NCBI GenBank assembly: GCA_025361735.1
Contig: JANYKD010000031.1
Span: 1 to 51,348 of the forward strand
Origin: Phycisphaerales bacterium
GTDB lineage: Bacteria; Planctomycetota; Phycisphaerae; Tepidisphaerales; Tepidisphaeraceae
Reading direction: 5' to 3'
Length of the DNA: 51,348 nucleotides
The notes under the pieces: model-generated
The model's database searches: none
Seen by the model: the letters and a program-made list of their open reading frames with translations, nothing else
What the model was told of the DNA's origin: nothing
Part shown: one piece after another, positions 1 to 51,348 of the stretch
Layout of the letters: the number at the start of each line of letters is the position of its first letter
How positions within the stretch are numbered: the first letter of the stretch is position 1
Made by a program: the position numbers and the translations under genes

Positions 1-96
1 ACACAGACCCCGCCGATGCGGAAAAGACAGGCGTTTTGAGTGTTTTCTTTTATGGCCAGAGCAAGAATCTGACAGACTACGCTTGCTTAAGGGCTA

Positions 97-252
97 GGTC
101 TGTACATCTGCCGCACCATCATCGCCGCACACAAGGGCCGGTTGTGGGCTGAACCAAACGCTGCGGCGGGCGTCGCGACCGACGCTGTGGGCCCGAGCCG
201 CGGCACCACGTTTCATATCGAACTACCGACCACGGAGGAAGGGAAACCATGA
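97..252 (+). pseudogene. C-terminal fragment of a sensor histidine kinase
   Basis: The frame reads GLYICRTIIAAHKGRLWAEP and ends near GTTFHIELP, the G2-box end of a HATPase_c domain in planctomycete and proteobacterial sensor kinases. An in-frame TAA at 88-90 precedes it, so the rest of the kinase (HisKA, N and G1 boxes) is missing from this frame, and nothing upstream to the window edge looks like it. The stop TGA overlaps the ATG of the next small frame as ATGA, the usual coupling of a kinase to a response regulator. I read this as a remnant. Confidence 0.6.
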
Positions 253-377
253 GCCCGAATAACGGTACTGCCCGCATGTTTAATGATGCACCGGGGATGA
301 GCGGGATAGAGAATCGTCCGTATCGCGATCCCACCATCTCTGTCACCTTTTCAGTCAACAGGGAAACAAACGCATGA
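249..377 (+). pseudogene. 42-residue hybrid frame, possible response-regulator start joined to an unknown C-terminus
   Basis: ATG overlaps the stop of the kinase fragment (ATGA). The first residues, MSPNNGTARMFNDAPGM, faintly resemble the start of a FixJ-type receiver, which would normally read VYVVDDDPGM at this point. The remainder (PYRDPTISVTFSVN) looks like the last beta-strand of an outer-membrane protein. The stop again overlaps the next ATG as ATGA. Most likely a recombination product with no function; a genuine small gene cannot be excluded. Confidence 0.3.
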
Positions 378-547
378 GCTGGGTCACCATCATCTGGTCC
401 ATGGTCGCGTCGGCGTGTCTCACGCTGGGGGTGGTGCATTTGCTGGTCTGGTGCAAGAAGCGCACGGCATGGGCTATCGCTGGCTCGACTACGATTTCAA
501 ACACAGCGACTCCGAGGCAAATCTGCTGCTCAGCGGCCCATACCTGA
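374..547 (+). pseudogene. N-terminal membrane fragment of a sensor kinase-like protein
   Basis: The frame starts MSWVTIIWSMVASACLTLG and continues VVHLLVWCKKRTAWA: a transmembrane segment followed by a Cys-Lys-Lys-Arg boundary, as in the first helix of multi-helix sensor kinases of this bacterial group. After about residue 32 the reading becomes low-complexity and stops at 545-547, while a different coding frame takes over (next entry). The usual sensor and kinase domains are absent. I interpret it as the 5' end of a kinase gene cut at about 465. Confidence 0.45.
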
Positions 548-567
548 CACTTCAGTTCAGGTTCTGA
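469..567 (+). pseudogene. C-terminal fragment of an outer-membrane beta-barrel protein
   Basis: In the frame offset by two from the preceding fragment the sequence reads MGYRWLDYDFKHSD and ends GPYLTLQFRF stop. The alternating aromatic pattern and terminal Phe are typical of the last two strands of a small outer-membrane barrel. No upstream portion of the barrel exists in this frame. The join with the kinase-like N-terminus falls near 458-469. Confidence 0.5.
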
Positions 568-610
568 CGCGGCAGGCAGACAAGGCATTCATTGTGGAAA
601 GGCAAGACAT

Positions 611-1876
611 ATGACAATCATGAAACTCCGAGGAGGCTGGGCGGCCGCTCTGGTGCTGGTGTGTCTGGCGGTGACGCCCCTGCACGCCGCCGATCCCGGC
701 ACGCCCGCCGACAAACCCGCGTTCAGGCAGGAAGAACTGGACCAGATGCTCGCGCCGATCGCGCTCTATCCGGACTCACTGCTCTCCCAGGTGCTCATGG
801 CCTCGACTTATCCGCTCGAAGTCGTGCAGGCCGACCGCTGGATGAAGCCGAATGCGGACGTTAAGGGCGAGACCCTGATCCGAGCCCTCGAACTGCAGAG
901 TTGGGATCCGAGCGTCAAGTCCCTGTGCAATTTTCCGCCGGTCCTGGCGATGATGAGCGAAAAGCTCGATATCACCGTCAAGATCGGTGACGCCTTCATC
1001 GGCCAGCAACAGCAGGTGATGGAGACGATTCAGAAGCTTCGCGCCAAGGCACAGGAAGCGGGCAACCTCAAGACCACGCCCGAGCAGAAGATCGTCGTGG
1101 AGAAGACCGATCAGGCGCAGGTCATCGTCATCGAAGCGGCCAATCCGCAGGTGGTATACATTCCCACCTACAACCCGGTGGTCGTCTACGGTGCGTGGCC
1201 GTACCCGACGTATCTTCCGCCGCCCTATTATCCGCCGGGGTATGTGGCCAGCAATGTACTTTCCTTCGCGGCGGGTGTCGCCGTGGGCTCTTCCTGGGGT
1301 TACGCCTGGGGCCACTGCAACTGGCGCGGCGGCGACGTTGATATCGACATCAACCGCAACAGCAACATCAACGCCAATATCAACCGCTCGAAATATCAGG
1401 CGGACTTCCAGAGCCGCAACACCAACATCCAGAACGGCAAGGGATCATTCCAGCACGATGCCGCGCACCGCCAGGGCGTGGCGTACCGTGATACAAAGAC
1501 TGCCGGCAAGTTCGGCGGGGCCACGTCGGTCGATGCCGCCAAAGCCCGCGAGTCCTTCCGGGGTCGGGCAGAGACCGGCCCTCAGCAGCTTTCTCGCGGT
1601 GCCGCGGACAACAACGCCTTCGGCGGGGCGGGAAACCGCGCCACGCCGGCGGACCGATCCGGCGGCAGCCTCCGGTCGACGCCGGCCGCCTCCACAGCCG
1701 ACCGCTCCAGTGGCGGCGCTCGCACTCAATCTGGCCCATCACGCGACAGCGGTGCCTTTGAGGGCGTCAATCGTGGCGGCACCGCCGCCCGCCAGGAGAG
1801 CAGCCGCGGCAGTACCAGCCGTTCCGCTCCGTCCCGGCCTTCCGCTCCAGCACGTTCTGGCGGCGGCCGCCGATAA
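611..1876 (+). CDS. DUF3300 exported protein
   Basis: 421 residues. A signal peptide (hydrophobic WAAALVLVCLAV, cleavage after LHA) leads into the DUF3300 signature LAPIALYPDSLLSQVLMAST followed by YPLEVVQADRW (about residues 45-80). Another conserved segment, ANPQVVYIPTYNPVVVYG, sits near 175-195, then a Pro/Tyr-rich stretch, one short hydrophobic Ala/Gly segment and a long Arg/Ser/Gly-rich disordered tail. GGAAAGG lies about 11 bases before the ATG; a second ATG three codons on is possible. The molecular function of DUF3300 is unknown; it commonly neighbours DUF2950, as here, suggesting a shared envelope role. Confidence 0.85.
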   Translation: MTIMKLRGGWAAALVLVCLAVTPLHAADPGTPADKPAFRQEELDQMLAPIALYPDSLLSQVLMASTYPLEVVQADRWMKPNADVKGETLIRALELQSWDPSVKSLCNFPPVLAMMSEKLDITVKIGDAFIGQQQQVMETIQKLRAKAQEAGNLKTTPEQKIVVEKTDQAQVIVIEAANPQVVYIPTYNPVVVYGAWPYPTYLPPPYYPPGYVASNVLSFAAGVAVGSSWGYAWGHCNWRGGDVDIDINRNSNINANINRSKYQADFQSRNTNIQNGKGSFQHDAAHRQGVAYRDTKTAGKFGGATSVDAAKARESFRGRAETGPQQLSRGAADNNAFGGAGNRATPADRSGGSLRSTPAASTADRSSGGARTQSGPSRDSGAFEGVNRGGTAARQESSRGSTSRSAPSRPSAPARSGGGRR

Positions 1877-1899
1877 CACCCACACCGGAGAAACGACCT

Positions 1900-2871
1900 A
1901 TGAACACACCAACCAAATGTTCGTCTGATTCAATTATCCCTTCGTGCCGTATCGGCACGGCCGGTGCAACATTCGTTCTCACACTGGTTCTGTCCCTGAC
2001 ACAGGGATGTGCGAGCCAGACCAGCTTTGACTCGGCTGACAAGGCCGTGGACTCACTGGTTGCCGCCGCTCGCGCGAACGACACCGGCCAACTGAAACAG
2101 GTGCTCGGAGCCGACGCCGATGAGATCATCACTTCCGGCGACGAAGTGGCCGACAAGAACCGCCTGGAGGGGTTGGTCAAAGCCTACGACGAAAAGCACA
2201 CACTAGCCGCCGGCAAGGATGGCGCGATGACGCTCGTCGTCGGCAAAGCAGATTGGCCGCTGCCGATCCCGCTCATCCAATCCGGCGAGAAATGGCTCTT
2301 TGACAGCAAGGCCGGCAGGGAAGAAATTCTCAATCGCCGCATCGGCCGCAACGAGCTGGCCGCCATACAGACCTGCCTCGCCATTCTCGATGCACAACGT
2401 GAGTACGCCTTGCACGACCGCAACGCCGACGGCCTGCGCGATTACGCGGCCAAATTCATCAGCGATTCCGGCAAGAAGAACGGCCTGTTCTGGCCGACCG
2501 CTGAGAACGAAACGCCAAGTCCACTTGGCCCGCTCGCAGCGGCGGCCGCCGAGGAAGGCTACAAGCGCGGCGACACGGTAGATGCTTCGCCCCGGCCCTA
2601 TCATGGCTACTGCTTCCGTATCCTCACAGCCCAAGGCCCCAATGCCCCTGGCGGCGCGATGGATTATCTGGTGAACGGCAAATTGATCGGCGGTTTCGCG
2701 ATCGTTGCCTGGCCGGCAGACTACGATAACTCGGGCATCACAACCTTCATCATGAATCACCAGGGCATCGTCTATGAGCGGGATCTGGGCGATGACACCG
2801 CCCAGATCGTCGCCAAGATGAGCGCGTACGATCCAGGCCCGGACTGGAAGAAGGTCGAGTCGGGTAAGTGA
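1900..2871 (+). CDS. DUF2950 exported protein
   Basis: 323 residues, 23 bases after the DUF3300 gene with GGAG before the start, so probably co-transcribed. The N-terminus is a hydrophobic export signal ending LSLTQGCAS, a weak lipobox. The body matches DUF2950: the SFDSADKAVDSLVAAAR start, LDAQREYALHDRNADGLRDY in the middle, PYHGYCFRILTAQGPNAPGG, and the C-terminal FAIVAWPADYDNSGITTFIM. Function unknown; presumably periplasmic or lipid-anchored. The family assignment is strong, the activity is not known. Confidence 0.85.
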   Translation: MNTPTKCSSDSIIPSCRIGTAGATFVLTLVLSLTQGCASQTSFDSADKAVDSLVAAARANDTGQLKQVLGADADEIITSGDEVADKNRLEGLVKAYDEKHTLAAGKDGAMTLVVGKADWPLPIPLIQSGEKWLFDSKAGREEILNRRIGRNELAAIQTCLAILDAQREYALHDRNADGLRDYAAKFISDSGKKNGLFWPTAENETPSPLGPLAAAAAEEGYKRGDTVDASPRPYHGYCFRILTAQGPNAPGGAMDYLVNGKLIGGFAIVAWPADYDNSGITTFIMNHQGIVYERDLGDDTAQIVAKMSAYDPGPDWKKVESGK

Positions 2872-2951
2872 GTATTTGGCAGGTACTTGGCAATTGGGTC
2901 AGGACCCCGCAATTCAGGACACACCACACCGCAATCAAGAAAGGAACTCTC

Positions 2952-3377
2952 ATGTACTCCAAGAACCGTTACCTCGTTGGACTTCTCCTGCCGGCCCTGT
3001 TCATCTGTGCCGGCCTCGCAGGCTGCGCCTCCGAGCCACAGGTGTTTCCGCCAACGAAACACGCCCTGATCTCCGCCGATCAGGTTCGTATCCTCCAGGA
3101 TCGTCCACAGAAGTACGAACAAATGGGCACCATCACGCTTGAGATCACGCCCGCGCTGACCTGGGATGAACGCGGCGACGCCAATGCCGCGTTCGAGCTT
3201 CTCAAGCAGAAGGCCGCGGCGACCGGCGCCAACGCTCTCGTGCTCTGGGCGCAACCGGATGCATTCGATATCCGGGCGACCGCGGGTTACCGGGGCACGT
3301 TCTACCAGGTTCCCATTAAACGGCAGTTGCCGACCCGGACCGTGATTGCGCAGGCGGTTTATCTCGTACAGGAGTAG
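2952..3377 (+). CDS. Small lipoprotein, uncharacterised
   Basis: 141 residues. AAGGAA lies before the ATG. The signal peptide ends in a good lipobox (GLAGCASE), predicting a lipid-modified N-terminal cysteine. The mature part carries the pattern ISADQVRILQDRPQKYEQMG followed by a helix with KAAATGANALVL, which resembles small lipoproteins of unknown function in which 'A...GANAL' marks a YbjQ- or SIMPL-like alpha/beta fold. It lies between the DUF2950 gene and an outer-membrane barrel, in line with an envelope cluster. No enzymatic residues recognised. Confidence 0.7.
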   Translation: MYSKNRYLVGLLLPALFICAGLAGCASEPQVFPPTKHALISADQVRILQDRPQKYEQMGTITLEITPALTWDERGDANAAFELLKQKAAATGANALVLWAQPDAFDIRATAGYRGTFYQVPIKRQLPTRTVIAQAVYLVQE

Positions 3378-3382
3378 CTGCT

Positions 3383-4618
3383 ATGGCCCATGCAGATTTC
3401 GCCCGCCCCCAGCGAACGGCGGTCCTTATCGGCTGCATGGCTCTGTCGGCCTTGACTGGCGCAGTCGAGGCTCAGGCACCAGCGCAACCGACGACAATCC
3501 CATCGGCCATTTCCAGCGGCTCGGCTACTGATGCGCCGTTGGTTCCGGCCGTCGCCAAGTCCAAATTGCGTTCATCGGAGGACGGCTGGTTGGACTTGGG
3601 TGGGTTCCTGGATGAGGCCTACGGCTTCGTCCCATTGGTGATTCCGATCACCGAACCGGCAATCGGCTACGGTGCCGGGGCCGGTTTGGCGTTCATTGAC
3701 AAACCTCAACGCGAAGCCAAGGACGGGTTCGGTCGGCCGAACATCACGGCCATCGGCGGACTGGCCACGGAAAACGGCACGTGGGGCCTGATGGCGGCCG
3801 ATATTCGCCAATGGCTGGACGACCACCTGCAAACGCAGGTAGCACTGGCCTGTGCCTCGGTGAATCTCGACTTTGGCGGCATTGGCGAAGACCGCGCGTT
3901 GAGCGACAATCCGGTGGGCTACAACCTCGAACCCCTGGGCGGCATGGTCGGGGCAAAGTATCGGCTCGGCGATTCGCCCTTTTGGACCGGGCTCAGCTAT
4001 ACATTCGCGACAACGGAAGTGGGGTTTGACGCGCCGGATGGATCGCCTGAATTACCCGAGTTTCAGCGGCAATCCCGCATTGGCGGGTTAACACCATCAC
4101 TCACCTACGATTCACGGGACAACATCTTCACGCCCACGCGCGGCACCTATGTTGAGGCGACCACGGGCCTGTTCAGCCGCGCATTGGGCGGCGACAATGA
4201 ATTTCAGCGCGTCGGCGTGACCGCAATTCAGTATCTGCCGTTGCATCCGAAACTCACGCTGGGCCTGCGCGGTGATGCCACATTCAGTTTTGGCGATGCG
4301 CCGTTCTATATGCGGCCGTCTATCGGATTGCGCGGTGCGCCGGCCATGCGGTACCAAGGCGAGGAGACGGCGCAGATTGAGGCGGAGTTGCGCTGGCAAT
4401 TCTGGAAGCGATTCAGTGTGATCGGCTTCGCCGGCTGCGGCGCGGCGTGGAATGATTTCGAGCGATTCGACAAAACGCTGGGCATCGTCACCGGTGGCTC
4501 CGGATTCCGTTACGAACTGGCTCACAAGTATGGGCTGCACATGGGCATGGACGTGGCGTTCGGCCCGGATGGGCCGGCCGTTTACGTACAGTTCGGCAGC
4601 GCCTGGATGCGACCGTGA
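3383..4618 (+). CDS. Omp85/D15-like outer-membrane beta-barrel protein
   Basis: 411 residues, starting 5 bases after the lipoprotein stop. A signal-like N-terminus (VLIGCMALSALTG) precedes a low-complexity linker and then repeated amphipathic strands. Segments such as LTPSLTYDSRDNIFTPTRG, the long strand starting QRVGVTAIQYLPLHPKLTLG, and MRPSIGLRGAPAMRYQGE are characteristic of the C-terminal barrel of the bacterial surface antigen (D15/Omp85) superfamily, including the conserved RG.P..RY hairpin. No POTRA domains are visible and the protein is short for BamA, so it is better viewed as a barrel-only Omp85 or patatin-barrel-type porin than as BamA. Confidence 0.75.
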   Translation: MAHADFARPQRTAVLIGCMALSALTGAVEAQAPAQPTTIPSAISSGSATDAPLVPAVAKSKLRSSEDGWLDLGGFLDEAYGFVPLVIPITEPAIGYGAGAGLAFIDKPQREAKDGFGRPNITAIGGLATENGTWGLMAADIRQWLDDHLQTQVALACASVNLDFGGIGEDRALSDNPVGYNLEPLGGMVGAKYRLGDSPFWTGLSYTFATTEVGFDAPDGSPELPEFQRQSRIGGLTPSLTYDSRDNIFTPTRGTYVEATTGLFSRALGGDNEFQRVGVTAIQYLPLHPKLTLGLRGDATFSFGDAPFYMRPSIGLRGAPAMRYQGEETAQIEAELRWQFWKRFSVIGFAGCGAAWNDFERFDKTLGIVTGGSGFRYELAHKYGLHMGMDVAFGPDGPAVYVQFGSAWMRP

Positions 4619-4682
4619 AAACCAGACACAAGGCGTCGCTGGACAGACCGTAACCACAGACATTTATCAAAGGAGAATCAGA

Positions 4683-5636
4683 ATGCGAACAGCTAGAAAC
4701 CCCATTCTTGCATGTGTGACAGCGATGTTGCTGATGGCGGCCACATTCGCGGGTGCGGCCGAGACGCCCGTGACGACGCCTCCGGCCAGTCCGTTCGACG
4801 AGAAGGATGCGGAAATCGTGGCCCTGAAGAAGCTGGACTGGAAATCGGTTGACGTGACCAAGCTCGACCTGAAGTCCCGCTGCGTATCGCTGGTCGTCCT
4901 CAATAAGATCCTGGATATGGTCGGCAGCAAGGCGGCGCTTCGGGAAGATCTGTTGATGACCTATATCGAACAGAACAATCTTGCCGACGAGTATGCGAAA
5001 GCGATGCCGAGCGCCGACAATCAGGCGCACCTCTCCTACGAACAGTCTCAGCAGGTTGCGGCCGCGGCACTGAAGACTCCGCGCGTGGCGGCCGAGTTCG
5101 GTGACGATATGGACGGGATCGATCCAGCCATGCTCAATAACTACTTCACCATGTACACCAAGACCTGCACGCGAAACTGGGCGGAAGTAATGGAAGCCCG
5201 CTGCGCGGTGCGGAGCATGGCCAAGTTCCTGGAGAGTAAGCAAATGCTCCCGGCCTTCGGGAAATGGGCCGATCAGGAGATGGATCGCCGGCAGAAGCTG
5301 CACGAAGAGGATTTGCAGAAGAAGCAGGCCGCGTACGTCCAGACGGAGGCCGAGAACCAACGGAAGCGCGAGGAGATAGCGAAGAAGAACAAAGAGGAGA
5401 GCGCCATCAACGCCGCCGCGTACGCCGCTTACAAGGCGTCTCAAGCGGAGAACATGATTCCGCCGACCCGCGCCTACACCGAGTCTGGTGGCTGGAGCGA
5501 CGCCGGCGACTATGGCATCTGGAACACCGGCTACTACTCCAATGCCTACTGGGCGGGCGGCGCCTATCGCACCGGCGTCCGCGACCGCTACACGAACGGT
5601 CGTTGGAGCCGGCCATCGTCGCGCCGAGCGAGGTAA
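4683..5636 (+). CDS. Exported coiled-coil protein, uncharacterised
   Basis: 317 residues; AAGGAGAATC precedes the ATG. A cleavable signal peptide ends near FAGAAE. The first half is alpha-helical with Leu/Asp/Lys periodicity and one Cys at CVSLV; residues about 205-245 form a charged coiled coil rich in Lys, Glu and Gln (EEDLQKKQAAYVQTEAENQR). The C-terminus is Gly/Tyr-rich (GYYSNAYWAGGAYR) and ends in a basic tail. I do not recognise a family. It is followed after 6 bases by the hybrid kinase, so it may be a periplasmic partner of that sensor, but this is inference from position only. Confidence 0.6.
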   Translation: MRTARNPILACVTAMLLMAATFAGAAETPVTTPPASPFDEKDAEIVALKKLDWKSVDVTKLDLKSRCVSLVVLNKILDMVGSKAALREDLLMTYIEQNNLADEYAKAMPSADNQAHLSYEQSQQVAAAALKTPRVAAEFGDDMDGIDPAMLNNYFTMYTKTCTRNWAEVMEARCAVRSMAKFLESKQMLPAFGKWADQEMDRRQKLHEEDLQKKQAAYVQTEAENQRKREEIAKKNKEESAINAAAYAAYKASQAENMIPPTRAYTESGGWSDAGDYGIWNTGYYSNAYWAGGAYRTGVRDRYTNGRWSRPSSRRAR

Positions 5637-5642
5637 ACACGA

Positions 5643-9030
<3,388 letters not shown>

Positions 9031-9047
<17 letters not shown>

Positions 9048-9378
9048 CGAAACGGAACTTCTGGAGCGTGTCGATGGCGACATCGGTTTCCTGGCCGAGA
9101 CCGTGCAGATGCTGGAGACCGACGGCCGTTCGCTTATCAAGGAGGTCCAAACCGCCCTGGCGGCGGGTGATGCGGCGCGAGTCGGGCGTACAGCTCACAC
9201 GCTCAAGGGGATGATCTCCAACTTCTGTGCTCCCGATGTCCAGTCGTTGGCGTTGGATGTTGAACGAGCCGGGAAGGCAGGAGATTGCGCGACTGCGGCA
9301 GTCGCGGCCACCCGGTTGGCGCCTGACCTGGAAGCATTGATCGGTGAGTTGGGTACGTTTGTCAAAGCGAGGTCCTGA
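9031..9378 (+). CDS. Histidine phosphotransfer (Hpt) protein
   Basis: 115 residues, an all-helical Hpt domain. The phosphorylatable His56 lies in AHTLKGMISNF, matching the family motif AHxLKG. It starts inside the end of the hybrid kinase gene and its TGA overlaps the ATG of the receiver-PP2C gene (TGATG), so the three genes are translationally coupled. The expected route is kinase His620 to a receiver Asp, to His56 here, to Asp51 of the next protein. Confidence 0.9.
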
Positions 9379-10574
9379 TGCGCATCCTTGTCGCCGAAGA
9401 CGAACGAATCACGCGCGTGTCACTCAAACGCCAACTCGAAGGCTGGGGCCACACCGTCGCCACCGCCGACGACGGCGAGCAGGCATGGAAGCAGTTCAAC
9501 GCCGCCGAGTACGACATTGTGATTACGGATTGGGAAATGCCCGGGCTGTCCGGTGTTGAATTGATTCAGCGCATCCGCCAGGCAGGCGGAACCAATTACG
9601 TCTATGTGATCATGCTCACCAGCCGAAGCGACAAGTCCGACATCGTGAAGGGCATTGAGGCCGGCGCCGACGATTTTGTATCCAAGCCGTTTGACAGGGA
9701 AGAGCTTCGCGTGCGTCTGCTGGCAGGCGAGCGCATCGTTCGGCTGGAGCGAACCCTCAACAAGCAAAACGCCGAATTGCGCCAGGCCAGCGAACGGATT
9801 CACCACGGTCTGCGAGCGGCCGCGCGCGTCCAGCGCGCCATGCTACCGCAGCGGAACGTCGTGACACCGCATGTTCGCACCGCCTGGAACTACGTTCCCA
9901 CAGAGGAACTGGCCGGCGATGCCATCGGCCTGCACCTGATCGACGATCGCTATCTCGTCAGCTACGTCATCGACGTCAGCGGCCATGGCGTTCCGGCCGC
10001 GCTGCTCTCCGTCACGGCCATGCATGCCATGGAGCCCATGTCTGGCGCCGCGTCACTCCTGCGCGACATGACCGGCTCCAGCGGCCTGGGCACCGTCCAA
10101 CATCCATCGCGTGTGGCAACGGAGATGAATCGCCGTTTTAGAGCCAGCGACAACGACGGCCGATATCTGACCATGATCCTCTGCGTTCTGGACACGCACA
10201 CCGGCCGACTGCACATTACCAGTGCCGGCCACCCCGCTCCACTGATTCTGCGTGGAACGACTCCGCTCGCGGTGCCGGATGCCGGCGGATTTCCCATCGC
10301 AATCATGGACGGATCCGAATACGAGGAAACCGTTGTCCAGCTTTAGCCGGGGGACCGCGTCTATCTCTTCTCCGATGGCCTCTCGGAGCAGACCACGCCA
10401 TCCGGCTCCGACCAATTTGGCGATGCACGCCTCTTGTCCGTGTTGACGACCAACAGCCAGTCCCCCGCAGAACAGCTGGTCACGGAAGTCGTGGATGCTC
10501 TCGCCGGCTGGGCGGGCGTGAGGAATTTCATTGACGATGTGTCGCTGGTGGCCATCGAGTGGATGAGCCGCTGA
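9378..10574 (+). pseudogene. Receiver-SpoIIE/PP2C phosphatase response regulator, interrupted by an in-frame TAG
   Basis: The intact frame would encode about 398 residues: a receiver domain (Asp51 in VITDWEMPGLSG, Lys in FVSKPFD), a short coiled coil (LNKQNAELRQASERI), and a SpoIIE-type PP2C domain (VSYVIDVSGHGVPAALLSVT; TSAGHPAPLIL). At 10344-10346 a TAG codon stops translation at codon 323; the same frame then continues with PGDRVYLFSDGLSEQ and ends at 10574 after NFIDDVSLVAIEW, a perfect C-terminal half. The stop is exactly where the family has a Gln or Lys before PGD, so one base change (for example CAG to TAG) explains it. The truncated product lacks the metal-binding SDG Asp and the second conserved Asp. 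TAG is a normal stop elsewhere in the window. Confidence 0.88.
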
Positions 10575-10602
10575 AATCTCGGCCGGGTGGGGATTCGAGT
10601 GC

Positions 10603-11157
10603 TCACTTGCCGGCTCCCTTCAGGTCATCGTCGAACAGACCCGGCTCCCGTGGACTCAGCGCCGCGAACTCGTCGCGGAAGAACATCTCTTTCGTTTTAC
10701 CGGCCTTGCGGCCAGCTTGGGTGTGGCAGTCCAAGGCGTAGTCGGGGATCGCCTCTTGGTTCGTCCTGGCCGCTTCCAAATCGGCCTCCAACTCCTCGTC
10801 GGGGATCGCCTTCGGATCGTAGACGAGGTTGGTCAGGTGGTCGGCGTCGCGGCACTTACGCGACTGGGCCAGCAGGATCGTCGCCTTCGAGCAGAAGATC
10901 CTCCCCGAGTTCGATCGCTTGGCGTGAACCGTCGCCCATGCCCGATACAGGGCGTCGATCTCGTGGGTGATGACACCCCAGCAATCCTCGGCACTGATGA
11001 CCAGCAGCCGACGCCACAGGTAATCCTTGAAGTTCGACTCGAACAACTCGATGGCCCAGTACCCGGCCAGTCGAGCATCCCCGCGGCGGATCGCCTTCTG
11101 CAAGGCAGAGGCAACCTCGCTCATCGCGTAGCCGCGTTTTGTCTTAATGGTGTACAT
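10603..11157 (-). CDS. RarA/MgsA C-terminal-domain-like protein
   Basis: 184 residues. The N-terminal half (YAMSEVASALQKAIRRGD, AGYWAIELFES, YLWRRLLVISAEDCWG) parallels the C-terminal tetramerisation region of RarA/MgsA AAA+ proteins, where a helix with SALHKSIRGSD is followed by AxYWLARML and RRLVRMASEDIG. The Walker part is absent; a separate clamp-loader-like AAA+ gene lies 44 bases upstream, so the two may form a split RarA/clamp-loader-type machine. The rest is charged and unrecognised. It is the last gene of the minus-strand operon and of the element. Confidence 0.6.
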   Translation of the reverse strand: MYTIKTKRGYAMSEVASALQKAIRRGDARLAGYWAIELFESNFKDYLWRRLLVISAEDCWGVITHEIDALYRAWATVHAKRSNSGRIFCSKATILLAQSRKCRDADHLTNLVYDPKAIPDEELEADLEAARTNQEAIPDYALDCHTQAGRKAGKTKEMFFRDEFAALSPREPGLFDDDLKGAGK

Positions 11158-11201
11158 GACGATAGCCTAACATAGGTGAATACGGATGATAAACAAAAGG
11201 T

Positions 11202-12587
11202 CTATGAAATGTCCATCTGCAACAGTTGGACCGCACGCCGGAAGCTCAGCATCCCGGCTCCGTCGACGGCGCTCTTGGCGAGTTCGAGGAAGCTCTCGGG
11301 CAGGCGGGGCGTATTCGGTCGCTCGTGGTTCCAGATTTCGCACAACGCCTCGGCCGCCACCTTGAGCAACTTCTTGGCCGTTCCTTCAAAGTCGACTCGC
11401 AGGCAGCGGTCGCGGAGTCGCTGGCTCAGTCGGTCGGGATAGTTGGTCGTGAAGATCACCGTGCATCGAGCCGGCAGGTTCTCCAGTCGGTCCAGCCAGA
11501 TCGTCTCGGCCACGGCGCTCATCCGGTCGGCCTCGTTGCAGACGAGGATCTTCCAGCCGCTCCCGAACATCGGGATCTGCGACAGGTTCGACCAGACCGC
11601 CCGGACTGAGTCGGCCGTCTGCTCGCCGCTGGCGATGGACCACACGCCGCCCAGCTCGGCCAGCTTCACGTCGCACCCCAGCTCCGCCGCCAGGCACCCG
11701 GCTGCGGATGTCTTCCCAGTCCCGGTCTCTCCAGCAAAGAGCATCGCTACCGAATACGGACCACTGGCATATCGGGTCAGGTACTCCGACGCCTTGGGCT
11801 GGCCCTTCAGATTAGCCAGTGACGTCGGACGATACTTGTCGACCAGCGAGGCGCGCGACGTCGGAGGTGGATCCTGTCGGGGCGGATCGGCGGCGATGGT
11901 GGTGGGGGGTTCGACGATGGCCGGATCGGTCGTAGCTGGGCTGGGTTCAACCGTGGCCGGCTCGCCCAACTCTTTGCATAGGACCGCAATCGTGCCCTTG
12001 TCGTAACAGATGTGGTTGAAGATGAGTGCCAGGCTACCCTGCAACGCATCATCGTCGTTCTGGAAGGCGATGGTCCGGTCGTAGTGACTGAGCGCCTCGG
12101 CGCCACGGTTAACGACATCTTCGTAGCGAAGGATCGTCTGCTTCAGTGACTCGCGGGCCTTGGCGAGCAGATCCGTGGCCATCGCCTTCCGTTTGTCTCC
12201 GATCCTGATCTTGGCCAGCTTGTGCGGGAGTTCGAGCCGGTATCCCCAAATCTGGTCAGCCGGCATGATGGGACCGCCGTGCTTGTAGTAGCAGGGGTGG
12301 CCGGGATCCCACCCGCCGCCCGGCGCTGTCGAGGTCTCCATCACATCCAGAGGATCGAGCACTGGGGTCAGCGACGGTTCGGACGGCGTCTCGACCACTG
12401 GCGCGATCACTGAGGCAGTGGCCGTGGCGATGGCTGTGGTGGTGGTCGAGGATCCCTTCCGCATCGCCTTGTCCAGCTTCTGCCACTGGACTCCGATCTC
12501 GCCGGCCAAGGCGGAGACTTTCTCTCCGCCCGCCCTGCGTTCTCGCATCTTCGTCAACAACTCCTGTGTGAATACTACTTCGGACAT
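11202..12587 (-). CDS. Clamp-loader-like AAA+ ATPase with N-terminal extension
   Basis: 461 residues, start chosen at MSEVVFTQ with AGGAGA upstream. Residues about 1-45 look like a helix-turn-helix; a Pro/Ala/Thr-rich linker lies near 225-265. The C-terminal about 200 residues are an RFC/DnaX/RarA-like AAA+ module: the entry motif KYRPTSLANLKGQ, Walker A GETGTGKTSA, a Walker B variant ILVCNEADRM (Asn replaces the usual Asp), sensor 1 VIFTTNYPDRL, and an arginine-finger box RLRDRCLRV comparable to the SRC motif. Probably an ATP-driven sliding-clamp loader or replication-repair factor of the element. No sliding-clamp gene is visible nearby. Confidence 0.78.
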   Translation of the reverse strand: MSEVVFTQELLTKMRERRAGGEKVSALAGEIGVQWQKLDKAMRKGSSTTTTAIATATASVIAPVVETPSEPSLTPVLDPLDVMETSTAPGGGWDPGHPCYYKHGGPIMPADQIWGYRLELPHKLAKIRIGDKRKAMATDLLAKARESLKQTILRYEDVVNRGAEALSHYDRTIAFQNDDDALQGSLALIFNHICYDKGTIAVLCKELGEPATVEPSPATTDPAIVEPPTTIAADPPRQDPPPTSRASLVDKYRPTSLANLKGQPKASEYLTRYASGPYSVAMLFAGETGTGKTSAAGCLAAELGCDVKLAELGGVWSIASGEQTADSVRAVWSNLSQIPMFGSGWKILVCNEADRMSAVAETIWLDRLENLPARCTVIFTTNYPDRLSQRLRDRCLRVDFEGTAKKLLKVAAEALCEIWNHERPNTPRLPESFLELAKSAVDGAGMLSFRRAVQLLQMDIS

Positions 12588-12676
12588 GGGGTCTCCTGTC
12601 ATGGGGTACGTTTTACAGGCCGATCAGTTCCAACTGGTGTCATGGGGTCAACCATGAACTCCGCTCGTCCTCCGGA

Positions 12677-13165
12677 TCAATCCTCGCCTTCGAGCATGAT
12701 GGTCAGGACCGGCTCGCCATCGTCGCCCGGGCCGCACAGTGCCCACATGGACACTGGCTTGTCGTCGACGCCCGGAGCGGTGAAGGTGACTCGGTCGCTC
12801 CGCTCGGACAGACTCAGACTCGCGACCCGCATCGCGCGGAGCACCCGGCCCAGCCGGCAGAGGGTGTCCCACAACTCCGCGTGCGTGGACCTCTCGTTCG
12901 GTGAGCCGACTGTCGCGGCAAAGGCGGTGCCGGTCATCGCCGTGTGTAACTTGCACCCTTCCATGGCGAGCACCCGCCTGTACCCTGGCCGGGTCAGGTC
13001 GACCAGCACACCATCCTCGATCGCCTGCTTGCGGGTGTAGCTGAAGATGATCGGTCCGGTGGGCTGGTCGGCGATCAGCTCCTCCTCGGTGAACCCGCAC
13101 GCCTTCATGGCGTCCCACGTCTCGACATTCAGAAACTTACCGCTTGGACTGTTCTTCTCAGACAT
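12677..13165 (-). CDS. DUF6573 family protein
   Basis: 162 residues from MSEKNSPSG. The DUF6573 landmarks are clear: IIFSYTRKQAIEDGVLVDLT near residue 45, a variable middle, then MWALCGPGDDGEPVLTIMLE at the C-terminus. The family is found on plasmids, integrative elements and phages; its function is unknown. The start lies 8 bases inside the upstream gene, implying translational coupling. An alternative start four residues earlier exists but has a poorer ribosome-binding site. Confidence 0.75.
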   Translation of the reverse strand: MSEKNSPSGKFLNVETWDAMKACGFTEEELIADQPTGPIIFSYTRKQAIEDGVLVDLTRPGYRRVLAMEGCKLHTAMTGTAFAATVGSPNERSTHAELWDTLCRLGRVLRAMRVASLSLSERSDRVTFTAPGVDDKPVSMWALCGPGDDGEPVLTIMLEGED

Positions 13166-14276
13166 TGGCCATCTCACTTTCTTTTAGTTGACTCTTGATC
13201 CACTCAACCGCGACTTCACGACTCAGGCAGGTTTGTTCGATCAGGTAATCCAGACCCTCCCGGTCGGCGGCTGGCAGGTTGCAGGAATACCCCAACCCAC
13301 CGTCTATTTGTCCGGGCCAGTGACGGGCTGAGCCATACACCCCGACGGCTCGGGCAAAGGCCAGCTCACACAGCCCGACCGCGACCGTATTCAGGTCCAG
13401 CGGCATGTTCGCGGGCTTTACCTGATATTTGATGACACCATTGCGTACTTCTGAACTCGGACCCGCCACAGCCTTGAAGGCAACAATCTCTACATTGAAC
13501 CCACGTTCGGTCAGAATGTCGGCTAAGGCAAGTGCGGCGGCCCCACGGTACAGCAGTTGCTCGGCTTTGACGTCACAGAGCACAGAGATGTTGCACCCGA
13601 TCGTGACCGTGCGGCGGGTGTGCTCGACCCGGACACTCTTGTCCCATGCGTATGGGTCTCGGGCCAACACTCGGTCGGGATCCAGTTCTTCGCCGTCGTC
13701 CTGACCGTGCCGGATCTTGCGGCGTCGGCAGGTGGGCATCGCGAGTTCGCCGACGATCTCTTCACGCATCTTCTCGATCGCATCGAGCAGCTTGGCGTTG
13801 GGCTGAACCAACTCGGCCAGGAACGTCTCTTTGCTCAGGTAGTTGTAAAAGTAGCCGCCCCAGTTGAACCGATGCTTGCGGTCGATCATCGTGCGGTTGG
13901 ACTCGGTGGTCCCGTGGCTCGCCAGGCTGTCCTCAACCGCGTCGCCGATGGATCCGAACTCGTACCGATGCACACCATCGGAGCAGAGCGTTGCCGGCAG
14001 GGCACCCACATTCACGGTCATCCGCTCGGGGACTGGCTTCGACACTGACTCCCGAGTCGGATCAGCGGCTGGCGTTGGCTCGGACGGGGACATACCGAGT
14101 GCTCGCTTGCTGCCCCTCTTCGCGGGGATCATCGGGTCGGAGGAGCCGTGCGGCCCGCAGGAGATGCAGCGGACCCCGTAGTGTTTGGCGTACCAGACTT
14201 CGACACCCTTGAGCTGGGTGGCGCCGCAAACTCGGCAGGGGGCAGTGTAGATGGAGCGGATAAGGCGCGGGGTCAT
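13158..14276 (-). CDS. Zinc-ribbon protein coupled to the MoxR ATPase, possibly VWA-like
   Basis: 372 residues. Its ATG overlaps the MoxR stop by one base (TGATG). Residues 1-45 hold a zinc ribbon (CRVCGATQ followed by CISCG). After a Pro/Ser linker comes an alpha/beta region: TVTIGCNISVLCDVKAEQ, LLYRGAAALALADILTERG, FNVEIVAF, i.e. strand-loop-helix-strand as in a von Willebrand A core, but without the DxSxS metal site. MoxR ATPases usually act with a VWA partner, so an inactive VWA-like partner is my inference; similar uncharacterised proteins occur in phages (I think of the DUF7192 type, from memory). The C-terminal part (GQIDGGLGYSCNLPAADREG) is unassigned. Confidence 0.55.
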   Translation of the reverse strand: MTPRLIRSIYTAPCRVCGATQLKGVEVWYAKHYGVRCISCGPHGSSDPMIPAKRGSKRALGMSPSEPTPAADPTRESVSKPVPERMTVNVGALPATLCSDGVHRYEFGSIGDAVEDSLASHGTTESNRTMIDRKHRFNWGGYFYNYLSKETFLAELVQPNAKLLDAIEKMREEIVGELAMPTCRRRKIRHGQDDGEELDPDRVLARDPYAWDKSVRVEHTRRTVTIGCNISVLCDVKAEQLLYRGAAALALADILTERGFNVEIVAFKAVAGPSSEVRNGVIKYQVKPANMPLDLNTVAVGLCELAFARAVGVYGSARHWPGQIDGGLGYSCNLPAADREGLDYLIEQTCLSREVAVEWIKSQLKESEMANV

Positions 14277-15271
14277 CACAACACCTTGGCTTTCTCGTCT
14301 GCGGACCAGCTCGCGAAGAACCGGTCCTTGATCTGGTCCATGCTCCGACCGGCTCGAGCCGCCATGTTGGCCGCGACGATCAGGCGGGTGGAGGCGACGC
14401 GGCGGAGCTTGCATCGCTTGATCGACTCCCTCAGCTCGAGCACCCAGTCGCGGATCTGCTCGGGCGTGGCCGCTTGGCAGAGAGACTTCTTGGCCGCGTG
14501 CTTGCTGGCCGGAGTGAGGCCGAGCAGTCTCGACTCCAGAGCCTCGTCGTAGGTGATGTACATCGTCGCCAGTACAAACCTGTCGAGGGTGGCGGCGTCG
14601 AGCTGGTTGCGTCCGACGTACATGTGGTCCCCGCCGGTACACCACGTATTGGCCGCGGCGAGGATGAAACACTTCTCGTGCCGGTGGACGATCCTTCCAT
14701 CGGTCAGTGCCAGCTTCCCGTTGGCCAGGGCGGCGTTGATCGCAACCATGACGTTGGGGTCGGCGGCGTCGACCTCGTCGAGCAGGAACACCCCGCCATG
14801 TTCGTAGATGTCCACGAATAGGCTCTGGACAAACTTCCATGTCCCGTCGGACTGAGGGAGCGATCGGCCGAACAGGTGCGTCTCAGTCACGCCTCCGGAC
14901 AGGCTCAGCATCCCGAACTCCAGACCGAGACCGTCGGCCAGGTTGTGGGCGATGGTGCTCTTGCCTGACCCGGCCGGGCCGACCATCAGCATGTTCTTGT
15001 GGCCCTCGTCCACCAGCATGAGCAGTTCGTCGAGCTGGGCGTGGACGTTGTCCTGGAGCACATTCGTCGTGCCGTCGGACAGTCGGACCTCGATCGGCCG
15101 GGGGACGGTCAGCTCACTGAGCCGGATGTCCACGACGCCCTGAGCGATGTCGCGGACTTGGTCCGCATCCATCCCCTGATGCAGGTGCTCCTGCACAGCG
15201 TCGGCCAGTAGCTTGAACACCTTGCTGTGTTCTTGAGCTGTCTGGTTGGTTTCGGTCACGGGGGCGGTCAT
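14276..15271 (-). CDS. MoxR/dynein-type AAA+ ATPase
   Basis: 331 residues; strong Shine-Dalgarno GAAAGGAG before the ATG. Walker A GPAGSGKST near residue 98, Walker B VFLLDEVDAA near 157, sensor 1 ILAAANTWCTGG, and an arginine-rich sensor 2 helix (KLRRVASTRLIVAA). The HLFGRSLPQSDG segment before Walker B is typical of AAA_5/MoxR proteins. These ATPases work as chaperones or remodelling motors, generally with a VWA-domain partner encoded next door; the next gene may be that partner. First gene after the promoter at 15324-15352. Confidence 0.85.
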   Translation of the reverse strand: MTAPVTETNQTAQEHSKVFKLLADAVQEHLHQGMDADQVRDIAQGVVDIRLSELTVPRPIEVRLSDGTTNVLQDNVHAQLDELLMLVDEGHKNMLMVGPAGSGKSTIAHNLADGLGLEFGMLSLSGGVTETHLFGRSLPQSDGTWKFVQSLFVDIYEHGGVFLLDEVDAADPNVMVAINAALANGKLALTDGRIVHRHEKCFILAAANTWCTGGDHMYVGRNQLDAATLDRFVLATMYITYDEALESRLLGLTPASKHAAKKSLCQAATPEQIRDWVLELRESIKRCKLRRVASTRLIVAANMAARAGRSMDQIKDRFFASWSADEKAKVL

Positions 15272-15323
15272 ACGTAGCTCCTTTCGATTCGTCTCGTTCG
15301 TTCGTTCTCATTCCTGAGTAAGT

Positions 15324-15352
15324 AGTATCCCATAGTAGTCAACTGTGGTCAA
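15324..15352 (-). promoter_or_regulatory. Sigma70-type promoter P1 with conserved leader
   Basis: On the minus strand TTGACC (15347-15352) and GATACT (15324-15329) are separated by exactly 17 bases. The transcribed leader down to about 15295, including CAGGAATGAG and GAACGAACGAAC, is nearly identical to the leader at the second promoter (19830-19858). It lies about 55 bases before the MoxR start codon. Confidence 0.75.
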
Positions 15353-15380
15353 GCATAAAGCCATTTTGCAGCGTACTCGT

Positions 15381-15422
15381 AAGACTTGTAGATCAAAGCG
15401 TTTATGAGCACCCCAAAAGATT
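15381..15422 (-). repeat. Upstream repeat element, copy A of three
   Basis: On the plus strand AAGACTTGT (15381-15389) and AAAGATT (15416-15422) are 26 bases apart with TTTATGA between. The same paired motif recurs at 19888-19930 and 21348-21385, in each case upstream of an operon or gene start on the minus strand. A and B also share TTTATGA and flanking TTCTCG. May be an operator, activator site or transcription-stop region. It lies in the 222-base gap between genes, which otherwise holds promoter P1 and nothing else I recognise. Confidence 0.5.
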
Positions 15423-15493
15423 CTCGAAAATTCCCCTGCCTCGCCCCGGCGATACCCTCTGGATCAGGGCTAAATCGGTGTCGTCTGGTGGGT

Positions 15494-16159
15494 TCAATCG
15501 AACAGGCCGGGAATGGGTTCGGCAACGGTCATGCCCCGCTTCCGGGCGATGACACGTTTCCGGCGTTCGATGAGACCGAGCCGACGCGCGAGTGGCGCGT
15601 CGCCCTTTCGGGCCGCTCGCCAGAACTCCCGCAACGACAGGCCGGTCTCACCCTGGATGATCCGGGCAACATTGGGAAACTCGGAGCTGATCGGTCCGGT
15701 GGTCGAACTACCTTGTGACGTCTGCACTGTGACACCCTCGACGAACTCCCGGCTGCTCCACCGCATCGCATAGCGGACCACCTTGTGTCCGATGTCGCCG
15801 AGGGCAAACTTCAGCTCGTTGCGGGTCAGGTGCCGGATCCTCTGCGGGCTGTCGTCCTTCAGGATGTACCACATGCGTTGCCAGTCCACATACCTCGCCG
15901 GCCGGATCGCGAGCACGTTGCCCCAACCCGACTTGCCTCGCCGGCGCCATGACAGGATCGAGCCGCCGCATCCGCCGCCGGCCGTCGCGGTCTCGAACTC
16001 GATCTCGACTTGCTCCATCCCGTGAGCCTTCGCCCACACCGACACCAGTGCGCTGGTCCGCGTGTCCATCACGCCCAGGTCTCCGATCAGTCGGATGAGC
16101 ACGTCGTGCTCGACATGCTTGAGCACCTCGACGAGATTCGTGTAGTACTCCTTGTCCAT
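15494..16159 (-). CDS. Uncharacterised protein, 221 residues
   Basis: Start ATG follows the previous stop by 4 bases, with GAGG in the preceding TAA region. Mixed alpha/beta composition; a Gly-rich loop GGGCGGSILSWRRRGKSGWG near residue 62 and a basic helix RRLGLIERRKRVIARKRG near the C-terminus. I recognise no family. It is the last gene of the small-gene operon that starts near 19.8 kb; the basic C-terminus could bind nucleic acid, which is only a guess. Confidence 0.6.
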   Translation of the reverse strand: MDKEYYTNLVEVLKHVEHDVLIRLIGDLGVMDTRTSALVSVWAKAHGMEQVEIEFETATAGGGCGGSILSWRRRGKSGWGNVLAIRPARYVDWQRMWYILKDDSPQRIRHLTRNELKFALGDIGHKVVRYAMRWSSREFVEGVTVQTSQGSSTTGPISSEFPNVARIIQGETGLSLREFWRAARKGDAPLARRLGLIERRKRVIARKRGMTVAEPIPGLFD

Positions 16160-16163
16160 GGCA

Positions 16164-16607
16164 TTACCTCATCGGGTTCTGGTTGATCGGTGTCGCCGTG
16201 GGCGGGAGCTTCGGCGCGCGTGCGGCGTACTCGGAGTTGCGGCGGTCTCGATCGGCTTTGCGGTCGGCTTTGAACTCGGCGATCTCCTCGGGAGTCGCCG
16301 GCCTGTATCCAAGCTGAGTTCGGCACTCGACCTGCGCCTCGACAAAGAACTCGTCGGGCAGCGAACGAGCGGCCAGAAACGAAATCACCTGACCGGGTTC
16401 GGCGTCGTACATCACCTCAGACACATCGGACATACCATTCTCGGGATCATCCACATCCCACCACATGTCGGCCGAGCGGAGCACGTCCACCTCGGCTACA
16501 AGGTTGATGAGCATCGCCCCGGTACAGTCCGGCGATTTGTCGGCCATGGCCAACGCCGTCGCCTTCACTCCCGCCCACTCTTCTTCGGTTGCATGTTTGA
16601 ATTTCAC
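16164..16607 (-). CDS. Uncharacterised protein, GTG start
   Basis: 147 residues. The start is GTG, set by the module GAAAGGAAGTGCAACGTG that also precedes two neighbouring genes. Acidic N-terminal half (EVDVLRSADMWWDVDD) and a charged helix KADRKADRDRRNSEYAARA near the end, then a Pro-rich tail. No family recognised. Confidence 0.6.
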   Translation of the reverse strand: MKFKHATEEEWAGVKATALAMADKSPDCTGAMLINLVAEVDVLRSADMWWDVDDPENGMSDVSEVMYDAEPGQVISFLAARSLPDEFFVEAQVECRTQLGYRPATPEEIAEFKADRKADRDRRNSEYAARAPKLPPTATPINQNPMR

Positions 16608-16620
16608 GTTGCACTTCCTT

Positions 16621-16803
16621 TCAATCTGGTTCGATCGGTTCGTCGCACTCGTAGTCGCCGTCGGTGAGCACCTCGGGCCGGAACTTCGCCAACTTCGTCT
16701 TGACGCATTTCGGGCACACGCTATCGAGCGGGATCCCGCGTGCGTCGTACTCCCACCACGACTCCTCGCCGCTCCCGCAGTTGCATAGTCTCGGTTCAGG
16801 CAT
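16621..16803 (-). CDS. Small zinc-ribbon protein
   Basis: 60 residues from MPEPRLCNC; a GTG two codons earlier (16807-16809) is better spaced from GGAGG and overlaps the preceding stop as GTGA, so the true start may be there. Cys pairs CNCG and CPKC about 25 residues apart form a likely zinc ribbon; the tail is acidic. Such small zinc-binding proteins are common in phages; the role is unknown. Confidence 0.6.
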   Translation of the reverse strand: MPEPRLCNCGSGEESWWEYDARGIPLDSVCPKCVKTKLAKFRPEVLTDGDYECDEPIEPD

Positions 16804-16805
16804 TC

Positions 16806-17048
16806 TCACAAGGCACCTCCAGTCGGGACGAACACAAACACATAGCCGCCCTTGACGGCCCCGCCGATCTTCGGTCCCTTCCATCCCATCTTGTTGCAGA
16901 GGGCGTCGGCGGCGAGCCGGTACACGGCCTCGCCGCTCAACTCGTGTGGGTAGCCGATGGTGATCCGGTTTCCGTCGGAGTCGCTCGCGACGATCCTGGC
17001 GCCCTTGCGTTCGGTTCCGCACAGATACTTGGTAACGATTGCTTTCAC
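16806..17048 (-). CDS. Small uncharacterised protein, GTG start
   Basis: 80 residues. A longer open frame extends upstream, but the module GAAAGGAAGTGCAACGTG fixes the GTG at 17048 as the start. Strand-rich beginning (KAIVTKYLCGTERKGARIVA), a helix YRLAADALCNKMGWKG, and a C-terminal strand GGYVFVFVPTGG. No family recognised; the composition suggests a compact alpha/beta fold. Confidence 0.6.
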   Translation of the reverse strand: MKAIVTKYLCGTERKGARIVASDSDGNRITIGYPHELSGEAVYRLAADALCNKMGWKGPKIGGAVKGGYVFVFVPTGGAL

Positions 17049-17061
17049 GTTGCACTTCCTT

Positions 17062-17394
17062 TCAAGAACGGTCGGCGATTTGGTCGGCCAGGTCATTCGC
17101 ACCTTCGAGCACGATCTCAAGGTTGGACGTGTAGTCGTTGATCACGTCCCAGCCGTCGTTGCCGTACACGAGGTACACCCAGCCGCAGAACGTCCCGTTG
17201 CGGTAGACAAGCAGGTGCTCGTCGTCCACCGAGAACATGCCGGCCAGGATCTTCTCGATGTCGGTGGTGGGCTTGACCACCTTGCTCACTCCGTTGTCGA
17301 TCGACACCGCAACCTCGTGGCCCTGGTGGACCGCGTCGGTCAGGATCCGGGTCACAATCTGACGCTCGATGCTCTGTCGTTTCTTCACGGTCAC
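17062..17394 (-). CDS. Small uncharacterised protein, GTG start
   Basis: 110 residues, again starting at GTG after GAAAGGAAGTGCAATGTG; the nearby ATG at 17394-17396 runs straight into TGA. Segments IERQIVTRILTDAVHQGH and EVAVSIDNGVSKVV begin it, and GTFCGWVYLVYGNDGWDVI is central. It looks like a small alpha/beta phage protein of unknown role. Confidence 0.6.
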   Translation of the reverse strand: MTVKKRQSIERQIVTRILTDAVHQGHEVAVSIDNGVSKVVKPTTDIEKILAGMFSVDDEHLLVYRNGTFCGWVYLVYGNDGWDVINDYTSNLEIVLEGANDLADQIADRS

Positions 17395-17407
17395 ATTGCA
17401 CTTCCTT

Positions 17408-17602
17408 TCAAGCGAGGCCGTCCCAGCGTTCGGGTTCCAGTTGGTCCTCGAACAGCCGGAGCTTCCGGCCGTCGTCGAACTCAACCACGGCGAGTCCGGA
17501 CTCGACTGCGACCACGCGGCCGGCGAGTCCATGGAACTCGGACATCAGGATCTTCTCGTGTACCAGGCCCACCTTCAGTCCGATCAGGTCAATGGCGTTC
17601 AT
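17408..17602 (-). CDS. Small beta-rich protein, SH3-like
   Basis: 64 residues, start preceded by GAAGGGAG. The sequence alternates short strands: GLVHEKILMSEF, AGRVVAVESGLAVVEFDDG, RKLRLFEDQLEP. The GxVVxxxxxxxVVxFDDGRK pattern is that of a small KOW/Tudor or SH3-like barrel. Function unknown. Confidence 0.6.
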   Translation of the reverse strand: MNAIDLIGLKVGLVHEKILMSEFHGLAGRVVAVESGLAVVEFDDGRKLRLFEDQLEPERWDGLA

Positions 17603-17614
17603 GGCGTACTCCCT

Positions 17615-17986
17615 TCAAGCGGACAACTGTTTGGCGTACCACTGCTCGAACTCACCCTGCACTGGCGACTGGTCGCGGCTGTCGCATTCTTTCGTGTACT
17701 CTGTCCACCACTGGTAGATCTGCTCGACCGTCTTGCTGCGCTTCCTAGACAGGTTGAACGCCCACACCCTGAACTCGATGCAGACGTGCGGCGGGAATGA
17801 CGAGGCAGCCTCCTCCGATCCCTCGTACTCTTCGGTGACGATCGCCGCTTCGTTGTTGAACTCGAACTCGTGGTTGTCGAGCATCTCAAGTGCAAGGGCG
17901 GCGGCGTCCTCATGCGACTTGGCGTCGATGGTTTGGGTCTCATATTTCGTCGTCACCTGCTTGACTGTCACTTCGTACTTTGGCAT
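17615..17986 (-). CDS. Small uncharacterised protein
   Basis: 123 residues from MPKYEVTVKQV, with GAAAGGAGCAAGCC before the ATG; the longer open frame upstream has no good site. An N-terminal strand-helix (KYETQTIDAKSHEDAAALAL) resembles small phage proteins of the 'DUF...EDAAxxA' type with a beta-alpha-beta start; the C-terminal half holds a Trp-rich helix (IYQWWTEYTKECDSRD). Family not recognised. Confidence 0.6.
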   Translation of the reverse strand: MPKYEVTVKQVTTKYETQTIDAKSHEDAAALALEMLDNHEFEFNNEAAIVTEEYEGSEEAASSFPPHVCIEFRVWAFNLSRKRSKTVEQIYQWWTEYTKECDSRDQSPVQGEFEQWYAKQLSA

Positions 17987-18014
17987 GGCTTGCTCCTTTC
18001 GAGCAATTCGGGAC

Positions 18015-18248
18015 TCACTCGGCCTCGGCAACGATGTCGCCGATCTCTTTGACCCGGCAGCAGGTCGGCTCGCCAAACGGCACTTCCATGCACTCGTCCG
18101 CGGTGCAGGCGTACACCGCACGTCGGTTCAATCCGATCTCCTGCTCGTCGGTCAGCACGGACCTGACCTCGCTGGTGCTGCCGTCCCCAGTCCACAGTTG
18201 GACAATCCACTCGTCGCTCGCATCGTCGTAATACATTTCGTCCATCAT
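18015..18248 (-). CDS. Small acidic protein, uncharacterised
   Basis: 77 residues. CAGGAG precedes tandem ATG codons. Strongly acidic (DEMYYDDASDEWIVQLW) with four Cys (ACTADEC, TCC) that could bind a metal or form disulphides. No known family. Confidence 0.55.
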   Translation of the reverse strand: MMDEMYYDDASDEWIVQLWTGDGSTSEVRSVLTDEQEIGLNRRAVYACTADECMEVPFGEPTCCRVKEIGDIVAEAE

Positions 18249-18264
18249 GGCGTACTCCTGAGTC

Positions 18265-18305
18265 TCCGGTGGAGTTCACCGGACTGGCCGTCCTCCGGTC
18301 GGAGG
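18265..18305. repeat. Paired hairpins between small genes
   Basis: Two consecutive perfect inverted repeats: TCCGGTG/CACCGGA with a 5-base loop (18265-18283), and CCTCC/GGAGG with a 4-base loop (18292-18305). They lie in the gap between two minus-strand genes of the same operon, like the hairpins at 19140 and 19525, and may control mRNA stability or partial termination. Confidence 0.5.
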
Positions 18306-18323
18306 GCGGCTCGTCCGAGGGAC

Positions 18324-18572
18324 TCACTTCTTGTCGCCGTAGAACAACTGGCCGGGGACGTACTCCTCGCGGGTCAACCCGCCGGATGCCTTCGCCTCGT
18401 TCCATGCGGTCTGGTGGTCGCGGCCGGCGTTGCGGGCGTCGCAGTACACCTGAGCGGATGACCGGCTGCTGATCGGTGTGATCGCTCCGGGCATTCCTTC
18501 TGGCGTATATGCTGACCAGCCCCATCCGTGCCGATCCTGTACTGTCCACTCGGCTTTGCACTTCGTTGTCAT
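18324..18572 (-). CDS. Small uncharacterised protein
   Basis: 82 residues starting MTTKCKAEWTVQDRHG; GAAAGGAGCACGCC before the ATG. The composition is Trp/Tyr-rich and polar, with SSAQVYCDARNAGRDHQTAW in the middle. The ATG and ribosome-binding site lie inside the first copy of the 80-bp direct repeat. No family recognised. Confidence 0.6.
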   Translation of the reverse strand: MTTKCKAEWTVQDRHGWGWSAYTPEGMPGAITPISSRSSAQVYCDARNAGRDHQTAWNEAKASGGLTREEYVPGQLFYGDKK

Positions 18573-18649
18573 GGCGTGCTCCTTTCGGGAGGCGTTAAAG
18601 GTGTACAAGAGGTCTACAGAGAGCCGAATCCGGTCACGGTCTGGAACGG
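18570..18649. repeat. 80-bp direct repeat, copy 1
   Basis: Identical to 18836-18915 except for one base (T at 18577, C at 18843). On the minus strand each copy holds the last ten codons of one gene (FQTVTGFGSL, TAG), an untranslated stretch, the Shine-Dalgarno module and the ATG of the next gene. Confidence 0.95.
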
Positions 18650-18838
18650 GGCGGAGTCCACTCGCACGGACCTGTAGGCGAGCTTGCCGTCCTGTTTCGT
18701 GTGACCGATGTGGTTCCGCATGTACTTGCGGGCCTGCTTCTTCGCGTCGACGGTGGATTCGGCGTGGAAGCAAACCTCGGTCGGTCGTTCGTTGGGCATG
18801 TCGATGTTCCTGATCGTGACAATGTACTCGTGCAACAT
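18614..18838 (-). CDS. Small protein with duplicated C-terminal tail
   Basis: 74 residues from MLHEYIVTIRNID; GAAAGGAGCGCGCC precedes the ATG. Basic, with beta-start and a central helix (TVDAKKQARKYMRNHIGHTK). It ends FQTVTGFGSL, exactly as the neighbouring 18880-19104 gene does, although the rest of the two proteins is unrelated. Both ends of this gene are therefore defined by copies of the 80-bp repeat. Confidence 0.6.
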   Translation of the reverse strand: MLHEYIVTIRNIDMPNERPTEVCFHAESTVDAKKQARKYMRNHIGHTKQDGKLAYRSVRVDSAPFQTVTGFGSL

Positions 18839-18915
18839 GGCGCGCTCCTTTCGGGAGGCGTTAAAGGTGTACAAGAGGTCTACAGAGAGCCGAATCCGGT
18901 CACGGTCTGGAACGG
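18836..18915. repeat. 80-bp direct repeat, copy 2
   Basis: Second copy of the repeat at 18570-18649, 266 bases away, one mismatch. The gene between the copies (18614-18838) thus sits in a cassette that could have arisen by duplication or be lost by recombination between the copies. Confidence 0.95.
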
Positions 18916-19104
18916 ATCTGAGTACGCTGCCGTCACTGACGTTTCCTTGAGCACTTCGAGACGGGTGTGCAGGTCATTCAGGAGGCTCAGGGCCAGCTTC
19001 ATCTGCTGTGCTTCCTCATTGAACAGACGGTTGTGCGGCTTTCGGCTCCAGATCATCAGTCGCTCTACGATCGTTCCGAGGCGGTTCACATCAAGGTCAC
19101 GCAT
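18880..19104 (-). CDS. Small helical protein with duplicated C-terminal tail
   Basis: 74 residues, MRDLDVNRLGTIVERL start with TGGAGA upstream. Predominantly helical (NEEAQQMKLALSLLNDLHTR), possibly a two-helix hairpin. The last ten residues (FQTVTGFGSL) come from the 80-bp repeat and are shared with its downstream neighbour, so its original C-terminus may have been replaced. Confidence 0.6.
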   Translation of the reverse strand: MRDLDVNRLGTIVERLMIWSRKPHNRLFNEEAQQMKLALSLLNDLHTRLEVLKETSVTAAYSDPFQTVTGFGSL

Positions 19105-19139
19105 GGCAGTCTCCAGTAAAGGTTCAGGTTCAGAACAAG

Positions 19140-19170
19140 GGATCCGCTGCTTGCGTGCAGGGGCGGATCC
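19140..19170 (-). repeat. Intergenic hairpin module 1
   Basis: Perfect 8-bp stem GGATCCGC/GCGGATCC around a 15-base loop. On the minus strand the loop includes CTGCACGCAAGC; the hairpin is followed by TGAACCTGAACC and TACTGGAGA before the ATG at 19104. The second module at 19525 has the same order and a near-identical loop but a different stem, which points to a conserved RNA structure. Confidence 0.7.
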
Positions 19171-19180
19171 GGGCGGGCGT

Positions 19181-19489
19181 CTACTCTTCGTCGTCGTTGG
19201 ACTTGAGCTGCTCGATCCACTGGTCGAGGTTGAACTGCCGTGAGCAGAACCCGTGGTCCTCAGTCGCCAGGCAGGTGAGCTGGTCGACCATGTACGCCTT
19301 GGCGTGCCTGTTGCCGGTGTCCTCGGCGACCTCGCTAGTCAGTGCCAGGACCAAGTTCATCGCGTACCGAGCAAGTTCCAACTTCTTCAGGTTCGTGTCT
19401 TCCTGACTGGCCGGCCCTTGGAGCAGGTACGAGAACCCCAGTTCGGTCATCAGGTCAGCAGCGGCGTTGCAGGACGTTTCGACTCGCAT
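19181..19489 (-). CDS. Small helical protein, uncharacterised
   Basis: 102 residues, MRVETSCNAAADLMTELG start; TACTGGAGAACGCT upstream. Helical, with LKKLELARYAMNLVLALTSE in the centre and Cys at three positions; acidic end. The pattern of a long amphipathic helix suggests an oligomer or a phage regulatory protein; no family recognised. Confidence 0.6.
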   Translation of the reverse strand: MRVETSCNAAADLMTELGFSYLLQGPASQEDTNLKKLELARYAMNLVLALTSEVAEDTGNRHAKAYMVDQLTCLATEDHGFCSRQFNLDQWIEQLKSNDDEE

Positions 19490-19524
19490 AGCGTTCTCCA
19501 GTAAGGGTTCAGGTTCAGGACAAA

Positions 19525-19557
19525 GGCTCCTCCCGCTTGCGAGCAGAAGGAGGAGCC
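19525..19557 (-). repeat. Intergenic hairpin module 2
   Basis: Perfect 9-bp stem GGCTCCTCC/GGAGGAGCC around a 15-base loop containing (minus strand) CTGCTCGCAAGC. Followed on the minus strand by TGAACCTGAACC and TACTGGAGA ahead of the ATG at 19489, exactly as in module 1. Confidence 0.7.
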
Positions 19558-19563
19558 GGTAGG

Positions 19564-19785
19564 TCAGGCGAAGCGGAAGTTCGAGTTCGGGTCTCGGTGT
19601 CGGCGGTACAGCTCCATCGAGCAGTAGTGGATCTCATCAGCGTAGTAGCCAACCTTGTACCCATTGGGCATCGCGGTGATGGCTTCCTGACAGTCCTTGA
19701 TGATCCAGCGGAGCGACTCAACCGTCTTGCTCCTCAGTGTCTTCGGATACTCGGCGTGGTTCATCATGTCAGTGGTCGTTGTCAT
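19564..19785 (-). CDS. Small uncharacterised protein, first gene of the small-gene operon
   Basis: 73 residues from MTTTTDMMNHAEYPK; GAAAGGACCGCC before the ATG. Helical middle (SKTVESLRWIIKDCQEAI) and a polar end with ELYRRHRDPNSNF. It is the first gene after promoter P2. A longer frame starting at 19848 would begin inside the promoter and is unlikely. No family recognised. Confidence 0.6.
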   Translation of the reverse strand: MTTTTDMMNHAEYPKTLRSKTVESLRWIIKDCQEAITAMPNGYKVGYYADEIHYCSMELYRRHRDPNSNFRFA

Positions 19786-19829
19786 GGCGGTCCTTTCGGT
19801 TGTTCGTTCGTTCTCATTCCTGAGTAAGT

Positions 19830-19858
19830 AGTATCCCAGAGTGTCCAACTGTAGTCAA
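19830..19858 (-). promoter_or_regulatory. Sigma70-type promoter P2 with conserved leader
   Basis: On the minus strand TTGACT (19853-19858) and GATACT (19830-19835) with a 17-base spacer. Spacer, minus-ten and leader match P1 at 15324-15352 almost base for base (ACAGTTG, CTCAGGAATGAG, GAACGAACGAAC). It would drive the operon of about a dozen small genes down to 15494. Confidence 0.8.
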
Positions 19859-19887
19859 GCCAAAAGGCAAGAAAAGAGCTATAGCTG

Positions 19888-19930
19888 AAGACTTGTGTGG
19901 ATCAGCCTTTATGAACGTCTCCGAAAGATT
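19888..19930 (-). repeat. Upstream repeat element, copy B of three
   Basis: AAGACTTGT (19888-19896) and AAAGATT (19924-19930), 27 bases apart with TTTATGA between, matching copies at 15381-15422 and 21348-21385. On the minus strand the adjacent CTCGG/CCGAG pair followed by AATCTTT could also act as a weak terminator for the ParB-TAGT pair. Confidence 0.5.
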
Positions 19931-19965
19931 CTCGGATTATTCCCGAGTCGAGCCGGGCCGTACCG

Positions 19966-20673
19966 TCACCTTTTCACTCGGACAATGATCCTCGTGGTCC
20001 CCTTGGCCTGCTCGACCCCAAGGTACGGACCCCACTTCCGGCGGAGGTACTTGATCTCCTGCTCGTGCCGCTCGGCCGAGCGCTGCCGGGCATTGCCGCC
20101 CGAGCCGCCGAACCGTGTGTGGATGAAGCTGTACCGTCCGTCTACCATGACGAAGCGGTCGAGCATCAGCGACTGAAGGCAGAAGTCGATGTCGGCGCGC
20201 AGAAGCAGCGATGTGTCGTACCGCAGTTCTCTACCGATCACCCCGACCAGCCCGCCGACCCAGGTGTTGATCGAGAACGGCCGGAAGTTCGCATACGTCA
20301 TCGGCCGAGCCGCCTGCTGGAAACCGAACACCCTGGCCCCCGCGTCGCCAGCGACGATGGCCAACCTTTCGACGATGGCGCGGACGGCGTCGGGATCCTC
20401 GATCCGACGCTTGTGGAACCCCGACTGGTCGTAGACGTGGGTGACATCGTCATCGACCATGACACAGCACGGGTCTTCGATGTGATCGAGCACCCACTGC
20501 CGAAGCGGGCCGATGCCGGACACGTCGGCCGGGTGGACCAGCAGGTTACTGCTCACCTTGCGGTAAGCGTCCACCTCGTCCTCGCCCACGCAGACCAGGG
20601 CATCAGGGAAAAGCCGCAGAGCCTTGGCCGGCAACACCTCGGGCCGGCCCTTCGATGGGATCACGATCTTCAT
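19966..20673 (-). CDS. TAGT-type glycosyltransferase (GT-A fold), probable DNA-base modification enzyme
   Basis: 235 residues from MKIVIPSKGRPEVLPAKA. The layout fits the TET-associated glycosyltransferase (TAGT) group of phages: N-terminal IPSKGRPE strand-loop, CVGEDEVDAY, GIGPLRQWVLDHIEDP, then the metal/nucleotide-sugar motif VMVDDDVTHVYD (DxD-like), and a downstream RADIDFCLQSL acceptor-side segment. Known TAGTs transfer sugars to hydroxylated DNA bases. The ATG overlaps the stop of the ParB-like gene (ATGA), so the two are coupled. No TET/JBP oxygenase or base-modifying thymidylate-synthase homologue is visible in the element, so the acceptor is unknown. Family-2 glycosyltransferase is the alternative. 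Confidence 0.65.
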   Translation of the reverse strand: MKIVIPSKGRPEVLPAKALRLFPDALVCVGEDEVDAYRKVSSNLLVHPADVSGIGPLRQWVLDHIEDPCCVMVDDDVTHVYDQSGFHKRRIEDPDAVRAIVERLAIVAGDAGARVFGFQQAARPMTYANFRPFSINTWVGGLVGVIGRELRYDTSLLLRADIDFCLQSLMLDRFVMVDGRYSFIHTRFGGSGGNARQRSAERHEQEIKYLRRKWGPYLGVEQAKGTTRIIVRVKR

Positions 20674-21329
20674 TGCTTGGCCTCCCCGGTGAGGATCCGC
20701 ACAGCCTTGGCGCCATCGACACACCGGCCCAGGCCGACCTTCGTGTGACCGCCCGGGTAAGTGATCGCCACCTTCTTGATGCTGAGCCGCTCGCACGCCT
20801 GCTGGAAGTCCTGCTCGTTATGGAAGATGAGCATCAGGTAGTCGTGGTGCTCGAACGGCTGGATTTCCATCTGCGGCAGCGCGGCCGACGGTTCGCCAGG
20901 CTCCTCCACGGCCTCCTCTTCCTCCTGAGCGTCGTTGAGAGCGGCTTGCGTGTTGTGGATGAGGTCTCGGACCCATAACGACTCCGCGTTGACCTGCGCG
21001 ACCAATGCGGCGTATGCGTCGGGGTCTCCGTTGGCCATCGTGCCGACGGGATCGAGCGTGATGAGGATCTTCCGCTCGGCCTCCTCGCTCCAGTCGCCAA
21101 CCAGCACCGGGATCGGCGTCGATGGGTCAGAGACCGTCTTGCGGGCGTGCCCGTCGATCAGGCGCTTCGTGCGCTCGTTGTACAGGCAGGCGCCGGCCCA
21201 CCCGACGTCGGGGTCTTGGAGCAGATCCTTGACCGACTGGAGCTGCTCCGGCGAATGCTTTCTCCAGTTGGCCGGGTTTTCCGAAAGTGAACCCGCTTCA
21301 ATCCATTCTAAACGTAGGTTCCTGCTCAT
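20670..21329 (-). CDS. ParB-like (Spo0J/nuclease-superfamily) protein
   Basis: 219 residues. N-terminal ParB/sulfiredoxin-like domain: IEAGSLSENPANWRKHSPEQ, then GWAGACLYNERTKRLIDGHA with the RLIDGHxR motif used by the superfamily for nucleotide binding or hydrolysis. A helical middle and an acidic linker (DAQEEEEAVEEPGEP) lead to a second alpha/beta domain (DYLMLIFHNEQDFQQACERL). Such proteins accompany phage DNA-modification genes, and it overlaps the TAGT gene by 4 bases. Start chosen at MSRNLRLEW; no strong Shine-Dalgarno. It is unlikely to be the host partition ParB, as it lacks the HTH and CTD order. Confidence 0.72.
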   Translation of the reverse strand: MSRNLRLEWIEAGSLSENPANWRKHSPEQLQSVKDLLQDPDVGWAGACLYNERTKRLIDGHARKTVSDPSTPIPVLVGDWSEEAERKILITLDPVGTMANGDPDAYAALVAQVNAESLWVRDLIHNTQAALNDAQEEEEAVEEPGEPSAALPQMEIQPFEHHDYLMLIFHNEQDFQQACERLSIKKVAITYPGGHTKVGLGRCVDGAKAVRILTGEAKQ

Positions 21330-21347
21330 GTTACGATCGCTTTCTGT

Positions 21348-21385
21348 AAGACTTGTATGTAGAGGCATTTAGGAAAAGAAAGATT
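21348..21385 (-). repeat. Upstream repeat element, copy C of three
   Basis: AAGACTTGT (21348-21356) and AAAGATT (21379-21385), 22 bases apart, just upstream of the ParB-like gene. Copies A and B precede P1 and P2. From here to 21567 there is a gap of about 200 bases in which I see no gene or clear promoter. Confidence 0.45.
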
Positions 21386-21567
21386 AGCAAGAGGGAAGGG
21401 ATTCCCGGTTGAGGTTAAGGACCATGGCTGGGAGTAAAGAACCTAATGCCGGGGGTGGATGGCAACTCAGGGACTACTCACATACCACTTTCGAGCAACT
21501 GGGTGGCTGAGCATCTGCTGACCGCGGGGTGACTACTTGCCGACTGATGTTTCATCACTCCGTAGAA

Positions 21568-21960
21568 TCAATCGCGAGGCCTGGCCAGCAGAGTTGATTG
21601 TATCATCGATATTTGACGTAGAACGCCATCTTCCCACGTCCGGGTGTTCGGATGGGTCGGGAACTCCCCGACGGGCGATCGTCGATCCTGGGCAGGCTCA
21701 GCCGAGGCGGCATTGGCGACGTCTTCTTCGGAGCCATCGCGGTAGTGAGCCGTCGCCGTCTCGATCCTCGACGCTCCAGCGTCTCGCCAGCCGGCGGCAT
21801 CCCGTGCCTCGGTGATCTGGCACCAATAGCCATCCCTGCCGACTGTCAAGGTCCTGCCCAACTTCCGACCCTGAACGCAGATCACATTCCGATGAATGGT
21901 TGGGTCCAGGGCGTCCGCGGTACGTGCCATTGGGCGGGGTAGATCGTCGAGGGTATTCAT
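21568..21960 (-). CDS. Uncharacterised small protein
   Basis: 130 residues. AGAAAGGAACGAGCC before the ATG matches the Shine-Dalgarno modules of the small-gene operon, tying this segment to the same element. The protein starts MNTLDDLPRPMARTADALD and has a strand region RNVICVQGRKLGRTLTVGRDG followed by WCQITEARDAAGWRD; the C-terminal half is polar. No family recognised. Confidence 0.5.
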   Translation of the reverse strand: MNTLDDLPRPMARTADALDPTIHRNVICVQGRKLGRTLTVGRDGYWCQITEARDAAGWRDAGASRIETATAHYRDGSEEDVANAASAEPAQDRRSPVGEFPTHPNTRTWEDGVLRQISMIQSTLLARPRD

Positions 21961-22027
21961 GGCTCGTTCCTTTCTGTTCTGGAAATGGGTTGCGTTCGGG
22001 GAAGGATGCCAAGTTCGTAGAACAACG

Positions 22028-22102
22028 TGGCATACCTGGCATACCTGGCACTGGTGGCGCGCTTAACCTGGTAGAGGTGTGCCACGTATGCCAGGTATGC
22101 CA
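22028..22102. repeat. Inverted iteron-like repeat, candidate replication origin
   Basis: Two 24-base arms, 22028-22051 and 22079-22102, are inverted copies of each other with one mismatch, around a 27-base loop. Each arm is built of the 9-mer TGGCATACC repeated (two full copies plus TGGCAC). Further inverted copies, AGGTATGCCA and GAATGCCA, follow at 22111-22129. The block lies just after the primase-helicase gene, which is the usual place for an iteron origin. A long stem is possible but there is no T-run, so it is not a terminator. Confidence 0.6.
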
Positions 22103-22137
22103 AGAAAGACAGGTATGCCATGAATGCCAAGTAGTGT

Positions 22138-24039
22138 TTATGCTTTGAGTTTCCACATCCATACCTTTGCAAATTGGTCACGGAACACCTTAAGAGGCAT
22201 GCCAGCACGCGCCCGGCATATAGTCCGCCAGCTATGGCCGGCCTCCTTCGCCTCGAACCGGATGGAGCCGGAGTCGGGATTCTTCGGATCGCCGACACGC
22301 ATCGGGCCTTTGGCTAAGAACTCTTCCAGCCACTCGGCCGCCTGATTGCGGGATTCCGGCTCCGGGCCCTTCTGGCTCTGTTGTGCCAGCCACTGGTCGG
22401 CGTTCAGATCCAACGGCGTCGATTCCCACTGGACAGCAGCAGGAGTGCCGCTGATCGTAAAGGCGAGGCCCGCGGCTTGCCGGCCGAGATTATTTTTCCC
22501 GGCCAGCAGGAGCCGGCGGGAGTCCCGATCGGTTGTTTCCAGAACGAGATGCAGAACGGTGCGGACGATGCCGACGAAACCACGGGAACCGAGAACAGAG
22601 TCATCCGCAGTCCCGCCGCTCATCTTCCGAGTGTGCGCGATCAGCAGGACAGCAACGTCGAACTTGCGAGCCAGCGCCGCCAGCGGCGTCAGGATCGCCC
22701 GGACCTCGGTGTCTCGGTGTGCGTCGATCCGGCCGAGATACGAGCCGATGGGGTCAACGCAGACCAGCACGGTGTCCCTGTGCTTGATGAGCAGTTGTTC
22801 GAGGTGGACGATATGCTCCAGAGTGAAGCCACGTTCAACGGGATTGCCGTCCTCGTCGCGACTGACAACGCAGTCGATGACGTGAACCTTGGAACAATCG
22901 GCCCCGTGGGCGTCGAGCCGATCGCGCAAGACGCATTCCGGGTCGTTCTCCGCGTCGGCCAGAATCACTGTGCCTTGCGGGCATAGTGTACCGTCAGTCC
23001 AAGCCGTTCCCGTGCTGACGCGGGATGCGATGTAGGCGTCGAGCCAGCTTTTCCCAACACCGGGAGGAGATGCCACAAGGCTGAGGGTGCCTCTCGCAAT
23101 CCGGCCCGTCCATACCCAATCCACGTCCCGGCGCTCCACGTCAGACATGCAGATCGTGCGTATGCCGCCGATGTACTCGACGGGGTCCACATAAGGCAGG
23201 TCTGCGTTCAGACGGCTAACCTCGTCGCGTATCTGGTCGGCGGTAGCGGTGTCTCTTGATTCGGAGAACTCAACGAAGTCACCCTGGGGCGGAAGTCCCG
23301 GCAGATTGAGTATCTTCACTCTTGCCGGCGGTTCCAGGCGAAACAGGCTGCTGGCCACGTCGGCCGCGTATTTCTCGCCGGCCTTGTCGTTATCGGGCAG
23401 GATGACCACATCCTTCCCGGCCAACGGTGACCAGTCGCTCTTGTCCGCGGAGCAGGCGCCGTGGGCGCTGGTGGTGGCTGGAAGTCCAACTTGACGAGCA
23501 GCGTCACATGCCTTTTCTCCCTCGCAGACATAGACCGTTTGCTCGTTGGCGAGCAGCGGCAGATGGTAAAGTGGCCAGAGTCCAGCCGGGTCGCCGATCT
23601 TCCAGCCTGCCTTTGTGAACGCGAACGGCCGAAATTCCTTCTTGCCGTCTGGCGTGTTGTATCTCGCCACGGCCGCGAACTCGACGCCGTGACCGTCGTG
23701 ATATGGCCAATGACCGGCCAGCAGGCCGCCTTCGATCATCATCCCGGCCCCGTCTATGGCGCTGGCGAGAGTTGAGAATGTATTTTTCGATTCGGCGCCG
23801 ATCCTCTGTTTGCCGCTATGGCCGTAGTCGGTTGGGTCGCAAACGTCGGTGCCGTTCATGTTTTTGCCCTTGCCGCTGTTGCGTTGACTGTTGCCGGCCT
23901 GGTGGACCTTGCCGCCGTCCTTCCAACACTTGAACGCAGTGCGGTCTGGCGACACTGTGCAGGAGCCGATGTCGCCGCAGTTGCCGCAGGGGATCTTGAC
24001 TGACTTCGTGGTTTGCCACTTATTCTTGGAGGCGCTCAT
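22138..24039 (-). CDS. Primase-helicase: zinc finger, TOPRIM and RecA-like ATPase
   Basis: 633 residues; GGAGGTGACCAG before the ATG is a near-perfect ribosome-binding site. Order: zinc finger (IPCGNCGDIGSC, then FKCW), an N-terminal domain with EFRPFAFTK, TOPRIM (VYVCEGEKACDAA; VVILPDNDKAGEKYA), then an AAA_25/RepA-like hexameric helicase with Walker A SPPGVGKSW, Walker B VLVCVDPIGSY and sensor LLIAHTRKMSG. It fits the replicative proteins of phage-plasmids and integrative elements of planctomycetes. The C-terminal about 60 residues resemble a DNA-binding tail (SWRTICRARAGMPLKVF). With the iteron block beside it, the element may replicate autonomously after excision. Confidence 0.85.
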   Translation of the reverse strand: MSASKNKWQTTKSVKIPCGNCGDIGSCTVSPDRTAFKCWKDGGKVHQAGNSQRNSGKGKNMNGTDVCDPTDYGHSGKQRIGAESKNTFSTLASAIDGAGMMIEGGLLAGHWPYHDGHGVEFAAVARYNTPDGKKEFRPFAFTKAGWKIGDPAGLWPLYHLPLLANEQTVYVCEGEKACDAARQVGLPATTSAHGACSADKSDWSPLAGKDVVILPDNDKAGEKYAADVASSLFRLEPPARVKILNLPGLPPQGDFVEFSESRDTATADQIRDEVSRLNADLPYVDPVEYIGGIRTICMSDVERRDVDWVWTGRIARGTLSLVASPPGVGKSWLDAYIASRVSTGTAWTDGTLCPQGTVILADAENDPECVLRDRLDAHGADCSKVHVIDCVVSRDEDGNPVERGFTLEHIVHLEQLLIKHRDTVLVCVDPIGSYLGRIDAHRDTEVRAILTPLAALARKFDVAVLLIAHTRKMSGGTADDSVLGSRGFVGIVRTVLHLVLETTDRDSRRLLLAGKNNLGRQAAGLAFTISGTPAAVQWESTPLDLNADQWLAQQSQKGPEPESRNQAAEWLEEFLAKGPMRVGDPKNPDSGSIRFEAKEAGHSWRTICRARAGMPLKVFRDQFAKVWMWKLKA

Positions 24040-24105
24040 CTGGTCACCTCCACAGGAGTGGATACGTCCAATGTGAATGTGTAGAATAAAATCACGTTTG
24101 TCCTT

Positions 24106-24139
24106 GGCCGCTTCGAGCGTTAACTCGGGCGGCCTTTTT
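24106..24139 (+). terminator. Orphan intrinsic terminator on the plus strand
   Basis: GGCCGC (24106-24111) pairs with GCGGCC (24129-24134), with an inner CGAG/CTCG stem, followed by TTTTT at 24135-24139. It faces the plus strand although every recognised gene here is on the minus strand, so a short plus-strand transcript or antisense RNA may end here. On the minus strand it is upstream of the primase gene. Confidence 0.55.
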
Positions 24140-24166
24140 CATGGTCGCCGTGCGGCCGGTCGGGGA

Positions 24167-24460
24167 TTAGATTCCTGCTGCCGCAAGGCGAGTCTGCGCC
24201 GCCGCGATTTCACGATGGCGATAGTTGAGGCTCGGCGCCGCGGTACTCTGACCTGCGCTGAGGCGGTCGAGGAACTCGTTGATCGCGACCTCCGTCGTCA
24301 CGCGACGGCCACCGATAAGCCAGGTCTCCAACTTCACGCTGCGGATACCACGCGCCCACCAGCGCCAGAGCGTGGCGATGTCAGGCCGCTTGCCGTCACG
24401 GCGAAGGCGGGGAAGGTTTCGGGCGGAGGTGATGCTGATAAAGTTGTACGTTGTTTCCAT
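24167..24460 (-). CDS. DUF1580 protein, excisionase-like
   Basis: 97 residues from METTYNFIS. It carries the DUF1580 layout, specific to planctomycetes: ITSARNLPRLRRDGKRPDIA, then TLWRWWARGIRSVKLE as an HTH-like recognition region and IGGRRVTTEVAINEFLDRL. In these bacteria such genes sit between the primase and the integrase of mobile elements, as here, and their winged-helix-like motif suits a recombination directionality factor. That role is inferred. Confidence 0.75.
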   Translation of the reverse strand: METTYNFISITSARNLPRLRRDGKRPDIATLWRWWARGIRSVKLETWLIGGRRVTTEVAINEFLDRLSAGQSTAAPSLNYRHREIAAAQTRLAAAGI

Positions 24461-24604
24461 GTGCGGCAATGGAACACAATCACGGTATCGACTTTTCTCG
24501 CACAACACGCCTTCAAGCCGTGGCGCGTGCAAGAGGCCGGATTTCCCGACGGAAACCCGGCCTTCAATAAATCCTGGTGCGCGTGTTGCGCAACTGGTGC
24601 GCGC

Positions 24605-25609
24605 TTATTTTCGGCGTGGCATTATCGGCTTGATATTCGTGGACCGGCACTTCGGGCATTGTCCTTTACCGTCCCTCAAGCTGACGATCTCGCTGCAGTT
24701 CATGCATTCACCGGATAGCGGTTGTGGCTGTGCTGGTTTCGCTGGCTCGTTGACTGCTTTCAATTCACGTTTGCGACGCAGATTGTCTGCCCATTTCTGC
24801 AAACTCCTTGGGTTGATCCGTCGATCTTCGCCTGTGCCGACATGCTCGATGTCGCCGCTATCGCATGCATGGGTTATTGTGCCGCGATCACACTTCGCCT
24901 CTTTGGCGGCCTTGGTAACAGTGATCCAGCCTGCCGTATCTTTTGGCATATCGGGCGCAATCGGCTTCGCAAGCTGCGCGAACTGTGCCGATATGATGCC
25001 GGCTATGGCTTTGCAACCGTCGTTCATGTTTACGACGTTCACGTCGATCGGCCCGTTCGTGGCGGCGGCGTCAGCTTTCACGAATTTCATCTTTTCCAGG
25101 TTGCCCTTACCGAGCACCGGAAGTCGTTGGCTTATCTGCCCGTCGGGCATGATGCGTGGCTTGCCGTCGAAAAAGCCGCGCTTCAGGACGAAGTCGAGCG
25201 CTGTCGGTTCGCCCTCTTCCATGGATGATCGCGCGTGGATGCCTTCGGCCGTCAGGCGCCACTGTTCTGTTCCTGCCCGCTCACAGTGAAACGCGGGGGC
25301 CTCTTTCGCTGGCCCCGTCACACGTTCTTGCCATTCGTTGTGCCACCTGTCCCATATGCCGGCGGCCACGAGTTCCATGGCTTCCACGCAGCCACCCTCG
25401 CCCGTCATGGTTAAGGTCGCTTCCACTGCGGTCGGGTGTCCGAACATGCGCAGCCGGAAGTCGGCGCGCCGCTCCACCATCCCGGCAGCCACAAGTTGAA
25501 TCAGCGCCTGCTCTCTCGTCTGGCTTAACCCTATCGGGTCGTAGTCGGCCCAAGTTTCGGGCACGCTCCGCAACAGGTCGCTTACCGCTTGTTCTAATGT
25601 GTCTTGCAT
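24605..25609 (-). CDS. Element protein with HTH and C-terminal zinc ribbon
   Basis: 334 residues from MQDTLEQAVSDLL. The first half has a winged-helix flavour (LSQTREQALIQLVAAGMVE; FRLTAEG-type strand); near residues 240-275 lies a MerR/excisionase-like helix-turn-helix (ITVTKAAKEAKCDRGTITHA followed by GTGEDRRINPRSL), and the C-terminus holds CMNCSEIVSLRDGKGQCPKC, a zinc ribbon. Related hypothetical proteins are common in planctomycete elements; function is unknown, DNA binding is likely. Start by comparison; the upstream 20 residues have no better site. Confidence 0.65.
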   Translation of the reverse strand: MQDTLEQAVSDLLRSVPETWADYDPIGLSQTREQALIQLVAAGMVERRADFRLRMFGHPTAVEATLTMTGEGGCVEAMELVAAGIWDRWHNEWQERVTGPAKEAPAFHCERAGTEQWRLTAEGIHARSSMEEGEPTALDFVLKRGFFDGKPRIMPDGQISQRLPVLGKGNLEKMKFVKADAAATNGPIDVNVVNMNDGCKAIAGIISAQFAQLAKPIAPDMPKDTAGWITVTKAAKEAKCDRGTITHACDSGDIEHVGTGEDRRINPRSLQKWADNLRRKRELKAVNEPAKPAQPQPLSGECMNCSEIVSLRDGKGQCPKCRSTNIKPIMPRRK

Positions 25610-25717
25610 GATGCACTTTTCTCGTGGGTTAGGCCCGGGGCGGACGTGGCAAGGTGCGGCCAGCATCACGCCCCGAACCGTAGGCGGGAGATCAAGCCCG
25701 CCGTCCCGTCAAATACT

Positions 25718-27038
25718 CTACCCGATCTTCGCCATAATCTCGCGCGCATGTTCCCTGCTCTGCTCCGCGTAGACCTCAGTGATCTTCGCGTGCTTGTGGC
25801 CGAGAATGACCTGTGAGCCGTCCAGCCCATACAGGCGTCGGACTCTCGTTGCTGCGGAGTGCCGCAAAGCGTTCGGCGTCCAACCGACCGACAACCCGGC
25901 TCTCCGGCAAGCGCGTTTGACACACCGGGCGAAGGCGTCCTTGTCATAAAGCTCCGCCGTCTTTCTCGGGTTCTTCCTGGCCTTCTCGGCTTCCGCCTGT
26001 CGCCGGCGGAGTTCGCACGGGTAGACGCCGGTGGCCCTGCTGTTCTTTCCGGCTCGAATCCGCCGCTGCTCTCGTTCCCATTCTCGAGCGTCGGCCGGGG
26101 TGAACAGGTAGGCGTTGAGGCTCGGCTTGAAATGCGCCTTGATGATCTCCTGCGCCTTGGGGCCGATGAAGATCTCGCGGTTGTGGTCTTCGCCGTGATG
26201 TTCGGTCTTGTGCCACTGCGGTTTGTAGAGCCAGGGTTGGACCGTGGTGTCGATGTCGCACGCACGCATAATGCGCGCTTCGCCCGGCCTCATGCCGGTA
26301 AGGGCCTCGATCTCGACCATGGCGCGAACGGGCGGGGGCAGCAGGGGGAGGACACGGTCAACGTCATTCTCACGGACAGCACGCACAGGCACTGACTCTC
26401 GGGCGGCGGTCTTGCCTTTCCGCAGACCTGCGACGGTGGCCAACTGCTGGTGGATCGTGGCCGAGATTAACTCTCGGCTCGCGCCCCACTTGAACATCTG
26501 TGCTACTCGCTTGGTCTGCCGATTCGCAAACAGCCGACACCAGCCGGGCCGTGTGACCTCGACCGTTTGCACGTCCACCTTGCCAGTGGCATCGGTGACC
26601 TTCCGCCGCTCCTGTGCTTTGCACGGAGCAATCATGGATTCGCGGAGCGTAATCAGCTTGAGTGGCCCAAAGTCGGCGGCGGGGAGACTGCCGTACAACG
26701 GGTTGAGCTTGTGGAGCGCCATGCGGATTGCGGCCAGTTCGCCGCTCGATCGGTTTGGCTTGCGCGTAGTAGTCGCGGCAGTGCGTCCAGTAGGCGTCGA
26801 TCAGTTCGGCAATGGTGATGGCCGCTGCGGCGGCGGTGGGCACCGTCGCTGGGCTGCCGGCAGACGTGCCGGGCCTGCCCTGGACGATCCATTCACCGAC
26901 GACAATGGTGTAACGGTCGCGGCTGGCCTGGGTACCGTGCTTGCCAAGCCAGACTTGTCGGTCATTCACCTTGACGAAAGCGTTACCGCTTCGATGGTGC
27001 AAACAATACGCGGGTTGGAGAGAACGGGGGCGGGACAT
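25718..27038 (-). pseudogene. Tyrosine integrase, frameshifted
   Basis: AAGGAG precedes the ATG at 27038. Frame 1 encodes the N-terminal arm and SAM-like domain (NAFVKVNDRQVWLGKHG, ITIAELIDAYWTHCRDYYAQ) to about 26752. Frame 2 then continues RSSGELAAIRMALHKLNPLY, GPLKLITLRESM and the catalytic domain: first Arg in ALTGMRPGEARIM, HxxR in ALRHSAATR, and LGHKHAKITEVYAE with the final Tyr. The switch lies at AAACCGATCG (26747-26756): one extra base, or two missing, breaks an otherwise complete gene of about 440 residues. It directly adjoins the 3' end of the tRNA-Val gene, in the orientation expected for an element integrated there. Confidence 0.88.
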
Positions 27039-27056
27039 GAGACAACTCCTTGTAGT

Positions 27057-27078
27057 TTCGGTGGCGCGCCACTGAAAC
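27057..27078. promoter_or_regulatory. Imperfect palindrome upstream of the integrase
   Basis: A near-perfect inverted repeat, TTTCGGTGGCG paired with CGCCACTGAAA (one mismatched pair), lies 19 bases before the integrase start and 75 bases from the tRNA. It could be an operator for the integrase or a recombinase or excisionase arm site. Confidence 0.45.
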
Positions 27079-27152
27079 CTTCTCGGATTTGCCGCTCTGT
27101 CCCGTCGGGGGCAGGTACGTTACTTCAACGTCCGGCGTGACTTACAATCAAT

Positions 27153-27225
27153 GGGCGTTACAGGGCTCGAACCTGTGACCTCCAGCGTGTCATGCTGGCG
27201 CGCTAGCCAACTGCGCCAAACGCCC
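27153..27225 (-). tRNA. tRNA-Val (anticodon GAC)
   Basis: On the minus strand: acceptor stem GGGCGTT/AACGCCC, D-stem GCGC with loop AGTTGGCTA, anticodon stem CCAGC/GCTGG with loop ATGACAC, variable AGGTC, T-stem ACAGG/CCTGT with TTCGAGC, discriminator A. The middle three loop bases read GAC, so Val (GUC, GUU). CCA is not encoded. Its 3' end faces the integrase, marking it as the attachment site. Confidence 0.95.
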
Positions 27226-27322
27226 GCGATCTCATGCCGATGTCTCCCGGCTTCAAGGCATTGAAGTATATCCAGGTTCTCACGCGATACAACCCCCCGA
27301 ACGTGATACTGCGCCGGGACCG

Positions 27323-28444
27323 TTGCCGGAAGGCACCATCCCGGCTACCGGCATGCCCGCGGGGCCGGCGGACCTGAAAGCCGTGGTTGGCGACAGCGTC
27401 GTGACACTCAGTTGGACGCCTGTGGCTGGTCATCGTTATCGCGTCGAACGGGCCGATGGCTGGAACAACGAATTCAAGCGTATCGGTGATGGGCTCGACG
27501 CGGGCGGCTATGTCGACAAAGGACTCGCGAACGGCCGGGCATATCGCTATCGACTGGTTGCCGACGGAGCCGCGTCTGCGAAAACCACGGAGCCGGTTGT
27601 GGCGTTTTCCGAGGCGGCGCTGCCGGCCGTGGTGATGGGCGGCGTCATTGCCGGAGATGGCCGGGTGGTGCTCTCGTGGGAGCCGGCTCCAGACGCGATC
27701 ACCTACAAAGTGTTCCGCAGCGATTCGGCCGATGGGGATTTCAAGCCCATCGGCCTGCCGGTCGCCGGCCAGGAGTTCGTGGATGAGTCGGCCGTGAATG
27801 GCAAGGCGTTTTACTACAAGGTCGCTCCGCAGCGGCGCGGCCCGCTGGGTCCGCTGTCGGCGGTTGCTTCTGCCAGGCCGGATGCGGCGATGCTCGGGGC
27901 CGAATGGCACAGCACGGATATCGGCTCCGTAGGCAAGCGTGGTTCGGCGTCGATTCATCCGCAATCGGGCGTGGTGACGGTTTCGGGCAGCGGTGACAAC
28001 GTCTGGGGAAAGAAGGACTCGCTCCAGTACGTGTGGCAGAAGCTGTCGGGCAATGGCACGATCACCGTGCATGTGTTGAATTTCGACAACACGAGCGATT
28101 TCGCCCTGGCGGGCGTGATGGTCCGTGAATCGTTGAAGATTGATTCCGCGATGGCTCTGCTGGCGGTCACGCCGGGCAAGGGGTGCGGGCTGGTGCATCG
28201 TCCGACGAACGGATCCGATTGTGTCTGGGCCGGCGGAGCCGGCCACCCGTGGCTGCGGCTGGTTCGCGATGGCAGCGGCATCACCGCCATGGTCTCGAAG
28301 GACGGAGCGAACTGGAGTGTCCACGCGAAGGCGACTGTCGCACTGCCTGAGGAAGTCATGATCGGTCTGGCCGTTTCCAGCCACCACAACGGCCGGCTGG
28401 ACAAGGTGCTCTACGACAATGTGAAGGTCGAGCCGGGGAAGTAA
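27323..28444 (+). CDS. Fibronectin type III protein, 5'-truncated
   Basis: 373 residues from a TTG at 27323. Two FN3-like modules (GDSVVTLSWTPVAGHRYRVE; GDGRVVLSWEPAPDAITYKV) precede a jelly-roll of the DUF1349/concanavalin-like kind (SLQYVWQKLSGNGTITVHV, LRLVRDGSGITAMVSKDG). No signal peptide is present though the family is exported. A second frame, ATG at 27234, encodes SPGFKALKYIQVLTRYNPP and would continue as ERDTAPGPLPEG if the C6 run at 27293-27298 were C7, so a frameshift joins the two. Upstream is the tRNA only 10 bases away, so an intact signal-bearing start cannot exist. Likely a remnant. It converges with the next gene with no gap. Confidence 0.6.
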   Translation: MPEGTIPATGMPAGPADLKAVVGDSVVTLSWTPVAGHRYRVERADGWNNEFKRIGDGLDAGGYVDKGLANGRAYRYRLVADGAASAKTTEPVVAFSEAALPAVVMGGVIAGDGRVVLSWEPAPDAITYKVFRSDSADGDFKPIGLPVAGQEFVDESAVNGKAFYYKVAPQRRGPLGPLSAVASARPDAAMLGAEWHSTDIGSVGKRGSASIHPQSGVVTVSGSGDNVWGKKDSLQYVWQKLSGNGTITVHVLNFDNTSDFALAGVMVRESLKIDSAMALLAVTPGKGCGLVHRPTNGSDCVWAGGAGHPWLRLVRDGSGITAMVSKDGANWSVHAKATVALPEEVMIGLAVSSHHNGRLDKVLYDNVKVEPGK

Positions 28445-31400
28445 TCACCGCACGATGGTGATCCCGCCCGCGGTGGCCTTCAGCTTCAGAGTCTGGGTTG
28501 CGGTGTTGTATCCCAGTGTCGCGTTGTAAACGGCCGTCAGGGTATGGACGCCCTTGGCAAGTTTTGGGGTGAGGGTCAGCAGCTTGCCGATGCTGCTGGC
28601 GGCCACGCGTTTGCCGTCCAGCCGCCATTCCACGGCGCCGGCGACCGGTTTGCGTGTCTGTTTGTCCAAGACGCTGGCCATCAGTTTCAACTGGCGGCCC
28701 TGCACTTTGGCGGTGACGGCCATCGTGGATGGCTTGACGATCGAGGGAAACGCGGGCAGTTGGGTCGGAGTCGGTGCCGGAGAGGCGACGAGCAGTGACA
28801 TGACGGCATCGCTCGGCAGGCAGTTGTTATCTCCCGGGTACTGTGCTGCAATTGTGTGGGCACCCAGAGGCAGGGTCAGCGTCAAGGGAGTGGTCGATCC
28901 GAGCTCCACCGCGGCCACTTCGGTTCCGTCGACGAGGAAATGCACGGTCCCGGTTGGCGTCACGGTATCAGGCGTGGCGGTCGATACGTTCGCTGTGATG
29001 GTCACCGAATCGCCTTGGGCGAGCCAGTTGACTGACTTGGTCAGAGATACGCTGGTTGGCGTTTGGGTGATCTCGACGGAGTCCTCGTGCGTGAAGCCGG
29101 CGAAGTCGTCGTTACCATCGTAGACGAAATAGAACTGATGCGTGCCCAAGGCAAGAGAGCCTGGTTGGGGCACATAGACGCCCGAAAACGACGCATCCAA
29201 GGCGACCGTGTCAATGAGGACATCGCCATCGTAGATGCGCACCGAACCGGTCGCTTGCGGTGCGGGGTCCGGATTGGGCAACGGGGGCTCGGGGTCGTAA
29301 GGTATTGCTGGGTGCGATATCGTGAGCGTGCCGCCGAAACCGAGGTTGATGCAGGCTCCACTGCCAAAGCCGGTTGAGGCTGGGTCCGGTGCCGGCACAG
29401 GTACGGTCAGCAACACGCTCGCGCTGGCGGTGTGAATGCTTCCGCGTGACGGCACGACCGGTGCCGTTCCCATGGTGCCGGCGAGTCCGGTCATCTGAAA
29501 CCAGAGTGACGGCGGGTTTGTCAGTGTCCTGCCAGAGCTGACGCCGCCCACCATGCCCGTTGCGACCTTTACGGCCAGAGCCGATTCATCCGAAATAGCC
29601 GGGCGCAGTTCGGGCTGCACGACTGGCGTTGTCATCCACGTCGTGCTGCCGGCCAGAATTACGGTCGACAAAGTCAACGAGCCGGAGCCCGAGAGAACAA
29701 GCGAACCGGTAATGGATGAATTGAACACAGCCGTGCAATAGTTGTACTGACGCTGTATCAATGCCTGGCGAGCTGCCCACGCATCGTGGACGTCCGCCGC
29801 CAGGGTCACCTCAGCGTCGTGACCGGTTGTCCGAGCGGTAAGCGGGCTACTATTGCCAAGAAATACTGCCACGATCCGACGGGCTCCGGGCATGAGCATC
29901 TTCAGCGATAATTCGGCTGTGTTGTTGGCGCCTACTGTAGCCGTACCCAGCACGCGGACGGCGATCGGTGAATTCGGATCGGCGGGATTGTTCAGCCACA
30001 TTGGCGATGTCGGCATCAGGCGGCGGTTGGCCAGATACAGGGCGTTCGCGTAATCATCAACGCTCAGGTCGAGGAACATTACACTACCACTAACTTGCGT
30101 TTGGGATGCGGTCGGATTGGTCAAGTGGGCCTTGAGCACGACGGGCTGCTGTCCGTTCACGTTCGCAGTTGCCGACGCATCCACTGTGACAATCGGCGCA
30201 ACGGGTGCAAGGACGGCGAGATTCACCGCGGCATCGGTCGCCGCCCAGGCCGAACCGTCGGATGCATTCCAGGTGAATGCGTCGCTGCCGCCGTAGCCGC
30301 TATCGGGTGTGTACGTGAATCGACTGGGCGCTGGCGTCGCGGGCGGAATGGGTTGCGAGGTTCCGTTCAGGACGGGAAACCCCCAAGGGGATACGTTGAT
30401 ATTGCCATTCAATAAAATTGTATTGAAGCCGGGCACGATCGCATTGCGGTCAAACTCCTGATCAACGATGACCGCGACGCCGTTGAACGTGAGCGTGCCG
30501 TGAGCCGGCAGGCTGGTGATGCGGATGCATTGCAGGGTGTCTCCGTCGGGGTCGCGGAAGGCGGCGTCGAAACCGGGGCGGTCGAAGGAGAACGTCTGGC
30601 CCTGCCGGAATGCGATGGAGGCATCTTTAAGCGTTGGGGCAGCGTTGGAGATGTTGTGCAGTGCAAAGGTCACGGGCGCGACGCCATCGACCGAAGTTGT
30701 GATGGAATAGTCGCCCAGCGCGGTGTTGGGGATGAACTGCGGAGCGACCGCGCGGCCGGACGCGTCCGTCACCACCGTCGCGCTATTGCCGGCGGTAAAT
30801 GACCCGCTTGGCCCGTCCGACGGCGCTGTAAACGTCACGGAAACACCTTGTACGACGGCGCCTCTGGCATTCTTCACGACAACCGTTGGCGAGATGCGCA
30901 GCGCGCGTCCAGCAACGGTGGCCTGGGCGTTGCCGGCGACAATGGCCAGCGATGCGGGCGCGTCGTCGTCGAGAATTGTCCCAACCGCCGGGATACCCGG
31001 CAGCACAACTTCCAGCTCAGTGTTGTTCACAAGGACGGCCAGGCTGGAGGTATCCCCGGCCACAGCGAGATCGAGCGAGCCGTCGCGGTTGAAGTCGCCG
31101 ACGGCCAACTGTCGCGCCCATCCGTAATTGTCATGCGGAAGTGCGACAGCAGCGCCGAATGTCCCCTGGCCGGTTCCAGGCAGAAAATAGACGGAGCCTC
31201 CATGGGCATCGCCAGTGACAATGTCGGCGTTCCCATCGGCGTTGAAGTCGCCCACAGCCAGGGGACTGAGACTGGCGTCCGCAATGCCGGTGGAATGAGT
31301 GGCGATCGGCTGGAACGTGCCGTCGCCGTTGCCCAGCAGGACGTCGTAGGATCCCGAGAAACCGCCCACGATCAGGTCGAGCGTTCCGTCGTTGTTGAAA

Positions 31401-32509
31401 TCAGCGGATGCGACTGAACCCGGATCGGAACTCACAGGATACGCGACGGCGGGTTCGAAGCTTCCGCTGCCATCGCCCAGCAATACGTTGACGGTTCGGG
31501 AGATCCAGCCAACGGCCGCCACGTCCACGTTTCCATCGCCATTGAAATCACCGAGCGTGGTGGCGTAGGAACTGCCATTAGCGAATGTGTGGCGCGCAGC
31601 TTGGAACGAACCATCGCCGTTACCGAGCAGTACGTCCACCGTATTGTCAACGGCACCTGCCACGGATAGATCGAGGATGCCATCACCGTTGAAGTCTGCG
31701 GCATGCAATGAAGCGGGTGAGTCGCCAGTCGTGTAAATCTTTCGCGGTTGAAATGTCCCATTACCATTGCCGAGCCCGATCGACACGGTATGCATGTAAA
31801 AGTTGGTGGTGGCAAGATCGAGGTTGCCATCACCGTTGAAATCGCCAAGCTGCTGCGAAAAGGGGCCACTCCCGGCGTCGTAATTCTGGGAGCTGGCGAA
31901 CGATCCGTCGCCGGCGCCTAGAAGAACGGTGATCGTGTCGGCGTTCCAACTCCCGGTGACCAAATCCAGGCTGCCGTCGCCGTTGACATCGCCGGAGGTA
32001 AGCGAACTGCGGGTAGCGCCGAGAATGACGGTCGGCTGATCGGCAAAGACGCTGGCGCTCTGTGTGAGTTGGACGGAGAAGGAGCGATCGGCCTGTAACT
32101 GTGTATTGCCAATCACCGGCACGCCAATGGTCGCTTTGCTTTGACCGGGTTCGAAATGGAGTTGGCCGGCTCTGGCGACGTAGTCGGTTCCAGCGAGTGC
32201 CGCCCCGTCGGCTGTGCGGTAGTCGATCGTCGCTGGCCGCTCCAGCGCCCCGGTGCGAGTTACCGTGAAGATCATGGTGGCGGCGGTGCACTGGCCGAGG
32301 GTTGGGCCGATCAGGTATGCGCCGGGGAGAGAGCTGAAAATCGGGCCAGGGCTCGTGCCAAGACCGATGTAAGCCGTGCTGTTGTCGCCCTCAACCAGCG
32401 TGGCGTCCGCAATAGAAAAGGTGGTTGTAGACAAAAGTAGTCTAGACTCGATGCCCTCGACGACCGCGCCAATCGCGCGTCCCATCCGTGCCTTGAGTTT
32501 TCTCGACAT
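28445..32509 (-). CDS. Giant surface protein: Calx-beta, seven FG-GAP repeats, Ig-like domains
   Basis: 1354 residues from MSRKLKARMG, GGGAGGCGGG just upstream. The planctomycete N-terminal signal ends GIESRLLLS. Then a Calx-beta-like domain (FTVTRTGALERPATIDYRTA), seven FG-GAP/VCBS repeats with the calcium motif D(F/V)NxDGxxD followed by VLLGxGDGSF, which would make a seven-bladed propeller, an Ig-like BIg module (GRALRISPTVVVKNARGAVV), a cadherin-like domain with TPDSGYGGSDAFTW, then further bacterial Ig repeats ending in GVHTLTAVYN. No enzymatic site. Probably an exported cell-surface adhesin or matrix protein. A clear promoter lies upstream (see 32559-32587). Confidence 0.85.
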   Translation of the reverse strand: MSRKLKARMGRAIGAVVEGIESRLLLSTTTFSIADATLVEGDNSTAYIGLGTSPGPIFSSLPGAYLIGPTLGQCTAATMIFTVTRTGALERPATIDYRTADGAALAGTDYVARAGQLHFEPGQSKATIGVPVIGNTQLQADRSFSVQLTQSASVFADQPTVILGATRSSLTSGDVNGDGSLDLVTGSWNADTITVLLGAGDGSFASSQNYDAGSGPFSQQLGDFNGDGNLDLATTNFYMHTVSIGLGNGNGTFQPRKIYTTGDSPASLHAADFNGDGILDLSVAGAVDNTVDVLLGNGDGSFQAARHTFANGSSYATTLGDFNGDGNVDVAAVGWISRTVNVLLGDGSGSFEPAVAYPVSSDPGSVASADFNNDGTLDLIVGGFSGSYDVLLGNGDGTFQPIATHSTGIADASLSPLAVGDFNADGNADIVTGDAHGGSVYFLPGTGQGTFGAAVALPHDNYGWARQLAVGDFNRDGSLDLAVAGDTSSLAVLVNNTELEVVLPGIPAVGTILDDDAPASLAIVAGNAQATVAGRALRISPTVVVKNARGAVVQGVSVTFTAPSDGPSGSFTAGNSATVVTDASGRAVAPQFIPNTALGDYSITTSVDGVAPVTFALHNISNAAPTLKDASIAFRQGQTFSFDRPGFDAAFRDPDGDTLQCIRITSLPAHGTLTFNGVAVIVDQEFDRNAIVPGFNTILLNGNINVSPWGFPVLNGTSQPIPPATPAPSRFTYTPDSGYGGSDAFTWNASDGSAWAATDAAVNLAVLAPVAPIVTVDASATANVNGQQPVVLKAHLTNPTASQTQVSGSVMFLDLSVDDYANALYLANRRLMPTSPMWLNNPADPNSPIAVRVLGTATVGANNTAELSLKMLMPGARRIVAVFLGNSSPLTARTTGHDAEVTLAADVHDAWAARQALIQRQYNYCTAVFNSSITGSLVLSGSGSLTLSTVILAGSTTWMTTPVVQPELRPAISDESALAVKVATGMVGGVSSGRTLTNPPSLWFQMTGLAGTMGTAPVVPSRGSIHTASASVLLTVPVPAPDPASTGFGSGACINLGFGGTLTISHPAIPYDPEPPLPNPDPAPQATGSVRIYDGDVLIDTVALDASFSGVYVPQPGSLALGTHQFYFVYDGNDDFAGFTHEDSVEITQTPTSVSLTKSVNWLAQGDSVTITANVSTATPDTVTPTGTVHFLVDGTEVAAVELGSTTPLTLTLPLGAHTIAAQYPGDNNCLPSDAVMSLLVASPAPTPTQLPAFPSIVKPSTMAVTAKVQGRQLKLMASVLDKQTRKPVAGAVEWRLDGKRVAASSIGKLLTLTPKLAKGVHTLTAVYNATLGYNTATQTLKLKATAGGITIVR

Positions 32510-32558
32510 CCCGCCTCCCGGTGTGGCCGTGACGGCCAAATGAAATTTCTTCTATTAT

Positions 32559-32587
32559 ATTATGAAGTCGGATCACCCGAATGTCAA
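32559..32587 (-). promoter_or_regulatory. Sigma70-type promoter of the giant surface protein
   Basis: TTGACA (32582-32587) and CATAAT (32559-32564) on the minus strand with a 17-base spacer, about 50 bases before the ATG at 32509. The remainder of the gap, to 33081, contains no gene I recognise. Confidence 0.7.
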
Positions 32588-33081
32588 CGAGTAGGCGGGC
32601 CAAGCACGCGAAAAGCGTTTCCGATGGGATTCGTTCTTCTGTTCATCCCGTAAGTTGTTGTAATGCAGTGTGTTGCATTACCATTTGAGCCTCGCGACAT
32701 CGAAAAAAAAGCGCCCCCAAACCACCCCCGAACCAACCCCATTTTCTCCCCTGTAGCACCCCGTGATCTCCCCAAGGTCGCGCCGTAATCACCCGTGCCA
32801 GCTCCGTGGAGTGGTGTCGGGACGGCATGCAGGCAGATCAATGCAAAGGTCGGAGTCCAGAAGGCAGCGATCATACCCGGTATAGTACGCTATAGATTTG
32901 GTATTGTAAATAGGGTTAGGTTAGGTTTTGAGGTTCGTCACATGATGGCCGGGCGCAATTATGTGGCGGAGGCGATCGTGCCGGTGATGTGCTGAAGCAC
33001 ACCCTACGCAAACACCGAACCCTGCCGGACCCGACGGGGAGCGGTGGGGGAGGCCAAACTCGCGGATGAGATTGCCTGCGG

Positions 33082-33897
33082 TTACTGCTGCGGTTTCTTT
33101 GAGGCGGTGGCGTGGGCCTGGTCGCCGCGGCTGGGACGGCGACCCCAGCGGGTGCCTTCGCCGGTGGACGCTGCCTTGGAACCGCCGGCCATGGGGGCTT
33201 TGTGCTTGGATTCGCCGTTGCCGGCCGATCGTCGCAGCGCGTCGTCCTTGGGGTTCCACCAGTGCTTGGTGACGCTCGATTTCACGGCCTGGACGACGTC
33301 GCGGGGGCTATCAACAATGCGGAAGATGTCGAGGTCTTCGGGATCGACGTACTGAGGCAGTAAATTCTGGCGCATCCAATCGACCAGGCCTGTCCAATAG
33401 GAGGAGCCGTAGAGGACGATGGGCAGGGGGGATATCTTCAGCGTCTGGATCAACGTTGTGGTCTCGAAGAACTCATCGAGCGTGCCGAATCCGCCCGGGA
33501 AACAGACGAATGCGGAAGCGTATTTCACGAACATGACCTTGCGGGCATAGAAGTAGTGGAAATCCAGCGAGAGCGTCTGGTACTTGTTGCTCTGCTGTTC
33601 CTGGGGCAGGGAGATATTCAGGCCGATGGACTTGCCTTTGGCCTCGAACGCGCCCTTGTTGCCGGCTTCCATGATGCCGGGCCCGCCGCCCGTGATGATG
33701 GCGTAACCGGCCTTGGAGAGCAGGCGGGCGGTTTCCTCGGCGGCCTGGAACAGTGGATCATCGGGCTTGGTGCGGGCCGACCCGAAGATGGAGACGGCCT
33801 TGCCGACCTTGGACATTTCCTCGAAGCCCTCGACGAACTCGGCCATGATGCGGAAAATCCGCCAGGTATCCTGCTGCGTTTCGGGGTCGATGGGCAT
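33082..33897 (-). CDS. LOG family protein (TIGR00730-like)
   Basis: 271 residues; AAGGAGTAACG before the ATG. The Rossmann-fold lysine-decarboxylase-like signatures are clear: VSIFGSARTKPDDPLF, AIITGGGPGIMEAGNKGAFE and CFPGGFGTLDEFFET. Family members are cytokinin-activating phosphoribohydrolases or nucleotide 5'-monophosphate nucleosidases. A Lys/Arg/Gly/Ser-rich tail of about 45 residues after position 225 is unlike the core family and may bind nucleic acid. Same direction as thyX upstream. Confidence 0.88.
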   Translation of the reverse strand: MPIDPETQQDTWRIFRIMAEFVEGFEEMSKVGKAVSIFGSARTKPDDPLFQAAEETARLLSKAGYAIITGGGPGIMEAGNKGAFEAKGKSIGLNISLPQEQQSNKYQTLSLDFHYFYARKVMFVKYASAFVCFPGGFGTLDEFFETTTLIQTLKISPLPIVLYGSSYWTGLVDWMRQNLLPQYVDPEDLDIFRIVDSPRDVVQAVKSSVTKHWWNPKDDALRRSAGNGESKHKAPMAGGSKAASTGEGTRWGRRPSRGDQAHATASKKPQQ

Positions 33898-33933
33898 TCG
33901 TTACTCCTTAAACACGGACGCGACCACCGTTTT

Positions 33934-34004
33934 GGGAGGGCCGCAGTCCTCTGCGGCCGTTTCGCGGGATCGCCGTCCCGGTCGTGCGGAAGCACGACCC
34001 TCCC
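33934..34004. repeat. Compound palindrome (REP/BIME-like)
   Basis: Outer arms GGGAGGG (33934-33940) and CCCTCCC (33998-34004) enclose hairpins GGCCGCA/TGCGGCC (33939-33958), GGGA/TCCC and GTCGTGC/GCACGAC (33981-33998). The layout is like that at 45451-45542. It lies between thyX and the LOG gene. Confidence 0.7.
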
Positions 34005-34022
34005 GGGTTTGTGGTCGCGCCA

Positions 34023-34910
34023 TCAAAGGCCAAGCTGCTTTTTCTTCTCTTCCCATTCAGCGGTTTCGCGCTTGTTGTCGCCCGCCAGGGGTTTGCCCGT
34101 GCGAATGGCCTCGACTTCCAGCCGGGAAAGGTGCAGCCCCTCGAAGTTGTAGTCGAGAAACGCCTCCGCGGCGATGGGGACGATGGGCTGGATCAGGGCA
34201 TACATGGCGTTGGCGTAGTCGCGAATCTCCTGTTGGGCATGGGCATCCATGCGTAGCGAGAGAAAGTGGAAGAGGTTGTGCAGGTCGATCTTCCAGTACC
34301 ACTCGGTATATACGTTTATCGGCAATCCGATGCGGGCAATTTCGCGGGCCAGGCCTTGTTCGACGAGTTTCTCGTAATTCTGGTAGAGGGCCTCGGCACG
34401 ATCGAGGTATTCGATGAACTGCTGGGCGGTCAGATCGTTGACCGCTCCTTCGCCGCCCTGGCGGTTGGCCTCGCTTTGTTGGCGGATGGCATCGGCCGAG
34501 GGGTGATAAAAGCGGTCCTTTACGACGGAATAGCGAGCCGAGTATTCGTTGACATTGGCCGTGCGGTGGCGGATCCACTGGCGGGCGACGAAGATGGGCA
34601 TGACATGGTGGAACTTGAACTCCACCATCTCAAACGGCGTGGTATGGCGGTGTCGGGCGAGGTAGCGGATCAGGCCGCGATCCTCGCTGACCTTCTTGGT
34701 GCCCTCGCCGTAGGAGACGCGGGCGGCCTGGACGATGGCATAGTCGGCCGTCTTGCCGACCGGCGCCAGCCGGGGCATGACGTCGACCAGGGCGACCAGG
34801 CCGTGGTCGTGGACCTTGATCTCCCAGCGGGCGCAGTTGTCCATCACATCGCGGACTTCGGACTCGTGGGGCTTCTTGTCGATCTGGAAACTGGTGAGGT
34901 CTGGAAGCAT
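34023..34910 (-). CDS. thyX: Flavin-dependent thymidylate synthase
   Basis: 295 residues. It holds the ThyX signature RHRTANVNEYSARYS (RHRxxSxxExSxRY type), plus VQAARVSYGEG, the HTTPFEMVEFKFHHV segment that binds FAD, and the C-terminal HFLSLRMDAHAQQEIRDYA. ThyX makes dTMP from dUMP with a reduced flavin. Slightly longer than usual at both ends. It follows rpiA by 55 bases and precedes the LOG gene. Start at MLPDLTSFQ; a G-run replaces an ordinary Shine-Dalgarno, so the start is less certain than the family. Confidence 0.95.
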   Translation of the reverse strand: MLPDLTSFQIDKKPHESEVRDVMDNCARWEIKVHDHGLVALVDVMPRLAPVGKTADYAIVQAARVSYGEGTKKVSEDRGLIRYLARHRHTTPFEMVEFKFHHVMPIFVARQWIRHRTANVNEYSARYSVVKDRFYHPSADAIRQQSEANRQGGEGAVNDLTAQQFIEYLDRAEALYQNYEKLVEQGLAREIARIGLPINVYTEWYWKIDLHNLFHFLSLRMDAHAQQEIRDYANAMYALIQPIVPIAAEAFLDYNFEGLHLSRLEVEAIRTGKPLAGDNKRETAEWEEKKKQLGL

Positions 34911-34965
34911 GGGGGGGAATGATAGTGTGCGGTGGGCAGGTGTCGAGGGGGTGACGACTGTTCGA

Positions 34966-35649
34966 CTAGCGCCGCAGCGTTTCACAATCCGATTCGCCGG
35001 CGAGGATGGCGATTTTGGCCATGCCGATGAAGAGGCCGGAGTCGACGAGGCCCGCGCGGTGGAGGATGCATTCCTGTGTCTCGGTCGGGTTGGGCATGCC
35101 GGCGGGCAGGAACGAGCAGTCGTAGATGTAGTTGCTGTTGTCGGTGATGTAGGGCTGGCCGTCGGGATTGAGGCGAAGCGTGGGGATGCAACCCAGCGAT
35201 CGCAGATAAATGGCGCTGGCCTCGTGGGCGAAACGGATGACCTCGACGGGCAGGGGGCTCTTGGTGCCCAGGCGGGCGACGCGTTTGGAGGAGTCCGCGA
35301 TGATGATCAGTTTGCGCGTGCTCTGGGCGACGACCTTTTCGCGCACCAGCGCGCCGCCGAGACCTTTGATGACATCGAGATTGGGTGCCACTTCGTCGGC
35401 GCCGTCGATGGTCACGTCGGGCGTCGGGCAGTCGGCCAGCGTCGTCAGCGGGATGCCCAGTTCGATGGCTCGCGCCTCTGATCGCCTCGAGGTGGGGATA
35501 CCACGGATGCCCTTGAGCCGGCCGGCTTTGATCTGCCGGGCGATGGCGATGAGGATGTAGTCGGCGGTCGAGCCGGTGCCAAGACCGACGACCATGTCGT
35601 TCTCGACGTATTGCAGTGCTGCTTCGGCCGCTCGTTCTTTCGGGTTCAT
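34966..35649 (-). CDS. rpiA: Ribose-5-phosphate isomerase A
   Basis: 227 residues, the normal RpiA length. Conserved motifs: VGLGTGSTADYILIAIA (phosphate site), IPTSRRSEARAIELGIPL, DVTIDGADEVAPNLD with the catalytic Asp/Glu region, and IKGLGGALVREKVVAQST with Lys. It interconverts ribose-5-phosphate and ribulose-5-phosphate. The cytosolic pentose-phosphate enzyme sits upstream of thyX on the same strand; co-transcription is likely. The 323 bases between 35650 and 35972 hold no gene, only a small tandem GCTTGAGCG pair near 35710. Confidence 0.95.
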   Translation of the reverse strand: MNPKERAAEAALQYVENDMVVGLGTGSTADYILIAIARQIKAGRLKGIRGIPTSRRSEARAIELGIPLTTLADCPTPDVTIDGADEVAPNLDVIKGLGGALVREKVVAQSTRKLIIIADSSKRVARLGTKSPLPVEVIRFAHEASAIYLRSLGCIPTLRLNPDGQPYITDNSNYIYDCSFLPAGMPNPTETQECILHRAGLVDSGLFIGMAKIAILAGESDCETLRR

Positions 35650-35972
35650 AAGAAGGCGGAGAGGATACAGAGACGAGGTGGCACGTCAATGGCCTGGCTT
35701 GAGCGCCTAGCTTGAGCGTACATGACGGGGTGGTAGATCGTGCGCTGATCGGTGGGCTTCGGGGGCTTGGGCTCAGCGGCGCCAACCTGAACAAACAGAC
35801 GGCGGCGACTTTCCCGATGGAACAACCCGCGTCGGTTGTGGTAGATGGTGGTAAGTCATCGTGCGGAAACCACGCGGCGGAAATGACCTTGCCCCGGCGC
35901 TGTCCGGGCGGCTGAAGGAATGGAAGAAGCCGTGGAGTTGAAATCGCACGGGCACCGCCTACGGAGACATGA

Positions 35973-37475
35973 ATGAAGTTCGCCGCATTCTGTTGCCTCG
36001 CTTTGCTTGCCACGAGTGTCGCTGTCCGGGCCGGGGATCGGCCGCAGTTCGGGCAGCAATTCACGCGGAACATGGCCAGCGACGAGAAGAACCTGCCTGA
36101 TTCGTTCGATCTGGCCAGTGGGAAGAATGTCGCCTGGGTCGCCAAACTCGGCACCCAGAGTTGGTCGACGCCCACGATCGGGTCGGGCCGGGTGCTGGTG
36201 ACCACCAACAACGCCAACCCGCGCGATCCCAGACACAAGGGCGACCGGGGCGTGCTCATGGCGTTTGATGAGAAGAGCGGGCAGTTCCAGTGGCAGCTCA
36301 TCGTGCCCAAGCTGGAGGAGGACGATTTCTTCGATTGGCCCAACGTCGGCATGTGTTCCCCGGCCACGATCGACGGGCAACGCGCGTACGTGGTGACCAA
36401 TCGCGGCGAAGTTGTCTGCATGACACTGGACGGGTTGGCCAAGGGGAACACCGGACCCTTCAAGGATGAGGGACGGCACATGGCCCGGCCGGTTGATCCG
36501 GCGATGGAGCCCGGGCCGCTGGATGCGGACATCGTCTGGATCTACGACGTCCGCAACGAACTGAAACTGCACCAGCACGACTCGGCCCATGCTTCGCCGC
36601 TGATCGATGGCGACTTCATTTATGTCAACACATCCAATGGCGTCGACCGTACGCACCGAGCATTGCCAACACCGGATGCACCGGGGTTGATCGTCCTGGA
36701 CAAACGCACGGGCAGGCTCATTGCCAAAGAGGATGAGGCCATCGGGCGTGATGTCATTCACTGCACCTGGTCGAGCCCGTCGCTGGGCGAGGTCAATGGC
36801 CGGCGGCTGATCTTCTTCATCGGCGGCAACGGGGTGTGTTATGCGTTTGATGCTTTCAAAGAGGCCCCGCCTGCCGGGGAAGTGAAGCTCATGAAGGCCG
36901 TCTGGAAGTTTGACTGCGACCCGACAGCGCCCAAGGAGAAGATCCACACCTACGTGGGCAATCGCAAGGAGAGTGCCAGCAACGCCTACGGCATGCCGAT
37001 GTTCGTCGATGGCCGGGTGTATCTGATCGCGGGCGGCGATGTGTTCTGGGGCAAGCGGCAGAGCTGGATGAAGTGTGTCGATCCGACGAAGACCGGCGAC
37101 ATCACCCAGAGCGGGCTGGTGTGGCAGTATGAGATCCCCACGCACAGCCTGTGCACGCCGGCCATCGCCGACGGGCTGGCCTACATGACGGACTGCGCCA
37201 AGATGCTGCATTGCGTCGACGCGGCCACGGGCAAGATCGTTTGGACGCACAAGACCAACGGCGAGATCTGGGCCTGCCCGCTGGTGGCCGATGGGAAGGT
37301 GTATATCGGCACGCGCAAGGGAGATTTCTGGATCCTGTCGGCCGGCCGGGAGAAGAAGGTGCTGAGCCAAATTGACATGGGCGAACCGATGAACGGCAGC
37401 GTGACCGCGGCCAACGGGACGGTGTATGTGACGACGATGAGCCGGTTGATTGCGCTGCGGATCAGTGGCCGCTGA
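35973..37475 (+). CDS. Exported PQQ-like beta-propeller protein
   Basis: 500 residues. Signal peptide (MKFAAFCCLALLATSVAVRA) followed by repeats of the PQQ-like type: NVAWVAKLGTQSWSTPTIGS, GVLMAFDEKSGQFQWQL, CVDAATGKIVWTHKTNGEIW, VADGKVYIGTRKGDFWIL. These form an eight-bladed propeller. The absence of dehydrogenase active-site residues suggests a binding or scaffold protein; such genes are very abundant in planctomycetes. Overlaps the convergent GYF gene by 14 bases at the 3' end. Confidence 0.85.
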   Translation: MKFAAFCCLALLATSVAVRAGDRPQFGQQFTRNMASDEKNLPDSFDLASGKNVAWVAKLGTQSWSTPTIGSGRVLVTTNNANPRDPRHKGDRGVLMAFDEKSGQFQWQLIVPKLEEDDFFDWPNVGMCSPATIDGQRAYVVTNRGEVVCMTLDGLAKGNTGPFKDEGRHMARPVDPAMEPGPLDADIVWIYDVRNELKLHQHDSAHASPLIDGDFIYVNTSNGVDRTHRALPTPDAPGLIVLDKRTGRLIAKEDEAIGRDVIHCTWSSPSLGEVNGRRLIFFIGGNGVCYAFDAFKEAPPAGEVKLMKAVWKFDCDPTAPKEKIHTYVGNRKESASNAYGMPMFVDGRVYLIAGGDVFWGKRQSWMKCVDPTKTGDITQSGLVWQYEIPTHSLCTPAIADGLAYMTDCAKMLHCVDAATGKIVWTHKTNGEIWACPLVADGKVYIGTRKGDFWILSAGREKKVLSQIDMGEPMNGSVTAANGTVYVTTMSRLIALRISGR

Positions 37476-38304
37476 TGACCCTCAAGACAATCACCGCGAT
37501 GAAGATCGCGATGCCGACGATCACATACAGCGCCTTCAACCACGGTGACTTTCGCTTGGCGCCCGGGCGCAGGCCTTTGGCGTAGGGGGCGTTGACGGTT
37601 GGGGTCATCTCCATGCCGAGCGGCCAAGTCATGCCGGTCAGATCGCGCCTGATCCTGCCGAATGAGAACATGCTCGGGACGAGCTTGAATTTCTCCGCTC
37701 CAACCCGGATCGTCAGGCCGCCGCCCCAGAACGAGAGCTTGACGAGCGAAATCGATTCTCGCGGCAGCACGACGACGTCCTTGTCGGCGAACTTATGTTT
37801 CGGGTCGATGGTGGCCTGGATGCCCGGCGGCAGCTCCGACACGAAGCAGGTTCGGGCGTTGTCCTCGCTCTGGGCGGCCGCGGCGATCAGCGCCCCGGCC
37901 AATCCACCCACGGCGAAGCCCGTTTGTGATGCCATGCGGCTCTTGAGCACCAGGTAGAACGCCCGTGGCGTAGCATAGCCGACGCCGGTCCACCGCTGGC
38001 TGCCGATGCTGATCTGTTTGCCGAGCAAGCTGAAAGGCCCGGGATCGTCCGGCACACGTTGTGACCAGGCCACATCTGTTTGTGCCTGGTACTGAAGCAC
38101 GGGGGCGGCCGCCACTGGCATCGCGGCGACGGGCGCGGTGGCACGCAGTTCGGGCAAGGTCCGCGCCTCGGTCCACTCAGGCATGCCCTCGTGCCATACG
38201 AGCGAGTTCCACGGTACCTGGCCGCCGGCCAGCATTCCGCGCATCTGCTCGTCGGAGACGGGTCCAATCTGTCTTTGCTCAAAGGCGTAAAACCACTCAG
38301 CCAT
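37462..38304 (-). CDS. GYF_2-domain membrane protein
   Basis: 280 residues from MAEWFYAFEQRQIGPVSDEQ, GGAGG upstream. The first about 50 residues are a GYF_2 domain (WFYAxxxxxxGPVSxEQMRGML, NSLVWHEGMPEW), an adaptor for protein or proline-rich binding. The middle includes a Gly/Ala hydrophobic stretch (VGGLAGALIAAAA) and a beta-rich region (KDVVVLPRESISLVKLSFWG); the C-terminus is a transmembrane helix (ALYVIVGIAIFIAVIVLRV). Probably an inner-membrane adaptor; the partner is unknown. Confidence 0.8.
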   Translation of the reverse strand: MAEWFYAFEQRQIGPVSDEQMRGMLAGGQVPWNSLVWHEGMPEWTEARTLPELRATAPVAAMPVAAAPVLQYQAQTDVAWSQRVPDDPGPFSLLGKQISIGSQRWTGVGYATPRAFYLVLKSRMASQTGFAVGGLAGALIAAAAQSEDNARTCFVSELPPGIQATIDPKHKFADKDVVVLPRESISLVKLSFWGGGLTIRVGAEKFKLVPSMFSFGRIRRDLTGMTWPLGMEMTPTVNAPYAKGLRPGAKRKSPWLKALYVIVGIAIFIAVIVLRVISGH

Positions 38305-38601
38305 GAGTCGACCTCCACAATCGAAGTATGTAGCCGCCCATGAACATAATGTATTTTCCTTCCCGACGCAAAGGCGGATATAAGCTGGGCGTAAAATGGA
38401 GCGGGGCACGAACATATTCCTGGCGACTGGTCCCCTCCATTGCTGTGGGTCATTGTTGGTCGTGCGATCCGCACCCGTGGCTGTCATCTACTGGCAACTA
38501 ATAACTGGCAACTGGCAACTAACAGGCTGCTAAGAATCACATGCACATCCCCTTTGCCTTTTCCAAATACTCCGGTAACAATTAACTCAGGATAACACTG
38601 C

Positions 38602-39528
38602 ATGGAGAATGACGTTTCATGGCAAGTGCTCCGTCGAATCCTGCAGCAATGGGCAGGATCATCGGCGGAGCTCCAGGAAGTCAGGACCCTCGGGGGCGGG
38701 TCCATCTACAATACCCTCCTGCTTACTGCCCGCGACGGGCTGACGGCGGTCCTGAAACTGTCCTCGCACCGCGTCAATCGCGAGGTTGAACGCGAGGCCC
38801 ACCAGCTCAAGACCCTCGGCGCACTCGGGCTGCCCGTGCCCAAGGTACACGAGTATCATCTGGCCACCCTCGATTGCCCCCATTCCTGGCTGCTGCTCGA
38901 GTACATCGACGCGATGGACCTGCACGAGGTGCGGGATGCGATCACGCCCCAGGAATACCAGGTTGTCCAGGAGGAACTGGCCGACTTCTGTGTGCTGTTG
39001 CACAACACGACCGCGCGTTACTACCAGCGCGACGGCGACGCCGAGACGCCCCGGTTCCGGAGCTGGCCGCGATTCTTTCATCATATTTATGACAGCATCT
39101 GGCGGGATGTCCGGACGGCCAAGATCCTGCCCTTGGAAGCCAAGCGCCAAATGGGCCGGTTGCACGAACAGTTGGATGAACTACTTGAACACCACGACCG
39201 CCCTCGCCTCATCCATGGCGACTTCTGGTCGGCCAACATCCTGGTCCGCCAGCACAACCACGGGCACTGGCATGTCGCGGCGTTACTCGATCCGAATCTG
39301 AAATTCGCCCACGCCGAGTCCGAACTGGCGTATCTTGAGCTGTTTCACACGATCACCCCGGAATTTCTCAAGAGATATCACAAGACCCACGACTCGGACG
39401 ACAGTTACTTCAAGTACCGTAAAGACTTATATCACGTTTACGATTTGCTTGATCACGTGCATCTTTTCGGGAATGAGTACGTCAAACCCTTTGTCGCGAC
39501 GCTGGACAAGCTCCATCATGTGCTTTAG
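38602..39528 (+). CDS. Fructosamine-kinase-like phosphotransferase
   Basis: 308 residues. The APH/FN3K kinase fold is visible: TLGGGSIYNTLLL (nucleotide loop), AVLKLSSHRVNREVEREA (Lys), catalytic LIHGDFWSANILV (HGDxxxxN), and LLDPNLKFAHAESELAYLEL with the metal-binding Asp. The LELF region and the GDxWSANxL motif match fructosamine/ketosamine-3-kinases, which phosphorylate glycated amines so that they break down. The upstream 297-base gap contains the divergent GYF promoter region and four copies of GGCAACT near 38491-38520. Confidence 0.85.
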   Translation: MENDVSWQVLRRILQQWAGSSAELQEVRTLGGGSIYNTLLLTARDGLTAVLKLSSHRVNREVEREAHQLKTLGALGLPVPKVHEYHLATLDCPHSWLLLEYIDAMDLHEVRDAITPQEYQVVQEELADFCVLLHNTTARYYQRDGDAETPRFRSWPRFFHHIYDSIWRDVRTAKILPLEAKRQMGRLHEQLDELLEHHDRPRLIHGDFWSANILVRQHNHGHWHVAALLDPNLKFAHAESELAYLELFHTITPEFLKRYHKTHDSDDSYFKYRKDLYHVYDLLDHVHLFGNEYVKPFVATLDKLHHVL

Positions 39529-39601
39529 CGATGCGAAGTCGCGGTTTCCCGTAACTTTCTGCTATCTGGACTGTCTTTATTCTTAATTGTGGAGGCCTAT
39601 T

Positions 39602-42043
39602 TTGGAGAAGGGTTTGGATAACGAGCGCAGCCCGCAGGAGTTGCTGCACGAATTCACGACGACCGGCCGGCAGGAGCCGTTCGCGGAGATTGTGCGCCGT
39701 TATGCCGGAATGGTCTTCCACGTCTGCCATCAGGTTGTCAAGAACACCCACGATGCCGAGGATGTCACCCAAGCTGTATTTCTGACCCTCGCCACCCAAT
39801 CCAAGAGTACTCAGATCAAGTACATCGGCCCCTGGCTTCAGCAAGTGGCTTATCGACTGGCTTTGGACGTTCGTAAGTCTCAGAAGCGCCGTGAGATACG
39901 AGAGATCAAGCATTTCGAGATATCCCGGGGCAACGGCAACGGCAATGGCCACGCACCGGCCGCCTCGGTTGCTCTGGACCAGTCGGAGATGAAGTCGCTG
40001 GTCGCCGACGAACTGAACAAACTCCCCACGAAATATCGCCTGCCGCTCATTCTGCACTACTTTGGCGGCATGAGCCGCGAGGAAATGGCTCGCGAGCTGC
40101 GCTGCAAACCCAGCACGCTGGGTGTGCGGCTGTTCCGTGGCCGGGAAATGTTGTCCGAGCGGCTGGCCGAGCGCGGCATTGTCGTCGGCGTGGGCGTGGT
40201 AACGGTTTTGCTGGCCTCGGTGGTCCGGGAGACCATCAGCCAGAACCTGCACGCCAGTGTTTGCCAGTATGCGACGACAATGGCTGCGGGTCACAGTATC
40301 AGTGCCTCGCTGGTCCCGTCGCATATCCTTGGCTTGGCGCAGACCGCGTCGCGTACGCTGCTGGTGGCCCGCATCAAGACGGCGGCCGCCGCCACACTCA
40401 TTGGAGCCAGCGCGCTGTTCGCAGGCGCTGAGGTGGTCGCGCGAGTCGACGTGTCGAATCTTCTACCGAACCTCCTGCGCGTGGATCTGAAGAACCTGCT
40501 GCAATTCCGATTATCGTTGCCGCGCATGCAGACTCCGCCGACGCAACTGAGCCAGGCCAATCCGATCCATCTCGACGCCGGCGCGATTACGCCCAAGCCG
40601 TTGATGAGCCCCGAGCAGATCATCGCCAATGTCGCCATCGAGCCCGTGGGAACCATTGACGCCTGGGCACCACCCTCACGGTACTCTTCGGGATCGTTCA
40701 CCATTTCCGGGCCGCTCAATATTCAGCAGATGCTGGGTGGGTCGCCGGTCGCGGCCTCGACATCGCGTTCGCCGCTGGATCTGCTTCCCGTAGTGCCGCC
40801 GGTGTCGGCCAAGGACTACACGCCGTCAATCAACGCCGTTGCCACGAGTTCGGCGACCAGTACATACCACGCAACCGATACGGTTTCACTGGCGACGACA
40901 TCCTCGCTCGGCAGCGGCCTGATTCACGTCTCGCCCAAACCGGACAGCAACAGCTACAGCTCGTCGGGTGGCGGTCAGCGGCAGGTGAAGAACCTCACCC
41001 TCCAGCCTGCGCCGGCGGGCGGGCGTTCGCCGGGCAAAGTCGGGTCGGCGGCAGTTGCTTCGGCTCGGCCGGCTCCACTTGAACTCGTTTCCAATACCCC
41101 GGTCGATGAGAACTTCATCGCCCAGGTTGACACAGGTGTCATGCCGCTCGCACTCGTCCAGCGCCAGCTTCATTCGGCGCAGACAACCGAGCAAACAGAC
41201 ACGAGCACGGCTTCTGTTGCCACCCGTGTCACAGGCACCACCACCAGTATCACCAGCAGCACCTACATCAGCGCCTATCCCGCCTATCAGCGGCGGCCGT
41301 GGAACAACACCGACACCACTCTTGCCGGCTGGGGCAATGTCGACGTCAACGGCGTCTTCGACAACAGCGGCCTGGTCATCGCCGACGGCAACAACAGTAG
41401 CCACACGCTTTCTCTGTCTAGTGCGTCCCTCATCACCAATTCGATGGACAATTCCCTGAGTGCCACGGCCGGCTGGTATGCGACCAGCGGCGGCAAGCTG
41501 GTGCTGCCGCCCATCCATCTCGCGACCGGCCAGAAATCGCTCACCTGGGGCGAGTCCCCATCCGATCCGGTGATCGACCTTGTCAACAGTGTGCGCCTGA
41601 CTTTCACTCCGGTGACCGCCGCCGGCCAGGTGTCGATTTCGCTGTTGGCGCCGGATCGAGCCGACATACCCGACTCCGGTGCGACTACGTTCCTCGACGT
41701 CTGGTCGATTGATTCGGGATCCACGCTGCTGCACGACATCAATGCGACCATTCGGCTCGACAGCCAACTGCTGGCCGAGCTTGGGTATGCGGAGTCGGAT
41801 GTGCTGCTCTGGGCCTACGACAGCAACCAGTGGCATTCGCTGGCCGCAACGGACTTCTCGGTCGATCTTAAGAGTCACCTGCTGAACGGCGACATCGGCG
41901 ATGCCGGTTACTTCGCCATTTCCGGCCAGCCACAGCAGCAGACCGCCGCCTTGCGATCCATCACAGTCGTGCCCGAACCGGCCGCGCTCTCGCTCCTGGC
42001 CCTAGGCGCGACTCTGCTCCTCCGCCGCCGTCGCGATCGCTGA
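39602..42043 (+). CDS. ECF sigma factor fused to a membrane-linked C-terminal domain with PEP-CTERM-like tail
   Basis: 813 residues, TTG start at 39602 with GGAGG seven bases before; a TTG at 39587 is possible. Residues about 15-90 are sigma70 region 2 (VKNTHDAEDVTQAVFLTLAT, WLQQVAYRLALDVRKSQ), about 125-180 region 4 (LPTKYRLPLILHYFGGMSRE, KPSTLGVRLFRGREML). A hydrophobic stretch (GVGVVTVLLASVV) near 190 and another (ATLIGASALFAGA) near 255 follow, then about 500 Ser/Thr-rich residues with a beta-rich domain (DPVIDLVNSVRLTFTPVTAA). The end reads VPEPAALSLLALGATLLLRR, a PEP-CTERM tail. Sigma factors with transmembrane C-termini exist in planctomycetes; a PEP-CTERM tail is unusual (see findings). 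Confidence 0.85.
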   Translation: MEKGLDNERSPQELLHEFTTTGRQEPFAEIVRRYAGMVFHVCHQVVKNTHDAEDVTQAVFLTLATQSKSTQIKYIGPWLQQVAYRLALDVRKSQKRREIREIKHFEISRGNGNGNGHAPAASVALDQSEMKSLVADELNKLPTKYRLPLILHYFGGMSREEMARELRCKPSTLGVRLFRGREMLSERLAERGIVVGVGVVTVLLASVVRETISQNLHASVCQYATTMAAGHSISASLVPSHILGLAQTASRTLLVARIKTAAAATLIGASALFAGAEVVARVDVSNLLPNLLRVDLKNLLQFRLSLPRMQTPPTQLSQANPIHLDAGAITPKPLMSPEQIIANVAIEPVGTIDAWAPPSRYSSGSFTISGPLNIQQMLGGSPVAASTSRSPLDLLPVVPPVSAKDYTPSINAVATSSATSTYHATDTVSLATTSSLGSGLIHVSPKPDSNSYSSSGGGQRQVKNLTLQPAPAGGRSPGKVGSAAVASARPAPLELVSNTPVDENFIAQVDTGVMPLALVQRQLHSAQTTEQTDTSTASVATRVTGTTTSITSSTYISAYPAYQRRPWNNTDTTLAGWGNVDVNGVFDNSGLVIADGNNSSHTLSLSSASLITNSMDNSLSATAGWYATSGGKLVLPPIHLATGQKSLTWGESPSDPVIDLVNSVRLTFTPVTAAGQVSISLLAPDRADIPDSGATTFLDVWSIDSGSTLLHDINATIRLDSQLLAELGYAESDVLLWAYDSNQWHSLAATDFSVDLKSHLLNGDIGDAGYFAISGQPQQQTAALRSITVVPEPAALSLLALGATLLLRRRRDR

Positions 42044-42121
42044 TCGCCGCGCGCCACACCGCTTCAGTTCAGAGGTTCGTTTCCGCCAGGATTGACATGT
42101 GTGGACGTAAGGCCCCTCGCT

Positions 42122-45100
42122 CTATCCGATTCCAATCTCGTCCACCCGCGCCCGCGGCGCCGCCGTCGCATGCGGCCGATATGCCGCCACGATCGACGCC
42201 GTCTGGTTGATGACCCGGGCGACATCGCTGTACTCGTACGTCCCCGTTGGCACCCCCTCGAACAGCACGCGCGGGTTGGCAAAATACGGAATCGTAGCCC
42301 CGGGATCGTAGCTCATGATGTCGTGGTACAACGAAGTGCCATCGGCCGTGAAGCGATAGCCGTGAGAATATGCGAATGGGCTGCTGACGCCGTCCGTCAG
42401 GTTGTCCGAATCGTGTTCGGCCCCCAGATTGTGCCCGATCTCGTGCGCCAGCGTGAAGGTCGGCGCGGAGGCCTGAGCGGCGAGCACCACGGAAAACCCC
42501 AAGCTGGCGTTGTCCGCGCTGTACAGATTCGATAACTCGTATCCGACCCCACCCAGATCGCCATCGCCCACCAGCAGCGAAACCAGGTCGGCGCCATACT
42601 GATCCCGAAGCGCATGCACGTTGTCCATGTATCCGTCCGCCGGGTTGGCCAATCGGGTCAGATCCGTATGGAAGCTACCCGAGTCCGTGTAATCCACCTC
42701 CGCCGTCTCGACCAGATTCAATCGGGTGGCAATCAGGCTGTTGGCGAACGCCGTGTTCGCATCCTGCACCGCCGCGTCAATCCACTCACCAATCGTCGAG
42801 TGGTCGGCTTCCGCGGACTGCCGCGCTGCGGGCGTGTAGACCACCATCAGATCGATCGTCGACATCGGCACGATCCGTTGCGACACCGCCCCCGACTTGC
42901 TCGCCAGGCAGTTGCCGGTGCCCGCGAACGCGGCAGTGATCTTATGCAGGCCGGCTGACAGCAAGCCAAGCTTCAGGACTGCCTTTGAGGCGGAGACAAG
43001 TGCCGTCCCCAGTGTTTTGGTGCCTTCCTTGAATGTTACAGTGCCGCTGCCAACCGGTACGCCGGCCGGGGTGTTCAGTTTCGCCGTGAGTGTGGCGGAA
43101 CCGCCCGCCGGCATCCAGTCGGCGGAACTTGCCAATGTCAGCGTTGACGCGACGGGCCGCACCGTGACCGGCATCACGCCAGCAACGGCGGACAGGTAGT
43201 TGCCGCTACCGGTGTAGACGACCTTCACTTTGTGCGCGCCGCCCGAGAGAAGCCCCAAGGTCGTCACCATTGCCCGGCCATTCTGCAGTCGTCCGTAGCC
43301 TGTAATCCGCCTTCCGTCGTAGAGCACGATGTCTCCCACCGGCACCGGCCCACCGGGAATGCTCGACCGCACCGCCACCCCGACCTGCAACTTCCGCCCC
43401 CACGGTGTCGTTTTTACAGGTGCTGTAATGGTGCCGACGCTCGCGGCCTTGCTCACCACCTGCTTCACGCCTGCCGATGTTGATCCCAGCGTGAAACCCC
43501 CACCGCTGTACACGGCCGAGAGGGTGTGCGCGCCGGCCGACATCAGCGGCACCGTGAACACGGCCTGCCCTGTTTTGTTCAAGTGCAGGGACTGCAACAC
43601 GCCGGATTCGTTCTTCAGAGTCACCGTGCTTGAAGCGCCCGCATCGGCCGGGGTCACGGTCGCCGTGAACGTGAGCGACTGGCCATACACGGTAGAGGGG
43701 CGTGAGGTTGTCAGCGTTACCCGGCTTGACTCCACCACCCGCTGGGTGACCGCCGGGGAAACGGCGGCCAGGAAATCCGCCCCGCCGCTGTACTCGGCGT
43801 GAAACGAGTGCATTCCGTGCGCCAGCGGCGGGCACTTGAAGTAAGCCGTGCCGTGATCCATCGGCGCGGTGCCGAGTATCCGGGTTCCATCCTTGAATGT
43901 CACCTTGCCGCCGTGCGGCAACAGCCCGCACTCCGAGGACGCCGCCGCTGTCAGCATCTCGGATTGCCTGTCTGTCAAGCGGTCAGCGGGAGGAACGAGG
44001 CTGAGTTCGGCCGACACCTTGGTGATCCGAACGGTTACGCTGAAGGTTGCGGCCGCGTGATCGGCATCACCGCTGTATTGGGCCAGGATGGTGTGCGCGC
44101 CTGCGTGCAGGGAGCCCTTTTCCGGACCCGACGGCGTGGCCCCATCGTAGAGCCCTACATTACCAAGGCTCTGCCCGGTCGCTGCGTCGACGTAGTCCAC
44201 ATGGCCGCTCTTGACGGACAATCCGTTGGTCGCGTCTCGGACATCCGCGTTCAGCCACATGGCAGCGCCGTACGAGAATAGGGCCAGACTCGGATCATAG
44301 GACCGCACTTCTGATCCGGAGTTCAGAAACAGGGCACTCCCATCATCGCTCATGCACATGATGTTGCCATACGACTCAGGCGTTCCGTTGCCGTCGCCGG
44401 CTTGGGTTCGCGCCAACTGCCGCCAAGTCCGGGTGTCATAGGCCGTGAGGGTGTCGGTCCAGGCATCTGACACATAGAGCACATCGCGGCCGGCGTCGAA
44501 TAGCACGCCCGCATTGGCGAGGACGACGTACGTCCTGACCGTATTCAGAGACGCGTCTCGAATCTCCAGAGCTCCTTCCGTGGAAATGGCCACCAGTGCC
44601 CCATCCCGGCTGACCGAGAGCCCGCGCACGGCGCCGCGGGCGATTGGGCTGCTGACGATGCCGCTTTCGGTACAGCGGTAGATGTCATGCTGAGACGCTA
44701 TGTAGACCGTTGAGAAATCGGCACTTCGCGCCACGGTCGCCTGGCCAACGCATGATAACGCCTCGCTTGTCGTGCCCGCGTTGATGGACAATTGATAGAT
44801 GCGCTCCTGGTTGTGGGTGGTTCCAAAGACCTCCTGGGATGTGATCACCGTATTCGATCCAAGCAGCGCCAAGTCAACCGTCCGACCCTGGTCGGTTGCC
44901 AAAGCGACGGGGACTTCGGCGGCGGTGCCTGCCGCAAGATCCACCTTCCACAACCCTGTCGGCGCCCCGGCCACATATAGGTACTTCGCGTCCTGAGTCA
45001 AGTCCGCGCCGCGAGCGCCCGGAACGCTGATTGAACCCAGAAGTTGTCCCGTCGCCGGGTTGTAGCGGCCGACTGTGTCATCGTTCACCAGCAGCAACTG

Positions 45101-45322
45101 TTGCCGCACCGGATCGAACGCCATATCGTGCGGCTGCACTGAAGAAACCAGTTGCCGCGAGTAGCTGGACTGAGAGGAAACACACACCGACATCTCAGTC
45201 GCCACACTCAGCAAACACCGCGACTCCAGCCCCTCGATCAACCACGACCGCGCGCCCCGCCAGAATATCCGGAGATCACGCAAGCTCTGTTCCTTTTTGA
45301 TCGATCGATGCCGATGGTTCAT
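42122..45322 (-). CDS. Exported metalloprotease with propeller and Ig-like repeats
   Basis: 1066 residues from MNHRHRSIKKEQSLRDLR with AAGGGG upstream. The planctomycete signal ends GLESRCLLS. Residues about 60-340 form YVTN-like propeller repeats (YLYVAGAPTGLWKVDLAAGT). Five bacterial Ig-like (Big_3_5) modules follow, each with the AGxHxxxAxYxG pattern. The C-terminal about 230 residues are a reprolysin-like zincin with zinc site HEIGHNLGAEHD (HExxHxxGxxHD) and TIDLMVVYTPAARQSAEAD at its start; SYDPGATIPYFANP fits the Met-turn region. Probably secreted or surface-bound; substrate unknown. It converges with the sigma-factor gene with a gap of 78 bases. Confidence 0.88.
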   Translation of the reverse strand: MNHRHRSIKKEQSLRDLRIFWRGARSWLIEGLESRCLLSVATEMSVCVSSQSSYSRQLVSSVQPHDMAFDPVRQQLLLVNDDTVGRYNPATGQLLGSISVPGARGADLTQDAKYLYVAGAPTGLWKVDLAAGTAAEVPVALATDQGRTVDLALLGSNTVITSQEVFGTTHNQERIYQLSINAGTTSEALSCVGQATVARSADFSTVYIASQHDIYRCTESGIVSSPIARGAVRGLSVSRDGALVAISTEGALEIRDASLNTVRTYVVLANAGVLFDAGRDVLYVSDAWTDTLTAYDTRTWRQLARTQAGDGNGTPESYGNIMCMSDDGSALFLNSGSEVRSYDPSLALFSYGAAMWLNADVRDATNGLSVKSGHVDYVDAATGQSLGNVGLYDGATPSGPEKGSLHAGAHTILAQYSGDADHAAATFSVTVRITKVSAELSLVPPADRLTDRQSEMLTAAASSECGLLPHGGKVTFKDGTRILGTAPMDHGTAYFKCPPLAHGMHSFHAEYSGGADFLAAVSPAVTQRVVESSRVTLTTSRPSTVYGQSLTFTATVTPADAGASSTVTLKNESGVLQSLHLNKTGQAVFTVPLMSAGAHTLSAVYSGGGFTLGSTSAGVKQVVSKAASVGTITAPVKTTPWGRKLQVGVAVRSSIPGGPVPVGDIVLYDGRRITGYGRLQNGRAMVTTLGLLSGGAHKVKVVYTGSGNYLSAVAGVMPVTVRPVASTLTLASSADWMPAGGSATLTAKLNTPAGVPVGSGTVTFKEGTKTLGTALVSASKAVLKLGLLSAGLHKITAAFAGTGNCLASKSGAVSQRIVPMSTIDLMVVYTPAARQSAEADHSTIGEWIDAAVQDANTAFANSLIATRLNLVETAEVDYTDSGSFHTDLTRLANPADGYMDNVHALRDQYGADLVSLLVGDGDLGGVGYELSNLYSADNASLGFSVVLAAQASAPTFTLAHEIGHNLGAEHDSDNLTDGVSSPFAYSHGYRFTADGTSLYHDIMSYDPGATIPYFANPRVLFEGVPTGTYEYSDVARVINQTASIVAAYRPHATAAPRARVDEIGIG

Positions 45323-45450
45323 TGCACCCCTTAAGTCGACGCACAAGCATCCCGCCGTCAAACCACAAAATGCACACTAGCGGATTGCATTATTGTAATA
45401 TACGCCATCTTCGGCACCGGAACAACTTTATACCCTTGAACCCGGCGTGG

Positions 45451-45542
45451 CAGTTCTTCCAGGAGAGCGGGCGTCTCCGCCCGCATGAACATGGGCGGCC
45501 GAGGACGGCCGCGCTCCCAGGAGCCGTCTCCCGGAAGAACTG
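45451..45542. repeat. Compound palindrome (REP/BIME-like)
   Basis: Outer arms CAGTTCTTCC (45451-45460) and GGAAGAACTG (45533-45542) pair perfectly and enclose two 7-bp hairpins: GCGGGCG/CGCCCGC (45467-45484) and GCGGCCG/CGGCCGC (45495-45512). Beyond it lie short tandem GAACCCT variants (45556-45590). It occupies most of the gap between 45323 and 45665; the AT-rich segment 45380-45410 upstream may hold the promoter of the metalloprotease gene. Confidence 0.75.
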
Positions 45543-45665
45543 TCGCGCCGTTGAACTCTTGAACCCTCGAACCCTTGAACCCTACCAACTTAACCCCACC
45601 AACTGGCAACCGACAACAGCCATCGTTACCATACGCGCGTCGTTACGGTCCTCTTCGGGTGTTTC

Positions 45666-47858
45666 ATGGCCAGTTCTCGTCCGCCCATCGCCAGACTCGT
45701 CCTCATCGCCATGCCACTGGCGGCCGTGGTCATCGGTGCGCTTTATGCCCTGGACCAATATCAGCGCCGCCACCGCCCACTGCCCATCGCCACGCGCCCG
45801 GCCACGGCTCCCGCGACGCGTGCTGTCGTCGCCACCACCAGGCCAAAGCCGCCCAAGGACTTCATCGACCTCGTTCGTCTCCAGTTTCCCGATCTTCCCA
45901 CCACCCGGCCGCTGGATATCAATCTCGACCTTTCCGACGCCGGCCACGTCGTCATCGAAGATCCCATCTTCATGGACCCATCCGGCACACTCTGGATCAC
46001 GCGCTCGGATGGCCGGACGCCCGAGGAGGTGACCGAGAACCCCGCGGCGGTGAACTTCGTCAACCGTCCCGTCGCCTTCGCCCACTGGTATCGCGACATC
46101 CGCAGCGGGCAGTGGAAGGCATCGCTCATTGTCCCCAGCCGCCGCGGTGATGGCTTTGAACTCATCGACGAAAACGGCCCGCGTATTCTCGGTGTCGGTG
46201 CCGACTACGACTGGGCGCGCGGATTCTCGCTGCAGGATGGCCACCTCGGCGCTCCCACGCGCGATGGCCTGGCGGTCTTCACCATTCCCCACAAGGGTAT
46301 GATCGGCGAATCGCGCAGTCCCGCCTTGCTCGACAAGGATGCCCGGCACGCGCCCGTTGAATACTGCTTCTTCCAGAAATCCCTCATCGCCTGGATACCC
46401 CCGGCCGGAGGGGTCGGGGGGGCCGCCGATCAACCCGGCAGCGCCGGCGCGGTTCGCTGGCTCGATGGGTCGTGGTTGAAACTCTCCGGCGACGACTGGC
46501 CGGCCGGCATCCTCCAGATCATCCCCATGGAAGACAGCGTCATGCTGCTTCTGGCCACATCAGGCAACACCGGCAAGCTCGCGGTTGTTTCCATGGAGAA
46601 GGCGGACATTGCCGAAGAGGCGATGATCCGCCTGATCGTCGAACTTTCCGATGTGGACCCGCAGAAGCGTGAGAAAGCCTACGAGCAGCTCTCGAAGTAT
46701 CGCGCCACGCTCTGGCCGATCGCCGAACGCGTAATGGACGCCGTTCCCCCGGAGGCGCAGGCCAGGCTTAAGTCGTTGCTCAAGGCCAGGATCACGCCAC
46801 TGATGGGCTATTGCGAACCCGTCGGCAACCAGCTCGATTTCGTTGCCCGCTACCCCACGGGCGGCGCGCTCTTCTACTCGGCCAAGGGGGTCATGGTTCC
46901 GCAGGCGGATCGCCCGGCGGTGGCCGTCAGCCCCGCGTGGATCTCGGCCCTGCCCGGCGACGCAATCCGTCTGCTCCAGGGCGAGTTTCTCAAGGACCTG
47001 GATCCAACGAAGCAGACTCTCCGGCCAACGGGCACGGGCACCTGGATCGTCTCCGACGATGTGACCGGCCCGCGCATTCACCTCGGCCGCAGCGCCTGGC
47101 TGAATCTCATGCCCAAGAGCGAGCGGGCGTATTCGGAGTTCATCGGCGTCGATCGCCAGAGCCGTTATCTCTTCCGCAAGCCAGGCACAACCTCGCCCAC
47201 GCTCATCATCGACCCGCGTTTGCCCGACCGCCGCCCGCGTCTGCCCGTCTGGCAGCAGTCCTTCGCCGCCGTCGGCTGGAGCCGCAAGGGGTACGCGGCC
47301 ATCAAACTGGAGCAGAACCACCTCACTTTCGCCACCGGCGAGTGGGAACTGCTTGACGAGAAGACCGATACATTCTTCTCCGACGCCAGGGACATCCCAC
47401 CAGTACCCACAACCCGGCCATCGGAGTTTGGCCGGCCGCTGCTCGCCGACCGCCATGGCAATCTGTACTTCGATGGCAGGCAGAAGCTGGTAATCGTAGA
47501 CAAAACCGGCGGCCAGAGCGAATGGCCTCTCCCCGACCGCGCCACCGGATCGGCCGAGCCGCAACTGGTTGAAACTGAACCCGGCGAGTTCTTCCTTTTC
47601 AACGAACCCGGCCGTCTGCTCCGCCTCCGCCGCACCCCGGCCGGCCAGGAGCTGTTCAAACTCGAAGCGACCTTCTCCCGCAACATCCCCAACGTTTCCA
47701 AACTGACACGAATGTGGGTCGATCCCAAGGGCCGCATCGCTATGGTCTGGGACGAAAAGAATCTCGCCATCGCCTTCCCCCAGGGTTTTATTCCCATGGA
47801 AACCCGCCACCTGATCCCGGCCGACGTGCTCGATCAGATGTCCGAAGACAAGGAGTAA
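45666..47858 (+). CDS. Membrane-anchored protein, uncharacterised
   Basis: 730 residues. One N-terminal transmembrane helix (LVLIAMPLAAVVIGALYAL, about 10-28), then a Thr/Pro/Ala/Arg-rich linker and a large periplasmic part with strand repeats (DPSGTLWITRSDGRTPE, GNLYFDGRQKLVIVDKTGG) that may form a propeller-like fold, and an embedded helical segment (RLIVELSDVDPQKREKAYEQ) near 320-350. I recognise no catalytic motif and no family. It lies beside exported proteins, but nothing more can be said of its job. Confidence 0.7.
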   Translation: MASSRPPIARLVLIAMPLAAVVIGALYALDQYQRRHRPLPIATRPATAPATRAVVATTRPKPPKDFIDLVRLQFPDLPTTRPLDINLDLSDAGHVVIEDPIFMDPSGTLWITRSDGRTPEEVTENPAAVNFVNRPVAFAHWYRDIRSGQWKASLIVPSRRGDGFELIDENGPRILGVGADYDWARGFSLQDGHLGAPTRDGLAVFTIPHKGMIGESRSPALLDKDARHAPVEYCFFQKSLIAWIPPAGGVGGAADQPGSAGAVRWLDGSWLKLSGDDWPAGILQIIPMEDSVMLLLATSGNTGKLAVVSMEKADIAEEAMIRLIVELSDVDPQKREKAYEQLSKYRATLWPIAERVMDAVPPEAQARLKSLLKARITPLMGYCEPVGNQLDFVARYPTGGALFYSAKGVMVPQADRPAVAVSPAWISALPGDAIRLLQGEFLKDLDPTKQTLRPTGTGTWIVSDDVTGPRIHLGRSAWLNLMPKSERAYSEFIGVDRQSRYLFRKPGTTSPTLIIDPRLPDRRPRLPVWQQSFAAVGWSRKGYAAIKLEQNHLTFATGEWELLDEKTDTFFSDARDIPPVPTTRPSEFGRPLLADRHGNLYFDGRQKLVIVDKTGGQSEWPLPDRATGSAEPQLVETEPGEFFLFNEPGRLLRLRRTPAGQELFKLEATFSRNIPNVSKLTRMWVDPKGRIAMVWDEKNLAIAFPQGFIPMETRHLIPADVLDQMSEDKE

Positions 47859-47888
47859 CCACCGCCGGCCGTACTCTTTTGTTGGTGG

Positions 47889-48003
47889 CACGGGCTTCCA
47901 GCCCGTGGCTGCGGTACTCCGCGGCGTAATCACTCCAAAAGGAGTGGTAGGGCTGGCTCGCCGAGTCGGCCGTCAGCTCTGGCTCCCTCTCCTTCCGGGA
48001 GAG
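47889..48003. repeat. Cluster of short hairpins in the 47.86-48.22 kb gap
   Basis: Three perfect hairpins: CACGGGC/GCCCGTG (47889-47907), CACTCC/GGAGTG around AAAA (47931-47946), and CCCTCTCC paired with GGGAGAGGG (47982-48003). The first and last resemble palindromes dispersed widely in bacterial genomes. The rest of the 365-base gap holds the AT-rich region upstream of the next gene. Confidence 0.65.
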
Positions 48004-48223
48004 GGCCGGGGTGAGGGCCGCCTCTCGCTCGTCGGCCGCTGTCACAGTTTCTGGCCGCCCATGAGGCAAACGAGAACCGTGTGCGGCGTATCTGATTGAT
48101 GACATATCTGATTCGCTGGCCAACTGGACATTGGCGCGTCGGCCGCTACTCTACGGACTATCTTGTGCGTTTGTCATTTGACGTTGATTTCATAGGCACA
48201 TTTCTGTGTCCGGGAGGCGTACA

Positions 48224-50951
48224 ATGCGAAGCGGTCGGCGGACAGTCGGGGATCGTTCAATGAATTCCTCCAACAGGCGACGCGAACCCGCGTTACAGTT
48301 GGCAATCCTCGAGTCCCTTGAGCGCCGACAGTTGCTCAGTACGGTACAGGCTCCCTCGGTCTACGCTGAGTCCGAGAACAAGGTCAATATTTCCTGGGGC
48401 ATCCTTGACGACAGCCAGAGCCGGTCGGCCATCGTTGAGCGTTCTGTCGATGGCGTGCACTTTCAAGCCGTCTCACTCGACGGTTCCACTATCCAGTCGC
48501 CCAGCGGCGACGCCCCAGACACCAGTGTCGAGCCGTCCATGAGCTACTTCTACCGCGTCGTCTACAGCCCCGATGCGACTCCGGGAGGAGCCGGCGACCT
48601 GATCTCTGACGTAGCCATTGCGGACACGCCCGGTCAGGGACGTTGGGAAGCGCCGTCGATCTGGACATCCGGCGCAGATCATTGCATCCATGTGCAATGG
48701 AGAGCGGTAGCGTCCTCGTACCGGCTGGAGGTATCCGTCGACTTCGGATTCAGGTTTACGGATGTTGGCGGTGAAGTTGATGCCGATATGAGCAACTGGC
48801 ATGCCAAATGGCGGGCCGAGACCTCGGCAGTCGACATCGGCTGGCCAGATCAGGAGTTTGATTATCGCGTGGTCACGAATCTGGGCGAGATTAGCGACAT
48901 ATCCGACATTGCGACGCCCAGCGAGGATCCCGCCTCATTGCTGCCCGCGCCCGTCATCAGCAACACATCGCCGACCGAGTTGACGCTCAGTTGGAGCCCC
49001 GTGCCGGGAGCCTCATCGTACGTTGTCCAGCGGCGCGACAACGGATTGGCCTACCGGGATGTTTGGGCAGACGGGACCAACTCATGGTCAGATCGGACCT
49101 CCCTCGTTGATGCCGGACTGTCGCCCGGCGCAACATACGATTATCGCATTCTCACGAATCGTGGCCAAACGAGTGTGCGGACTTCCGCTGTCGCGTCTGT
49201 CACTTTGGCCGGAGGTGGGGACTGGCCTGCACCGTGGGAATATAACTTCTCCGGTGTCAAGAACGAGATCACCTGGATCGACATGTCCTCTCCGTATTAC
49301 AGGGTGCAGAGATCGACCAACGGAACTGACTTCGCCGATCTTTGGATCAACAACACCAACATCGTGACGGGGGTGACCTCGCTCATTGATAGCTCCGTCT
49401 GGCCGGGCCAGGCTTACTACTACCGCGTGATAACGGCAGGCGGCTCCGTCAGCACGATGGTGGCCGCGGGCGGTTATGGAACCGAAGCCTGTGCGCCTCC
49501 CCGGCTGAGCGCGACATCCCCGTACAAGGTGAGAATCAATTGGAATGGGCACGCTTCTTCGTACAAACTGCAACGTTCCGGCGACGGCGTCAATTTCGCC
49601 GACGTTTGGATCGGCAACTCCAACATTTTCACGAATCGGACATCATTGATCGATGCGACTGTCTGTCCAGGCCGGACGTACTATTACCGGATCGGCACGA
49701 ACGAACGACTCTTGAGCCCTGTAGTCCAAATCACCACGCCGCCGCCCGATACGAGCGCGCCTGCGCCAGCCTTCGTGGCCGGACATGCGTTCATCATCCA
49801 CGAGAGCGTGTGGGCGGACTCGATCGTCATCAAGAGTGCTGGCACCCAACTGATTGCCATTGTGAACAACACGATGTATCGCTGTCGTTTGCAGGATGCG
49901 GAATTGGTGGTCATCTATGGGGGCGCGGGCAATGATCGCGTTGACGCACGGCTGTCGCCAGTGCCGTGCTTTGTCCGGGGGGAGAAGGGCAACGATACGA
50001 TAATCGGGAGCGCCTTCAATGACACGCTGATCGGCGGCGCTGGCAATGACTTGATCGCCGGTGGCGGGGGCAGCGACATCCTGGCCGGCCAGAACGGCAA
50101 TGAGACGCTCAAGGGTGGAATCGGCAACGATAGCTTGGTCGGTGGTCCGGGGAATGACGGGCTCTTCGGACAGGTTGGGAAGGATCTTCTGGTCGGAAAT
50201 GATGGCAATGATTTTATGTCGGGTGGTTCTGGCGGCGACACGCTTTCGGAGAACAACCCAAGCTTCGCGGATATCTGGATTGCAGGCCGTGGTGTATATC
50301 TTGGCCAGATCGATACCGGAGCGTTGATCTTCGAGCGCGCACATGCTCCATCGTTCGTGCCTGCAGCGGATGGGTCCGACACACTCTCCGGTGGTACGGG
50401 TAATGACACGGTTACCTACGCATATAGGAAACGAGGGCTTGCGATTTCACTTGATGGGACGCCCAACGACGGCGCGCCCGGCGAGCGCGACAACGTGCTG
50501 ATGGATGTGGAGAACATCATCGGAGGCCTGGGCAGTGATCTGATCGTTGCGGACGACAGCAACAACATCCTGAGCGGGGGTCTTCCGGACAATTCCGGTG
50601 ACGTGGGCAATCAAGCCGCGGATTCACCAAAGCAACATAGTGATACCGGCGATGATACGATCTATGGCATGGGGGGGGAAAGACACTCTAAGCGGCGGCG
50701 GCGGTGTCAATATGCTCTTCGGTGGCGATGGCAACGATGTGCTTGATACTGATGGGAACAAGGCCGGCGCTTCTCTGCTGTTCGGCGGCGCTGGTGACGA
50801 CGTCATCTACGCTGCCGGAAACCAGCTCAGTGACGCGATTGATGGCGGCACCGGACATAACACCGCGTATCTGGATGTGCCCGGCCCCGGTGGCCAGATC
50901 TCGGATTGGTATATCAACATCCAGGTTGTTCACGCCACGTCAGGGGAATGA
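48224..50951 (+). pseudogene. Exported protein with FN3-like and hemolysin-type calcium repeats, frameshifted
   Basis: GGGAGG precedes ATG 48224. The planctomycete signal ends ESLERRQLLS. Four to five FN3-like modules follow (LTLSWSPVPGASSYVVQR; NEITWIDMSSPYYRVQRS; VRINWNGHASSYKLQRSGDG), then hemolysin-type calcium-binding (RTX) nonapeptides (IYGGAGNDRVDARL, LIGGAGNDLIAGGGGSD, LKGGIGNDSLVGGPGND). At 50671-50678 a run of eight G shifts the frame: frame 1 ends in a nonsense basic tail at 50746, whereas the other frame continues GKDTLSGGGGVNMLFGGDGN and ends HATSGE at 50951. Seven G would restore a full-length protein of about 908 residues. Confidence 0.8.
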
Positions 50952-51125
50952 GACGGGGAGGGATGAGACGGCGACGCAGCTGGTGTTCTCTTTACTGGGC
51001 CGCTCGCCTCTACAACACCAAGCCGGACAACGCCAGAAATGCGCTGTTTTTCCCAAGAAGAGAACATCCCCGCCAGCCCTGCCAGCAGCAACGCAAAGCC
51101 GGACTGGAATTGATGCTTAATGTAG

Positions 51126-51142
51126 GGTCCGCATTGCGGACC
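51126..51142. repeat. Perfect 7-bp hairpin in the right-end gap
   Basis: GGTCCGC/GCGGACC with loop ATT. In 50952-51348 there is no gene I can support; the hairpin resembles the dispersed palindromes elsewhere in the window. Confidence 0.6.
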
Positions 51143-51348
51143 GCTTCGGCGTCACCACGCTTCTTTCCAGGGACGGCAGAACAGCAGAAGTGTCGGAGTA
51201 CCGACACCATGGGCGAGACGCCAATACTGTCCGAAACGGGTTGTACATGTTATTGTCATGTAGATTTAACTTGCGCTAGCGCGCGGTTTCCGGTATTCCT
51301 CGGATCATGGTGACGCCGGTCCGTGGGCAACTTGGCCCCGACATCCTC

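Follow-up and report, generated by a model that had tools for sequence, protein, structure and literature searches.

A predicted membrane-tethered ECF sigma factor ending in a PEP-CTERM sorting tail recurs in Phycisphaerae

Introduction

Planctomycetes encode many orphan ECF sigma factors whose inputs are unknown, and the biological read-out of sorting by exosortase and PEP-CTERM is, to our knowledge, little understood. These two questions meet in one gene of the window (the whole stretch of 51,348 nucleotides of Phycisphaerales DNA analysed here), the product of which begins as a sigma factor and ends as a predicted exosortase substrate. Proteins of the classical PEP-CTERM kind begin with a cleavable signal peptide, detected in 97% of them, and contain no other transmembrane (TM) segment (PMC1569441). 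The window protein has no N-terminal cleavable signal peptide; in its place stand an ECF domain and a predicted TM further along the chain. What, then, would a sorting tail do on a chain that begins as a cytoplasmic sigma factor?

The gene and its orthologues

The frame of the fusion gene is free of stops from 39587 to 42043 on the forward strand, and a GGAGG at a spacing of 6 nt makes the TTG the best start (Table 1), which supports the start chosen in the original prediction. Orthologues were sought with the tail as query in 26 genomes of the order and with a profile of the C-terminal domain in 397 genomes of the class, whole ORFs being read in each case; the window protein as a single query against the genome contigs found no relatives, whereas an alignment query did. 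The same fusion was present in 14 of the 26 genomes, representing 13 genera, with the order ECF sigma, hydrophobic segment, variable linker, conserved beta-domain and PEP-CTERM. Homologues with the fused architecture, on whose existence the original prediction depended, are thus not in short supply. The tail was found in every fused orthologue with a readable end; L175 runs off the end of its contig, and masking of the tail helix leaves only VPEP visible in L046. The design of ECF, membrane anchor, outer domain and sorting tag extends to at least 17 related genomes.

The draft, metagenome-type nature of the assembly could favour the view that a frameshift or misassembly joined two separate genes, but there is no in-frame stop in the ORF and the identical fusion occurs in 14 genomes, including on long contigs from other assemblies, which rules out such an origin to the point where we attach practically no weight to it. 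The gene is a single fused one.

Named fused members include MAGs of Planctomycetota and Phycisphaerales. A further gene that plainly belongs to the fusion family (L057) comes from a MAG labelled Mycobacterium; its contig, JAJKIB010000408, binned as Mycobacterium sp., carries a planctomycete sigma-PEP-CTERM gene and is probably mis-binned.

Table 1. Features of the fusion gene and its upstream region (positions in the window; residues of the 813-aa protein).
Feature	Position	Strand	Basis or remark
Candidate ECF-type promoter GTAAC-N17-GTCT	39551..39576	+	Weaker match to family consensus TGTAAYG-N15/16-CGTC
Shine-Dalgarno GGAGG	39591..39595	+	6 nt before TTG 39602; sequence
ECF sigma - TM - linker - beta-domain - PEP-CTERM fusion gene, 813 aa	39602..42043	+	ORF, Pfam, orthologues
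Sigma region 2, residues 30-97	39689..39892	+	Pfam Sigma70_r2 E 4.4e-8; AF2; sigmaE fold match
Sigma region 4, residues 136-184	40007..40153	+	Pfam Sigma70_r4_2 E 6.4e-12; sigmaE fold match
Predicted amphipathic helix after sigma4, residues 197-228	40190..40285	+	AF2 helix; less hydrophobic than TM in most orthologues
Predicted transmembrane helix, residues ~261-280	40382..40441	+	Conserved hydrophobic segment after K/R in orthologues; AF2
Predicted extracytoplasmic linker, residues 300-560	40499..41281	+	26% Ser+Thr, no Cys, 5% Lys+Arg (composition)
Beta-domain, residues 567-785	41300..41956	+	ZU5/GAIN-like predicted fold (AF2, Foldseek); also in secreted PEP-CTERM proteins
PEP-CTERM sorting tail, residues 790-811, VPEPAALSLLALGATLLLRRRRDR	41969..42034	+	Pfam PF07589; invariant PEP + basic cluster

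The sigma factor and its promoter

Sigma2 and sigma4, the only sigma domains present, are both intact and above the Pfam cut-off, and the protein scores 64.8 bits against the general ECF model of NCBIfam (TIGR02937; cut-off 42.9). The AF2 model of the N-terminal part gave pLDDT values above 93 for both cores, with a TM-score of 0.87 for sigma2 against region 2 of Escherichia coli sigmaE and of 0.77-0.80 for sigma4 against region 4 of sigmaE on -35 DNA. Pfam, NCBIfam and the predicted fold therefore agree with the original assignment of the N-terminus to the ECF sigma factors. Pfam and NCBIfam scans recognised no anti-sigma or zinc-finger domain in the fusion protein.

Eight of 15 fused genes are preceded by some form of the dyad TGTAAY-N16/17-CGTC(T). 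It was first noticed by eye, and L046, L050 and L176, which played no part in the noticing, also fit; an unbiased search for 4+4 dyads returned the same dyad as the most shared one (six of 15 genes, against maxima of 3-5 in 60 shuffles). The strict pattern TGTAATG-N15/16-CGTCT matched 17 times in the 26 genomes, compared to 11 matches for the reversed control, with four of the 17 directly upstream of a fused gene, so that across these genomes no wider regulon beyond the fused genes can be claimed from it. A first promoter guess, GAAC-N-CGT, was not enriched and was dropped. It is common for an ECF sigma factor to recognise its own promoter through boxes of this kind (PMC8103513), which makes autoregulation the natural interpretation, and the conserved ECF-type promoter suggests that the fused sigma may control its own gene.

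One could regard the sigma part as vestigial, serving just as a membrane anchor for a surface protein. This reading has no direct support, and the core and helix-turn-helix residues of sigma2 and sigma4 do not vary among the ten aligned orthologues, the predicted fold is sigmaE-like and the promoter is conserved, which makes it hardly credible.

The sorting tail and exosortase

The tail consists of the PEP motif, a hydrophobic helix and RRRR at the extreme C-terminus. On its own the window tail scores 17.2 (E 0.005) to 18.4 bits against PF07589, just below the curated cut-off of 20.7. The tripartite end is nevertheless retained in all ten aligned orthologues, which share 27-37% identity with the window protein, and P791, E792, P793, L806, R809 and R811 are invariant among them. 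A strict test for the tail was passed by 10/10 family members, by 5/100 other long ECFs and by 0/1240 control ORFs from the same DNA. Retention in ten of ten divergent orthologues together with its absence from the controls excludes a chance tail, and the PEP-CTERM-type end that had been proposed is borne out.

The genome does encode the enzyme for which the tail would be a substrate: two proteins match the exosortase family PF09721 (174 and 158 bits), a presence on which the original prediction also hinged, and in one of them, of 301 aa, Cys (EEACNGLR), Arg (NVIRM) and His (WFHDKAG) are present as expected. All 26 genomes of the order carry an exosortase gene, as do 36 of 38 genomes of another order, the two exceptions (G202, 72%, and G222, 57%) both being incomplete.

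Membrane topology

Hydrophobic segments follow sigma4, as had been described, but they most likely represent one TM and one amphipathic helix rather than several membrane spans. AF2 models the region as one helix at 197-228 and one long helix at 240-281 that contains the TM at ~261-280; averaged over the family, hydropathy (KD) is about 1.9 for segment ~261-280 versus about 1.4 for the segment after sigma4, the former most likely being the consistent TM of the family. The amphipathic helix might act as an intramolecular control segment.

Within the window protein, segment 1 (KD 1.94) is no less hydrophobic than the assigned TM (KD 1.68) and could by this measure cross the membrane. If both segments did so, the tail would lie inside the cell, the linker and beta-domain would be cytoplasmic and the tail a mere C-terminal anchor. 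We consider this very unlikely, since the first segment is charged or weakly hydrophobic in most orthologues, homologues of the beta-domain carry signal peptides and the composition of the tail part looks extracytoplasmic.

A sigma factor in the cytoplasm and a tail outside, joined by a membrane span that leads to an extracytoplasmic C-terminal part, is instead strongly predicted from sequence. In its favour are the consistent TM across the family, the scarcity of Lys+Arg in the linker and beta-domain (3% in the latter) and the absence of Cys from both, the beta-domain homologues that begin with a signal peptide and carry no sigma domain, and the sister long ECFs that have thioredoxin/TlpA-like or FG-GAP-like domains past the same TM position. 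Domains of these two kinds are usually extracytoplasmic.

The outer beta-domain

Beyond the TM the original prediction had seen some 500 Ser/Thr-rich residues. That description holds for the linker of about 260 residues, which is Ser/Thr/Pro-rich and variable among orthologues; the remainder is a folded beta-domain of ~215 residues that is conserved in them. AF2 modelled the C-terminal domain as all-beta plus a C-terminal tail helix (pLDDT 81), and a Foldseek search of the PDB placed ZU5, FIIND and GAIN domains on top, with a best E of 2e-3 and a TM-score of 0.37 on the query, from which we claim a similar predicted fold and nothing more. The predicted overall fold resembles that of domains in ankyrin, NLRP1 and adhesion GPCRs, although no sequence similarity to them was detected, and Pfam and PDB sequence searches with the beta-domain returned no match except the tail.

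The company of GAIN and FIIND raises the question of whether the domain splits itself, such that shedding of the outer part would activate the sigma factor. The top structural neighbours all belong to these two groups or to ZU5, and in some members the last strand (xLTxFAVS) resembles the GPS motif strand, HLTxFAVL. However, the catalytic His is missing, the Thr/Ser is not conserved (AGYFAIS in the window protein) and the structural match is no better than the above E and TM values, so that self-cleavage seems quite improbable; GAIN-like autoproteolysis was rejected because the aligned members do not preserve the cleavage motif His-[Leu/Phe]-[Thr/Ser].

Elsewhere in the class, other families have the same domain at the C-terminal end of PEP-CTERM or dockerin-type proteins (L164-L167, L169-L173) that show an evident signal peptide and no sigma domain. 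As these homologues end ordinary signal-peptide PEP-CTERM proteins, the beta-domain of the fusion is predicted to be extracytoplasmic too. A tree of the domain separates 14 fused from 12 secreted forms by one branch (support 98/98), and is consistent with a single fusion event.

PEP-CTERM proteins of Phycisphaerae commonly end in this domain (profile A2, 240 positions; L164-L173), which has a ZU5/GAIN-like predicted fold and no Pfam entry. A fragment of 130 aa (L177; G016:C162:2412-2678) is near-identical to the end of the fused protein of the same genome and represents a partial duplicate of beta-domain plus PEP tail.

Recurrence of the combination

The window genome encodes three more ECF-TM-PEP-CTERM proteins (L004, 406 aa; L005, 736 aa; L006, 490 aa), the outer parts of which are unrelated. 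Another nine from outside the fused family were found in other genomes: the five PEP-CTERM-ending proteins among the 100 other long membrane ECFs of the order (L187, L191 and L203, all from one genome, and L235 and L240), and one in each of four genomes of another order of the class, in which 38 genomes were covered (L284, which is the same as L099, L318, L332 and L333). In L004, L235, L240 and L318, which share the layout, both the sigma regions and the PEP-CTERM end exceed the Pfam cut-offs, the latter with 21.1-22.9 bits. The window genome has about 37 PEP-CTERM matches, plus the window gene, which the filter of that search missed, and four ECFs among ~37 PEP-CTERM proteins is far above chance. 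The combination is recurrent, not a one-off, and a genome with at least four such proteins, their outer domains unrelated, points to a general design.

Long membrane ECFs without the tail also occur. In the window genome they are L009, L013 and L007, with outer domains that are FG-GAP-like or uncharacterised, and one genome of the other order (G101; L314-L331) encodes about 17 long membrane ECFs with large and varied extracytoplasmic-looking domains, none of which ends in a PEP tail although an exosortase is encoded.

Discussion

From the computed architecture and its conservation, the exosortases in the genomes, the extracytoplasmic beta-domain family and the conserved promoter, we infer topology, exosortase cleavage, regulated proteolysis and autoregulation. 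The explanation we favour, and hold to be fairly probable, is that of an orphan ECF sigma factor that regulates itself and is tethered to the membrane; its outer half would be an exported, exosortase-sorted sensor of the envelope, and proteolysis would free the sigma. Sigma2-sigma4 would remain cytoplasmic, and the single TM that follows would both hold them at the inner membrane and, in place of the usual signal peptide, thread the linker and beta-domain outward. The PEP-CTERM helix would re-enter the inner membrane with the Arg cluster inside, and exosortase would then cut after PEP and pass the outer end to an envelope or exopolysaccharide acceptor. Whether the outer half is unsorted, anchored, pulled or shed would license site-1/site-2 proteolysis, and the freed sigma domain would switch on its own TGTAAY-N16/17-CGTCT promoter.

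Sorting by exosortase would in this scheme be the input and not the release step. The original prediction had processing of the tail release the sigma domain; a coupling of sorting or cleavage to release is compatible with all findings, but a cut at the tail alone cannot free the sigma because the N-terminal TM still anchors the chain, so a second cut of the site-2 type would be needed. M50 site-2 proteases are encoded in the window genome, and likewise in every control genome. Proteolysis releases IutY and has been proposed for SCO4117 (PMC8999054), and planctomycete WD40 ECFs fractionate with membranes (PMC8567305).

The main competitor is a membrane ECF sensor like IutY or SCO4117, with the PEP-CTERM helix as a second anchor or a passenger relic and no role for exosortase in signalling. 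A secreted protein could have been the joint source of beta-domain and PEP tail, and 95 of the 100 sister ECFs surveyed presumably signal without a PEP tail. Against this, PEP and Arg are invariant while the remainder diverges to ~30% identity, and a relic would leave unexplained why PEP tails stand on several unrelated ECF outer parts; we regard the competitor as unlikely, though deserving of serious consideration.

Membrane ECFs with outer domains are known, namely IutY and SCO4117 (PMC8999054). IutY of Pseudomonas putida (ECF243), a sigma factor fused to a membrane anti-sigma and released by Prc and RseP (PMC8999054), resembles the fusion protein as a one-chain membrane ECF with a periplasmic C-terminal part and proteolytic release, the last two being predictions for the fusion protein, but it differs by its recognisable anti-sigma domain, by a siderophore receptor as partner and by having neither PEP-CTERM nor exosortase. 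SCO4117 of Streptomyces coelicolor (ECF52), with its periplasmic Pro-rich region and carbohydrate-binding domain (PMC8999054), offers the succession of cytoplasmic sigma, TM, low-complexity outer linker and folded outer domain that is predicted for the fusion protein; it differs in being actinobacterial, in its zinc-finger anti-sigma and carbohydrate-binding domains and in lacking a C-terminal sorting tail. Sigma/anti-sigma fusions in general (IutY, ECF48/52/53) have the anti-sigma or zinc-finger domain that Pfam and NCBIfam did not find in the fusion protein. Planctomycete ECFs with C-terminal WD40 or other extensions (PMC8567305), a layout also seen here in L061-L067 and L072, share a sigma core followed by an extension and are recovered in the membrane fraction, but have no PEP-CTERM tail and unrelated outer domains. 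Secreted PEP-CTERM proteins (PMC1569441), including L164-L173 of Phycisphaerae, have the same tail and an exosortase in the genome, and L164-L173 also the same beta-domain, but a signal peptide where the fusion protein has a sigma domain and its TM. Searches of a library of 5.39 million open-access papers turned up no ECF that ends in PEP-CTERM, in keeping with the original prediction, whose author was aware of no established example with this end.

The favoured explanation suggests a physical link between the sorting of surface proteins and gene expression and, if true, would mean that a C-terminal sorting signal can serve a protein that starts in the cytoplasm, with no signal peptide. A bolder version, which we offer tentatively as possible although we lean against it, is that Phycisphaerae have a class of exosortase-sorted sigma factors in which PEP-CTERM cleavage or anchoring is itself the signal, transcription reporting the exosortase/exopolysaccharide state of the surface; these would be the first sorting-coupled sigma factors known.

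Gene neighbourhood

Comparison of 14 loci revealed no shared neighbour, and thus no conserved operon partner, linked anti-sigma or linked exosortase gene. In the window, a gene for a 308-aa phosphotransferase-like protein (38602-39528, +), by eye of the aminoglycoside/fructosamine kinase type, ends 73 nt upstream of the sigma gene, a position that is not kept in relatives. On the other side, 42122-45361 (-) encodes a secreted protein of 1079 aa in which Ig-like repeats, a reprolysin-type metalloprotease motif (HEIGHNLGAEHD) and a GLESRCLLS segment close to the N-terminus were recognised by eye.
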